Source: Ceratodon purpureus
Taxonomy: Eukaryota > Streptophyta > Bryopsida > Pseudoditrichales > Ditrichaceae
Direction: 5' to 3'
Length of the DNA stretch: 64,000 nucleotides
Assembly (NCBI GenBank): GCA_014871385.1
Contig: CM026422.1
Coordinates: 15,921,917-15,985,916 of the forward strand
This document shows, piece after piece, positions 1-64,000 of the stretch (positions within the stretch are counted from its first letter, which is position 1; each line of letters begins with the position of its first letter). The notes under the pieces are model-generated. The model saw only the letters and a program-made list of their open reading frames with translations, had not been told where the DNA came from and ran no database searches. Both the position numbers and the translations under genes were made by a program.

Positions 1-459
1 CAAACCCGTCCTTTCAACTGCTCCCACCTGATTCGTCCCTCCAGACGTGAAAACCCAAATACTTCTCAACAAAGCACAGGTGCAAACACACAACTAGTCG
101 GTAGTCAAGCAAGGAACAACGTTTCAGAAACCAAAACACTACTTTTTTCTTTTGCCTTTTTCGTTTTTTTCTCTCCTTTTTATGAAATAGGGAGCAAGTT
201 GGCATGCCATGTGTGTTTGGGATGATGAAGAATCAGTGCAGAATCACAGGACATTTGGGTGTATCCATATGGAATGTTGGAGGTTGTCTGCTTCGTTTCA
301 TGAGAAGAGCAGGATAGTTTTGTTGCTATTCAGCACTTAGTTTGCGTATGACGTTTCATGGTGGCTGGCTGCTGAGGGGCTTTGTTGAATGGGTTTGGAT
401 GTTGTTTATGACTAAGTGGTGAGAAGAGGGAAGGAGAGAGGTTGTGAGAATTTGTAGAG
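1..459. other. Upstream region of the SAICAR synthase gene
   Basis: No coding region is supported here. The stretch is pyrimidine-rich on the plus strand around 140-180, and the short open frames on either strand show no family features. The last 100 bases probably hold the promoter and 5' leader of the gene starting at 460, but I see no convincing TATA box. Confidence 0.4.
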
Positions 460-3400
460 ATGGTTGCAGGAGCGATGATGAGCGTGAGTCATGTTTATAT
501 TGGCTCTCGCTCGGTTGAGGCGTTTGTTCGAGAGCCTGGTTCGTCGTTAGCAACTGATGTGCCGTCATCTCGTTGCTCTGGGGGGCTTCGTCTTCCTTCG
601 ACGTCGCGTGTTGCTCTTTCCTCCCGTGCTGCGTTAAGCGGTGGGTCGAAGTTCTCCTGCTTGCTGCGAGGGGGCAGGAATGGAGCTGCAGGGATGAAGG
701 GTGCGGCGATGGGGATTACCTGTGCGGCAGCGACCTCGACCGTGGACTTGAATGCGCGGCGGCCGGAGGTGGAGACTGCGATCGACGAATCTATAGGCAA
801 TTGTATTTCTGAGACCCATCTCAATGATACGATTCCAGCGCTGGGGCCAAAAATTCGTGGCAAGGTGAGCAAAAAAATTCTTTTCTCATTTGCGAGAGTA
901 CCTAATTGCTCCATCTATTCGGGCGGGCTGTCGTCCTTATAGTCAAAGGTTTCTAGAGAGCGCCTTCTTGTTTGGTATGCAGTTGCGGTGACATAATCTT
1001 TCTATGTTGGCTTACCTTCCAATTTGCTCTTCTACACTAAATTCGCGCCAACATTGTCTTTGCGGCAGGTGAGAGATATTTACGAAGCCGGAGATTACAT
1101 GGTGTTGGTCACCACTGATAGGCAAAGTGCATTCGATCGCGTGCTCGCCTCTGTGCCTTTCAAGGGCCAGGTGAGTTTGGAAACGCCTTAAACCCTAAAC
1201 CCTTAGCTTTGGGGTTGCTGAGACAAATCCTCTTTACAGACATATGTCCGGGCTTTGTATGTTGAGAATTTTTGGTTTGGTTTGGTTTGGTTTGGTTTGA
1301 TGCGGTGCAGGTGTTGAATCAGACAAGCGTCTGGTGGTTTAACAACACCAAGCACATTACAGATAATGCGGTTGTCAGTGCTCCCGACCCAAATGTCACC
1401 ATTGCTAAGAAGTGTACAGTCTTCCCTGTTGAGTTTGTAGGTAATAATCTCTCCACTTTCTTTGCACTCTTGTTGCACATTGTACATTCTGCACCAAATC
1501 AATTGGAATCTATTTAGACTCATGTTTTTTGTTGGCATGTTCAACTAGTGATAACGATACTTTGAAAGGCTATCTCAACTTTTAGAATTTGTTTTGGAGC
1601 CGTTTGTGCAACTCTTTTTGGTGAAAATGAAGAATCCTAGGTTATCTGGATTTGTGTTGTTTGGTAGTTTTGATGGGCTAGTTGATATTTAGTTGCTGTG
1701 CTTGTCCAAAAGTATGAGCAGGCAGTTCAATTTTTCTTAGGTTATTAATTCCAGGGAAAATTTTATGGTCAAGTGCCATTCGTTGTTGGACTGAAATTGG
1801 TTGTTTTTTTTTCGCCAATTTCGGTAGATGGGCAATGATGCGTTGAGAGCAACTCTTCCATTGTATTCTTGTGTGTTTTCCAGTACGAGGGTTTATGACT
1901 GGCAGCACGAGTACTTCACTATGGACAGTTTATAACCAGGGTGTCCGCAATTACTGTGGCAATGATCTCGTTGAAGGTAACGAATTGATGTTTATTTTCC
2001 TTCACTATCGTCATGCTTGAACCTGCACGTTCTTTGAATGTTTGTTTTGTCCATCCCATAATCATAGTTCTTGGATAAGTATTTTCTTTCTTATGGAACG
2101 GTGCCTAAAAGTGGTGCTTCTATTTCCAGGAATGAAGAAGAATGAGAAGTTGGAGGCTAACATAATAACTCCTACTACGAAGGCTGCTGACCATGATGTT
2201 CCTATTTCAGGAGCTGAGGTCCGTAATATATACAGAATATTTTCGAAGTTTTCCTCTGCTTTATGTTTTCTGTTCCGGGAGACCTCACTGAAAAAAGTTT
2301 GAGTGCTTCAGCATCTTCTGTAAATTGTGGTACGACTCTTGAGAATTGCTGCTATTACTTTACGTGAAAGCTAACGCTGCGTGGTTGATGGTGAGGTTTA
2401 CAGATAGTTGAGCAAGGGCTGATGTCAAAGGAAGATTACGAGGAGGTCAAAAATAAAGCTCTTGCGCTTTTCAAGTTTGGACAGGTGCAATTCCAATCTA
2501 CTTTGTGAAAATTTATCCATCATATACATCCAGAATAGTACAACACTAAGCCGTGCTATAATTCATTGATTATCCGCAGGAGGTGGCTCTGAAGCATGGG
2601 TTGCTTTTAGTTGATACCAAGTATGAGTTCGGCAAAACCAGTGACGGAACCATAGTCCTCATTGATGAGGTGAAGATCTTACTCTCTGTTGTCATTATTT
2701 TGTTCGCCAGTTTCATGTCAAACCTACCTAAATGATGGGCAATCTTTGTTTATTTGCACAAGGTGACATAGGAATGTTAGGAGTCCTGTGTTGAACTTTA
2801 ATTTTGAAAGTTCCCCTGCACAGGCTGGATGCTTTATTGCTTTCTCAAATGCAAAATACATTCTGCATCTTAAGATCGAGTGTGAGTGCCTTTCATGTGC
2901 CTTTCATGTGACCTTTTCTGACCGGGCTTAGCCTCGATATGATGTAAACAAACTAGCTGATATTATTTCCTTACTGCAGGTGCATACTCCAGATTCCAGC
3001 CGTTATTGGATAGCAGCCTCTTATGAAGAAAGACACAGGCAAGGACTAGAGCCAGAAAATATTGACAAGGTTTGTTATTTCGACAAGAATTGACAAGTCA
3101 ATTCTCATCGTCATTGCGAGTGTGTATATTGTTTTTTAATACCGGTAGCAGAATTGCGGGGTGGGGGGGATCAAATCCTTAGCCCAACCGGAACTTTCAG
3201 AGTACCAATAGTACCTTTATTTCGCTGGTTTCAGTGGGTTTTCTCCTGTTATATGCTCCTTATTGAAATACCCGTGTCACGACGCTCTTTTGAGTTGCAG
3301 GAGTTCCTGCGCCTATGGTTCAAGAGCAAGTGCGACCCTTACAATGACAAGGTACGTGAATCCTGTTGTGAAGTGCAAAGTCTTTCAATGATTCCCATTT

Positions 3401-4128
3401 TATGTTCCTTGGTAGCTGCCTTTGGGTGATTATTGTGAACATCAGCGCATGCTCGTCGAGGGCTCCTCATCTGTTGCCACTTAGCAATTGATCTATTTAC
3501 TAAGCGAATCGATCCAAGCAGTTGTTGATTTTTGAAGAAATCCAAAGATGCGCTTGTATGGTGTATGGGTAGTATCTTTTGCAAGTTGTAGTGAGGCATC
3601 TCTTTATTCGATTCTGAAATAGCCCAGGCTGATGTCTATTGACTGTTTTGCAGGTGTTGCCAGAGGCACCAAAGGAACTTGTGGCAGAGCTGTCTTGGAG
3701 GTGATTATTCTACTAATGCCTTTTTCATCCCTTCTTGACCACAAATACCGAATTTGCTGTTGTCATTTTTTTCGTTGTCCTTGAATTACTGAAATACTTC
3801 GGATGCCTTTTCTCAGGTACATAGTGTTATACGAAACTATTACTGGAAACAAATTCATGCTGCCTGAAACAAAGGTGAGGTTTTAATCTCTTTTTCAGTC
3901 TATTTTGGGTTTCGTTCTTTATATGTTGCATTCAGGAGAACCCATTTTACTTCACACGTTGTCGTAGAATCTTCTCTCTACTTACGATCTATACTTAAAT
4001 TGACAAAAGCAACAAGATATCTTGTATCATATGCAATGAAATATTGACATTCCTTATGACTGTGGCAGGAACCTCTGCATGATCGCATTGCACGAAATGT
4101 GCAGGACACTCTTCAGCGCTTGTTATAG
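460..4128 (+). CDS. PUR7: Phosphoribosylaminoimidazole-succinocarboxamide (SAICAR) synthase, plastid-type, 12 exons
   Basis: The enzyme joins aspartate to CAIR with ATP in de novo purine synthesis, which in plants runs in plastids. I join 12 GT-AG exons in one open frame: 460-864, 1069-1170, 1311-1440, 1884-1976, 2130-2218, 2404-2484, 2580-2669, 2980-3069, 3301-3351, 3654-3700, 3817-3874 and 4069-4128 (TAG). Family signatures lie in order: [23 protein letters not shown] in pieces across exon 2, WWFNNTKHI in exon 3, [13 protein letters not shown] in exon 4, VDTKYEFGK in exon 7 and HTPDSSRYW in exon 8. Exon 1 adds about 110 Ser/Arg/Ala-rich residues before the conserved core, as expected of a transit peptide. 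ATG 460 is the first in-frame start; ATG 475 or 478 would change little. A short G-rich tract and a TTTGG microsatellite lie in intron 2. The gene looks intact. Confidence 0.93.
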
Positions 4129-7100
4129 AAACGTGTCATTCTTAATGCTCAATTGAGATGTAATTCAAAACGGGGCTTAAATCGTCCATCAGTTTTGCTA
4201 AACGACGGTAGGTGACCGGTAGGCAAACAGATACGAAAGATATCAGCAAGGTAGCAATGTGGTTCTTACATTTCTTTATAAAACCATGCCGTATCACTAG
4301 GATTCACCTGGATCTCATTCTTACAAGTTTGGTATCCGTTCCTCCCCAAACTGTTTCATCTCAAGAGCGGTGGAGTTCTGAAGTTGCTTTAGAACTGCGA
4401 AACATCTCATCTAAGTCACTGTAGTTTCGAGTCTTTGGTGAAAAATCGGGGTTCATCAATAAACCTTCTCCATCTTTTTTTCAGGAGACTTCGGAAATCT
4501 GTTCCTTGAATATTCCCTTACTACTCTCTGCAATGCAACAATCAGTCAGCAATTTGGGATCAAGTGTTCGCAGTTTTCACATTTGTGCAACCAGTTGTTA
4601 ATTCACTAAGATTGTGTTAGTAGAGTAGAATGGAGCTGGATGTCCCATATCGTTAGCAGCACTTGAGGTAGTATGAAGGTATATGAACAGCAAGGAAAGA
4701 GTCGAGAATTTAAAAGGGTCGGTTGGTTAAATATACCATGCAGGTCCTCGGACCTGTGCTGTATGGACTATCAAGACATATGGCCGGCACTATTTTTGGG
4801 CTCATAGAGGGTTGGCACGCGTTGCCGACCCTACCATTGCAAACCTGGAAAGCGGAATGGTACCAACATGAACAGCTGAGGATCCGTTTGAATCTGTACT
4901 TAGGGAGCAGGTTTGTTACTTTGTCCATAAATAATTCCAAAATTAGAAAATCGAAACAATCGGAAATTTTGAGGATGAAAATGAAAATTTGAGACATTGT
5001 TTTTAGTGATATTTGTCTGTTTTTAAGCCATATTAAGGCTAATTTTAGTGATTTCTTTTATAAAAACAAGAATTGAAAAAATAATCTTTTGGAAGATGAT
5101 TGTTATGTTTCAAAAACAAAATTGTTGTTCAAGGATGGACAGACCAGCTTTCCAAGTACGGTAAACCAACCTAACATTTGAGTACATGAAAGTAGATCAT
5201 ATTTGTGGGACATCATTTGAATAGACATTATGAATTTTTCAAGATGTCTATTCTTGATTCTCGTCATAGGCTTTTACAATAAGATGGTGTACATCCTTCT
5301 GAACATTATTTATTAAGTTCTTAAGATTTGATTAGATATAGTTACGGATGAAATTAAGCATGGGCCTAGAAATAGGCTTGTTTATCGTAAAGAAATTTCT
5401 AAAAATATTATCTCTCCTCCAACATCTCTTTGAAGTTAATTTCTGAAATTCTTTAACTATGTTTTATCCAAAGCACTTTATAACGCCATCTTTAACCACT
5501 AAAGGCTTTTGAGACCACATTGTGGTTGTGGCACTTGTCAGCAGGCTTTTCTAAGGTCTCAGAATTTAAGTATTTTTTGAAATTTATACTACATTTAGCT
5601 TTCAATGGTACTTTTACAATGGCGCAAATTTCAGAGCATTTTTAGTTAGCAAAACTCGACTTTATAATCAATGGAAAATATATAATTTACTCTTCAAAAA
5701 AATCTAGAAATTTGAGTTTTACTCCGATTGCATTAAAATTTTATTTGTTTCTTTCTTTCATTGACATAAACATATCTACCGTTCAATTTTCTAATTGGAC
5801 ATGTTGTTTAGATTACCCTTTTGGTAGTTTTAATTTTGGAGAATATGAGGCATTTTCAACACACCCCTTTTCACAAAATCAGGGTTTTTTCTCCTTTCCA
5901 ATCCCGTGCGAGGCTCAAACTTTGTGAGCCTATATTTAACTTCCACATCTAGAGGAATTGATGATCCTCCATAGTTCAAATGTGTTTGCAATGTATACTT
6001 TTTGGGCGTCAAAACTTACATATACTGCTGGGGCAACCTATTAAAAGACTTTTACAGTGACTTCAAACCTTATAATCCCGCAATTTGTATAGTGAAATGA
6101 GCTCAAATTTGGTATACACCGTTTTGGACAAGCTAGCTACAAGATCCTATGGTCAGATACTCCATTTTATCTTTGATTTTAGAAATTAGTAGGTTGCTAT
6201 TAGTATAGATATGCTTTTTTGGGGTTTGTCTCCAAAAATACCTAAAACGTTTAGAGTTTAATTCATAAGAGAAAAATGATAACAAATATTATCTTTACTT
6301 TCAATAGTAAAAGATTAAATTATATTATTAGAACAAGATGTGAAAATTCATTAGATTTCTTGATTATATGGATTAGAAGATTATAGTATTTTAAACGAAT
6401 AAATAAAGAGCCTATAATATAGCTTCAAAACACTTTGTTATACTTTGATTTAAAGTTTTCAAAATAATGAGATTTGAGGAGATCTCACCATCACAAAAAA
6501 AACCATGTTAACTATATTAGTATCAACTCTTAGATATACCAAAAGATGTTTAGAATTTTCAAAACAATTTTTAAAATAAAAATATGGTTAAAATACAACC
6601 CCAAAAAAATATATTGTTGTCAATACAAACAATGAAATTAAAAAATAATTAAAAATTCTAACAATGAAATCATAAGTTATGAGTAATTAAAATACTAAAA
6701 AATAATTAAAACTTCTAACTTTTACGTGACACAAAAAAGTTATTTTCCACCTTGCCTAGAATAAATACAAAAGTAATTATGTACATACTCCAACATATTT
6801 GAATGTTTTGAGGAAAAATAATCTGTTGTTTTTTTCAAAGTGAATCAGTGTTAGAAATCATTGAACTTCATAAAGCTCCATCAGTTTTAAAGATGAACGC
6901 ATTGTAAAGTGCATTGCAATGACAGTAGAATCTAGTTTTATGAGACCTTATATTTAATTATGTTCAATTGTTTTTTGGCTTACACTTTAAAAATAATAAT
7001 GTGTAATGAAACTTTCATGTATGTGACTTAACTTCCTAGTTAGAACATTAAATTTTATCAATTTCTATTGCTATTTTCTTATAATATATGGTACAACTTT

Positions 7101-7870
7101 TGGACTTTGAAAATTGATGATTCAACTTTTAGTTTTCCTTCCGTGTATAAATAGTGTTGATACTCAACAAATAAATCACTTGATCTCAAGCTACAAAATA
7201 CCTTCTACAATAAAAACTTTTAAATTTTTTTTGAGAAAATTTATATAAATTCTTGGATTTAAACATAGGATAGATTTCCTCGTTTTATCCATCACCCTTC
7301 CATCCACCAACGTGGTCGGGCTCGCCCCTCCATAGGCTAGTTGAATGTTTTGAGATATCTCAAGCTACAAATTAGTCATGGCAATTTCCTAAGCATGCAA
7401 TTACTTACGGCAATCATAGTCGTAATCCTCTATTTTTCCAAAAATTTCTGATTTTTTTTTCGATTTTCTATAAATTTTATAATACTCAACTCATACATCT
7501 TAGTATTTAGACTTAAAGTTGGAACTCTCCACTTAAGGTACAGACACCTAGAACCAATAACTTAAGCATTTCAGCATATGAAAACTTGAGTTGTCGACAA
7601 GGAGATAATTTTGGTTCGTAGGAGAACAAGGTTCATGAAGAATGAGCATTTTTTCATGAATTATCTTCCAATATTGAAATTCATATAATTTTTCAAAGTG
7701 AAAAGTACTTCAGAACCCATAACCGAGATATACAAATGAGGTATATCTATCCTTTCACAATCTAGGAATTTGGATATATCAGTTATTGGTAAGTTATCGA
7801 TTATGGGTGACTACACCTTAGCGTGGTCTAGATTTTCGATGGTCGGCCTCTCAACTTGGCCACAGTGTTA
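4129..7870. other. AT-rich intergenic region
   Basis: This is the 3' flank of the SAICAR synthase gene followed by about 3 kb of AT-rich DNA. I see no gene with family features. The ORFs at 4212-4424, 4710-4997 and 5712-6012 are short and unrecognisable. From 6200 to 7250 the sequence is largely A/T runs. The piece 7868-8222 is proline-rich when translated but lies just before the recA start and is more likely promoter or leader. Confidence 0.5.
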
Positions 7871-8283
7871 AGCCCTAACTTCCCCACAAAGAAATAAACA
7901 CCAAACAGAACCAACCAAAGCCTTCCAAATCCAGAACATTTCACAGACAAAAATCTTCCAAATCCACACTATTTCATAGATGCACCTTCCCCCTCCACCT
8001 CCGGAGGGGAACCCCTTCAACGACTCACCAACACTACTCCACCAACATGAACAAAACCAAAGCCTCAACAGATTCCAAGCTTCGGCGAACCAGGGTCCAG
8101 GCCCATCATCAAGCTTGCCTCTGAAGCCAAGCACATCACAACTCCCCCATCGCCCATCCCCACCTCCGCCATGCTGCTCACCATTCTCCGGGCCACTCTC
8201 ATGCATCACCCTGTTGCAGTAATCATGTTGCAGCCTTGATCAAGTTCTCATCAAGCCTCGGTTAAGTTACTGATTGATTGCCC

Positions 8284-11036
8284 ATGCCAACCATGGCTGG
8301 AGCTCTACGTGCACTCCGGCTTCGCCACAGTCTTCTGCAGCGCGTTTGCTCTGCCTGCGCTGATCCATCTACTTCGTATGCATCTCTGGTATAGACAAAA
8401 CTCCGATTTTCTCTATTTTTACATGTGATGGGAGCCAATTCTTGAGAAGGGGGTGGGTTTTTGGGGTGGGGGGTACAATGGGTTCTGTGATGAGTGTACT
8501 GGCTCTGTGGGTTGTTTGAGGGGTATGAGGATGCTTAGAACTAGGTGGGTTTGTGGTGATGAGAGGGTAATTCAGTTGTTTGTTTTTTTTGGGTTTATGA
8601 ATTTTCTGAGAATTTTTTAATCCCTTGGTCTGATTTGATTTCGGTTTCAGGGGACTGTGGATGTGTCTACACCAGGGTATTTCGCCAGGAGTGCTGGTTT
8701 TGCTACTGACGCGAAGAGAGGTATGGGTTTTTGGGTAATCTGGTTTGTTGTTTTAGGAGCGAGTATGTGATTTGAATGTAATGTGTTTGAAGCTCTCAGT
8801 TGGGGTAGACTTCTAGTGAAGGTGTTGGAGTGGTGTGTTTTTGGTGCATGGAGGGGTTTAGGGTTTAAGGATTTTTGTAGGTTTAGGTTTTAACTTGGAG
8901 AGTGTGTTTGTGGGGAGTAGGCAGGCGGGTGAAGAAGCCAGCAGAGATAATCGACGCTGATAACCCTAATCTAGACCTTGAGTACACGAAACAGAAGCTT
9001 ATTCAAGCAGCAATTGACCAGATTTCTAAGAAGCATGGTAAAGAGACGGTTATGTGGCTCGGACGGGAGAGTCGTGACCGTGTCGAAGTCGTCCCTACGG
9101 GGTCTTTAAATCTGGACATTGCTTTGGGCGTTGGCGGCTTGCCTAAGGTGAATTCTTCGATGCATTTAAGTTTTGTTTCAATTCTTAAGCGATGGAGTAT
9201 TTGACATGTACACTGACAAGGTGACCAATTTTGTTATTTCAGGGGTTTAAGGGTTAATCTTGTGCACTTGCTCGCGTCTAGATAATTTATATGCTCATTT
9301 CTTACTTAGGTAGGTTTCTTAACGAATCCATATTGATATGGCAGGGGCGGGTAGTGGAGATTTTTGGCCAAGAAGCTTCAGGCAAAACGACGCTTGCTCT
9401 TCATGTCATTGCAGAGGCTCAGAAAATGGGCAAAGGTAACACTTAAGTTGAATTCCATCTTGTATAAGATAATTGTTTTGGCCAGCACTTATTGAGTTGG
9501 ATTTCATTCTTTTTGTTCCTATATCGCTCACTTGTAGTCGATTGACCCTTTCATTTCGTGTATTTTTCATGAAAATTAGCAACATGTGGGGCTGTGGCTT
9601 AATGCAGGACATTGTCTATTTGTGGATGCGGAACATGCATTGGATATGCAGTTCGCTGAAGGAATTGGTGTGCGCACGAAAGATCTCTTGTTTGTTCAGC
9701 CAGATTACGCTGAACAGGCTTTGGATACTGTTGATCACTTCGTGCGGTCTACCGGCGTCGATGTTATCGTTGTTGACAGTGTAATGGCCAATTTCCCTAG
9801 TTCTGTTCTTCCCAATCATATTAGATGAGATTGAATCTTCAGCTCATCTTTCAGTTGTGTCACATTTTTCGATTTGTATTACAAAGTTTGCCCGGAGAGG
9901 GGAAATTTATCATAAATACTTGCCTCTATTTACATTACCCTTCGGTGGTAGCTCTAGAATTGAGTGACTTGAAGGAATTAGGAGCGATTTTGTTTTAGAT
10001 TCCAGGAATCAAGCACCGGAACTTGACAACTTGATGACTGAGATTCTTGGGATTGGGGTTGGGGTTTTTGGCAGGTTGCTGCACTTGTGCCAAAAGCTGA
10101 ACTTGAAGGAGATATGGGCGATGCCCAAATGGCTCTACAGGCTCGACTGATGAGCAAGGCACTCCGCAGACTGACTCACTCTCTTAATTCTTCTCAATGT
10201 CTTCTTATCTTCATCAACCAGGTACTGACTGATAGTTTGAGAATTAGCACTTTAATGAATTTACCTTTGCAAGAAGGTTCTGGTTCATATGCTTTGATAC
10301 TGTAACGGGGTAATATATTCAATCAGCTACTTCCGATCGTTAATTAACTGAAGTGGAGGGCATATTTGAGGGTTAAACCTGTCATGATGTTTTTGTTGCA
10401 TTTTCTTACAGACACGATCAAAGCTCAACACTGGGTATGGCGGCGGTGGGCCTTCAGCAGAAGTGACGGCTGGAGGAAACGCTCTAAAGTTCTATGCATC
10501 CGTGCGCTTACAAGTCAGGAAAAAGGAACAGCTCAAACGTGGGGATGTGGTATTGCTTCTTTTCCATATCTCTTCTGGCGCACTGAGATCTGAGCCATTC
10601 ATTTGCAAATAGTTCTTCCTCACTAATATGCATACATGTCTTTGAATTATTGCAGCCTTTTGGAAGTGCGGTCATTGTGAAAGTGGTGAAGAACAAAGTA
10701 TCACCGCCATTTAGGACTGCAGAATTTGATATTGAATACGGGAAAGGCATATCCCGCGAGGGTGAAATCCTCGATTTAGGTGTGAAGCACGGCTTATTAG
10801 GACAATCGGGTTCGTGGTTCTCGTACGAGGGTAAGAATTTTGCAAATGGACGAGAAGGGGCGAAGAAATACTTGCAAGAACATACAGACATAGCTGATGC
10901 TTTGGTGGGAGCAATAAAAGAGAAAGTCCTGGGCAAATCTCGTCCGACTGAGGATGTGGAGGATGAGGGATTCTTGCATGAGGATGATGACGCCTTTGAA
11001 ATGGATCACGGTGATAATTTGGAAGGAACGGGGTAG
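8284..11036 (+). CDS. RECA: Organellar RecA recombinase, 8 exons
   Basis: A bacterial-type RecA strand-exchange ATPase for repair and stability of organelle DNA. Exons in one frame: 8284-8388, 8651-8720, 8921-9147, 9345-9435, 9608-9780, 10075-10221, 10412-10549 and 10656-11036 (TAG), giving about 443 residues. Exon 4 holds the Walker A loop GQEASGKTT (bacterial consensus GPESSGKTT). Exon 5 holds FVDAEHALD and the Walker B strand VIVVDS. Exons 6-7 hold LIFINQ and the loop-2 region ending [15 protein letters not shown]. Exon 8 carries the RecA C-terminal domain and a very acidic tail. The first 20 residues are rich in Arg, Leu and Ala with no acid, which suggests a mitochondrial presequence. 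ATG 8293 (ccaaccATGG) is an equally good start. Exon 3 must use the acceptor ending at 8920, because the CAG at 8924 would lead into TGA. It looks intact; mitochondrial rather than plastid targeting is inferred. Confidence 0.93.
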
Positions 11037-14000
11037 GAGCCATCATATTGTCATCAGGCAACCAACTCAAATTTCCCACTGCGTGGAGCTCTAGAGTCCA
11101 ACAACAGCTGGCAATGGGATATCACGCAACTGATATCACGATATTCCCTCGAGCTGACGATGATTGTGCGACTTCTTCTGCCTATTACGACCTCCATCAG
11201 CAGGAGGCTCCACCGATTTTGGTGTTATTTTACCACTTGGTTATGCGCCATTGGAACGTGGTTGAATCTCTGCAGTCGTGTTTTGGAAGGAAAATATGTC
11301 CCCGGGGATTTACGGGAAAGATTCTTCTTGATTCACAAACCATTGTACAGGGAGTAGATTCAGAGATCTTTACGAGTACAGTTTCATGTGCTTTGCTCGT
11401 ATGTTAAGTCCGACAAGGATTCAAAATCATCAACACACCTTCTGAACTTGATTTGCAATTTTATAATGTGTCTGTATTGAGGCTCTTCTTACTTTATTAT
11501 TAGAATTGTATCTGAAGTGAGCAGACGATTCGAGTTCTGCATGCAATTCGATTGCATTGTTTGGAAGTGTTTATTTAAATGATCCCAGATGAGGTTTCCA
11601 CATTTTGGAGTGTAGTGAATCGTCCTTTCAGTGAACCTCAATTTCTTCAGCATGTCCAATTTGGTGTAAATGAGATGGAAGAATAGTAGTAATGAAGAAT
11701 GAAGTGAATTTAGAACAATCTTACATGGAGACATGATTAAATTAGACTTAAGACATGGTGGTTTTGGAATGACATTAAGATGAATATAAGCACATTAGAT
11801 AGTGGTTATTTGTTATTGCTTGGAACATGGTTAATAGTCTACTGGTAGTTGTCGAACTTCTAGAAAAAAAAAAACATCCTTTGGAAATTTTAAGTATTTT
11901 AAATTTTATCAGAAAAATGTAATTTATCTATGTTGAGATGCGTTATGTAATTCTATCCACTTGGAATATTGGAATTTTTTATACATGTTTGTCATGTTTA
12001 GTAGTCTGCTCCATCCTTGTTTTCAATATGCTCCCTCAAACTTCACAATTGAGATGACTTTCGGATGCTTTGAATGATCTTTGTGGGGCAATTATATAGA
12101 ACATGGACTCAATCATTACAGTTGATTGCATAATGTATCTCAATTTTTGAGATGTCGTCTTCAGACAACCCACCTGTTCAATGTGCAAAATTCTGACTTG
12201 CATTCTTCGGGGGCTATGTTTTGAAAAGGGTGAAGTTGGAATTTGACAAACATTTGGAGGTGTGAGTGCAAGCATTGATTTCAAGAAGGCCCACTGATGA
12301 TCTTAAAAGACTGAGCCCATCATGATATGCAGCAGTGGGACCAAGTGAAGTCTGATCCCGCCTGATAACGATAAACCGTAGAAGACGAGCCATGAGGTGC
12401 AGTCTGTATATTTTTTTTAAAGCGTGGTAGATATTTTTCTGATGTGTTTCTTGAAATGAAGAGGCTTCCATTTGCACCAAAATGAAAAACTTGACAGGCT
12501 TACCTATAGGCCATGGTTATTTTTCAGATTCACTCAATTTTTATATGACAACAATGCATGTAGTATTTCACTCTCAAGTTGTGTGTAGGTGCTTGTGGAC
12601 CCATTTGCATTTTACATTTACTTTCAATTGCAAAGTTTCTGTGGATAGTTTGCTTTTCTGAGTTGCTGTATCATATCTCATTGGAGGAGGAAAAACTGCC
12701 ATTCAATGTAGTCGCCCTAAGCTGTTTGGGAGCACAGGAAATTTTTGATAAAAGTCTTCAAGCAATCATAGCCATAGTTAAGCTATAGTCATTCATTTAG
12801 TGGAACTTTGAACTTGTGGCATTGTGTCAAATTGAAGTTGATGATATGGTTGATTTTCCAAACAAAGAAACATACCATTAATTCCAGTTGGCTTGCTAGA
12901 ACACACAAGCCATTACAAGGTACATTTCATTAATTCCAGTTGTCTTGCAAGAACACACAAAGTCATGATAAGGTACTGGACACTCTTCCAGTTAGCTACA
13001 GCCATGTAACATACTTGAAGGATGATTTCCTTAAGACAATTTTTGCATGAATTATTGAAAAAATATTTGTAGACTCCTATATTCATGGTGATAAGATTAG
13101 GAATTAAGGTGTTGAACACATATGCATTCATAACAGCCTTGAACACAGGTCCTTTGACGGTAACAATCTGCTTTTCCTTATATCATACAATATGCTGCAA
13201 CTTGTATTGCAAGCTACCTTCTATATAAGAGACGACAGATTATTATGACAGAAGGTGACAAGGTGCAAGGAAATTCTATCAAAATTTCAAAGTCAGCAAA
13301 TCAACATAGTTATTCTCTTAATCTTTAAATGTGGGTACTGGTCAAAGCATATTGACTCAGATTTTTTCTTCAATTCCTAAATCAATGGGTCTAGCAATAA
13401 CAGAGTGTACTTGTCATCATCATATCAATATGGTGGCCCTGTGTTACATCTGTACGAGGTGGTCATGTACAGTATCCAAAATGTATACATGATGAAATTC
13501 AGAAGCAGCATCCAAAATATTCAACCAATCACATTGTAGAAATGCCAAAAATAGGTCTCATACTAGAGTCCAAAGTTTCAAGCCCAACATCCTCCAGTGT
13601 ACGTATATGGTGATTTTTTGTGGACGTCGACCCCAAGAGTTTGAATTGGACAAGAATGGAAATCCAAACTTCATCAAGAGCCTGTAATATTTTTAAATTG
13701 AAATATAGATTAAAAAGATAGGAACCACCTATAAATTGTTGATCATCTTTGACAAGCCCTGCCATATATTTGTATATACATTCTCATTTATACCCGTCCT
13801 ATAATGGTCCACATAATGTGAACTTTGATTTGTCATAACCTCTTCATAACACTAAATCTTTTGCTTGATTTTTTTCTATATGATTTTAATTAAGTTCCTT
13901 ATGGAGGAGGATTTAAAAGACTTCCTCCAACAAGCCCTAAAGTTTTTTTACTATGTTTCACCAAAAAAAATTGGCACACACATTTCTAATGTAATCTTTT

Positions 14001-16108
14001 CTGAGATGGTAAAAACCTTCAATTTATATTAGTGGAAAAAAATTCAATCTACGATGAAATAAATTGTATGGAATCAAGAATAATCTTCACTTCAAACACT
14101 ATATTATTCTTATCCATACGGTAAAAAGTTCTATGCCAAATTGTTTTGGTAAAACATAGTAAGAAAAAATCTTGAAATGTAAGGAAGGCCAAAAGAAGGC
14201 CAATGTGCATTTTTTTGATGCATTCATTTTTAAAAGATTGCAATTAAAAGGCCAAATGGAAGGTTGGTATTTCTTCTCAAATTGAAAAAAGGAAAATAAA
14301 AAGAGCACCATACTAGATCGGCTGCAAAAAATTTGATTCTTCTTCATCCCGAAAACTACTTGAATATGCCAAAAAAAACCTCCAAAACTCCATGTATATT
14401 TTAATTTAAATATAATCAAATTTGCAATCTAATTCCAAAAGAATATATTATTTTTAAATTTCAAATTTCCAATTTTTGTTAGAATTAGTGCCACAATCTA
14501 AAAGGGATTGCAAGGAGTTTTAGGATTTAAATATGATATAACTTGTTATTTAAAGCCCTTCTTTTCTAAATAAGAATAACTAAATCTTCGCATATACCCT
14601 CAATTACATTATGTAAGCATCTCCTCATTTCTTGTTCTATAGTTTTCATACCTTATATTAGCAAAATCAAGGTTCAAATCCTCAAGTGGAAGGAATCCAC
14701 GCCACCAAACATGCACCAAACAAAGTACAGACAATGCCAATGCACATCATTAATAAAAAAATTGTGTTTCAAGTTCATTGATATTTTATTTTCTTCTTCT
14801 TATGAATTTCTTGCTCCCCTCTAATTTTATTCAACATTGAATTGATTTTACATCATCCATGATGGGTTCCTACAAATCAACCCTCAGTAATTTACAAACA
14901 CTTCTTTTGCAGACCTTCTAGAAACAATCGATCACCTTCCATTTCACATGTCCATTTCTCCTATCGATAAGAATTCACCATACCAGTAAAAGCTGTTAGA
15001 ACTCTACCAAGACAAGGACTGGCATTAAAATTATGTGCTTCAAGCAGACAAGTGGAGATATGGGGACACAGCAGCCATCCCGGGCATTGGAAGAGGAGGT
15101 ATGGGAAAGGTTTTTTAGTTAATCAATTGTTCCACATGTTGATGAGACAAGCGGGTACGGTATACACATTTCCACGAATTAAAGTTATGTTGTCTCTCAA
15201 AGATGCCCCAGCAACAAGAGAGGTGTAGGATGAAGTTTGACAATGTTGCTTGCTGCCAACATCCAAGTGAGTAGCAACATGACAACTTGGGTACCATGAT
15301 TTCTGAATTTTGGGGTGTAACAGTTTTTTGTAAGCTGTGTAAAGGACAATAGTCTAGCTTCTGCTGCTGTAGTTCATTTAAGTGAATGCAAGCTCAAGGC
15401 TAAGAGCATCTTCATCGGGGCTCTGGCAACTGGCCCTACTCACATCCTAAACAAGATATCAATAGATACAAAAAGCCATGTGGCAACTCAGTAGTGTAAG
15501 CGATTCAGTAACTGATACCCATCGCACTCCCCGGAGAATCTTGGGTGGGCCCATGCAGAACCTCCCAACTTACAGGACATTGGTTCCACGGTCCGCGGGA
15601 GGGGTTTCTGGACTCAATTTGGGTTGTAGAACCCAAATTTGGAAAAAAAATCTTAAAAAAAATTGTAGAACCTTGCATTTGTGATTTCAGGGTTCTACAC
15701 TCTACATCCCTTATTATCACATTCTATTATGTCACATCCCCTGTAATTTCACCAAACCCTACGGAACGGATGTACACATTTCAAAACTCACCCCCAATTA
15801 TCACTACCACTCTCTTGAATATCACAAGTTGTTGAGATTACAGAAAGACGTGACGGTCTGTCATTTGTTGCAAGAATGAAAAGTACCTTAGAGATCATTA
15901 AAACAAGTGTCCACCATTTTCAAGAAACTTAGAAAGCGAGGTTTGCTTCGATGGACTTGCTCTAGAAGCACATGGGGGTGAATTTCACAAGTCACCACAT
16001 GGGGATGGATTTCACAAGTCACCATAGCTGAAGAAACTTGAATTTGTTTCGATACCAGAAGAAATTGAGGAAGTGCACCATCGCTAGACACTTTAGAGCA
16101 TGAATTTG
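11037..16108. other. Intergenic region with small tandem duplications and one possible MITE end
   Basis: The recA 3' flank is followed by AT-rich DNA with no supportable gene. Two short direct duplications are visible: about 46 bp at 12877-12922 and 12929-12974 (shared word CATTAATTCCAGTTG), and about 29 bp at 15968-16024 (shared word GATTTCACAAGTCAC). At 15401-15420 the sequence TAA + GAGCATCTTCATCGGGGC resembles the left end of the MITEs at 39915 and 41463, but I cannot find a matching right end. Confidence 0.45.
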
Positions 16109-16744
16109 TTAACCCCTAAAGCATCAACTCAACAGTTTTGGTATGATTTTGGGTTCGGTCTGGTTCCATATGAGTCAAATTTTACCAAATGTGGTTGAAA
16201 CTTTGGCACATCATGGAAAATTGTCATATCTTTCTAACAAGACCAAATTTTACTTCATTCGGGCCCATAGTTAACCCCCATAGGATGTTGCAAGCCGTGG
16301 TGGCTTGGTACAGTTCGTATTCTCCTGATTTGGAGGGCTTATGGTCTGTATTTGCAAGTGGACCCTGAAAGGAAAATGTGGGCATTGTAGTGTTTTAGCT
16401 CACTGTATTTTTTAAAATTTAAAAATAAATATGTGTAGCCCAGTGGACCTCCCCGATTGCCGTATTCTGTGTATTCTGTTCCTGGACTTTGCATACAGTG
16501 GTCTTTCTACTCTCCTAGCGTACCTGACACGGGAAGGTGCCAGCGCGGATATGGTCACCGGCTGGACAGGTCACATAGCAGTTACCCTACTCTAGCCTAG
16601 TCTACTGCACTCGAGCAGAGCAACATTGGATCCAACAGTCGCATTGTGTTTTCGAGAGCTGCGAAGGGGATTGACGTTGCCTGAAGTGAGGTTTGCATTC
16701 ATGTTGGGAATGCTCAGATTTGGCGGTAGGGAGTTGTGAGGGCG

Positions 16745-17425
16745 ATGGCGGCTACTCATGAAGATTGCGTCTTCAATGAGAGGGGGGTGTTGGGATTCGT
16801 TTCGAGGTTTAGGAGAGGGGCAAGTAGATTGCAGTTTGGGAAGGGCAGGGCGCGGTGGTCTGGGGTATTGAAGGAGGTGCGGGGAGATTGTTTGATGGAG
16901 GCCAACCTGTTCACGGAAAGCTCGGTAGCAGAGCATCCGATTGGGGCTGTCGAGGCCTTGAGGACTTGGGTGCGAGGGCTGGGGCGATCTGAAGGAACCG
17001 CAAACAAGGTGGTGCAGTTGTTGCAGGCGGAGGTGCTGGATCGGGAGCCCAGACCAAGAAGTTGGAATCGAAGAGGGGTTTTCGGTGCAAACGACCAGCA
17101 TCGATACTTGTGGTATCGACACACGGCGCGCTTGCTGGGCTGGAAGGAGCGTGAGAAGTTCCCGGATTTCGTAACGTCGTTGCTGAGGGACAAGGTTTTT
17201 CCGAGCCATGGAGCACCCCGCCAGGATGTCTCTGAAGCAGCGCGCGAGGGCGAAGTCAGTACCTTCACCGGAGTCAATTCAGGTGGGAGATTCGGCGCCA
17301 AGACTTCATGCCCTGGCGAGGGTAACATCCGGCATGGTTGGAGCCTTACTCTTCCCCGATCAGGTACGTGGACTCCCCTGAATGCATTCCCCTGCTTTCA
17401 CGAGCAATTTATTTTCATTGAGTAA
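16745..17425 (+). CDS. Unknown ORF at the left of the piggyBac element
   Basis: An open frame of 226 residues from ATG 16745 (226 sense codons, TAA 17423-17425). A good splice donor, CAG|GTACGTG, at 17363/17364 would end it after 206 codons, so the last 20 residues may be intron. It is rich in Arg, Gly and Glu, with no membrane segment, repeat or motif that I recognise. The region is much richer in GC than the flanks. It could be a first exon of a longer transposon gene, a second transposon protein or a captured host exon. No acceptor downstream joins it to the transposase frame without a stop, so I keep it separate. Confidence 0.35.
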   Translation: MAATHEDCVFNERGVLGFVSRFRRGASRLQFGKGRARWSGVLKEVRGDCLMEANLFTESSVAEHPIGAVEALRTWVRGLGRSEGTANKVVQLLQAEVLDREPRPRSWNRRGVFGANDQHRYLWYRHTARLLGWKEREKFPDFVTSLLRDKVFPSHGAPRQDVSEAAREGEVSTFTGVNSGGRFGAKTSCPGEGNIRHGWSLTLPRSGTWTPLNAFPCFHEQFIFIE

Positions 17426-17844
17426 ATGGATTAGGGTTTAGGGGTTCCTTGCTGATTTCGTGTAGAGGTTTAGCAGAAAAGATTTCAAGGACATGTTGAA
17501 CCTATTGATTTGAAAGACATGTTGTGGGGGAATGTGTGCTTGTCGACCCTGGGCATGTGCGTGGTCATCGTGCGTGCTGGATTGCAGCGTTGTAGTCTTT
17601 GAGTCTCACGGGAATTTTTCCAGGTCGAGGGGTTCATTGCAGAGTCTGTGAGTCCGTCAATCTTCTGCGAGTGAGTTTAGGATCTTGTACATTTTGAGGC
17701 AACGGCGATCAGTTCCCTGAAGTACTGAAAATCCTGGAAGTGGTTCAGAATTCTGACTTGGTTGCCTGGTGATTCGTTTATTGTAGCTGTTGATTGTGCC
17801 AGGAAAACACTCGAAGATTCTGACTGGTTTCGAGGGGGGTGTAC

Positions 17845-20800
17845 ATGAGGGATGTGCAGGCAGATGTCGAGATGAGTCACCCAGGGGACCAAGGCCCATT
17901 AGCTGCGAAGGGAGTATCGGGACGCCTCGGGGAAGGGGAAGTGCAGGGGAAGAAGAAAGAGAGGAAGCCAACGGTCAAGAAAATTGTGACCGCCGAAGAA
18001 GGAGGGGGGAAGGTGAAGAGGACATACAAGCCCCGGGTTCCAAAAGGGGCTGTAGGCGAAGCGCAGATGGAGAAAGCGAAGTCTGTCAGGAAGCCGAGGG
18101 CTTCGAAGGTGGTACAGAGCGAGGCGGGGTTCGAGAAGGTGAAGAGGACGTACAAACCGAGAGTGCCTAAGGTGGCGGGGGCCGAGGCGGGAGTGGAGAA
18201 GGTGAAGAGGACCTACAAACCGAGAGTGCCCAAGGTGGCGGGGGCCGAGGCGGGTGTTGAGAAGGTGAAGAGGCATTACAAACCGAGAGTGCCGAAGGTG
18301 GCGGGGGTGGAGAAACTGATCAGGCCGAGAAAGCCAAGAGCTCCGAGAGGGAAGGCACAAGGAATTGAACGGGGGGGCGGGGAGGCCTTGGGAGCAGAGG
18401 CAGGGGCACCGACTACGGCATCAAGAAAGCGCAAGGTGCATGTGCCGAAGGCTTTGGGGGAAGATGGAGCGGGAGGGGGGACAGGGTCAGATGCGGAAGG
18501 CGAGAGTTTGGAAGAGGGAGAAAATCATAGAGGCCAGGCAGGTGACCGCAACCACGAGCTTCGACGAGGCCAGGCAGGGGCGCGAAAAACAGGTAATTCG
18601 CTACACTCTGTCACTGTGGGGGATACATAGGAGGGAGTGCACCGGCGGAGGCTTTGGGTGAACATTGTTTGCAGCTCTTGGATTCTTTGGCTGCATTAAT
18701 TGGGAGTGACTTGGGCTTGGGGCCTGACTTGCTTCTTGTTGGAATGGCAGGGGGAAGGAGCCGGAAGCTCGCATGGGCAGAGAAGGGCAAGTCTAAAATG
18801 TTGAACCCGAGGAAGCCGCAGAAGTGGGTGCCGCCACTGGAGATAAGACCAAACGAAGGGGTGGGGGTCACTACGCGAGCACGCCGGACTCTCCACTACC
18901 AGTGGCAAGAGAAGGTCGACGCAGATGAGGCCATCTGGGACGTCTTGCAGGAGTTCCAGGCGCCTGAGTCGCAGGGAACATGCGACTCCATGGGCACACG
19001 TAACTTGGAGTTCGAAGAGCATGTATATGAAGAGCCTGACTTCTTTGCCACAACTCCGATTCCAGCGCGATCCAGCGAGGGTAGAGGAGGGTCCCCTATT
19101 GCAGAGGAGGTGCTTCCAGACCGTGTTGAGAAGCAGGGGACTTGGAGCGTGGAGCGCGCTGGATGGGCGGTTCTGATACCAAACAGGTTTTTGTCGGAGT
19201 ACTCATTCCACACGGGCCAGACCCCGTCGTGGACGCAAGGGGATGTCGTGGCAGAGTACACGCATGGGTCGACATTGAAGAAAATGGTTGTCTGCGAATT
19301 GGGGGGGTTTCAGGAGGAGATGCACTTTGAGGCCTGTGACGTTCGAATGGCGCATGGACCCGAGATGAGGGCGCAGGGCAGCGAGGGGGGGTATGGTTAC
19401 GGGTGGAACAAGCGCATGCGCTGTTACATGTCGAAGGATTATCCGACCACAACATTGAAGGTTGCTCCTGCTTTGCGAGGGGGAGGGGGAGGGTCACGCG
19501 AGGGCCATGCGGCAGGGTGGGAGCCGCGACCAATTTCAGAGTACACGGAGCCAGGAGACACAGAGGGGCCAGACGGCACCCAAGATTCGACTGCGAGGAC
19601 TACCTTCCCCCAGGTGAGCACTTCCCTCCCAAGTTACATGCTGTTAGAATCTGAACTGCAGGGGGGGGTGATCGAAGGGGGGGGGGGCAGTCCAGGCTGC
19701 TGACTCGTCGGAAGAAGAATGGCTGCCGGCGTTTGAGGATGTGTACGAGAGCACTGATGAGGAGTATGGTGACTACACCCCACGCCGACCCCCAGTGCCG
19801 GCAGATTTCCAGGAGTGGTTAAGAACCGACTCTTCATTCAAGCCCACGCGGCTTGACAAAGAGCAGTTACAAGCCTTCTACAGGGAAGAGTCGTGGGATG
19901 CAGACAGCGTCTCCCTGCTCGGGAGTAGTGATAACTTTTGTGGACCGACTCCGGGTTGTCGGCTTGAGAGGGGTTCGGCCTTGCCACAACCGCAAGACAT
20001 CTTTGAGGAGTATTGGACAGTGGAGACCCTTGCCCGAATTTGCCTGGAGACAAATCGGTACGCCAGAGAGTTCAGCGGGGTCCCTCGTGGCACAGAAACA
20101 AAAGGAGGTCCGAGGTGGAGGGATGTCTGCGTTGATGAGCTCCGAGCCTGGCTTGGAATTTGTATCTTGATGGGGGTGAAGAGGCTACCGTCTGTGAGGC
20201 ACTACTGGATGCGCACAGAAGGATTTATATACTGCACCCTGATTTCGAGTGTCATGAGTCTTGCGAGGTGGGAGGAGCTGCTTCGGTGCTTACATTTGGT
20301 CAATAACGAGGAGTTGGAGCGAAATGTAGCTTCCAGGCATTTTGATAGAATCGCAAAGACGAGATGGATCATTGACATGTTTGTTAGTGTGTCCAAACAG
20401 ATTTACAATCTGGAGCGTGAGATCACAGTTGACGAATGTGTCATTCCTTATAAGGGAAAGTATTGTTTTATTAGGCAGTTTATGCCTGACAAACCCATCA
20501 GATTTGGTATCAAATGTTGGGTCTTAGCTAGCTCGAAATCCAGATTTGTATCTAACATCGAAGTTTATTTCGGTGAAGGCACGGGTTGTGGACCGCATGG
20601 GTTAGGCTACCATGTTGTGCTACGACTGATTGCAGGACTTGAGCGCCGATGGCACTGCCTGGTTGTCGACAACCTGTTTGCATCTGTGAATCTCTTCCAC
20701 GAGCTCATGGTACTCGGCATGTGGGCAACAGGGACTGTCCGGCGCACAAGCAAGAATCTGCCCGCTGGCCTGTTCCGGGAGATGAAGAATCCGGAGAGGG

Positions 20801-21414
20801 GTTCCCTGGTGATTCGTACCCACGATCATAGGCAGATGGGAGTTGTGTCTTGGCAAGACAAGTGTCTTGTGACACTGTTGAGTTCAGCCGCAAGCCCTTG
20901 GGAGCCGGGGGTGGCTGTGTTGCGCAGAGTGAAGGGCATGCGAGGTCAGCTTATAATTCCCTCCTCTCCTATCCACATCCAGTACCAAGAGTACATGAGA
21001 GGAGTGGACGTGACAGATCAAATTCGATCCAACTACTCATCCCAGTTGAAATCACATAAATGGTGGCACAAGCTTTTTTTTTTCATTCTTGACCAGAGTA
21101 TGGTCAATTCGTTTGTTGTCTATTCTTCTCAGATGGAGGCTCTGGGTTTGAAGGTTAGAACCCACATGCAGTTCAAAATTGCAGTGGGCAAGCACCTGGT
21201 CGCATGCTGGACGAAGTCTAAGCCGAGGGCAGCAAGTCAGGCCCCTCCCTTTCCGAAGAAGTTCCCCCCCGTACACTCCCACTGGCAATCTTCTCTAAGA
21301 CGAAGCTGCGTTGAGTGCGGAGTTATTGGACAGTGGTTCTGCCCAGCTTGTGGGAATTTGTGGATGTGTCGGCAAAGCTGCTACCATGTGGTTCATTCGC
21401 GTCTACGTCACTAA
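17845..21414 (+). CDS. piggyBac-type transposase with N-terminal basic repeats, 3 exons
   Basis: DDD transposase expected to cut and paste at TTAA. My model joins 17845-18592, 18751-19613 and 19696-21414 in frame (about 1109 residues). Both introns have GT and AG ends and matching phases. A TGA at 17821 precedes ATG 17845 in frame, so the start is likely there. Exon 1 encodes five to six repeats of about 21 residues built on KVKRTYKPRVPK, similar to AT-hook arrays and perhaps DNA-binding. Exon 3 holds the catalytic core: ITVDECV (Asp about 783, codon 20431), LVVDNLFAS (Asp about 862, codon 20668) and RGVDVTDQ (Asp about 975, codon 21007). Spacing is similar to that of known piggyBac enzymes. 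The C-terminus has a cysteine-rich finger (CVECG...FCPACG...CRQSCYH). No stop or frameshift breaks the core. The unusual length comes from the N-terminal half. Confidence 0.85.
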
Positions 21415-22378
21415 CTCCTGTTTCCTTTGACTTGTCATTTTTGAGTGCATGGGTTTCAGGACTTGGCAACGCACCTGCAAGGGCAGGGGACGGGAGCAGA
21501 GCTTCTGTACCACACACCGCCTCGGCACAGTGGCAACGGCGAAGCCCCCCCCAGGTTCCGACACACCTGCTGAGGGCATGACGCATTTGTTGCAGCTTCT
21601 TGCGCTATGAGATCACTCCCCCCTACTGTTATTTTTTTTCAGCCAGAGTAGGGACGGCAGAGGAGGCCACGGCCACTTCTTTGTATGTAGAGTCGACCCC
21701 TGCGTGGTCGTTTCATTTTTGGAGCACTGTCTTTTTTTCAACCTCACTCAGTAAAGGAAATCTCTGTTTTTAAATGGCTGAGCGGGAGTCTATTGGGGAT
21801 TCAGGGGTTCATGCTTTCTCATTCAAGTGCTTTGTGTTTCCATTCTGTTGTCCACGTTGTTTATCCTGCGGTTGTGTTGCCTCGGCTTTGGTCGCACATG
21901 TCCCTGTTTACCACGTTGGGTGTTATTGTTTCTCTTCGGCATGGCTCTGTGAACCCGTTAGGTGCTGCAGGTTTGCTTCTTCCATAAAACCCTGTTGAAT
22001 CGCCTCCCTTCAGTAAATTGCTTTTTTAATTTCCTTTTTTTACTCCTTTTTGCTTCTCTGCATTCCAATGTAAAGCCTCATGTGAACTTCTGAATTTGTC
22101 GCAGGTCTTGAGCGCCGGGTGCACCATCCCTTGGATTCTGTGCCTAAGGTGAAGTCTATAGATGCCCCCCCAGTTGGGATTCTGACTCTTCAGAATTGAT
22201 CTTGCTCGAGTCAGCTTGATTGTCCTTCAATTGGCCATGGTTTGTTTGGTGGGTTCTACTACTCTGCATGACTGTAGAGTAATGTTTTTTTGGCTGCTAT
22301 TCGTCGTAGACTACACTCTGTAGTTTTGGTTTCTTCCTGACAAATCTATTGTTTTTTTGATCCAGGGAACATAGTGAT
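21415..22378. other. piggyBac interior between transposase and cargo
   Basis: About 1 kb without a recognised gene. It should include the transposase 3' end. A possible small exon follows an acceptor at about 22105 (open to a TGA near 22199), but it has no recognisable homology. Confidence 0.35.
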
Positions 22379-22549
22379 ATGTCCTCAAAAAAGTATCGTC
22401 ACGACAAGCGGGTGTATTTGGGAGCTCTAGAGTCTGTGCCCCATGTTGTGCATAAATTTGTGGAGAATATACCGAAGCCGGGGGAGCAGCTTCGAGACGT
22501 GAGGGTACTGTACCACATCACTGGTGCTATCAAACATCAAGAACATTGA
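22379..22549 (+). pseudogene. PRP8: PRP8 fragment, N-terminal region (captured)
   Basis: A 56-codon frame from ATG 22379 to TGA 22547-22549 contains [20 protein letters not shown] and [13 protein letters not shown]. This is the strongly conserved N-terminal segment of PRP8, the core U5 snRNP protein of the spliceosome, which is about 2300 residues long. Identity stops after ITGAI, where the next residues in PRP8 (SFVNEIPW or similar) are replaced by sequence leading into the CWC22 piece. An acceptor-like TTTTTTTGATCCAG ends at 22365, so the fragment may begin at an original exon edge. It lies inside the piggyBac element and is clearly not a functional PRP8 gene. The host PRP8 should be elsewhere. 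Confidence 0.82.
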
Positions 22550-24571
22550 ACATCAAGAACATTGTACCGGAGCTTTTTGGGGAAAATTTGATCAGAGGAA
22601 GGGGACTGTTCGCGAGGTCGTGTATGAAATCTCAGATGGCCTCTCCCACTTTCACTCACGTCTTTGCATGTCTGGTTGCCGTAGTAAACACGAAGTTTCC
22701 TGAGCTGGGTGAATTATTGCTGAAGAGGATCATCCTGCAACTCAAACGAGCTTTTAAGAGAAATGATAAGCCCGTGCTGCTAGCTGCTGCCAAATTCGTT
22801 GCGCATCTTGTCAACCAGCAAGTTGCACACGAGATTTTGGCGCTTGAGCTGCTCACTGTTCTCTTGGAAAAGCCCACCGATGACAGTGTTGAGGTGGCTG
22901 TTGGATTCATCAAGGAATGTGGATCCCTTCTACAGGACGTATCCCCTCAAGGGCTGCATGGTATTTCTGAGCGGTTTCGTGGAATTTTACATGAAGGTGA
23001 AATCGACAAGCGTGTGCAGTTCATGATCGAAGGTCTTTTTGCTATTCGCAAGGCCCAATTCCAGGGCTTTCCTGCAGTGTTACCAGAGCTAGACCTTGTT
23101 GATCAAGAAGACCAGATTACACACGAGCTGTCTCTTGAGGACGAGTTAGATCAAGAGACGAGTCTTGATATTTTTAAAGTAGACCCAGATTTTATAGAAA
23201 ACGAGAAGAAGTACGAAGCAGTAAAGAAGGAAATATTGGGTGATGATTCAGCTGGTGAAGTTGAAGACGGGGATAAGGAATCTGGTGATGAGGATGACTC
23301 TGACGACTCTGAGGATGAAGAAGACGAAGAGGAAAGGGAAGCCCGCATGATTATCCAGGATGAAACAGAGACGAATCTTGTGAACTTGCGGCGTACCATC
23401 TACCTTACTATTATGTCTAGCGTGGACTTTGAGGAGGCTGGGCACAAACTTCTAAAAATCAAGTTGGAACCTGGACAAGAGGTATTTATTTTGTCCTTAA
23501 TACGTTCATCTGTGTTCTTATGGATCTCTTGTCAAACCGAGGGGTCGCTTGTTGTGGAAATCCATAGCATTATTGGAATACCTGCTGGCACAAAGAAACA
23601 GAACGAGCTTTTCCCACGTGTTTGGTATCAACACATATGTAATACGTGTTTGTCTTGAAAATTACACATAGGGTGAAGTATTCTACACACAGTGAAGTAC
23701 TTAATGGCCATGGCCACTGTGCATAGGATTGTAATGAATGAGCGAAATGGAAGCAAACAAAATGAAGTGTGTAGGCGTTCCCTTGTGGATGTATAAGAAA
23801 TGCTAACATACGACATGTGAAGTAAAATACCCTGACGTCTTTGTTGTGGATGACTAATCTTGTTGTTTTATTTCTGCGCAGATGGAGCTTTGTGTCATGC
23901 TTCTGGAGTGTTGCAGTCAAGAGAGAACTTATTTGCGGTACTACGGTCTTCTCGGCCAGCGGTTCTGCATGATCAATCGTGTTTACCAAGAAAATTTCGA
24001 TATTTGTTTTGTGAAACAGTACTCGATGATTCATCGTCTTGAAACGAACAAGCTTCGTAACGTGGCGAAGTTCTTTGCTCATTTGTTGGGTACGGATGCG
24101 CTTCCCTGGCAAGCGCTGGCCTACATCAGGCTTACCGAGGAGGATACGACTTCATCATCACGTATCTTCATCAAGATCCTTTTCCAGGAGCTCTCAGAGC
24201 ATTTGGGACTGCGGAAACTGAACGAGCGTTTGAGCGACCCCTTGATGCAGGAGTCGCTTGATGGGATCTTTCCGAAGGACAATCCCAAGAATACGCGGTT
24301 TGCCATCAACTTCTTCACTTCCATCGGTCTTGGTGGTCTTACAGACAGTTTGCGCGAGTATCTCAAGAATATGCCACGCATGATCATGAACCAACACGTA
24401 CCTGTGGCAAGCGACAATGAGGCTGACTCCGATGCAGACTCGGACACTTCTGGAGGGGGCAGTTCCTCGGATAGCAGTGGTTCAGATTCAAGTAGTGATA
24501 GTTCTTCCAGACAACCGAGTTGGACTGAGCCGAGGGTCTTCAGGTGCGCAAGCAAGGGTACAATATGTTGA
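22549..24571 (+). pseudogene. CWC22: CWC22-derived reading frame lacking its N-terminus (captured)
   Basis: CWC22 is a spliceosome factor; its MIF4G domain recruits eIF4A3 for exon-junction-complex assembly. The copy starts abruptly at conserved NIKNIVPELF, part-way into MIF4G (with IRGRGLF and SCMKSQMASP), and runs through KRNDKP, HLVNQQVAHEI, an acidic linker, then the MA3 domain (ETNLVNLRRTIYLTIMSSVDF, RTYLRYYGLLGQRFC, FFAHLLGTDALPW, KNTRFAINFFTSIGL) to a Ser/Asp-rich tail. An intron is kept at 23482-23881 and splicing restores the frame, so capture was at DNA level, not by reverse transcription. No stop or frameshift appears over about 500 codons, which is unexpected for junk. The first internal ATG is 22624. 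A trans-acting truncated protein is possible but unproven. From about 24508 the sequence reads as PRP8 in another frame. Confidence 0.85.
23482..23881 (+). other. Intron kept inside the captured CWC22 copy
   Basis: Donor GAG|GTATTT and acceptor TTTCTGCGCAG|ATGGAG flank about 400 bp. Removing it joins KLEPGQE to MELCVMLLECC, the known continuous CWC22 sequence. This shows the captured segment came from genomic DNA or an unspliced precursor. Confidence 0.8.
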
Positions 24572-24660
24572 ATCTTCTGATCCTCAGAAAGAATCTGAAC
24601 TACTTGCATTTGGACTACAACTTCAATCTCAAACCTGTGAAGACCCCTACTGTGAAGGTG
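24508..24660 (+). pseudogene. PRP8: PRP8 fragment, internal region (captured)
   Basis: Starting at CAGACAACCGAGTTGGAC the plus strand reads QTTELD. After a small deletion it reads [16 protein letters not shown] and continues through [20 protein letters not shown]. This matches the very conserved PRP8 segment around residue 500 (family sequence [20 protein letters not shown]). The small deletion at about 24527 shifts the frame between TELD and GLQV. The match ends near 24660, where a GTGTGG follows GTGAAG, possibly an old splice donor. With the fragment at 22379 it brackets the CWC22 copy. Confidence 0.82.
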
Positions 24661-25321
24661 TGGAGCCCTTGCTTGAGAGTGGACAGCAGTACACCTACAG
24701 TACTGCAGCGGGTGGGAAGTTGCTCTTTGATCCCCGCAGCTGCTTCATCGACTCTCAATGACCAGAGTATTGGTGCAGTTCAAACCCCGGTAAGCAGTCT
24801 AAGGTTCATGCGAACAGACTGACTTCTTTGTAATTCAAGGTCTCTGTTTTCCAAGTTTTGCTTTTTGCCTACATTGCACAGAAGCTTACATGCATTTCTG
24901 TCTTCTGTTTCCGCAGGTGATCTTTCAGAAGCCACCGGTCAGCACTCCCCAGTACCCAGTCGCTTGTACCCAGTCACCAGCTCGCACTACCCAGTGGCTT
25001 TCGAGTCGGTTTGCAGCCCCCAGCATATTCTTCAGTCACCAGTCACCGGTCCCAAGTTTACAGTTTGCAGCCACCAGCGGATTCTGCAGTTTGCAGCCAC
25101 CGGTCACAAGTTTGTTGTTTGCAGTCCAGATTGGGTGCACCATCACCGCGATTCGACGGGCAACTCTAGGGATTCAGTGAATGGCCGCCAGAAATTAATG
25201 TGCCGCTCTCGCCTAATTTGCCTCAGCCCTAATCTGTGTAAGTCCCTCCCCCATACCCCATTGTGCGTCCTGTTCGATTCGTGCTCCCCCTTGCGATTTG
25301 TCGCACAAGCTTGAGTCTGCT

Positions 25322-25352
<31 letters not shown>

Positions 25353-25528
25353 ACGCCCCTTCTCCTCGCACAGCTCCTTCTCCCCTCCCCCTTCCGTGGC
25401 TTCCCTTCTCCTTCTCTGCACATCCCTCCATCTGCTCTCTTCCTCCTCCCCCCTGCTTTCTCCCCGCACTTGTTGTAGCTGTCTCTCCCTTTCTCCAGCT
25501 TCCCCTCACCGTTCTCTTACTTGCTGCC
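24661..25528. other. piggyBac interior with low-complexity words and a 30-C tract
   Basis: An open frame (to 24822) continues from the PRP8 fragment without recognisable homology. 24920-25130 repeats short words such as CAGTTTGCAGCCACC and CAGTCACCGGTC. A run of 30 C lies at 25323-25352, inside a pyrimidine-rich stretch that reaches to the B3 gene and may act as its promoter or leader. Confidence 0.5.
25323..25352. repeat. Run of 30 C
   Basis: Uninterrupted C tract inside the piggyBac element, about 180 bp before the B3 gene start. Its length may be uncertain because of sequencing. Confidence 0.85.
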
Positions 25529-26693
25529 ATGGCCTCGCAGAATTCGGGGGAGGTCGACTCCGACCCTCGGGACCTCATCATCCGCGAATTGGACGCATGC
25601 CGGGCCTACTACTTCGCGACCCACATCCTGTCGGCTGTTGACCTTCACCGCCTGGTAAGATTCCTACCCTAATTCCCCCATTTCCCTTCAATTTCTCCCG
25701 CATTCTAACCCGGGGCTTGGGGGCCATGATGGGCGCAGGAGATTCCGAAAGACTTCCACGAGAGATCGGGCTGGCCGTCCCACCTCGACTGCGCCTTGGT
25801 CATCTCCAGCACCGAGAAGCAGGAGTGGCCTCTGCAATTGAAGCGGTTTGAGCCTGGCTCGAAGAAGTACGCCTTCAGCCTAGGCGAAGACTGGGGCGAG
25901 TTTTGTGAGGACAACCACGTCGGCCTCGGGGACCTGCTCGTCTTCAAGGTCGTTCACGACACCTGCCTGGTGGTAACGATCCACCGCCACCGCCCCCGCC
26001 CCCCAACCTGCGGGAAGAAGAAGGTGAAGCCGACAGCGACCCCTTCCGCAGGTGCCTCGACTCCAAAGCCCTGTTCGAGCCCCGCACCGTCGGGGAAGAA
26101 GAAGAGGAAACTTGCAGCGGCCCCTTCTGAAACCCCCCCAGCGCCCAAGCCCGAAGTGAATTCCGAGGAGGTGGAGCGCCCCGAGAGCCCTGTTCAAGCA
26201 CCCGCCACTCCCAATCCTATTTGGGCCCCCCAGTTTTGCAAAACCCTCGTTCGTTCTCACCTCAAGCTCGGAGGAGCAGCGCGTCTTGTAAGTACCAACC
26301 CCCCTTGTATCCCCTTGCATGGTCAATTCTGTTCCTTGCATTTTGCATACCCCCTGCCCTGCATCTAAATCTCCTCAGGTTCCTCTGCTATTGTCTCTCT
26401 ACTGACCTCCCAGGTTTCTGCATCAGGACATTCCTACTCTTTATTGGCGCACCTACGGGAAGGAGCAGTTTGATGGACACTTCTTCACGCTTGGCGGCCC
26501 CCTCAGCGAAGGAGTTGTGAAGAGTGTGCTCATTGTCACCACGAAGCAGACGTTCTGTCTCTTCACCTCGGGCTGGTTGGAATTCTGCCATCGCAACCAC
26601 CTCAAACTGGGCGACACTTTACTATTTGTCAAAACCAGCCCTGCAACCTTCGAGGTGTCGAAGAAAGTCCCTGGGAAGTTCCTGTTTGTGTAA
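25529..26693 (+). CDS. Two-B3-domain DNA-binding protein carried by the piggyBac element, 3 exons
   Basis: B3 is a plant-specific DNA-binding fold. Exons 25529-25654, 25739-26287 and 26427-26693 (TAA) join in phase 0 to 313 residues. The first B3 unit has EIPKDFHERSGWP, WPLQLKRFEPGSKKYAFSLG, DWGEFCEDNHVGLGDLLVFK (residues about 43-120). A Lys/Pro-rich linker follows. The second unit has DIPTLYWRTYG, FTSGWLEFCHRNHLKLGDTLLFVK (residues about 226-305). Two B3 domains with a basic linker resemble the REM branch. The acceptor at 26426 must be used; the nearer CAG (26413) leads to TGA. ATG 25529 sits in tgccATGG. The codons are GC-rich, unlike the AT-rich flanks. All joins are open, so it may be expressed. 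It is either captured host DNA or a proper transposon gene. Confidence 0.8.
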
Positions 26694-27722
26694 ATCTTGG
26701 CTAAACCTAGGTTGCGGGTTTTGAGACATTTCCGAAGTGGCCATAGCAGTACTGTTCTCTTCCTCCGAGACCTGCTCCTGCTTTGCTACACTGCACTTTC
26801 TTCCAGTACTCTGCATCTCTGCATTTTCCTTGTGACTTTACTGTCCTCCCTTTTCTCTCTACCAGGATAGATGCTTCTTATTTCATTCTGGACTTAGGCT
26901 CGTTTCCATTGCTGTTGAACCTATCTCTTCACTGTGAGCACTGTGCGGTTTATATTTGCTGAGGGACTTAGACTCAGCCGATCTCCAGACTAACCGATCT
27001 CCTGACTTTGAGCACCGTGAACCTTACTTGTACAGCTAGGATATTTTCAGGTGCAATTTCGTAGTTGCTATGACTGTGAATTTTGCTTTTCATATATTTG
27101 ATGCATTTCTTCTTTCATGATTGATTCTGCAATGGAGAGGCAGGTTGCTTGCTGATCGCACTAGTTGCTTGAATTTCGAGTTACATGTGTGTTTTCTAAA
27201 TCCACAGTTTTGTTCCTAAACTGTAACCGCTCCTCATGCCGCAGGGGTGTTGGCAAGGTGGTTGGGACGCCAATGTCCCAGGACACTACCCACCCGACTT
27301 CCTGGCCTTCACCCCATTGGCCCATGCTGGAGCACTCACCCTCCACATGGATTGCAACTGCTTCTACTGGTCACCCTAAACCAGTCCATACCTTTCGTAG
27401 GCAGTCACACTGGTTCCAGCAGTGGGGGTTCACCTAACACTGTTGACTGATACAGATGTCTAATACATATGTATCACTGGGTATACTATTTTTGCAGCAC
27501 TTGGCACCCCCCCCTACTTCACTTTTTCTAGAAAATTATCTACACATCAGATTCCCATTTTTTTTTCATATTTTACTTCCAAGATTCACATACTATGTGC
27601 TAAAAAAAATTTATGCCTAAATACAATTACCCAACTAGTCAAGTTCACTGTTGTATGCAAACCAGTCCTCAAAATACGCAATGTACTGTTCCATGCCTTC
27701 CACACCAAACATCCTATGGGGG
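26694..27722. other. Right end of the piggyBac element
   Basis: No gene is recognisable between the B3 stop and the right TIR. The ORFs at 27161-27450 are short and have no family features. The sequence becomes AT-rich over the last 250 bases. The right TIR AACATCCTATGGGGG ends at 27722. Confidence 0.5.
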
Positions 27723-29350
27723 TTAAGAAATAATTTGTGTTTAAAGATCAAAATTCAATTTAGGGCAGCTCGGGCAGGTTTGGAGTGGTGTACCAAAACT
27801 GTGATAGTCTACAGTGACTTCCAAATGATCCTTTCTGAAATCGTTTCAACAATTTTTTTTAAAACTTGATTTTGAAAAATCCAACCGTAGGATCTTGTTC
27901 AAAGCCATTTACTTAGTCTACATTCCAAGTTTTGTAAAGATTGACCGTACGGATCTTGAGATATATTCAGTCAAAGTTCCAAGTTTTATAAAAACTTTCA
28001 AACAGCTTCGTCAGCCATTTTTCCTTTACCATTTTCTCCTCCTAAACCACAGTATATGCTGTAAAATTCATATCTATTTTGGATTTGTTTATTTTTTGGA
28101 TTTCTTTCCTCTACAATATCTTTTCCATACCAATGCATGCATATACCGTTCGGATTTCAAAAATAGATGATCTTCTTAGGCATTTGTAGTGTGGAAAAAG
28201 AGCCAATGTATATGCATTTCATTTGACTCCCATCACTGGAAATATGGTTTTCCAATGCTTTTGTGTGTTGTTTTGTCTTCGATTTTTTTGTGCATACTCC
28301 CAACTCACTTTGGAATCCAAAACTAAAGAGCCTCCAACCACACGATCTTCAAAGATTGGTTGTTTCACTCTCCGAAGGGTAGCTGTCTCTGCCGAGCAGG
28401 ACCAAAAAAAAAAATTCTCTCAAGTTCAAACCTTAAGATCTTCCAAACGGCCAGGAGCTACAATCTAAAATTTTGTGTACACATACATGTACAAGTTAGG
28501 TACTAGATCCTTTGGTTAGAATCTTTAAAATAGGTTTGAATTTGCATATTTTTGCCTTGAACTAAGACAAGGCAGAATTGAGGCAAAATTTGGGATTCTA
28601 TGGCCAAATGCTTTAGGGGTTAAAAATCGTAGACACAACAAACCTTGAAACCCTAGCAGAATCAAAGACGGTGTCTGAAGAGTGTCAAGTGTTTCTATGC
28701 GTTCTTCTTGCAGTCACGTAGCTCGTGCTAGTTGTAGTTGGCATGTAAAGAGACGTACAAGTGGCCTTATTTGTAACTAGGCATTTCTTATTTCCATATT
28801 ATCACATTTCTAACTAGTTCTCTACAATCACACTTCAAAGTTATCACTAGAGAGTTCTTTATTATCACATGCATTTTGGTCACCGAACATGTGTCACTAA
28901 GGGGTGCAGAGTGTACATGTAGAACATGAACAATGTCCTACATGCTAAAAAAGGGTTCTCCGGGGAGTTCGATAGGTATCATTTAGTGGCTCCGTAGTGT
29001 AATATTAAATCATGCAACAGTAATAGAAAACAATATGTAATCGAGTTATCGGTGGTATAACCTTAAATGATTTAAAAAACTGCAAATTCTAATTAATTGT
29101 GTTATTGTTTGTTTTCTCCAACATACTAGGAGATAAGGAAGAATTTGGTGGTACCTCTACATTTCGTGTGTAAGAGCTTGGTGATCTCTACATTCATGAA
29201 AATTTAATTTTGCGGACAAATATGACAAGGGAGTTTACTTCTGCATAATAGATTTTGTATTTTATTATATTAGAAAATCAAATAATTAGATTAAGGTTTT
29301 TTCTTAAGAGAGCCAAGTTATAGGTGTATTCATTAAGTTGTCACCATTAA

Positions 29351-30279
29351 CCTCTAAAGGTCCAGAGTGTTTTGGAACCTCCAAGACCCAAAACTGCAGA
29401 TTTTGACCACCTTATGGAAAATGATGTATGTTTCCAATAAAATTTTCTTTTCTGGTATTTTCAATCGTAAGATCTTCAACCTAACTACTTACACTAACAC
29501 CATGTCAAATTTCAAGTGTTGGATCTTTACCGTTTGTGAGATTATAACGTCCAAAGTATTTTATTTTTATTTTTTGGCTTTCCTCGAAAGGCATAGTCTA
29601 AATGGTGCCAAGGGAGACTTGATGATTGTTACCCCAAACATTTTGCTCATATTTTTTTCCATATAGGTAACTAATTTGGGCACCTCCATGCAAAATCTTG
29701 AAGACTCCTTTTGATTTTTTGGCCTTCATGCAAATTATTTTCTAAAAGTAGGTACAAAATCTTCAATATGGTAAAACTTAAATAACATTAAATATTTTTG
29801 GTTCGGAAAAAAAGTGAACGGTGAAAAGTTACATCTATGAGTTTGTAAATTTTGGAAGAAAAAAAAATTGGAAAATTCCTAAATCTCAAATTTTGACAAT
29901 TTTCAAAAGGAAAAAATGTAAAATTACAAAAAACTTTGAAGCTTGTTCATAGAATTTTTGGAGGCTACCCTTGTAAAATTGGTAAACTTTTTGGCTAAGG
30001 TCACTTTGGATTTTGAGTAATGATTTGGTTATGAATATAGTTTTTTAAAAAAAAATGAAAAAAAACCTGATTTTAAACTGCCCTATTTCGACTTGAAACC
30101 TAAAATTTCTAGATGAAGGTTCTAAAATTCGAATTTGACTTTGAAAATTTTACCACGCACACCTTACGGTAAAGGAAGCATCCAATAAAAATCTTAGGCA
30201 ATAATATTACTTTTAATCTGTTCAACTAGGCTGCCCGAAATAGCAAAAACTCAAATCGGGTTTCTTGGACCTTTAGGGG
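29351..30279. mobile_element. Non-autonomous TTAA element, 929 bp
   Basis: TTAA (29347-29350) then CCTCTAAAGGTCC on the left; GGACCTTTAGGGG then TTAA (30280-30283) on the right. The imperfect 13-bp TIRs differ by one base. The interior is AT-rich with no transposase. The element at 34130-35016 carries the same interior in inverse orientation, for example the shared word ATTTTGACCACCTT and the shared phrase CACTAACACCATGTCAA. Family: piggyBac-like MITE, with the same terminal CCCCTAAAG motif as the element at 16113. Confidence 0.75.
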
Positions 30280-31126
30280 TTAACCTTCAAGAACTAGCTA
30301 CATTCTTATTTTTCCTTGAAGACTTTTAAGAACTATTGTGCATAGTTGGTGACCAGTTACATTTTAGAAAACACCGTGACAAATTGTTGTCTCTTCAAGG
30401 ATTCATTTAAGTTTCACAAAAATTTAGTAAAATTTAACCATACGATCTTAGAGCTCATGGAAATATGGTCTTGGTCAAAAAGAATTTTGACCTTGGAGGA
30501 GGATAATTTGCAAGATCGCAACTTACAAACATTTTCAATCTATTTTTTTCATTCAATGACTATATTGTGAAGTGACTATCAAACATTTCCAAAAGTATTC
30601 TTATATATTCAAAAATTTGCGCTTCAACATTTGCATGTACTTATGTGTATTATAAACGGCTTCTAAAACGAAAAAAGAAAAATAATTTTGGGAGCAATAA
30701 GAAAAAGGACTCTACAATGAGCAGGGTCTGCTTTCACACAATTACAAGGGCAAATTTTGAAGGCCAACATAAAACCCGAAAAGAGAGATACGTTAAAAGT
30801 GAATACTGTAGCTGGATTTTGTAATAGAATCACAAAGATATTTCAACGGAGCAATTATAGGTCCTAAACCAAATTCTAAATATTTCTTAAGGCAATTGAA
30901 AATAAAGGATCTTCTATCTTCATGCCTTGGATAGGATAACCTTAGGTGACACATACTTATTTGAACATCACCTTTAAATACTTGCACCTCATTTGCTACA
31001 AGATATAATGGACAACAATAGAATCCATTTTGCATATTTTTTTGGCCATTGATTTTGCATACAAAGTGCAAAAAAAAAAAATTAAAATAGGAGATTTTTA
31101 AAAGTCAAAACTTTACAAGATTGTGA

Positions 31127-31129
<3 letters not shown>

Positions 31130-31211
<82 letters not shown>
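31130..31211. repeat. TA microsatellite
   Basis: About 40 uninterrupted TA units. Translation of this stretch yields only an Ile-Tyr run, which is not coding. Confidence 0.95.
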
Positions 31212-31217
<6 letters not shown>

Positions 31218-31859
31218 ATATTTAGATTTTTCTTATGCTGCCGAAAAAAGGTCTATTATCAATTTTGGACTTCTTAGTCTTTTAGGAGTTTATTTTTACA
31301 AGTGGATGAAGTGTCTGTTTGTTCCATCCCCAATTCATTGCCTATGGGACAAAGGTGTGGAAGTAAAGAACTAACCAACAAAACACATTATACCCCTTGC
31401 TAACAATAAATAAAGTAGCTTTGGTTACTAAAAGCGTTTTTAACTACGAGGGGGTTTGTATTTGAGGTAAAGGTTGGTGATTTTCTAGTCTTTTGTAGAA
31501 GATGATAGACGTGGCATATTGTATTGCGATAGTATTAATATTTTAAAGGTATTTCTAATGGTTGATATTGGTATTCTAAATTTGATCTTAAATAGTTTCA
31601 TTGATGGAATGTATGGTGCGGCTTGGAAGCCCACGATGATTATAATAAAGGGGTCAATTTTCCATTATCTAGCAGCAATAATATCAATCAGTGGTTTATA
31701 TTTGTGGTTCAAGTGTTTTAGGTGAAAATCTATTGTTGCAATATGTGTATTCATTAAATCGTTTGATGAAGTTTGGATCAATGTCTATAGGTGGATATCT
31801 TTGATATAATAGACCTTTAACTTATAAACTATGAACTTTTAATCTCGAGTTGCAGTGGC

Positions 31860-32790
31860 ATCTTTAGATACCACATGTGCAAGGTAGTCTCCAATTAAGA
31901 ACGGTGTTCTCTTTAAGGTTATTATTGAAGGTGCCAACATTCATAAGAATATAGCAACGGAATTTTTTAGATGAAATTAGTAATTTTCTTATTTTCCATA
32001 TTGCTTTATTGTATCTTTTGATGTGAAGTGAATGTATATGTTGTTGTTTGCATGTGAGTAATACATATAGCCATGTATCTAGTTGGTATGAATTACAGAT
32101 GGGACAGGTAATAAAAGGGTATCTTTGTCTTCCAAAGAAGGTTTGTTTTCTGGCATGGCCTATGTAAGTTCTTGTACAAAATTTGATGAAGCATGGTTTT
32201 TGATTGTCTTTGATAGCCGAGTTTTTTCCAAAATTCATTGGAACGTTTTTTGTCTATATCTTCATTACTTATCGATTTACAAATATTAAGGATTTGTATG
32301 GCCATGATTTCTAAAGTATTGATGCTGTCGTATTTTATGAATTTTTTTTCTAAAAACCTAATTGGACCTCTGATTTAGACATCCATCATTGAAGTCTAGT
32401 TGTCTTTTTGAAAGTAGTGTGGGGTCGCATGGGCATGTTTGTATAGATGAGTAGCATTCTTGTGTGCAAGGTCTAAGCCTTCTTTGCCAATTTATCTGCT
32501 TCTTCGTTGGTGTCAATGTTGACATATGTTCTTACTTTGTATAATGTGATTGGTTGTGTTTGGTTTTGAAGTAATTGTATCATGAAGGTAAGTGTGACTT
32601 CATTGAGGTGGCTATTATGTAGTGTGGGATGTTTAATTTGTATGTTGAGTAGGTATAAAATGTTTAAACTATTGGTAAATATGTATGCGGGTTCATTTGG
32701 ATATTGAGATACATTTCGAATTTTATAGCTAGTAGAGTTTTGTACGACTCCTTACTGATTGTCTTCCTCAAAGTGTTTTTGTAGTTATAA
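31860..32790 (-). pseudogene. Decayed LINE: RNase H and C-terminal zinc-knuckle region
   Basis: On the minus strand a broken reading frame has LINE features in order. First an RNase H part: YIFTNSLN (32666-32690, with N where the catalytic D of TDS would be), then VRTYVNIDTNEEADKLAKK (32476-32535). Then comes a linker with NEFWKKLG near 32230, and a knuckle with CPICNSYQLDTWLYVLLTC (near 32060-32100) followed by HIHSLHIKRYNKAIWKIRKLL. Several stops and frame changes separate the pieces, so it is dead. The reverse transcriptase domain should lie above 32800, but I cannot recognise it in that AT-rich DNA. Confidence 0.65.
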
Positions 32791-34129
32791 CACTACATTG
32801 AGAACTTTGGTACATTCATATTTATATTTATGGTTTAACTTTGATTCATTCATATTCATATCCTAATTTTATAATAATCTGATTCAACAAAAAGAATATA
32901 TGTATTAGCATTAATATAAATTTATGTACATTTTACAATTGTGTATGTATTACAATATCATTTTGCTAACTTTTAAATTTGATGTATAAAAAACCAACAT
33001 CATATATACCATATTGACATAGAATTTAAATTTTATATAATATAAATATTTGATACGAAGAGAAGTTTCATCCTACGAATCATGTTTGAGGAGGATAGAA
33101 TTTTTATTTTTTATATTAAAAGAGTTCTAGAATATTTTAACAAGTACATTTTGCTCAAATGAATTTATTTTTTTTATGCGTGATCTTTTGTAGTCTTATC
33201 ATTTAAGTTGAAATACAAGATTCTATCATTTGTGATGCTAAAAAAGCTATTACTTTTGTTCTTTCTCATTTTCCTTTGGTAACAATGGTTTTTGAGTGTT
33301 TAGGTGGAAAATTGTCAAGGAATTACAGGAAATAACATTTCAAGTTTAGAACTTATGGTCAATTGCTTCATAGTACATACATTAATTGTAGGAAATAGTC
33401 TTAATAGCATGTTACATTGAGTAGAGTAAATACTTCACTATGTAGAATACTGGAAATTGAAAATAGAATATATATATATATATTGTACTATAGAATAACT
33501 TTATTGTGCTATTATTTCTCTATCTATTTTCTTGGAATTGAGGTATATCATCAACATGTGTTGTGTTAAATTTATATAATTTCCTTAATAGGTTCACATT
33601 ATATATTGCAACAAGTGTATTTTTTTAATTTAACTTCTACAACAATATTTTCATTTAGTAGCTATTGGTGTCAAGTTTCCACCATAGCAACGTCAATGTA
33701 ACATGATTGTTGTTTTTTTAAGATTTGAAGGAAGTTAAAATGGGCCTTTCATTTTCTACAGCCTAGTTTGAAACCTTTTTAGATAAATTCATGTAAGTTA
33801 TTTATAGCATGAAGTCTCACTATAAGGTTTTAGAGCAAAAATCAACAAATAACAATTAATCATTGAAAAGTTTATGGTGGAAGTCGGAAAACATATCCAC
33901 TTATTGTCATTACAAGTGGTGCTATTTGCATTCTATAATACTACTGCTACTTGCATTCTATTAATTAACTATTTCATAATGAATTCAAAATATCTATGAC
34001 TACCATAAGAAATATATTAAAAAATATTGTTTTCATAACCATTGAACATGTCATGTCTATCCTCCTCTACAAATGAATATTAGAAAATAATTGACCGCTT
34101 CCTCAACCATATGATACATCTTAGATTAA

Positions 34130-35016
34130 TCCCTAAAGGTCCAGGAAATCCAATTGTGGTTTTTGCTTTTTCGGATAGCTTAGATGAAAAGATTAAAAGT
34201 AATATTTTTGACTAATATTTTTACTGGATGCCCCCTTTACCGCAAAGTGTACGTGCTAAAATTTGCAAGGTCAAATTCCAATTTTAGAACCTTCATCTAG
34301 AAATTTTAGGTTTCAAGTCGAAATATGACAAATTCAAATTAGATTTTTTTTCAATTTTTTATAAAAATATGTTCATAACAAAATAACTACTCAAAATCCA
34401 AAGTAATCCAAGTCAAAAAGTTTATCAATTTTACAAGGGCAGCCTCCAAAAATTACATGAGCAAGCTTTAAAGTTTTATGTAATTTTACATTTTTTTTCT
34501 TTCAAAAATTGTCAAATTTTGAGATTTAGGAAATTTTCAATATTTTTTTTCCTAAAATTTACAAACTCATAGATGTAACTTTTCACTATTCATTTTTTTC
34601 CAAACCAAGAAACTTTAACGTTATTTAAGTTTTACCATATTGTGGGTTTTGTACCTCCTTTTAAAAACTAATTAGCATGGAGGTGCCCAACTTAGTTACC
34701 TACATGGAAAAAAAATATGAGCTAAATGTTTGGGATAATAATCATCAAGTCCCTCTGTGCACCATTTAGACTATACCTTTTAGGTAAGGCCCATAAAAAC
34801 TTTCGAATCAACTTTGAATGTTATAAATTTACAAATGGTAAAGATCCATCGGTTGAAAATTGACATGGTGTTAGTGCAAGTAGTTGGAATGAAGATCTTA
34901 CTATTGGAAGTATCAAAAACGTTAAAAAATATTGAAACATACATCAACTTCCACAAGGTGGTCAAAATTGCATTTTTTGGTTTTGGATGTGCCAAAACAC
35001 CGTGAACCTTTGGGGG
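34130..35016. mobile_element. Non-autonomous TTAA element, 887 bp, inverted copy of 29351-30279
   Basis: TTAA (34126-34129) plus TCCCTAAAGGTCC at the left; GAACCTTTGGGGG plus CTAA (a mutated TTAA) at the right. Its reverse complement follows the element at 29351 along its length with many substitutions, so both are old. No coding region is seen. Confidence 0.7.
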
Positions 35017-35366
35017 CTAAATCAAAATAAAATAAAATAGTAGTTAAGACTTATTTTATTAATATTAGCAACAATAACATTGTCTCTTGTCATGTGGTCG
35101 ACTATTAATTGGACAACTCTTTTCATACCTCCAATTGCTCACTTAGCAATGTCAAGTCACTACATATTCTTTAGCTTAACAAGTGCATAAAGATTTGAAT
35201 TAAGACTAGTTATATGAATAAATATTCCCTTCAACCACCAAATCAACTCATCACTTGGCAAACACCACTACCAATAATCTAATTTTGATGTAGTAAAGAC
35301 TTTTTTTGATTTGTCCTTAGGTTGTTGTAGACATTTGATTATTGATGGTTTAATCTTATTGAAGCG

Positions 35367-35798
35367 TGGTAAAGGGAGGATTTAACCACTAAACCCTAGC
35401 CTTCACAATCCCATCAAAACCCAACAAAACCCAACTAAACTAAGTGCTCCAAACCCTCATAGAATGCTGGAAATGTATAACACAAGTGCAAAAAGAGGTC
35501 AAAACTGCATAAAATGGGTCAAAACAGCCTCAAAACATGGTACAGCAGCTCCTAACTCCTAATAAACCTCTCTGACTCTACGTGCTTTAGTGTAGAATGA
35601 TCTCCCAAAACTCTAAAACTACCTTTTATCCACCCTGAAAACTGCCGGAATTCATCCAGTCGGCTACGATAGAATTCATCCAGTCGGTTGTGACAGAGTT
35701 GATCCAGCCAACTAGATGACTGTCGGGGACATGGATGAAAACTGCAAAACAGTTAGTGGAGACTAAGGGAGGAGAGATTATGGAATCTCCGGTTAACA
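35367..35798 (-). repeat. Long terminal repeat (3' LTR in element orientation)
   Basis: Matches 39125-39556 at the same length of 432 bp with about 16 substitutions and no net indel. Confidence 0.9.
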
Positions 35799-36032
35799 TT
35801 ATCTCCTTTTTCCGGTAGTTCTACCCTCAGAACGCATGGACACGAAGAGAAAGGGTGGTAAATGGAAAGAAGGCAAAGCGGCATGGATGAAGGAAAACTG
35901 ACTAAACTAGGAAACGGTGGAGAAGAAAACTAATCCTTGGTATGAAACACATGGAATCCCTGCCTAACTAGCAGTGATGCCAACTCCTGCTGTGAAGTTG
36001 TCCGTTGGTGGTATTGCTCTTGTTTGAGCCCA

Positions 36033-36554
36033 TCAGTGGAGCTTAAGTTTGAAACAGTCGGCTCCATAGAAGTCGTTGTCTAAAAGCTGGCTTCCTAGAA
36101 GCTGGAGTGGCGCCGTGATAATCATCCCGAGAGCGTCGTAAAGAAGGCTCTGCGGTCGGCTCTGCAAAAGAGGCGGCTCGCAGGGGCAACCTCGATAACT
36201 ATCTGTCTCAAACAGGACTCCATTGTCTGGGACGACATCGACCTTCTCTCGGGGCTTGATGTCATCGCTCCTCATCTCCTCATCGTCCAATGGACACCAA
36301 AGAACCATCTGCATACCTGTAAGGCTAGTCTCGGCGTGCCAAGAGTTGACTGGTCCAAATTTGGCTCTCCTAAATTCCATGCTTCCAAAGTTGGCTTCTC
36401 GTGAGTCAAGTCGTTCATAGATCGGTCGTCTCAGGTCTGCTCTGCGGAAGTTGGCCCTGTCAAAGTCGACGTTGTCGAAGAAGACTCTGTCATATCCAGC
36501 TCTGTCGAAGTCGGCTCTATCAAAGTCAACAGCAAGAATGCGGTCTATATCCAC
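36033..36554 (-). CDS. Pentapeptide-repeat-like ORF inside the LTR element
   Basis: 173 residues. The N-terminal 75 residues are rows of five built on the pattern A-(D/N)-(F/L)-x-x: DFDRADFDRAGYDRV, VDFDRANFRRADLRR, EANFGSMEFRRAKFG. In proteins such repeats form a right-handed beta-helix. The rest is not recognisable. The same GTCGGCTCTG-type DNA word recurs outside the ORF (36190-37390), where the minus strand reads WPSQ/RADLGAE-like repeats with stops, so the protein may once have been longer. Whether this is a gag-like part of the element or a captured gene is unknown. Confidence 0.5.
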   Translation of the reverse strand: MDIDRILAVDFDRADFDRAGYDRVFFDNVDFDRANFRRADLRRPIYERLDSREANFGSMEFRRAKFGPVNSWHAETSLTGMQMVLWCPLDDEEMRSDDIKPREKVDVVPDNGVLFETDSYRGCPCEPPLLQSRPQSLLYDALGMIITAPLQLLGSQLLDNDFYGADCFKLKLH

Positions 36555-36565
36555 AGCTCCCCCAA

Positions 36566-37126
36566 CTATTGTTGGAAGTACCTTAGGGCATTAAGTAAAT
36601 CCAGTGAAATCGGTTTGGTAGTCGGCTCTACAAAGTCAGCCAGTGCATGCCACTCAACCGCGTCCACAAACGCAGTTGGCTCTCTCGCAAGGTCCCAAGA
36701 AACGCTCATGAAGAGTCCACGCAAGAGTCGTCGCTCTTGAAATCGCTGCATTGCAGCTAAGTGCCGAGCTGCTTGCTGCTGAGCTGCCAACTGATGCGCT
36801 GCCATCTCCTGTGCTGCCTCCCAAACACAACGGTTGAACCCAGTCTCCAACAGTGTCGGGTGCTGCTCCATCGGCCACTGCGGCTCTGTATACCACTGGT
36901 GTGACGATGCTACTCCCGATGGTGCAGGCTGCTGCTGTCTGGCATGTTCTCGCTTACCTAACAGGTCTGCCTTGAACGCCTCCACTGCTAGCCGGTCCTC
37001 CTTGTCCTGTGCCCACTCAGCCTGAAATCTGAAATCATCCAGGAAGTAAACATTCTTCCCAGGGGCGCCTTCGGGTTGGTCACTGGGAACCTGTTCCTGA
37101 ACTGATCGGTGCTTTGTCTCCTCCAA
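36566..37126 (-). CDS. Unknown ORF inside the LTR element, possibly gag-like
   Basis: 186 residues, Gln/Ala-rich with a helical middle (AAQEMAAHQLAAQQQAARHLA), ending just before the pentapeptide-repeat ORF in another frame. No zinc knuckle or protease motif is seen. Its position in the 5' to middle part of the minus-strand element would suit a gag remnant; that is inference. Confidence 0.4.
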   Translation of the reverse strand: MEETKHRSVQEQVPSDQPEGAPGKNVYFLDDFRFQAEWAQDKEDRLAVEAFKADLLGKREHARQQQPAPSGVASSHQWYTEPQWPMEQHPTLLETGFNRCVWEAAQEMAAHQLAAQQQAARHLAAMQRFQERRLLRGLFMSVSWDLAREPTAFVDAVEWHALADFVEPTTKPISLDLLNALRYFQQ

Positions 37127-37540
37127 CTTCTGCCTCAGGTTCTGAAATGCTGCTGGTAGAGTCTCTAGAGTTTCTGGCAGGCAGACTGGTGAGGTCGGTC
37201 ACCTCTGCAACAATTGCTGCTCTGCTCCCAAGTCGGCTCTACCACTATCCCGACTTGGCCACTGGGTCAGCTCCGCTTCAAAGTCGGCTCTCCCAGTAAC
37301 TCGACTTGGCCACTACATTGGCTGTGCTCCTAAGTTAGCTCTGCTAGTAGCTTGACTTGGCCACTGCATCGGCTCTGCAAAGGTTTGCTGCGTCTGGCAT
37401 CCTTTTTTGTTAAAGGTACTATAGTCATCCACTATAGTGGAGAAATCCCCTCTGAATGACGTAGTTCTTCTCTAGTTCTGATATCTCCACGGAAGGTTGG
37501 CTTCATCAAGATGACTGTTTAGTCTATCTCCTTTTTTGAA

Positions 37541-37924
37541 CTACCTTCCCTCTTCAAATCGGCTCTCCTTTGTCCTCCCATGTGATGATGAAATGTTATT
37601 GTTGACCTCTATGTCAATGAGTTCACCCTCCTGCTTAGCTGCATTGCCCTGCGAGCTAAGTCGGCCATGGACGTCTACTCCTGTTGGCGCTGCTACTCGT
37701 TCCTCAGTTTGCAACCGGAGCAGGTTTCTCTCCATCACCTGTATGTCAGACCTGATGATCATGATATCATTCACTTCACCTTCCTCCATGGTGTGTAAAC
37801 TGTCCGTGCTGACGACGTTGCAGGTGTTAGTGGAAGGTGTTAGTTCGGCACTTTTCAGCCAGAGCAAGTATCTCTCCAGCGCCTCTATCTCAGCCCTTCG
37901 ATCGTTCACGTCACCTTCCTCCAT
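37541..37924 (-). CDS. Short repeated ORF inside the LTR element
   Basis: 127 residues with an internal duplication: the phrase MEEG-(D/E)-VND followed by IEALERYLLWLKSAE in one half and IQVMERNLLRLQTEE in the other. Both halves look like short amphipathic helices. The function is not recognised; it may be the start of the element's structural protein. Confidence 0.4.
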   Translation of the reverse strand: MEEGDVNDRRAEIEALERYLLWLKSAELTPSTNTCNVVSTDSLHTMEEGEVNDIMIIRSDIQVMERNLLRLQTEERVAAPTGVDVHGRLSSQGNAAKQEGELIDIEVNNNISSSHGRTKESRFEEGR

Positions 37925-39124
37925 GGTGTGAACGGCTTGTAGTAATCAGTCGGCTGCGTTCAGTCGGCTGTGTGTTCTTCCTAGTCTTGGCGGTTGTTAC
38001 TCCCTATCTGTTGTGGTCGGCTCTGGTTGGCCTCCTCCAATTAGTCAGCTACCAATACTTGGCTCCTTCCCTTACATTTTTGTAGTCCCTCCCACTTTAG
38101 CACTCATCGACCCAGTAGTCGGTTGTGGCCTAATTAGTGCTTACAGACACTTTTTCTAGCGAATAGGAACAGACCAAGGCAGTTCTGCAAAATTGCCCCT
38201 AACTAATTCCTATCCCCTTTTTCACACTATACTGACCCTTAGAAAATCCAGTCCAGTGGATACATTGCTGGTTACAGTGCTGACAATACTTGTAACAGAA
38301 ATCACCCTGAATCTGCCCAAATGCACTAAGCAACCCAAATTACTAGTCTGTTCTAACATGTGCCAACCTCAGGTCTAGGTCCCAAATGTCAACCGACGTC
38401 CCAAAAACGACGTCCCGTAGCCGACCGAGATCCCCAAATCAAGGTCCACAGGGCCGACCGAGGTCCCAAATTGAGGTCGACAATTCAAAATTCAAAATTC
38501 AAATTTTTAAGATCCTAAATTTTCGGATCTGAAATTTGAAATCCTAAAATTTCGGGTTACTTACCTTTCGCCCTTTTTTACAGTGGAAATTCAAATATGA
38601 CCTCTAGAAGCCTTATACCTTTTTTCACTCATGAACTGCCCTCAGTTCACAGGGGTCAACTCCAAGGCAAATCTGTCCCTTCAACTCCTCACAGCACCTG
38701 TGCCCACCAGCCTACATTAGAGTTGCCCCTGCTGCTACTGCTCCCTGGACACGTACTGGACTGCAACCGTCGCTGCACCAATGTTTCCACCTCTGAAAAC
38801 ACCTGAAAACTCTTCGCCGCCACAGCCCTCTCTACTGCAACAGTCTTGCCGTTCTTCACAAGTCTTGGGACCCTGCTAGTGGCTGGATAGCACTCTGCGG
38901 ACCGATTCTAACACTGCAGTGACTCCCTACACCCTGCCAGTAACTTATGAACTGTTCAGCACCTCGGAATTACAGTAATAGCAGTTCAGCACCCCTAAAC
39001 ACTCCTGACAGTCACAACTACACCTCTGGAGACCAAATATGTGTACTTCAGGACCTCTCTAGTATGTGGAACAGCCTACAACAAGCAGAAGATCTCATGG
39101 TACGAACTAAAGCATGGTCGCCAA

Positions 39125-39556
39125 TGGTAAAGGGAGGATTTAACCACTAAACCCTAGCCTTCACAATCCCATCAAAACCCAACAAAACCCAACTAAACTA
39201 AGTGCTCCAAACCCTCATAGAATGCTGGAAATGTATAACACAAGTGCAAAAAGAGGTCAAAACTGCATAAAATAGGTCAAAACAGCCTCAAAACATGGTA
39301 CAGCAGCTCCTAACTCCTAATAAACCTCTCTGACTCTACGTGCTCTAGTGTAGAATGATCTCCCAAAACTCTAAAACTACCTTTTATCCACCCTGAAAAC
39401 TGCCGGAATTCATCCAGTCGGCTACGATAGAATTCTTCCAGTCGGTTGTGACAAAGTTGATCCAGCCGACTGAAAGACTGTCGGGGACAGGGATGAAAAC
39501 AACAAAACAGCTAGTGGAGACTAAGGGATGACAGATTAAGGAATCTCCCGTTAACA
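39125..39556 (-). repeat. Long terminal repeat (5' LTR in element orientation)
   Basis: 432 bp; partner of 35367-35798. It starts the element in minus orientation and is followed there by the TGG-initial primer site candidate. Confidence 0.9.
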
Positions 39557-39914
39557 AAGCGTTTACTTCTAAGAGGAGTAAAGTTCCATACCACTAACTC
39601 ATCTCTTGCAATTAAATAAACAAAAATTCTATTTACTATGGTCTCCTTTTTAGTGTCCAATTTTTTTAATTTTTTTTTTTTCTTCTTTAAAGAATGACGC
39701 AAAGATAGAAGAAGAAAGGAAGTTTAGTTGAAAAGACCATTGTGAATTAATTCTTAAAGGCCAATCGTCAATGGAAGGATTTTGGGATTTTAATTTGAAA
39801 ATTAAAAAAATTAACATGTCATATTCAAGAAAAAACATGTGAAACGAGTCAAAGTTTTTGCACCTTGTTTGTTAAGATAAGAAACAGGTTTTTTTTATTT
39901 CTCACAAATAATTA

Positions 39915-40277
39915 GAGCATCTCTACCTCTGCGCCCGATGCGTGGCCGCGAAGGTTAGCTCAGGACCCGGACAAAGAAGACGCACCCACTAGGACTTCCT
40001 TCTTCGACACTGAGTTGCAGGCTCCTGAGTTTCACGTACTCCCCTCCTCTATTGCGTATCCTAATTTTGGCATTTCCAATATCTATGGGAGATACAGTTG
40101 GGTGGTCGTGCGGACCCAACTGAGGTGGAGCATCACCATTTGACGGTGGTAAATGGTGTCAGGCATTTGACCGCGGAGGGGTGGGAGGGTGGTTATTCTG
40201 GGGGCCGCGAGATGCTGCGAGGACCTTTGGTAGAGGGTTTCGCGTGTCTCGCACCGCTCGCAGTGGTGGAGATGCTC
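39915..40277. mobile_element. PIF/Harbinger-type MITE, 363 bp
   Basis: TTA target duplication (39912-39914 and 40278-40280) around TIRs GAGCATCTCTACC and GGTGGAGATGCTC. A 3-bp TTA/TAA duplication is typical of the PIF/Harbinger superfamily. The interior is GC-rich and shares words such as GTACTCCCC and CCTCT(A/G)TTGCG with the MITE at 41463. No transposase. Confidence 0.8.
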
Positions 40278-41221
40278 TTAGAGACCTTTCATTTTTCCCA
40301 TCTATTCATCATTTCCAAGAAGAAGCAACAATCTACATTTTGACCATTCGGTTTGTGAAGATTCAAATCCACAAATACGCAAAATACACACAGTTTATAT
40401 CATAGACTTTTTTTCATGGGAATATTCTTTTCAAAACATTACACACCTTTCCGATCTATGGTGCACCACGAGTTCCAAGTGCAATCAAAAATCCCCCCTG
40501 TATCTTGTATGAAAGAAAATAAATAGACAAAAAATACACCATGAAATGTCTAAATCCTTCAACATACAGCAAACTTAATGGCAAAGACTAATTTCATGAT
40601 ATGCCAGGGCCCCACTGTAGATTTGACTCATCACTCACGTGAACAAAATTCTCCTATTTTTCTATTTTCTAATTTAATTTTGAAGAACAATTCTCCCAAT
40701 TTTGGATCCATGATTACTACACACTTTAATTAAGCATCGTAATACATGGTTTTCGTTTCGGCAGTTATAATATATTTGGCACTGCCAGGCCTAAACATGC
40801 TTGTACCGTTTACGAATCATTCCGAATATTCCCCCGGGATTCACCTTTGCGATACGTTTGAATGTAGAAGTTAGAAAGGTTTCCTATTAGCATTTTCCTG
40901 ACACCAGGTATTCCCTGATTATGGTATATTATTTTAATCAAGGTCAATCATAAATAATATTCCATCAGCTGCTCATTGGTAGATCGGAGAATGCACGATT
41001 GGATGTCAGAGAAATATGAACTGTAGTTGCTAATCATTACTGGAGTGAAAGTTACTTCGATCCTATGATATTACATTTTATTTTTTATATCTTTGAATCC
41101 CATTTTCTTTTAGTCCAGATTCCTAATGTAAAAGTACCATGAATAATTAGCAGACCCAAAACTTATACACCTCTTCTTTGTATCAGGATTGAAAATTTTG
41201 GTTGTCAATTTATGGCGTAAC

Positions 41222-42015
41222 CTTTTCTTTTTCTTTTTTAATTTTTTTAAGCAAATGAACGACTTTATTGCAAAAGTAACAAAGTACAACCCTCTTCGGA
41301 CCGGGGTCCAAGGCGGAAAAGGACTTCTGGACAGGTAACAACACACACCACTACAACCAGTTGGTAATGACTCCGCGTGGGGAATCACGTTCCATCGAAC
41401 TGTCAGGTTAAGCCTATGACCAAGAATTCCTCTGACTAACCAGGAGGAGTCGAAAGCTCTAAGAGCATCCGCACCCTGCCGCGCCAAGAGTGGCCGGGAG
41501 CAACTGTTGCGGGCCCAAGCCGCTGAAACAACCCCACCCGCACCTTCGCAACTCCCCGCAAGCTCACGGGCCCTTGAAATATCGGTGCGGGCTCGCCAGT
41601 TTCAGGTACTCCCCACCTCTGTTGCGCGCTTCTTTTTTGGAGAGATTTCGTCCTATTTTTGACTTGTCGGATCTGCAGAGCCAGCTCATTGGCTACCTCG
41701 CTGCCCACCTTCGACATCCAGCTCATGAACTGCTTGTCGCATCTGGAGCCGTCAGTAAAAGCTCTGCGTAGGGGTGGGGGAGTAGAAATTTTGCGAGCCC
41801 CGCGAGCCTTCAGTGGCCCTGGAAAAACCCTATTGCGTGTCCGGCACCGGGATAGGGGTGCGGATGCTCTAAGGATTCCGCTAACTTGGGCGTCAGAAGA
41901 TGATCTCTTAATTTCTAGTAAGGCCCTTTTCCAAGCAATACTGCCATAATCAAGTAAGGCATCCCATATGAATTGTCTGCATTGCTCTGGTGGCCAACAA
42001 GAGCCGTCAAATACT
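41222..42015 (-). pseudogene. Retro-type coding fragment with A-rich tail, split by a MITE
   Basis: On the minus strand, 42013-41873 reads CRQFIWDALLDYGSIAWKRA and further. When the MITE and one TTA are left out, the frame continues without a break into AFDSSWLVRGILGHRLNLTV (41460-41330). Downstream are GCAATAAAGTCG (a possible poly(A) signal, near 41270) and an A-rich stretch (41222-41252), so it looks like the 3' end of a LINE or other retrocopy. I do not recognise the protein with certainty. Confidence 0.45.
41463..41869. mobile_element. PIF/Harbinger-type MITE, 407 bp, inserted in a coding fragment
   Basis: TAA duplications (41460-41462 and 41870-41872) flank TIRs GAGCATCCGCACCC and GGGTGCGGATGCTC, 14 bp and perfect. 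It is related to the MITE at 39915. The flanking minus-strand reading frame is restored exactly when the element and one TAA/TTA are removed. Confidence 0.85.
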
Positions 42016-42151
42016 TTGCAATTTTGGCTTAGTATGGCGTAACTTTTAAGTGATCAACATACATAAAAAACTGAAATGGTAATGGTGATATCTAGGACCT
42101 CCGTCTTTGAATATAAATGACGGTCGTGTTTAATATGTCTACTACAATTAT

Positions 42152-42560
42152 ATTTCTTCATACAAATACCATATATCATATGGATTATAATGGTGGAGGA
42201 TGACAACTTTGGACATAGCAATAAAATAATCTTGCAATGAATAAAAGTAAATTAATCATGTAATGTAGGATCCATAATCAACTTGATGGCTCACTTTAAA
42301 TGTTCTTATCTTTTGTGGTGGAAAATCTCAATTTCTTAGCATCCTAGAACAAGATCCTAAATGTAAAAATGCCCCTTCCAAAAAAAATCACTTTGCTTCT
42401 TGTATTGTAAGTGATATTTTTGGAGTATTTTTTGAATTATATAGATACGGTTTTTGTAAATGAAATCCTCATCCATACAAACAGAAAGCAATTCCATCCA
42501 ATTAGAGGCCATACATATCCAAATTGAGATGACATTTTTTAATCTATCAACCTTATAAAG
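42152..42560. repeat. Left outer arm of a palindromic complex
   Basis: Reverse complement of 45905-46306 with scattered changes (shared words include CACTTTAAATGTT, GGATCCTACATTACATGATTAATTTAC in shorter pieces, and GATGACATTTT). No coding region. Confidence 0.8.
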
Positions 42561-42917
42561 TTGTTGAAATATGGCTGCAATGATTTTAGAATGATAGAAT
42601 TTCTGGCCATGGTTGTTGTGTACAGAATGTAGTTTCGAGGTTGTATTGAATTATCATGCATTTTTTTGTTATTGATATTTTAGATTGATGATTATTATTT
42701 GTTAAAAAATTATATTCTAATTTGATGATTTAAATTTTAAAGTGGTTATGTAAAATAATCACTCTAAAGTATAAATGATATAAATAATTTAAGTGATTTA
42801 AACATTTCAAATGTTTTCAAATGATTTAAATGTGAGATAGAAGAGTATATTATAAAAAAATGAATACAAATTTAGATTTATAATATCAATTACATCCCCT
42901 AAAAATATATGTCTTTA

Positions 42918-42921
<4 letters not shown>

Positions 42922-42995
<74 letters not shown>
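42922..42995. repeat. AT microsatellite in the left TIR arm
   Basis: About 35 AT units. The right arm has only a short version (45150-45163), so the tract expanded or shrank after the arms formed. Confidence 0.9.
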
Positions 42996-43886
42996 CGAAT
43001 TCGATGTCATTGAATAACATTCACACACAATTACATAAAAGAAGATGATCTTAGAAAGAATGAGATTCATTGTAAATAGTTTACGCCCTATTTTGGTTGA
43101 AAAGCTTCATCATTAAATATGTTGAAGGGTTTACTAGAATATTTCAAGAAAAAGTTGCTCAAATTCTCGATAATTTTATGATGATCCTTACCTGTCATGG
43201 GAAATTGGCTGTGAGGGAGGACCACTCATCAATGGCGATCTTGCAGGATTTAACTAAGCCCTTCAATGAACTTGGATCTTCAAAGTGCGATGTCTTGTTG
43301 CGCAAAAAGATGATCGCCCTCGACATTGTCTTGAAATTTTGCACATTATCTAGAGTGGAACTTGTGCCTTACTCATCATACGCATGTGCAAGAAGCTGCA
43401 AAAAAAAAGAAAATATAATTAACAAACATCAATAGAAAATCACGATGACTTGTGTATTCTTAAAATCTAAAAATAAATTTCAAAAAATACCATGGTCAAA
43501 TTTTATTGAATTATATATTAAATCAAATACAAGCCACTGAAATAAAAATCAAAAATCTACATCAAGAGTTTTCAAGAAAGGCATGAAAAGTCACTTAGTT
43601 CATGTGAATGCAAGTGGTTATCATATTCGTACTCGTGAAGTAGTCTTGGCAATTGTTCTTCTATTTGAGGTTGGTGGTTTAATAATTGTTAAATAACCTT
43701 TGGTACTATAGCGAATTCATAGTCCCTTCCTTTTTGGACATCCTTAACAAAAATGATCCCTTTTGAGCTATTTCAAGGAAGTGAACAACTCCTAGATTTC
43801 CTAGCTTTCCCAACAGTTACATGAAATCAAAGAAACTCTTTTTTTAGAAAAACATCACCTAGTTCACATTCAAATTCAAGAATTGA

Positions 43887-44583
43887 GTGCATGAGAAGCT
43901 CAGGGCGGGAGTCGATGGTATTGTATCAAAGGTAACATGGTATAGTTTTAGAACCTTTGCCAAAAAGGACTTTTCCTGTAAAGTGAGATATCGATGTGAC
44001 TTACAGAAAGCGGAATTCATTTGTCATGCAAATCTTATAAACAACATTGGATTTCATAGTGGTGGAAGCATAATGATGGTTGTGATAATTCTGCTTTGAT
44101 GTCAACATGCATACATTTGGAATGATTAGAGAAGGTGTCGACACCTCTGAATATGTCAATGGAGCTTTGTGCAACAGAGTTCAACAGGTTTCATTTCGAA
44201 ACAATAGTGCCTTTGATGTGGTAGTGCAGATTGTGACTGCGATGGAATACCTTCACTGTCACGAGTTTGTGATCGGTGACCTCAGTCTAGATAATATCCT
44301 GATGATTCTGATGAAGCAACTGAATGGATGCCACCACGTGGCCAAAATAAGCGATTACAGCGAATTTACTCAGGGTAAGCACACTAGTGCCATCAATTTT
44401 GAGAGCTTTGGTAGAATTGCCATACAAATTTTGGTAGGAGAGATTGTGATGGAAGAAGTTTCAGGCGAATTCGAATATTCAAATGAGCTTATTTCCTTCG
44501 CCTTTTATGTACATAAGAACTCTTGTGACTTCAGTTTCTCAGGCATTTGTGTCAAGTTGAGAAAAATCAACGATGAGTATTAA
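43887..44583 (+). pseudogene. Protein kinase fragment, disrupted
   Basis: Two neighbouring frames (43887-44099 and 44107-44583) read like a kinase. The first holds VDGIVSKVTWYSFRTFAKKD (glycine-loop region without the glycines) and NLINNIGFHSGG. The second holds AMEYLHCHEFVIGDLSLDNIL (the catalytic loop HRDLxxxN changed to IGDLSLDN) and HVAKISDYSEF (DFG changed to DYS). A stop at 44097-44099 separates the two. The G-loop and HRD/DFG changes mean no active kinase. It lies between the long TIRs and was probably captured. Confidence 0.65.
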
Positions 44584-45566
44584 CAAAATTGAAATTAGGC
44601 ATCATCATAACGAATTCTGAATTTCTATAAGTGTGAAATGTTTCACACTACATTATAAGGGATGCTTACGTTCTATATCAACGTGAATATCAATGACTAT
44701 TCACAGTAGTACTTGTTTAGACGTTCTCTAGGTGTTGCGCGGTGGTATTCGGTTAAACGTGCTCTTGGAGTTTCAAGTTAATAAACTTAAGATCCTCTGA
44801 CTCATTAGTGCTTATGAAGCTAGCTAGCTGGATATTAGGAAGCAATCAATATGTGTTGGTCAATTGTATCAATCATTGTGATAATTTCACAATAATGTTG
44901 ATTTAAATTGAACCAATCACTGTTGTAGTGTTCAAAGTTTGTGTTCTTTTATAATCATTTACACTAAGCACATTAAGTCCTTTCATTGCAACCAGATTCC
45001 TCAACTCAACCCCTTCAACATATTTAATGATGAAGCTTTTCAACCAAAATAGGGCGTAAGCTATTTACAATGAATCTCATTCTTTCTAAGATCATCTTCT
45101 TTTATGTAATTGTGTGTGAATGTTATTCAGTGACATCGAATTTGATATAATATATATATATTTTTAAATATGATTTTTTTTTTTAAAATAAAGACATATA
45201 TTTTTAAGGGATGTAATTGATATTATAAATCTAAATTTGTATTTATTTTTTTATAATATACTCTTCTATCTCACATTTAAATCATTTGAAAACATTTGAA
45301 AACATTTGAAATGTTTAAATCATTTAAATCATTTATATCATTTATATCATTTATATCATTTAAACTTTGGAGTGATTATTTTACAAAACCACTTTAAAAT
45401 TTGTCTAATTGAAAAAAAATTAAAATTTAAAAAATTAATAATAAAAATAAAGTCAATCAAAGTCCTTGCTACGGCAAACAATAACAAAAAGTCTCAAAAT
45501 ATCTCGACTTAAATTGAAGTCATAGTTACATGCCCAAATTCAAAAAAAACCCAAACGGGCAAACTG

Positions 45567-45577
45567 TCCTTTAGGGG
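45567..45577. mobile_element. Right end of a further TTAA element, partner not found
   Basis: GTCCTTTAGGGG followed by TTAA (45578-45581) has the same terminal motif as the elements at 16113 and 29351. A left end (TTAACCCCTAAAGGAC) is not visible upstream, perhaps lost in the rearranged palindrome. Confidence 0.4.
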
Positions 45578-45904
45578 TTAAAAAGTTGCCAAGTTTATGG
45601 AGGCCCTTAAGTAACTAGTTGGCCACTTTAAAAAGTTGTTGTTGCAACATGCCTTTAATGAACATGAGCCCGGAAGCCCTGAAGCCATGTTTCAGTGTTG
45701 AAGGCATTGCTGGTGGCATTGCTCTTGATTTGAAAAAAAGACAATATGAATACATGAACAATTTTGATTTTATGAATTACTCAATTAAAAAAAACAAATC
45801 TTCAAAAAAAAACTTTAATACTTTAACTAATCCATCATATTCATCTGAAACTTTGGATCTGAGGGATGCCATTGTTGTTTTGAACATTTGAATGGCTTAA
45901 CATA

Positions 45905-46306
45905 GCTTTGTAAGGTTGATAGATTATAAAATGTCATCTCAATTTGGATATGTATAGCCTCTAAATGGATGGAACTGCTTTTGTGTGTGTATGGATGAGG
46001 ATTTCATTTACAAAAAACTGTATATATATATAATTCAAAAAATACTCCAAAACTATCACTTCCAATATAAGAAGCAAAGTGAGTTTTTTGGAAGGGGCAT
46101 TTTTACATTTAGGATCTTGTTGTAGGATGCTAAGAAATTGAGATTTTTCACCACAAATGATTATAACATTTAAAGTGAGCCATCAAGTTGATTATGGATC
46201 CTACATTACATGATTAATTTACTTTTATTCATTGCAAGATTATTTTATTGATATGTCCAAAGTTGTCATCCTCCACCATTATAATCCATGGTATTTGTAT
46301 GAAAAA
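45905..46306. repeat. Right outer arm of a palindromic complex
   Basis: Inverted partner of 42152-42560. The next segment, 46349-46519, is instead a direct copy of 42562-42732 (shared word GAAATATGGCTGCAATGATT), so one arm has been rearranged. Confidence 0.75.
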
Positions 46307-46519
46307 ATTTGGAAATGTAGAGTTTATTGCTTTGATTTTTTATGTCTTGTTGAAATATGGCTGCAATGATTTTAGAATGTTAGAATTTCTGGCCATGGTT
46401 ATTGTGTACAGTGTGCAGTTTCGAGGTTGTATTGAATTATCATGCATTTTTTGGTTATTATTTTTTAAGATTGATGATTATTATTTGTTAAAAATTTATA
46501 TTCCAATTTGACGATTTAA

Positions 46520-49500
46520 CATTTTTAAAATAGTTATTGTACCCGAAGTGAAATTTGGTGCTCGGCGGGCAGTTTGGGCAGCCATGCTAAATATATTTAT
46601 TACCTCTGAGAAATTTTCTATAAATACTTAATGTTGTCATCTTTGAGATCTTCCAAAAAGAACTTCTTTTAGTACAAAAGGTTCACTCTACAAAATATCA
46701 AAGTTTTCTCACCATTTCGGGGCAGTGTACTAAAAAAACTTCTTCTTTTCTTTATAAAAGTTAGAAAATTTATTTTTTTAGGTTTTTTCTTTTTTCCACT
46801 CAAATTATGGACATCAATCTTTACTTTGATTGTTTGGATTGAGACTTCATAACATAATAGAATTTCTAGGAAAGAAATATGATATAGCATTTTTTTGTAT
46901 TCAACTTAATACAATTTTTTTTTTTCAAAATGCTAAACTTGTCATTTGTGTGTAATTTTTTATACAATTAGCTAACTTAGTCATCTCTAACATGCACCAA
47001 AAACTCCAAAATCCATTATGAGAAAAACCTAAGGAAAAAAAAGTTAGAGTGTGGCAACGTAGTTGAAAATCTTGTCAAAAAGTATGTTTTCAATTTTCAA
47101 TTGCTATGATTTTCTAATCTCTATAATAAATTATGATGAAATTTATTGAACTATCTACTACAATAATCTATTTGAAGATCTTCCGGTTAGAATTAGAAAA
47201 TTGTGATTTTTTAATCATTCATGCTTTTTACTTTGGAAATGGCAATTTTGAAGTGTTTTTTGGTGAAATATAGTCAAGGAACTTTAGCGGTTAAAGTAGC
47301 CGGATCAGACATGGCTTCTATAAACTTGGAGAAGCATTGACAAGATGGCAACCTTTGGAGTGCATCATTAAATCATTGTAGCAAATTTCTTCTTTCTTTT
47401 ATGGGGTGTTATGTACTTTTGACTTAAGAATCTGAAGTTAATGTTGATGTCTCAATGAAAACCTTCATTCTTTGTTGTGGTGTTGGTGGAGAGATGAGTC
47501 TAGGGTTCACATGCGGGGCTACATGATGCGCTCTAAGTGGCTCCATATAGCCAGTGCGGGCCCTCAACCTGTGACAATACTCAAATATATATTGTTACAT
47601 AGAAGGATGGCTTCAATAGTGTATTTTGTTTCTTCTTAGTTTATATGAGCATAAACTTGCAATATGACAGCGTCAAAGAACCAAGAATTGTCTACCAATA
47701 CAACTAATCATCCACATAGCTTTTCATCAAAAATAAAACAAAACTAGTTCCATCTATTTTTAAACATCACAATCCAATTTTACAATTTTACAATTTCTCT
47801 TTTGGTTTTATGATAAGATTTTGTAGATAATTTTAAAATGAAAAGAAACCTTAGACCTATTAAGATTGATGAAAAAATCGCATTTTCAAAATTCATGTCC
47901 ACTTGAATAACATTCTAAAAACATCTCCATCAAGGCTTTCAAAAGACTTTCAAAAGGCTTTCACAAGAAAAAAAGGATGATAAATATACATTTTTGGATT
48001 TTGGAGAGAGTACTAAACAAGAGCTGGAACAAAATGGTGAATATGTGAAGTCCTCCACACCCCATTGAAAAACTAAATTTAGATGAATCAATAATGGATA
48101 ATGATGTTACACATATCTTAACCTTCACACATGGTAACTCGTGACTGGTTCACCATGAGCCCCGTGTATGGGCAAACACGGAGCTTTGTTTTATACAATG
48201 TCATAACAAGACCCAAAGGCCAGTTGCCACTGTTCCAGGAGATGCTCCAAAGCAAAAAAACCAAAAACCATCCCAACACAGAGAAAACGAGAAAGAAAAC
48301 CTGAAGTGACATCAAATATAGGCAGCACTCGAGTGCGGAGCCCCATTCGGGAGGCAACAGACAACCCGCACGAAGGCCCTGCAGCAAACTTCTAGTGCCC
48401 CCCTCCAGCCTGGACCCCAACGTGCCTCCCCCTCCCCCCCTGTGTTGGGCAGCGGGAAACATGTCCTATAAACACCCCTCCTATAAACAAATCACAAGTT
48501 ACCTCAAAACAAAAACTCCAAAAAAATCCCCCAAAAAAAGCTCCTAAAAAGCTCCAAAAAAAGCTCCAGAAACAAGCCCAAATGCCAGAGTTTTTCCAGT
48601 GAATTTAGCAACTTAGCATAATAGCATAATAGCATAATAATAAGTCACTACGTGCAGTAACTTAACTCTCACTTGGGGGAGCTTGGGAGCCTCGGCTAAA
48701 GTAGCAGTGATCTGTAGCAAAGGGAGCTCGGTTGCTGTGGCAGGAAGCTTAGAATAATGAGGTTGGGACTGTTGTGTGATGGTACATGGTTTGTGTGATT
48801 TGGTAGAGTTGCTTGGTTGACTTGTTAGGCTGGGCTCGGCGACAAGCGGCATTTATGAGGTTGGGAGAACATGGGTTAAGCAGGAGGGGGATTACCATAA
48901 CTTGGGCGTGCAGGGGTGATTTGTTTGTTTGTTTGTTTGTTCCTGGTGGAAGGGGGTTTGGGAACTGGAGGTTTGACTGGGAATTCGGAGGTTAATGAAT
49001 GTTCGTGTCGACGACGTTTGTTGGAGCATGGAGGGGATGGTATTGGGGGATGGGGTTTGGGGACTTGGTTTACTGATCTTCACTTGCCGACTCCGGGGGA
49101 TTCAGTTACTGTGTCATGTTCTTGTATTTAGCTCAGTTTGCCACGCTGCAGTTCGTGCAAATTCAATGCAATTAACCTTCTTTGGTCGGTTTGGTTCTAA
49201 TTCTTTCGTGGCTTTGCTGATGGTGTCCGGGCCTGGTGCAGGGTGAAGATTCCTTTCGGGGGGATAGAAGTTGATTTTTTTTGAACTGGAATCGTGAGAG
49301 ATGATCTAGTCGTTTAGCGATGAAGGTAATGTGAAATGTGTTTCGAAAAGGAAAAAATAAGGGAAAAAAAATTATTCGGCAATTTGGCATGTCCTTGTAA
49401 CAGCGTTGGAGTGGGAGCTTCATTATGACATGCATGCTCGGTTGAATTTAGCTAAAGAATGCAAAACATCATGCAAGGTTCATCATCACAACTCCTAGTA

Positions 49501-51682
49501 GAGTTATTACTTTCATGCCAGAAATGGATCAGCAAGGAATCGTTTCACCACGCTTAAATCGAAGAATTTTATTTAAAGCTGCTCTGCTTCAGCATCCGCC
49601 AGAGAGCCATTGCATGATCTCCAGGCTCCGCTAATCTGACGGGAACTCCTGCAAATATGCATATCGTCTTTGAATTAGTAGCGTTGTAGCCGAACTGAGA
49701 GTGATCAGAAAACAGTAACACTTAAATGCGATGTCAAGTAAAAGAGGCCTTTGTGAATATGAGGATCCTTTAGCTTTTGCAAGAGTTGGAAGAAGTGTAG
49801 GTAGAAATTAGCTACTGGAACATCAACTTTGAATTCGATACTGTATCTAATATGCCTCCATTTTTCTGGAAATCTGCAATTGGGTCCTTTCACAAAGCTT
49901 GGCACAGGCTGCTTAACTCTTTGTCACAGACCCAAAATTGGGTAGAGTAGAAAAACCCCTCTCAGAAGACAGCGGAACGAGTTCCGGCTAGTGGGAGACG
50001 TGCAATTGCCAGTTCCATTCAGCATTAATGGAATTGGCGGAAGCGCTCCACATTTGGGTCATTCCAAGGCTGAAGGTCCTAAAATTACACGGAGGGGGCC
50101 AGCCCGTGCGCTTGGATCATCTGCCCACCCCCTCTTTTGCAAATTGAGTAAGTTTTTAAGGAGCTAATTAATAGCACTTAGCAACACATGTAACAGGCCT
50201 GCAACACACTAATAATCTCGGAATTCTGTGATCATTAAGACTAATCTGTTGTTAGCAAATTCAGGCGACGTTCAGTTCTGGAGCACAATGCCATGATCTG
50301 AAATTGTGCATTTTTAGTGTCCTCTGTCAGGAGGGTCGTTATTGTACCCTCTGATGAATCCGTTTGAATATTTAGAAAATTGTGGGAGATGGTATCTGGT
50401 ATATTCGTATATTGCATAAGTTGCCAGAGCTATCGACAGGCTCCACTGGAGTCCAGGGGATCACCTAGGGTCAATTCTGAATTCTGGGGAGAAATTAAAA
50501 CATCTCAATCATGCAGCAATCTATCGGCCTCTGCACTGATAACTCTTTCATTTGATCATGTGGGTTCTGAATATCCAATCACGCCGGAATTTGAATTGTT
50601 CCAAGTCAGCCTTTGAAGGCAACAGGGAACCTTACCGAGCAGATCCGAATATATGCGTCATGGTCCTGAGGATGGACAGCTTCCGGATTGGATCATTTGG
50701 ATCATCTAGAAAAAGACCACATGTAGAAGCTGTTTGGTGCCTGAACGACACCTAGAAAGCCTTTTTCAACAGCCAGGGTCTTACGCTCTCAAGGCTTTGA
50801 AAATAATTGGCATGTGGCTCCAAATTCAAGCCATCGATCAGACGCCCTGGCAAAGCACTCATGAGCACACACTTAAGAAAGTAGTTGCTCGGAATTTCCT
50901 GTAACTTCTACAAGACTCTTCGATTGAAAGAAAACTTTTGGGTAAAGGAGCTGCAGAACATAAACACAGAGGACTAACTCACGCAATCCATTAGAAAAAA
51001 ACAGTGATGCCAAGACAGCGGAGATGAACGACTTTGAGCAAAAAGGAAAATCCCCGTCTCCAACTTACCAGAAGTTCAAAGACGGAGATAAAAGTCATGG
51101 AATAGAATCAACTGTGATGACATCAGTCTCGCTACTTAGGCACCTACAACTCTACACCGGCAGCGGCACACATTCACTGTGTTGGTACAATTGCCACGGT
51201 TACATAAAAGACGACCGTCCCTGTTGACTGGGACTTCATTCCTGCGGCGACACCCACCCACCCGAAACTGAGAATGTTCGATGGCTGTGGATTTCAGCCC
51301 CCGTCGCTCGTGTCACCAGCCCTGAACATGAGTCACTCGTGGAAGATCGCGGAATGATCTTGAGATAGAGTAGATTCCGCGGAGCCTATATGAGCGCAGT
51401 GATCCCTTTCTCTGACGGTCTCATTTTTACACGGAAGCAGCCATCTGAGCATGTGCCGCATTGTGAACGTCCGGACCAACGTCGAAGCCTTTTGGGATTC
51501 TGAGCCTAGAGGTTCATTGAAGCTAATAGTTTCCTTGTTCTTCTTCTAGTTGTTAGTTTCTATTTTCTGGTATTTGGTAGCAGTTGGAAGGCAGAGGCGG
51601 GGTTGAGGTAGTGTGGAGGGTGAAGCTAGTGCGTTGGGATTGAGTGAGTGAGGGTGGAGTTGGATTTGGAATTGGCAGTGAC
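46520..51682. other. Intergenic region without a supportable gene
   Basis: AT-rich to 48100, then mixed. A minus-strand ORF at 48118-48462 (114 residues, hydrophobic middle) lies beside A-rich, GCTCC-repeating DNA (48500-48580) and may be a retroelement end. At 49570-49655 the minus strand could hold a last exon after an acceptor (reading VPVRLAEPGDHAMALWRML, then a stop), but I find no further exons. The CFL1-like gene promoter is presumably in 51240-51680. Confidence 0.35.
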
Positions 51683-53090
51683 ATGGGTATCATAGTGCGT
51701 GAAAGAGCTCAGGAGGTTGCACTGATGGAAGTTCAGAAACGAGAGTTTATTTGCGGTGAGCTTGAGCCGGAGCTGCAGCTCCCTCGCGGTTGGGAGAAGT
51801 GTCTTGACCTGAAGGTGTGTGCGTGTGTGCATCCGTCAGCTTCAATCGCAATTTAAGGAATCCGAAGTGGTGTGATGATTGTTGTTTTGGTAGTCATGGA
51901 GATTGTTTTCTTTCTGAAGTGTGGATTTTTTCTGTTTGGACTGGGTTCTGATTGTGCTTGCATGCTTCCCTTTTGATGATTGCAGTCTGGGTTGATCTAC
52001 TACAAGGATTGGAACTCGGGGACCTTGACGTACAGGGACCCACGCCAAGCGGTCCCACTCTCCACTCAGCGCATCGGGCTGTTATCGATTTCGCTCTCGG
52101 CGGAGGGCGTCACAAGCAATGCATGCGAGGCGGTGGGGAAGAAGCGGATGAATCCGACCGCGAAGTCGCAAGAGGCGCCGCGCCGGATGACTTGGGGGTA
52201 CTCCGCAACGACGACTACTGAGGGGGAATCTTCTGCAACCGAGACGACGACGTCGATGAGCATGGAGGAGGACCAGTCCTTGGAACTGTCTCTCAACTTG
52301 CCGGGGACGACCTCCAAGCCTGTCGTGAATTCGAGCCAGGAGGAGAGCGTGTGCACCATGGAGAAGGTGCGTTGCGCCCTCGAGCGATCGAATTGGCTGC
52401 GCCCAGCTAGGTCGCTCATTCCTAAGAAGCGAGCCTCTCCGTGCCCCGAAACAGACAACAAGCTGTCCGACACACTCTCCACCGCCCTCTCGCTCCTGTC
52501 CTCCCGCCCTTCCTCCTCCCGGGAATCTAATTCATCCCGTCTCCAACATGGCGACAACGTCTCCTCCCCCAGCACGTCCCAATGCTCCTCCGAATGCTTC
52601 ACCTCCCCCTCCATCATGAGCTACGAAGGTACTACCTCCACCCACTTTGGGTTTAGGAAGAATCCTTGTCTAAAACTTCAGGTTCCCGCCGAGATCTCAG
52701 TTTTGGGTTTTGGTAAAGACACCGGTTCGACTTTCAGAGGAAGTTTGTCACTGAACTTATGATTATTTTCTGGTCGATGTTACAGGCGATGATGAAGAGG
52801 TGCAACAGCAACCGCGGATACGTGGAGACTTTTCCGGCGCCAAGAGTTTGCAAACCCAAGTGAATTCGAATGACGCTGATGCTGCTGCTGGTGCTTCATC
52901 ATCGAACTCGGAGGTGATGGTGACAGTGGGATGCAAGAGCTGCCTTATGTATGTGATGCTGTCCAAGTCTCACCCGAGCTGCCCCAAGTGCGGTAATACC
53001 GACGTGCTTCTGGAGGTTCCAGCTCCGTTGCCCAAGAAGCAACGCGTTACCGAGGTTTCTAGATCCACTTGGAGTTGGTGCACCGCTTGA
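51683..53090 (+). CDS. CFL1-like WW-domain protein with EAR-type motif and zinc ribbon, 3 exons
   Basis: Exons 51683-51814, 51986-52628 and 52786-53090 (TGA) join to about 359 residues. Residues about 38-71 form a WW-like domain split by intron 1: LPRGWEKCLDLK then SGLIYYKDWNSGTLTYRDPR. A SLELSLNLP stretch matches the LxLxL repression (EAR) motif. The middle is Ser/Thr-rich. The C-terminus has a small zinc-binding pair, CKSCLMYVML and CPKCGNTDVL. This order matches plant CFL1 (CURLY FLAG LEAF1) proteins, which in seed plants act in the nucleus on cuticle and epidermal genes by binding HD-ZIP IV factors. The last exon's CxxC pair also occurs in GIR1-type corepressor adaptors. The role in this plant is inferred. 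It looks intact. Confidence 0.85.
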
Positions 53091-56000
53091 TGACTCCACC
53101 ACTCACTGAATCGAAGAATTTTTTAGCACAACAGCAGATCACGTTTGCTGGGACTGCCCGGAGCTGTCAGGTAGTGACCACCTTCGTTGCAAGGAAAGTG
53201 TCGACAAGATTGACGACAATTTTACGAAAGAGCTAGCTGCGAGGAGATTGAAGAAATTAAATGAATTCGACAGCTCAGTTGATGGGGTTACCATCTTTGA
53301 GGCCGCTTCTGCAATGACTTGAACGGTGGATTTTACGTTGCAGGCACCTGGCACTCCGTAATGTCGGTTGGGTAGCATATGTTGGGGTTAGCTTATCAGA
53401 AATGAGGTGAGACTGATTCCTGATTTGTATATTAGTCAGTTCAGACGAAAATCACTACGATTGATCGACCAGGATGGTCGGTGTGGGGGTTTCTGATGTG
53501 TGACAAACTTCACTTAGAATTTCAGGTTTAGGAACATTTTTTAGACTGGACTATTGAAGCCAGAAAATGAAACAACACAAGCTTCGTTCAACGTTTTTCA
53601 CTGCCTGCCATGATCGTTTTCTTTCCGAATGTGAAGGAGTGTTTGTAGCTTTATCTCTGCCTTATTGTCTTTGCTTCTATCAGTTCCGAAACCTCGATAT
53701 AGATTCGCACATGCTCTACGTAGATTACTGAACTAGCATGAGTGCCCCGCATGGTGTTCACTTGAATCTAAGATTTTTTAAGCGGGACCTGACTTCCATA
53801 TTTGAAATAGAATATGCTTTCATAATCAGGATGTGGGGTTGCCGTGTCTATCTCGGCACTCGGAATACTTGGATGGATATATTCTGTAGTGTAGTTCTAG
53901 AACATAGGCAAGTTTAGACGGATTTCTGTTTGTTAACTCTGCGTGGTAACGTCTAATTTAAGTGGTTAACAAACTTGTTATACTGAAATTCTCTTCCTAT
54001 TTTCAAATTTTCTTTCTAATTTCGCCATAACCCCACGTGAGGGGTAATCCTTGCAAATTTCCTGGTGGAAAGTAGTAGACTCGAGAGGGCATAACATGTC
54101 CAACCCACAAATTTGCGTACGTCAGGTATTGTTGGTGTGAGGTTGGGCGTGACACTTCGAGGCTGCTGCTGGTGACTCATGTCACGCTGGGGGTTATCAT
54201 GAACAGCGAGATGTTTACGTTCAGATCTTCAATAGCACTGTCATGATAGTTTGGATTTGCTTCCCATGGTCAGCGACGCAAATTCGGCGCTTGCGATGCT
54301 CTATGCGATACTGCTGCTGTGGTTGCAACCAGTTTGAGCTCTGCTATCGCTTCTTCATGCAACATGGTTCATCTCAGCATCGTAAGTTATGATCCGTGCG
54401 TGCGTGCTTCATGGATTGGATCATCCCTCTGATGTTTGTACTTATATGAGATATTTATCTGTGTTGGATTGACAACGTGGACAGTATTACTCGGATAATC
54501 CTCTATATCGGTTCCTAGAATTCAAGTTTCAGCCTTGCATGTGTTCCCGCTCTTGTTGATATTCCGCCGAAATGCTTGACACAGAGAATCAAGGAACAGA
54601 TGGGACGGAATTAACTGACGTTTTGAAATTAGCGTCGATGGAATGTTTTGTAGACCGATAAGGCTGATATCTCGAAGGTGACGCAGAAGGTCACGCAGAA
54701 AACTGACTGATGTGTACTCTGGAAGTAGCAAAATTTGTCAACATCAGGCATATGGGCCTGGCTTCTATTCAACTATTTCGAATTGCACTAGAACGCATCA
54801 ATCGGGTCTTCTTCCATATCTGTCAGGAAACTGAGTCTGATTGAGTTGGTGTGAAGTTGTGAACAATCATCTCAATGTTCCGAAATCAGCGCTCTTTGTC
54901 AAAAGTCGCATGGCACATGTTGGCACTCATTCTTGATTACCCATGAGTAGGCGTGAACTATCACCTATTTTTTCTTCCGGTTACATTTCGGCTTAGAGCA
55001 TCCAACATTTAATCACATACACACATAGAGAGCTCAAGGATGTCCATGTTGAATAAATATTCTATTTTGTGAGATTTGAGCAATCTGAGCTCAGTCACCG
55101 TGGCAATATTCAGAGTGATGATCAACTAGGTTGTGGTTACTGCACAATCAAGAGCAATCACACTATCGCAAACACACCTGGGAAACTAATGTAATCTCAG
55201 ACTTGGTTTCTGCCTTTAAGTTCGCTAACTGATTGACCTTTCTTCGTCGACTTCATAAAACCACCATAATTGTTTGTTTTCATCATTTCTAGGTTGAAGA
55301 ACGACTGATCATGTCATAGCTACAAGTTCCCAACGTCATCGCCAGGAATTCAGACACACCGGAATACAGTTCTAAAATGCTGGCTACATAGGACTACACT
55401 TTTCTTCCAGCATAATGCAATCATGGAGCAATTCCTGGCAGACATAATTCATGAAAATTGAAATCTAGCCCAATCAACGTCACTCTCAAAGCTAATCCTT
55501 TAATGGCACCCCATAACTTGGAGACAGCCATCTCGCTATCACATTGTTGACAGGAGCTCTCTCTTGAAGGTGAACACTGAACAGTGAACGTCACAAATTT
55601 ACAGCAACACATCACCTCGTTACTTCCTCTCCACACACTGCTTTTATTGGGTTAATAATGCTTTCAATTACAACTTTGACGAGTGCCATATTACTGCTCC
55701 TCGCTTCTCAATAGTGCAACTCCTGCCGAGGAGGGGTGTTATCTCTTCTCCTTGCAATGATGTTCCGTTTCATATGCTTCAAAATTGACAATCAAAATAT
55801 TTCACCTCCTTAGAGCTGGTGGTCTCAAATGTATCATTTCCAACTGTTTGTTAGACTGTAATTGCTCCTTCTGCAATGCTTTTCTGTTATCTTCCAGCTC
55901 AAAGTCTTTTAGAATCAATAGCCTGACAGCTTCATATTATCATATTATCGTCTGTTGATGTAAGAGTTGCAAGTCCTGTGTCTTCCATCACTCTCTAAAG

Positions 56001-57770
56001 GATGATAAGTGTTCTTAAAAATCGCAAGGCAAGTTAAGTGAAGGCGGGCTTGTGGCCGAATTCAGACTGATTGATCACGTCGTTACTGAATTCAATAGCA
56101 CTGATTTATTGCCACTTTTTTTCTTGTGGGTCTAACAATAGCAGTGTGTTTGGAAATTGTAGAAGTTGCGTCATAAGTAGGCAGGTTCATGCTCACTGTG
56201 CACAAACTTAAGTGACTGTAATTGTGTGATCTATACTCTTTGCTAATAAAATCAGAATTAAGATCAGAACTACATTATCTAGATATTGATGGGCACCAAT
56301 CAGGATTAATGAAGCTGGTGGGATTGCAGTAATGGATTTCTTAATTCTGGCGAGGATTATGTTAATACAGAACATGGAATCAAGTTATGAATCTGTTTAT
56401 AGACCATGGGCGTCCATTAAGGCCATAGCCAGATCAGGCTGGATGATGAGTTTTAAAATATGAGTTGAGTCATCAATCAATTCAATGATGAGTTGAGTGC
56501 AGGCCAACAATCAGGTTGCTACACGGTTCTCTTCACATAGTGTGGACCAGAGTTTGTCAAATTCCTTCCCTAATTGAAAAGTTACAAGCTTTTTGGACTT
56601 TGTCTAATGAGAGCTTGTATTCTTTTCCCCATGCAATGAATTACATTCATTTGCTTCAAATAAAAATTTTAAATAAAATAAAAGATTACAAGTAAGTTTT
56701 TGGCGACACATATGTGCACACTCAAAATTTTACACACTCGTGTTTGACATAAATTAGTGCAGGTCATCTACATTAGTTTTTACCGTATACTATATAAAAT
56801 GAACAATATATTGAAGTAAGAGCATTAATAGGAAATAGTTCTATATATTTATAATTTTAGTATCTTGTTAATGTGACTTGATTATTAAAAACATTGAGTA
56901 TTTATACGATTCAATCCATTGAGAATATGATTACCGGTGGTTTAAAACTATGGTATTACAAAACAAGTTATTATGTAATATTCCTTCATTGCAAAAAGTG
57001 TTAACATTTTATAGTTTGAAGGAAGTTCTAATAGTGATGATACAAGTATAAGCCAATTGTCCAACATATAGATATATTTAGAAAACAATACAACTATAAA
57101 GGATTAAGCTAGAACATTCTTTATTTCCAAACCTCTAATTCCATATTCATGGAGTCCAACTTCATTTTTATATGTTTGAATGCTTTATATTGTCTTTGCC
57201 AAACAATGATATTCTTAAGATCTATTTACACTACTTCAAATCAAGAGTAGGTCATTCAAAGTCTTAGGTTTAAGCATTACATTAGAATATAAAAATCAAA
57301 GTCTTTGGATGGTCATAGTGAAAATCCTAAAAACTCAAGACACTAAAGATAAATATTTGAAATTCACAGAAAACTCCAAAAAATAGAAGAATGTGTATAC
57401 ATTAATGAAGAACATGGAGGGAAATTTACAAAAATAAATTCATTATTATGATAAACTTAGGGCTTAGTAAATTTTGGTTTATTTTGGACTAATATCAATG
57501 GTCTAATGCTAATTATTTTGAAAGAATCAATAAATAGAACATGACAAAGTATGCGTAACATGAATAGCTCTTTTTAGCCCAAATGTGTTTTTCTTCTTAA
57601 TATTTTAACAAGAATAATTTACAATTTTTTTAGGAAGAATTAGATCTCAATTCTTCTTCGTTTATGTGTTTGTTCTTTAAATATATGTCTTCACCTTCAA
57701 GACTTTCTCTTGGTCACTGACCTCTGTGATTTTTCTATAAGTTTCAGTAGTGGGCACTAAAACCGCTTCC
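53091..57770. other. Intergenic region, nothing recognised
   Basis: 3' flank of the CFL1-like gene, then 4 kb with only short ORFs. It becomes AT-rich after 56650. GAGCATCC after TTA at about 54995 resembles the left end of the MITEs, but no right end is seen. Confidence 0.45.
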
Positions 57771-57847
57771 GCCAACGGTGCATATCGGGCCCGGCAGCAA
57801 AACCAAGCCGTAGTCAGGGTTGTCTATTCGGACGGACATGGGCAAAA

Positions 57848-57905
57848 TTTCCGGACATAGACGGACGGACGGACGGACGGACCGGTCGGTCCCCGGACAT
57901 AATCG
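57848..57905. repeat. GGAC tetranucleotide microsatellite
   Basis: Five to six GGAC units (GACGGACGGACGGACGGACC) with further GGACAT words on both sides. It lies just before the first G-rich array. Confidence 0.8.
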
Positions 57906-58037
57906 GACATTGAGGGGAGGAGGAAAATTACTAAGTTAGTTTTTTTTTTTTACAACTTACCTATAGGGGAAACATATTGATGACATGGACAACGAACGAT
58001 GACGGGGAATTCCACATATGCAAAAGGGGTGCCAGCA

Positions 58038-58255
58038 TGTGTAGGGGGCGAGAGCGGGTACAGGGGGGGCGCGAGCGGGTTCAGGGGGGCGCGAGCGGGT
58101 TCAGGGGGGGGCGCGAGCGGGTTCAGGGGGGGCGCGAGCGGGTTCAGGGGGGGCGCGAGCGGGTTCAAGGGGGGGCGCGAGCGGGTTCAAGGGGGGGCGC
58201 GAGCGGGTTCAGGGGGAATGGGCGCGAGCGGGTTCAGGGGGGGCGCGAGCGGGGT
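58038..58255. repeat. G-rich tandem array 1
   Basis: About ten units of 20-25 bp with the core GGGGGGCGCGAGCGGGTTCA, varying mainly in the length of the G run. All units are in the same orientation, G-rich on the plus strand. It lies downstream of the minus-strand RING gene. Open frames through it only translate the repeat. Confidence 0.9.
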
Positions 58256-58491
58256 AGATAGTAAATTTTTGACAATGCAAAAAAACCTAACATTTTCATC
58301 AGAATAATATATTGGGGCTAAGCGCAATGACAAATGTGTAAATTCAGATACTCGTGAGCCAAAATACATGGACTTTGCAATGTTGTATACATTTATGAAA
58401 GTAAAAGCATTTCATTACCAATTCAAACCAAAACATTACAAAAACTGTAGTATATGAAAACTAGTCACTTAGTACTAAGTTGTAACTATTC

Positions 58492-60873
58492 CTATTCATC
58501 TGCATCTACTCCCGCTGTGCCACTTGGTCCCGCTCCATCGTCCAGCGTCAAGCTGCGCCTGGCTCTCGTCCGTGTCCGCCGGAATGGGCCATCACTTTCA
58601 CTGAGAGAACGCAAAATTTGCGAGTTCCTCAATTCTCTCAATGTACGCAATGTCTATGGAGAGTGTTCCTCCAGAAGAAAGTCAACAGCCTCATGTTTGA
58701 AAATTAACTTCCACTCCGAAAGAGACATTTCGACTGCATCTCGGGCGGTCAAAGACATGAATTGACCTTCGAGGTCTGTAACCAATTCCCCGTCCTTGTT
58801 CCATATGAGGCCTTTTGGGTGATTACCAAGTTGGAACTTCCTATGCTTCGGATCCCAGTATCCATTCAAAGTCTGATAGAAGAAATTTCATTTCCCTTGG
58901 TCCTCCTTCTTTGATCCAATTATCTTCTTTGCCACCCTCACAATCTGATTGGGGTCATCCTCCCATCCCAACTCGTCACTTACATTGCTCTTGAAGACCG
59001 AGTGAGTCTGGGCCCGCCAACTCCAAATCAAATCTTCCCCCCACATGTTGCGGTACTGTTCACCTGGTGTGTTTTCGGGATTTCTCTCATGGCTTGGTGG
59101 CATGTATGGAGTGAGTCCAAAAACCTCGTACAAGCGTTCATGGAACGGGGATTTGCACACCGGGCAAAATCTCCTTACCAAAAAAATGTTAATTAAACAC
59201 ATTGGATGGAACATGTGGGTACATGATCCAACTGCCCATCCACCCTCAGGACCAAATGTATTTATACACACACTACATTCTTTTGAACCATCCATCACCC
59301 ACGGTTGAGGATTTGGCTAAAGCTTTCTGCTATTAACTCCTTCCTTCATTTGAAGATCATGGCACGAAGTTGCGTTCTTCACATCGAAATTCAACTGGGC
59401 CCAATCTATGAGTTCAGGATTCGATTCTTGCTTTGGCATGTTATCTGGATACATATCATCTGCGTTAGTCCATGAAGTGAGGCCAAAATTCCTTCGTCTG
59501 TTGTGTTGCAAGTACGATTCGTCGATCTTCTTGAAATCTAATGCAATTTGGCGACCGCGATCAACGCTGAGAATGGTTGCCACTTTCCACTCGTAGTATG
59601 CTTTAGCAAACTTAGAAACAAGGAGCCGCAAATCATTATTGGCTCTCTTCAATGTCTCCACTTCTCCCGTTAGAGCATTGGGTGGAAATGACAAGGAATC
59701 TTGACTTAATGGTCCATCGATGTCCACATAGGGTCGCGGGTATGGGGCTGGTGGAGGCAATATCACTCCAACTCGTCGTCGTTTTGCTGGAGTGGAAATA
59801 TTCTCCAACACACCGGCCGTCGCAACATCAACCGTGTTGTTGATGTAAGATTCATCCACCAACATTGGATCTTGAACTACAGGTATATCATTGGCTTGAG
59901 AAGACTGAGGTCTTTCTCGTTCTTGCAATTGATTGCGCAAATCTGATATTACTGCATCTTTTGCTGCTGATTCCAATCGTAGTTTTCGGATGGTCTCTTG
60001 TAACTCTGCAATGAAGCCATCCTTTTCTATAACCTGTAATTGCAACTCCCCGACCTCCTCGGTTTGGTTAGACTGGTCATTTCTAACTAGAACCGGCATG
60101 CCAAGAACCATCGTAGGTTCAGTTCCGACCACGTCCAAATTAGCTGCCGTATTTGGATCGTTTTCCACGAAGATGGTGTTCGCATCGTCGTGAGGTTCTA
60201 TGACGTCCGCTGGATGGTTCATTGGAGGCTCTACAGCCATATTTGCTGGTGCTGCAATTCTACGTGGCACTCTTTCTCCACGACGACCATCGGAATCAGA
60301 ATCTGGTTCAGACTCTGCTGTATCAGGCTCCCGCACTTGTGTTTTTTCCTTCATTTTTTTCCCCAGGCCACCATCTGCGTATTTCCTTTGTTTGGGAATG
60401 TCACGCTCTGTCGGCGCCCTAACACTCGGCGTGGATTTGATGGTGGACCAATCCACCACTTTGTGAAGCACCACCTCAGCATACACCATTCTGCAAATGA
60501 ACAATGGTACTTCATTGCGTTCAACACATCGTTGCTTGTATAGATGCTGGTAAACTTGTATAGAACGTTCAACAAACTCCGCATTCAAGCAATAATAGAG
60601 GTTAGCCTTGTCTGAGATCCTGTGTTTTCTGTGCCGATCATGTGGAAATATTTTTGTGATGTGGCACCACTCAATGAATTCCTCGCATGTGGAATATTTC
60701 CACGGTTCCGGCTCATCTTGCCAACCTCTAAATGCCAACTTTGTCGGGTTGTTCAGCACATGAAGCCGCTTCTTCATCTTCTTACCACCACGCTTCCGTT
60801 CACGATCTCTGATTTTTTTCTTTTCGGCCTTGGTGAGTGGCCTTTCCTCCGCCGGATCTGGGTTTCCCTCCAT
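58492..60873 (-). pseudogene. Coiled-coil and RING-H2 protein gene, interrupted by three in-frame stops
   Basis: A single minus-strand frame of 794 codons starts at ATG 60873 and ends at TAG 58494-58492. It has internal stops at 59319-59317 (TAG), 58890-58888 (TGA) and 58656-58654 (TAG), but no frameshift. The first 518 residues hold a Lys/Arg-rich start, an unknown domain (WKYSTCEEFIEWC, NLYYCLNAEFVERSIQVYQHL), an acidic Ser/Asp patch and a coiled coil (LQLQVIEKDGFIAELQETI). After the first stop comes a RING-H2: CSVC, then CTHMFHPMC, then CPVC, in the spacing C-x2-C-x14-C-x-H-x2-H-x2-C-x10-C-x2-C, suggesting a ubiquitin ligase. If the first TAG is the true end, the gene is a 518-residue protein. 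I do not recognise the family. G-rich arrays lie on both sides. Confidence 0.6.
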
Positions 60874-60992
60874 TGTGGTGTACTGGTAAAGTTTTGTGTG
60901 TTAAAAAACACACCAACTCCTCAAAACTTCCCCCAATTGATTTTACAATTTTCCTCCGTGGTTGATTATGGTATTGTAACTATACTTTGTGG

Positions 60993-61152
60993 CCCACCCA
61001 AGTATTCAGCAATAAGCCACCGTGAGGTAGTTTAGGGCCCGAATTCCCGGATGAGCGTACAAAATACAGTAGAACGAGGTACGTGGCGCTGTCAAAATGC
61101 TGTAGACCCCACCCAAGTACTCAGCAATAAGCCACCGCGAGGTAGTTCAAGG
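60993..61152. promoter_or_regulatory. Duplicated 45-bp element upstream of the RING gene
   Basis: 60993-61037 and 61108-61152 are near-identical direct copies (shared CAGCAATAAGCCACCG and GAGGTAGTT) 115 bp apart. They lie between the ATG at 60873 and the TATA module at 61208-61218, so they would be in the 5' leader or core promoter of the minus-strand gene. Confidence 0.5.
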
Positions 61153-61207
61153 CCTGAGTGCCAAGGTGGAGCTTAAAAAGTGGGGGGGGGGGAGGGCGCC
61201 CCCTTCA

Positions 61208-61218
61208 CTTATATAGTC
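61208..61218 (-). promoter_or_regulatory. TATA module of the RING gene
   Basis: Minus strand GACTATATAAG, directly beside G-rich array 2. The same 11 bases occur at 63744-63754 on the plus strand beside array 3. The distance to the ATG at 60873 is about 335 bp. Confidence 0.6.
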
Positions 61219-61503
61219 GGGGGGGGGGGGGGGGGGGGGGGGGCGCGAGCGGGGTCGGGGGGGCGCGAGCGGCTGAGGGGGGGGGCGCGAGCGGGATTAA
61301 GGGGGGGCGCGCGCGGGTTTAGGGGAGGGCGCGAGCGGGTCTCGGGGGGGGGGGGGGGCGCGAGCGAGTTAGGGGGGGCGCGAGCGGGTATGGGGGGGGG
61401 GGGGCGCGAGCGGGTATGGGGGGGGCGCGAGCGGGTTCAGGGGGAGGTGCGCAAGCGGGTATGGGGGGGGCGCGAGCGGGATCAAGGGGGGGCGCGAGAG
61501 GGT
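61219..61503. repeat. G-rich tandem array 2 with a 25-G run
   Basis: A run of 25 G (61219-61243) is followed by about 12 units with core GCGCGAGCGGG and variable spacers. Orientation on the plus strand is the same as in arrays 1 and 3. It should form G-quadruplexes on the plus strand. Confidence 0.9.
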
Positions 61504-61924
61504 CCCCCCCTTAAAACAAACTCTCATTTCCTTAGGAGTACCATTGAAGAAGGTTGGAAGACAATAATAAAAACAAATGCAATGGATTTTTTCACCATTT
61601 CTCTCTAAAATAAAATTAAAAATTAAAAATTAAAAAGGGATATTAAAATAAGGAATACTGATTTGAATAATTTGGGGATGAGAAATCAAATTATAGAAAA
61701 ACAATCATGACTATAATAAGGGACTCGGGATAAAAAGGGATGAATAACATGGGATGAAAGAAGTTATCAAGATGAATAAATCTCATGGTGGTTAGAAACT
61801 GAGTTATCCCATAACGGAATACTGATCTAATGCACCATGAATAATATAATGTTGACTACAAGAAAATTAGTGTATTAATATTAGAAGAGATGTGGAAATC
61901 CAAACAAGATAAAACATTGGAAGA
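61504..61924. other. Spacer between G-rich array 2 and the satellite
   Basis: AT-rich, with purine-rich words such as GGGATAAAAAGGGATGAATAA. No gene is seen. Confidence 0.4.
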
Positions 61925-63430
61925 GACGAAGGGAATAAAATAAAATCAATATCATGGAGAGGAAGAGATAAAGGGAATAAAATAAAAAGAATAGCATGGT
62001 GTGGAAATACCCAGGATTAGAGTTTAAAAAAATAAAAAATATAATGCATTGTACATACGGATCCTACAATGCTCTAACATATAATTAAAAATATAAAGAA
62101 TCATAAAGAAGGGCTCGATGCAATTGGTTTGGCTGATAAACGGAATAAAATTAAATCAATAGCATGGAGTGGAAGAGATAAAGGGAATAAAATAAAAAGA
62201 ATAGCATGGTGTGGAAATACCCAGGATTAGAGTTTAAAAAAATAAAAAATATAATGCATTGTACATACGGATCCTACAATGCTCTAACATATAATTAAAA
62301 ATATAAAGAATCATAAAGAAGGGCTCGATGCAATTGGTTTGGCTGATAAACGGAATAAAATTAAATCAATAGCATGGAGTGGAAGAGATAAAAGGAATAA
62401 AATTAAAAGAATAGCATAGTGTGGAAAAGAGTTGGATTAGAGTTTAAAAAAATAAAAAATATAATGCATTGTACATACGGATCCTACAATGCTCTAACAT
62501 ATAATTAAAAATATAAAGAATCATAAAGAAGGGCTCGATGCAATTGGTTTGGCTGATAAACGGAATAAAATTAAATCAATAGCATGGAGTGGAAGAGATA
62601 AAAGGAATAAAATAAAAAGAATAGCATGGTGTGGAAATACGTAGGATTAGAGTTTAAAAAAATAAAAAATATAATGCATTGTACATACGGATCCTACAAT
62701 GCTCTAACATATAATTAAAAATATAAAGAATCATAAAGAAGGGCTCGATGCAATTGGTTTGGCTGATAAACGGAATAAAATTAAATCAATAGCATGGAGT
62801 GGAAGAGATAAAGGGAATAAAATAAAAAGAATAGCATGGTGTGGAAATACCCAAGATTAGAGTTTAAAAAAATAAAAAATATAATGCATTGTACATACGG
62901 ATCCTACAATGCTCTAACATATAATTAAAAAAAAAAAAGAATCATAAAGAAGGGCTCGATGCAATTGGTTTGGCTGATAAACGGAATAAAATTAAATCAA
63001 TAGCATGGAGTGGAAGAGATAAAAGGAATAAAATTAAAAGAATAGCATAGTGTGGAAAAGAGTTGGATTAGAGTTTAAAAAAATAAAAAATATAATGCAT
63101 TGTACATACGGATCCTACAATGCTCTAACATATAATTAAAAATATAAAGAATCATAAAGAAGGGCTCGATGCAATTGGTTTGGCTGATAAACGGAATAAA
63201 ATTAAATCAATAGCATGGAGTGGAAGAGATAAAAGGAATAAAATAAAAAGAATAGCATGGTGTGGAAATACGTAGGATTAGAGTTTAAAAAAATAAAAAA
63301 TATAATGCATTGTACATACGGATCCTACAATGCTCTAACATATTATAAAGAATCATAAAGAAGGGATCGATGCAATTGGTTTGGGAGATAGACGTTTTAA
63401 AATTAAATCAACAGCATGGAGTGGAAGAGA
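61925..63430. repeat. 210-bp satellite, seven copies with a three-unit higher-order pattern
   Basis: The word GTACATACGGATCCTACAAT starts at 62051, 62261, 62471, 62681, 62891, 63102 and 63312, so the period is 210-211 bp. Copies fall into three types by the bases before GATTAG: A (TACCCAG), B (GAGTTG) and C (TACGTAG). The order is A-A-B-C-A-B-C, so A-B-C repeats as a 630-bp unit. Linked changes (AAAGGG versus AAAAGG, AAATAAAAAG versus AAATTAAAAG) support the types. The last copy is degenerate. No coding region. Confidence 0.93.
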
Positions 63431-63581
63431 GCTGCATGAGAGGTTGTGCATGTATAAAATCCCAATAGTTTCTATTTTTTAATTTGTTTTATTTTATTTT
63501 TTTCTCTTAGAAAGTAGTGTAGAGATTTCAGTATTTCCAGAAGAAAAATAGAAAATAAAAAATTAGTTGGAAAACAAATGG

Positions 63582-63740
63582 AAGGGGGGGGCGCGAGCGT
63601 GTCCGAGGGGGCGCGAACGGGTGGGGGGGGCGCGGACGGGTACGGGCGCGAGCGGGTACAGGGGCGCGAGCGGGTCGGGGGGCGCGAACGGGTACAAGGG
63701 GGCGCGAGCGGGTTCAAGGGGGGGCGCGAGCGGGTCCGTG
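63582..63740. repeat. G-rich tandem array 3
   Basis: About eight units with core GGGGCGCGAGCGGGT, same orientation as arrays 1 and 2. It ends a few bases before the TATA module at 63744. Confidence 0.9.
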
Positions 63741-63743
63741 GGG

Positions 63744-63754
63744 GACTATATAAG
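63744..63754 (+). promoter_or_regulatory. TATA module of the gene at the window end
   Basis: GACTATATAAG, identical to the minus-strand module at 61208-61218. It is 158 bp before the ATG at 63912. Confidence 0.65.
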
Positions 63755-63911
63755 GTGGGGAGAAGCTCTCGCCCCCCTCACTCCTTCCCAGTGCGGCTCC
63801 TTGTCCTGACGTGTGAAAACACGCCTTGCTTGGAACTGCTTATGTGGGAAGTCTTCATTGGGGCGGGGGGGAGGAAGTTGTTGATTATTTTTTTCAGGGA
63901 TTTACTTTGCG

Positions 63912-64000
63912 ATGTCTTCTAGACAAGGCTCCGGCAAGCGGCCTATCTATGTGGACTTGGATGCTCCAGATGCGGTGGACCCTATGAGTTGCGTAACACC
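63912..64000 (+). CDS. Start of an unknown gene, cut by the window end
   Basis: ATG 63912 (gcgATGTCT) opens a frame reading MSSRQGSGKRPIYVDLDAPD and on to the last base without a stop. Its promoter layout (G-rich array, then GACTATATAAG) matches that of the RING gene at 60873, so it may belong to the same family of elements or the same regulon. The 29 visible residues do not match the start of the RING gene, and I do not recognise the protein. Confidence 0.5.
   Translation, partial: MSSRQGSGKRPIYVDLDAPDAVDPMSCVT

Follow-up and report, generated by a model that had tools for sequence, protein, structure and literature searches.

The inverted ends of an 11.4-kb block in the moss Ceratodon purpureus raise the question of whether a piggyBac transposon can hold pieces of host genes as part of one mobile unit, and, if so, how they enter it. 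The block lies in the 64-kb stretch analysed here (the window, C2:15921917-15985916), and its features are given in Table 1. An earlier note had described it as a single piggyBac element with host-type cargo. As set out below, it very probably belongs to a large piggyBac family of this moss, autonomous in type and with two core genes, that captures host-gene DNA into the spacer between them.

Table 1. Features of the window copy (positions within the window)
Feature	Position	Strand	Support or remark
TTAA target-site copy, left	16271..16274	.	exact ends; single TTAA in empty relative L063
15-bp terminal inverted repeat, left	16275..16289	+	exact; genome-wide search
ORF1, starts MAATHEDCVFNERGVLGF; probably transposase exon 1, taken to end at a GT donor	16745..17363	+	conserved in other subfamilies
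ORF2, lysine-rich, 63-bp coding repeats; probably exon 2, ends approximate	17845..18591	+	
Transposase N-terminal part, stop-to-stop, 368 aa	18597..19703	+	one frame with DDE part in E17
Transposase catalytic part, 580 aa, DDE_Tnp_1_7 at residues 107-481	19672..21414	+	Pfam 4e-72, motifs
PRP8 N-terminal exon piece, older cargo	22367..22532	+	PRO8NT 4.1e-21
16-bp tandem duplication, PRP8/CWC22 joint	22533..22564	+	
CWC22 fragment, young cargo, 1,958 bp, intron 23482-23881 retained	22544..24501	+	5 mismatches to C3 gene
54-bp short tandem repeat between cargo and B3 gene	25009..25124	+	
B3 gene exon 1	25529..25654	+	exon joints as in annotated P0072 KC19_7G149900
B3 gene exon 2, first B3 domain	25739..26287	+	Pfam B3 5.7e-10
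B3 gene exon 3, second B3 domain, stop	26427..26693	+	Pfam B3 1.1e-6
15-bp terminal inverted repeat, right	27708..27722	-	exact
TTAA target-site copy, right	27723..27726	.	exact ends; single TTAA in empty relative L063

Insertion at a TTAA site and movement as one unit

The sequence TTAA+CCCCCATAGGATGTT occurs exactly at 16271-16289 (+) and 27708-27726 (-) of the window, so that perfect 15-bp ends in TTAA bound 11,448 bp (16271-27726 without both TTAAs), just as the earlier note had it. When up to three mismatches were allowed, the end sequence was found five times in the window against 1.48 expected. The assembly searched comprises 362.5 Mb in 151 contigs; C6 (110.5 Mb) is presumably the sex chromosome, and we take the strain to be male R40. 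The 19-bp TTAA and end sequence was present 24 times in forward and 24 times in reverse orientation, and the reversed control gave none. Of these 48 ends, 38 form pairs 2.0-45.8 kb apart and 10 are single.

The window flanks, joined over one TTAA, were used as a query for empty sites, and 40 places out of 1,023 candidates were scored. All 40 were repeat copies unbroken across the join, with 89-92% identity, and the one that was fetched (L063) has a single TTAA and is identical at 383 of 417 positions. The unbroken copies and the single TTAA therefore indicate that the 11.45-kb block is a clean insertion into a high-copy repeat. The element was inserted at TTAA, and related empty sites exist; its target duplication and its short inverted ends starting with CCC are those of piggyBac. 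It is scarcely conceivable that the ends are a product of misassembly or chance, given 48 exact ends against none in the reversed control, the same unit present at three loci, and 40 related empty sites. Such sites demonstrate insertion, not excision.

The same PRP8 and CWC22 cargo is found in two other elements bounded by terminal inverted repeats (TIRs), E5 (C5, 11,282 bp) and E17 (C11, 11,280 bp). Both are 97.9-98.8% identical to the window copy in two long aligned blocks, and their flanks differ. Outside the cargo and with indels set aside, the difference is 0-0.8% in most stretches; one B3 intron differs at 1 of 84 bases, and a repeat-rich stretch before the B3 gene by about 1.9%. Fourteen TIR-bounded elements, the window copy and 13 that were fetched, were read whole, and in none of them did the transposase alone lie between the ends with the cargo outside. 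Eight of the 14 have the DDE part, and all eight have transposase-B3 spacer sequence assigned to host genes, in E5, E7, E14 and E17 via DNA or protein similarity to sister copies. The proposal that the whole block, cargo included, moved as one unit is thus upheld by the related empty sites and by E5 and E17, the copies bounded by TTAA and the ends that the earlier note had suggested looking for. The block is a mobile unit, but not the lone oddity that had been supposed; it is one member of a multi-cargo family.

The transposase gene

Besides the Pfam domain, piggyBac elements have acidic motifs and a cysteine-rich end in the transposase, TTAA target sites and CCC ends. The 580-aa catalytic part of the window copy contains a DDE_Tnp_1_7 domain, acidic motifs at residues 251, 330 and 443, and a cysteine-rich end from residue 546, the last recognised by motif only (CVECG at 546, CPACG at 557). 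The motifs found, ITVDECV, LVVDNLF and RGVDVTDQ, are those that we take to contain the catalytic aspartates. The moss elements therefore share with the piggyBac superfamily the transposase domain, the three acidic motifs, the cysteine-rich end, TTAA and the CCC ends, and differ from it in having a further conserved gene, which encodes two B3 domains, and host-gene fragments in the spacer.

In the window copy and E5 the N-terminal and DDE parts are in different frames, and a run of G at 19677-19687 has 11 residues; in E17 this run has 10 G and a single frame of 938 aa is present. A genuine indel, a splice or an error of sequencing could account for the frame break. The window transposase is possibly frameshifted, and the window copy may therefore not be autonomous. 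Open transposase frames are present in the cargo-bearing E17 (938 aa) and E19 (910 aa). Of the apparently intact piggyBac transposase described earlier, the transposase domain is present, but the gene is not clearly intact, there being two frames and an 11-G run. The gene probably includes the upstream ORF1 and ORF2; a Pfam search with ORF1 gave no match. By simple counting, dN/dS between subfamilies was 0.05-0.19 for the transposase and 0.3-1.0 for ORF1, values that are unsure, as are those for B3 below, where dS exceeds 1, as several dS values do.

The B3 gene is a second core gene

The B3 gene of the window copy has three exons encoding 313 aa, with joints identical to those of P0072 (KC19_7G149900); the match to the second B3 domain (28.9 bits) falls just below the Pfam cut-off of 30.1. 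Three B3 exons are present in 10 of the 14 whole elements, and the other four (E1, E3, E4 and E16) are deletion forms of 2-3 kb without B3. The copies in E11 and E15 contain stops, and in the alignment that was used E12 has only part of exon 2. At further loci, B3 was found downstream of the transposase in 28 cases out of 28: at 12 of 12, at 13 of 16, and at L041, L042 and L044, where the fetched stretch was too short and the gene was found in the genome-wide B3 matches. There are at least 75 transposase loci in the genome, and in at least 42 of them B3 follows on the same strand, no more than 15 kb downstream; among the B3 matches listed, one of the 75 has B3 on the opposite strand and none has it upstream.

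Between subfamilies the B3 dN/dS was 0.14-0.27 by simple counting. Closer comparisons, with few changes to count, gave 0.33 (E15 against E19) and, within those subfamilies for which a value is defined, 0.31-0.40. Copies that share a cargo group together in a tree built from 28 B3 rows. The tree omits L032, L035, L041-L045, L047, L052 and E11 (one B3 part absent from the fetched stretch), and its rows for L039 and L040 represent a nested antisense B3 copy rather than their own gene. Judged from these sequence comparisons, B3 is a conserved core gene of the family, under purifying selection. The idea that it is captured cargo was rejected on the basis of its presence across the subfamilies read and its conservation. 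The intact-looking B3 gene of the earlier note is therefore present, but its listing as host-type cargo does not stand, as it is a core gene at all 28 loci. The B3 protein might bind to DNA of the element that encodes it and serve as an accessory factor or against silencing.

Cargo of the window copy

Spliceosome-gene pieces had been reported inside the element, and both were recognised by similarity search: PRP8 by its PRO8NT match, and CWC22 by its match (3.3e-114) to a chain of solved structure that bears the name CWC22 homolog. The PRP8 piece appears older because it is more diverged, as seen by eye rather than by donor comparison. CWC22 gave six matches at four places in the genome: the window copy, E5, E17 and a gene on C3. 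The window piece aligns to the C3 gene over 1,958 bp, intron included, with 5 mismatches and no gap (99.74%), and the intron itself has no mismatches. Over 1,896 bp, E5 and E17 have 8 and 12 mismatches to the C3 gene respectively, and one gap. The right joint of the CWC22 piece is common to the window copy, E5 and E17, and the left joint is different in E5 and E17. The window piece is an open frame of 400 aa.

Different host genes occupy the same spacer

When elements with the same cargo were counted once, the clade A elements read made up 19 slot groups, 14 of which contain an assigned host gene, giving 14 core genes and GH3. These slots contain PRP8 with CWC22 (E2/E5/E17), TRRAP (E13 and its sister E14), eIF3c (E11, part of which E13 shares by DNA), CCT3 (E19; E7 shares part of the stretch by DNA), SPT5 (E15), BRR2 (L029), COPB1 (L030, with L031 97.9% alike), PRP8 (sisters L032 and L041), APC1 (L034), separase (L037), CACTIN (L039 and L040), GlyRS (L042), ORC6 (L043), and PRP22 together with GH3 pieces (L044). 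No host gene was assigned in five groups: E12, an element without the DDE part; L033, the sister of L034; L035, which has a 95% donor on C9; L036; and L038, with one weak match below the cut-off. A Plant_NMP1 match (5.5e-6) in the slot scan was attributed to no slot.

The donor-locus search covered 7 of the 14 core genes. Nucleotide identity to the donor was 99.7% for CWC22, 98.3-98.6% for CACTIN and 96% for separase, and amino-acid identity was 98% for PRP22, 95% for TRRAP, 93% for PRP8 (L032) and 90% for BRR2. The cargo of L037 was assigned to separase through its 96% donor, the continuation of which matches Peptidase_C50; the L037 ORFs themselves gave no Pfam match and one chance-level match (0.3) in a search of solved structures, where the TRRAP piece gave nothing at 1e-3. 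Further PRP22 pieces with 84, 80 and 64% identity lie a few kb after three other transposases, which indicates that cargo also ages in place.

In two pairs of elements the assigned cargo differs between otherwise similar copies. E15 and E19 have both slot edges in common and, beyond the slot, 88-93% identity, with SPT5 in one and CCT3 in the other, and L033 and L034 are 95-97% identical on either side of the slot, with the APC1 match in L034 only. In comparisons of elements with different cargo, similarity breaks off at the transposase end (L035) or at most about 0.8 kb past it, and mostly returns 270-600 bp ahead of the B3 start. In a few pairs the shared stretch is longer, up to 1.5 kb, and L032 showed none.

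Slot ORFs of at least 70 aa, chosen by length alone, were compared with Pfam at 1e-3. In 14 slots, 19 Pfam families were matched in 103 sense ORFs and none in 116 antisense ORFs; the sister slots L032 and L041 were each counted, so that PRP8 families enter twice, and the L039 slot ended at 3,100, short of a nested antisense B3 copy. The scan did not take in clade B, the sister slots L031 and L040, or, for the E elements, ORFs in antisense. When each lineage is counted once, all 16 of the assigned host fragments are in sense orientation. In L039 and L040 an antisense B3 gene of another element adjoins the cargo, and the spacer thus does tolerate antisense DNA. Read from sequence, the transposase-B3 spacer of clade A is filled by host-gene fragments that differ between subfamilies and are in sense as far as assigned.

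A second group, clade B, consists of twelve loci with 58-62% transposase identity and with B3 present. No host gene was seen by eye among the ORFs listed for the twelve loci. Six of them have a family ORF (MKR.F...) between transposase and B3, and one such ORF gave no match to Pfam. Cargo loading looks like a habit of clade A, clade B having been searched less thoroughly.

How and why cargo may be captured

In the mechanism that we propose, the gap left after excision would be repaired, and synthesis would switch template and copy host fragments from genomic DNA, a source suggested by the CWC22 intron having been kept. The joint features that speak for template switching are the 16-bp duplication and the left joint that differs in E5 and E17 beside an unchanged right joint; it is from the joints alone that we infer capture by gap repair. 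Unspliced nascent RNA as the repair template would explain the kept intron and the sense direction together, and the assigned fragments are indeed in sense only. RNA templating does not, however, require capture of a fixed strand, and we consider this template improbable. In the mechanism that we favour, fragments would settle in the spacer because insertions into the transposase or B3 gene would kill the element, and antisense captures would disappear, since antisense RNA against a gene that is essential would harm the host.

The cargo itself would be a passive or RNA-level passenger, without protein action. Stops interrupt the cargo of L041 and E17, as well as other pieces of BRR2 and PRP22. 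Several young pieces, CWC22 in the window copy and CACTIN (372 aa) among them, still have open frames. Compared with the donor, CACTIN has 9 synonymous and 6 nonsynonymous changes in L039, and 5 and 14 respectively in L040. Selection on the cargo as protein was considered and is not supported, the CACTIN counts being few and uneven and several other pieces containing stops. Such young open-frame cargo may have a protein role.

Capture could be purely passive, from open and constantly transcribed genes, the excess of housekeeping genes then reflecting accessibility and recognisability. This reading is a serious contender, if somewhat short of probable. Fragments are mixed within a slot (PRP8 with CWC22, PRP22 with GH3), and the simple repeats at joints and the decayed cargo resemble by-products of repair, but passive capture alone does not yield 19 families in 103 sense ORFs against none in 116 antisense ORFs, nor five spliceosome genes among 15.

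Alternatively, single-copy essential-gene cargo, from splicing genes above all, might be renewed in sense because it makes silencing costly to the host: small RNAs against the element would also strike the host gene, and selection on the element would renew the cargo. Fourteen of the 15 assigned donors are core machinery, which we take to be essential, and five of them (PRP8, BRR2, CWC22, PRP22 and CACTIN) are presumably spliceosomal. The window element and the C3 CWC22 locus have 1,850 perfect 21-mers in common, and the CACTIN cargo shares 778-861 of 1,141 with its donor. Some cargo is also much younger than the subfamily splits, as CWC22 (99.7%) and CACTIN (98.3-98.6%) are close to their donors and the transposase beside CACTIN is only 74% identical to that of the window. 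Against such camouflage, clade B has multiplied too, and inspection by eye of the ORFs listed for it showed no host cargo; moreover, old decayed cargo persists (PRP22 pieces of 64-84%), and conserved genes are easier to recognise, which biases the assignments toward essential ones. We regard it as a tentative and rather doubtful explanation. The idea has been proposed for plants before, and section 11 of PMC13317346 bases it on maize elements of several kinds.

Relation to known systems

Pack-TYPE elements (Pack-MULE, Pack-CACTA and others), as described in PMC8903248, are plant TIR elements with captured host coding fragments, and such fragments also lie between the TIRs here. Pack-TYPE elements are defined there as non-autonomous, whereas the moss elements contain the transposase domain, their cargo is in one spacer, and the cargo-bearing E17 and E19 have open, possibly functional transposase frames; the window copy may be frameshifted. 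The word piggyBac does not occur in the text of PMC8903248. Teratorn, a fusion of piggyBac and herpesvirus in medaka, is likewise a large cargo-bearing piggyBac, but its cargo (PMC6431247) is a herpesvirus genome and that of the moss elements consists of host housekeeping-gene fragments. The Pfam matches were to host-type genes and none pointed to viral cargo as in giant Teratorn-like elements, a reading that extended to elements shorter than those of 28-46 kb.

VANDAL elements with VANC, and KIU-carrying elements, resemble the moss family in an extra conserved gene beside the transposase (PMC13317346, section 11). By analogy B3, which is conserved, may act like VANC, though superfamily and protein are different. 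In fungi, too, a DNA transposon has taken up and multiplied a housekeeping gene, histone H3, transduplicated by hAT; according to PMC6710886 it is one gene, captured as a transcript, whereas the moss has 14 core genes and an intron kept in the one that was compared with its donor.

The titles and abstract openings covered by a literature search, mostly outside subscription journals, contained nothing on moss piggyBac, B3-coding piggyBac or such cargo. The abstract of PMC10813416 states that piggyBac has been isolated from plants too, and fern and other plant genome papers mention it once each. The sole paper with both piggyBac and Ceratodon purpureus has the word "piggybacking" only.

The family represents a piggyBac lineage with two genes, one of them a DNA-binding gene of plant type, here in a moss. 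Within one genome it offers many captures that differ in age but share one site, sister elements that differ in cargo, and a clade B without cargo seen. It is thus a natural test of whether captured essential-gene sequence shields transposons from silencing; if the cargo does act as a hostage, silencing the element would silence the host gene. The pieces of PRP8, BRR2, CWC22, PRP22 and CACTIN could also mislead the annotation of splicing genes in this model moss.

Additional genes in the spacer

Both CACTIN-cargo elements of clade A, L039 and L040, contain an additional antisense B3 gene, which groups with clade B. In each, this gene has the CACTIN cargo on one side and the B3 gene belonging to the element itself on the other. 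Six clade-B loci (L045, L046, L047, L048, L050 and L053) share a family ORF starting MKR.F between the transposase and B3 genes; the one such ORF that was run gave no Pfam match.

PRP8 fragments and repeated stretches elsewhere in the genome

Four PRP8 fragments with equal scores and 75% amino acid identity were located at C3:17782291, C3:17825805, C3:17841583 and C5:4774816 of the assembly (G000). None of them adjoins a transposase among the matches listed. A B3 match was found at C3:17789122, and the fragments may therefore be carried by another element.

Four DEAH-helicase matches of identical score, spaced by exactly 5,980 bp, lie at C2:12418747-12437787 and are perhaps a tandem gene array or an assembly repeat. 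Two TIR-bounded stretches of equal length (28.4 kb), at C6:93273702-93302158 and C6:93338257-93366713 with 36 kb between them, are perhaps a segmental duplication.

Other features of the window

The table also lists an snRNA match, a direct repeat pair and a tandem array in the window. The direct repeats look like an LTR pair. TIR-like matches with three mismatches, at 35454 and 39212, lie inside them.

Features of the window and of the CACTIN-cargo loci (locus positions numbered along the transposase direction)
Feature	Location	Strand	Details
U11 minor-spliceosome snRNA match	window 4711-4836	+	61.8 bits, cut-off 39
Direct repeats, 432 bp	window 35367-35798 and 39125-39556		96% identical, separation 3.8 kb
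Tandem array	window 61929-63430		step ~210 bp, copies 93-97% alike
Additional antisense B3 gene	L039 3236-3977	-	
Additional antisense B3 gene	L040 3200-3971	-
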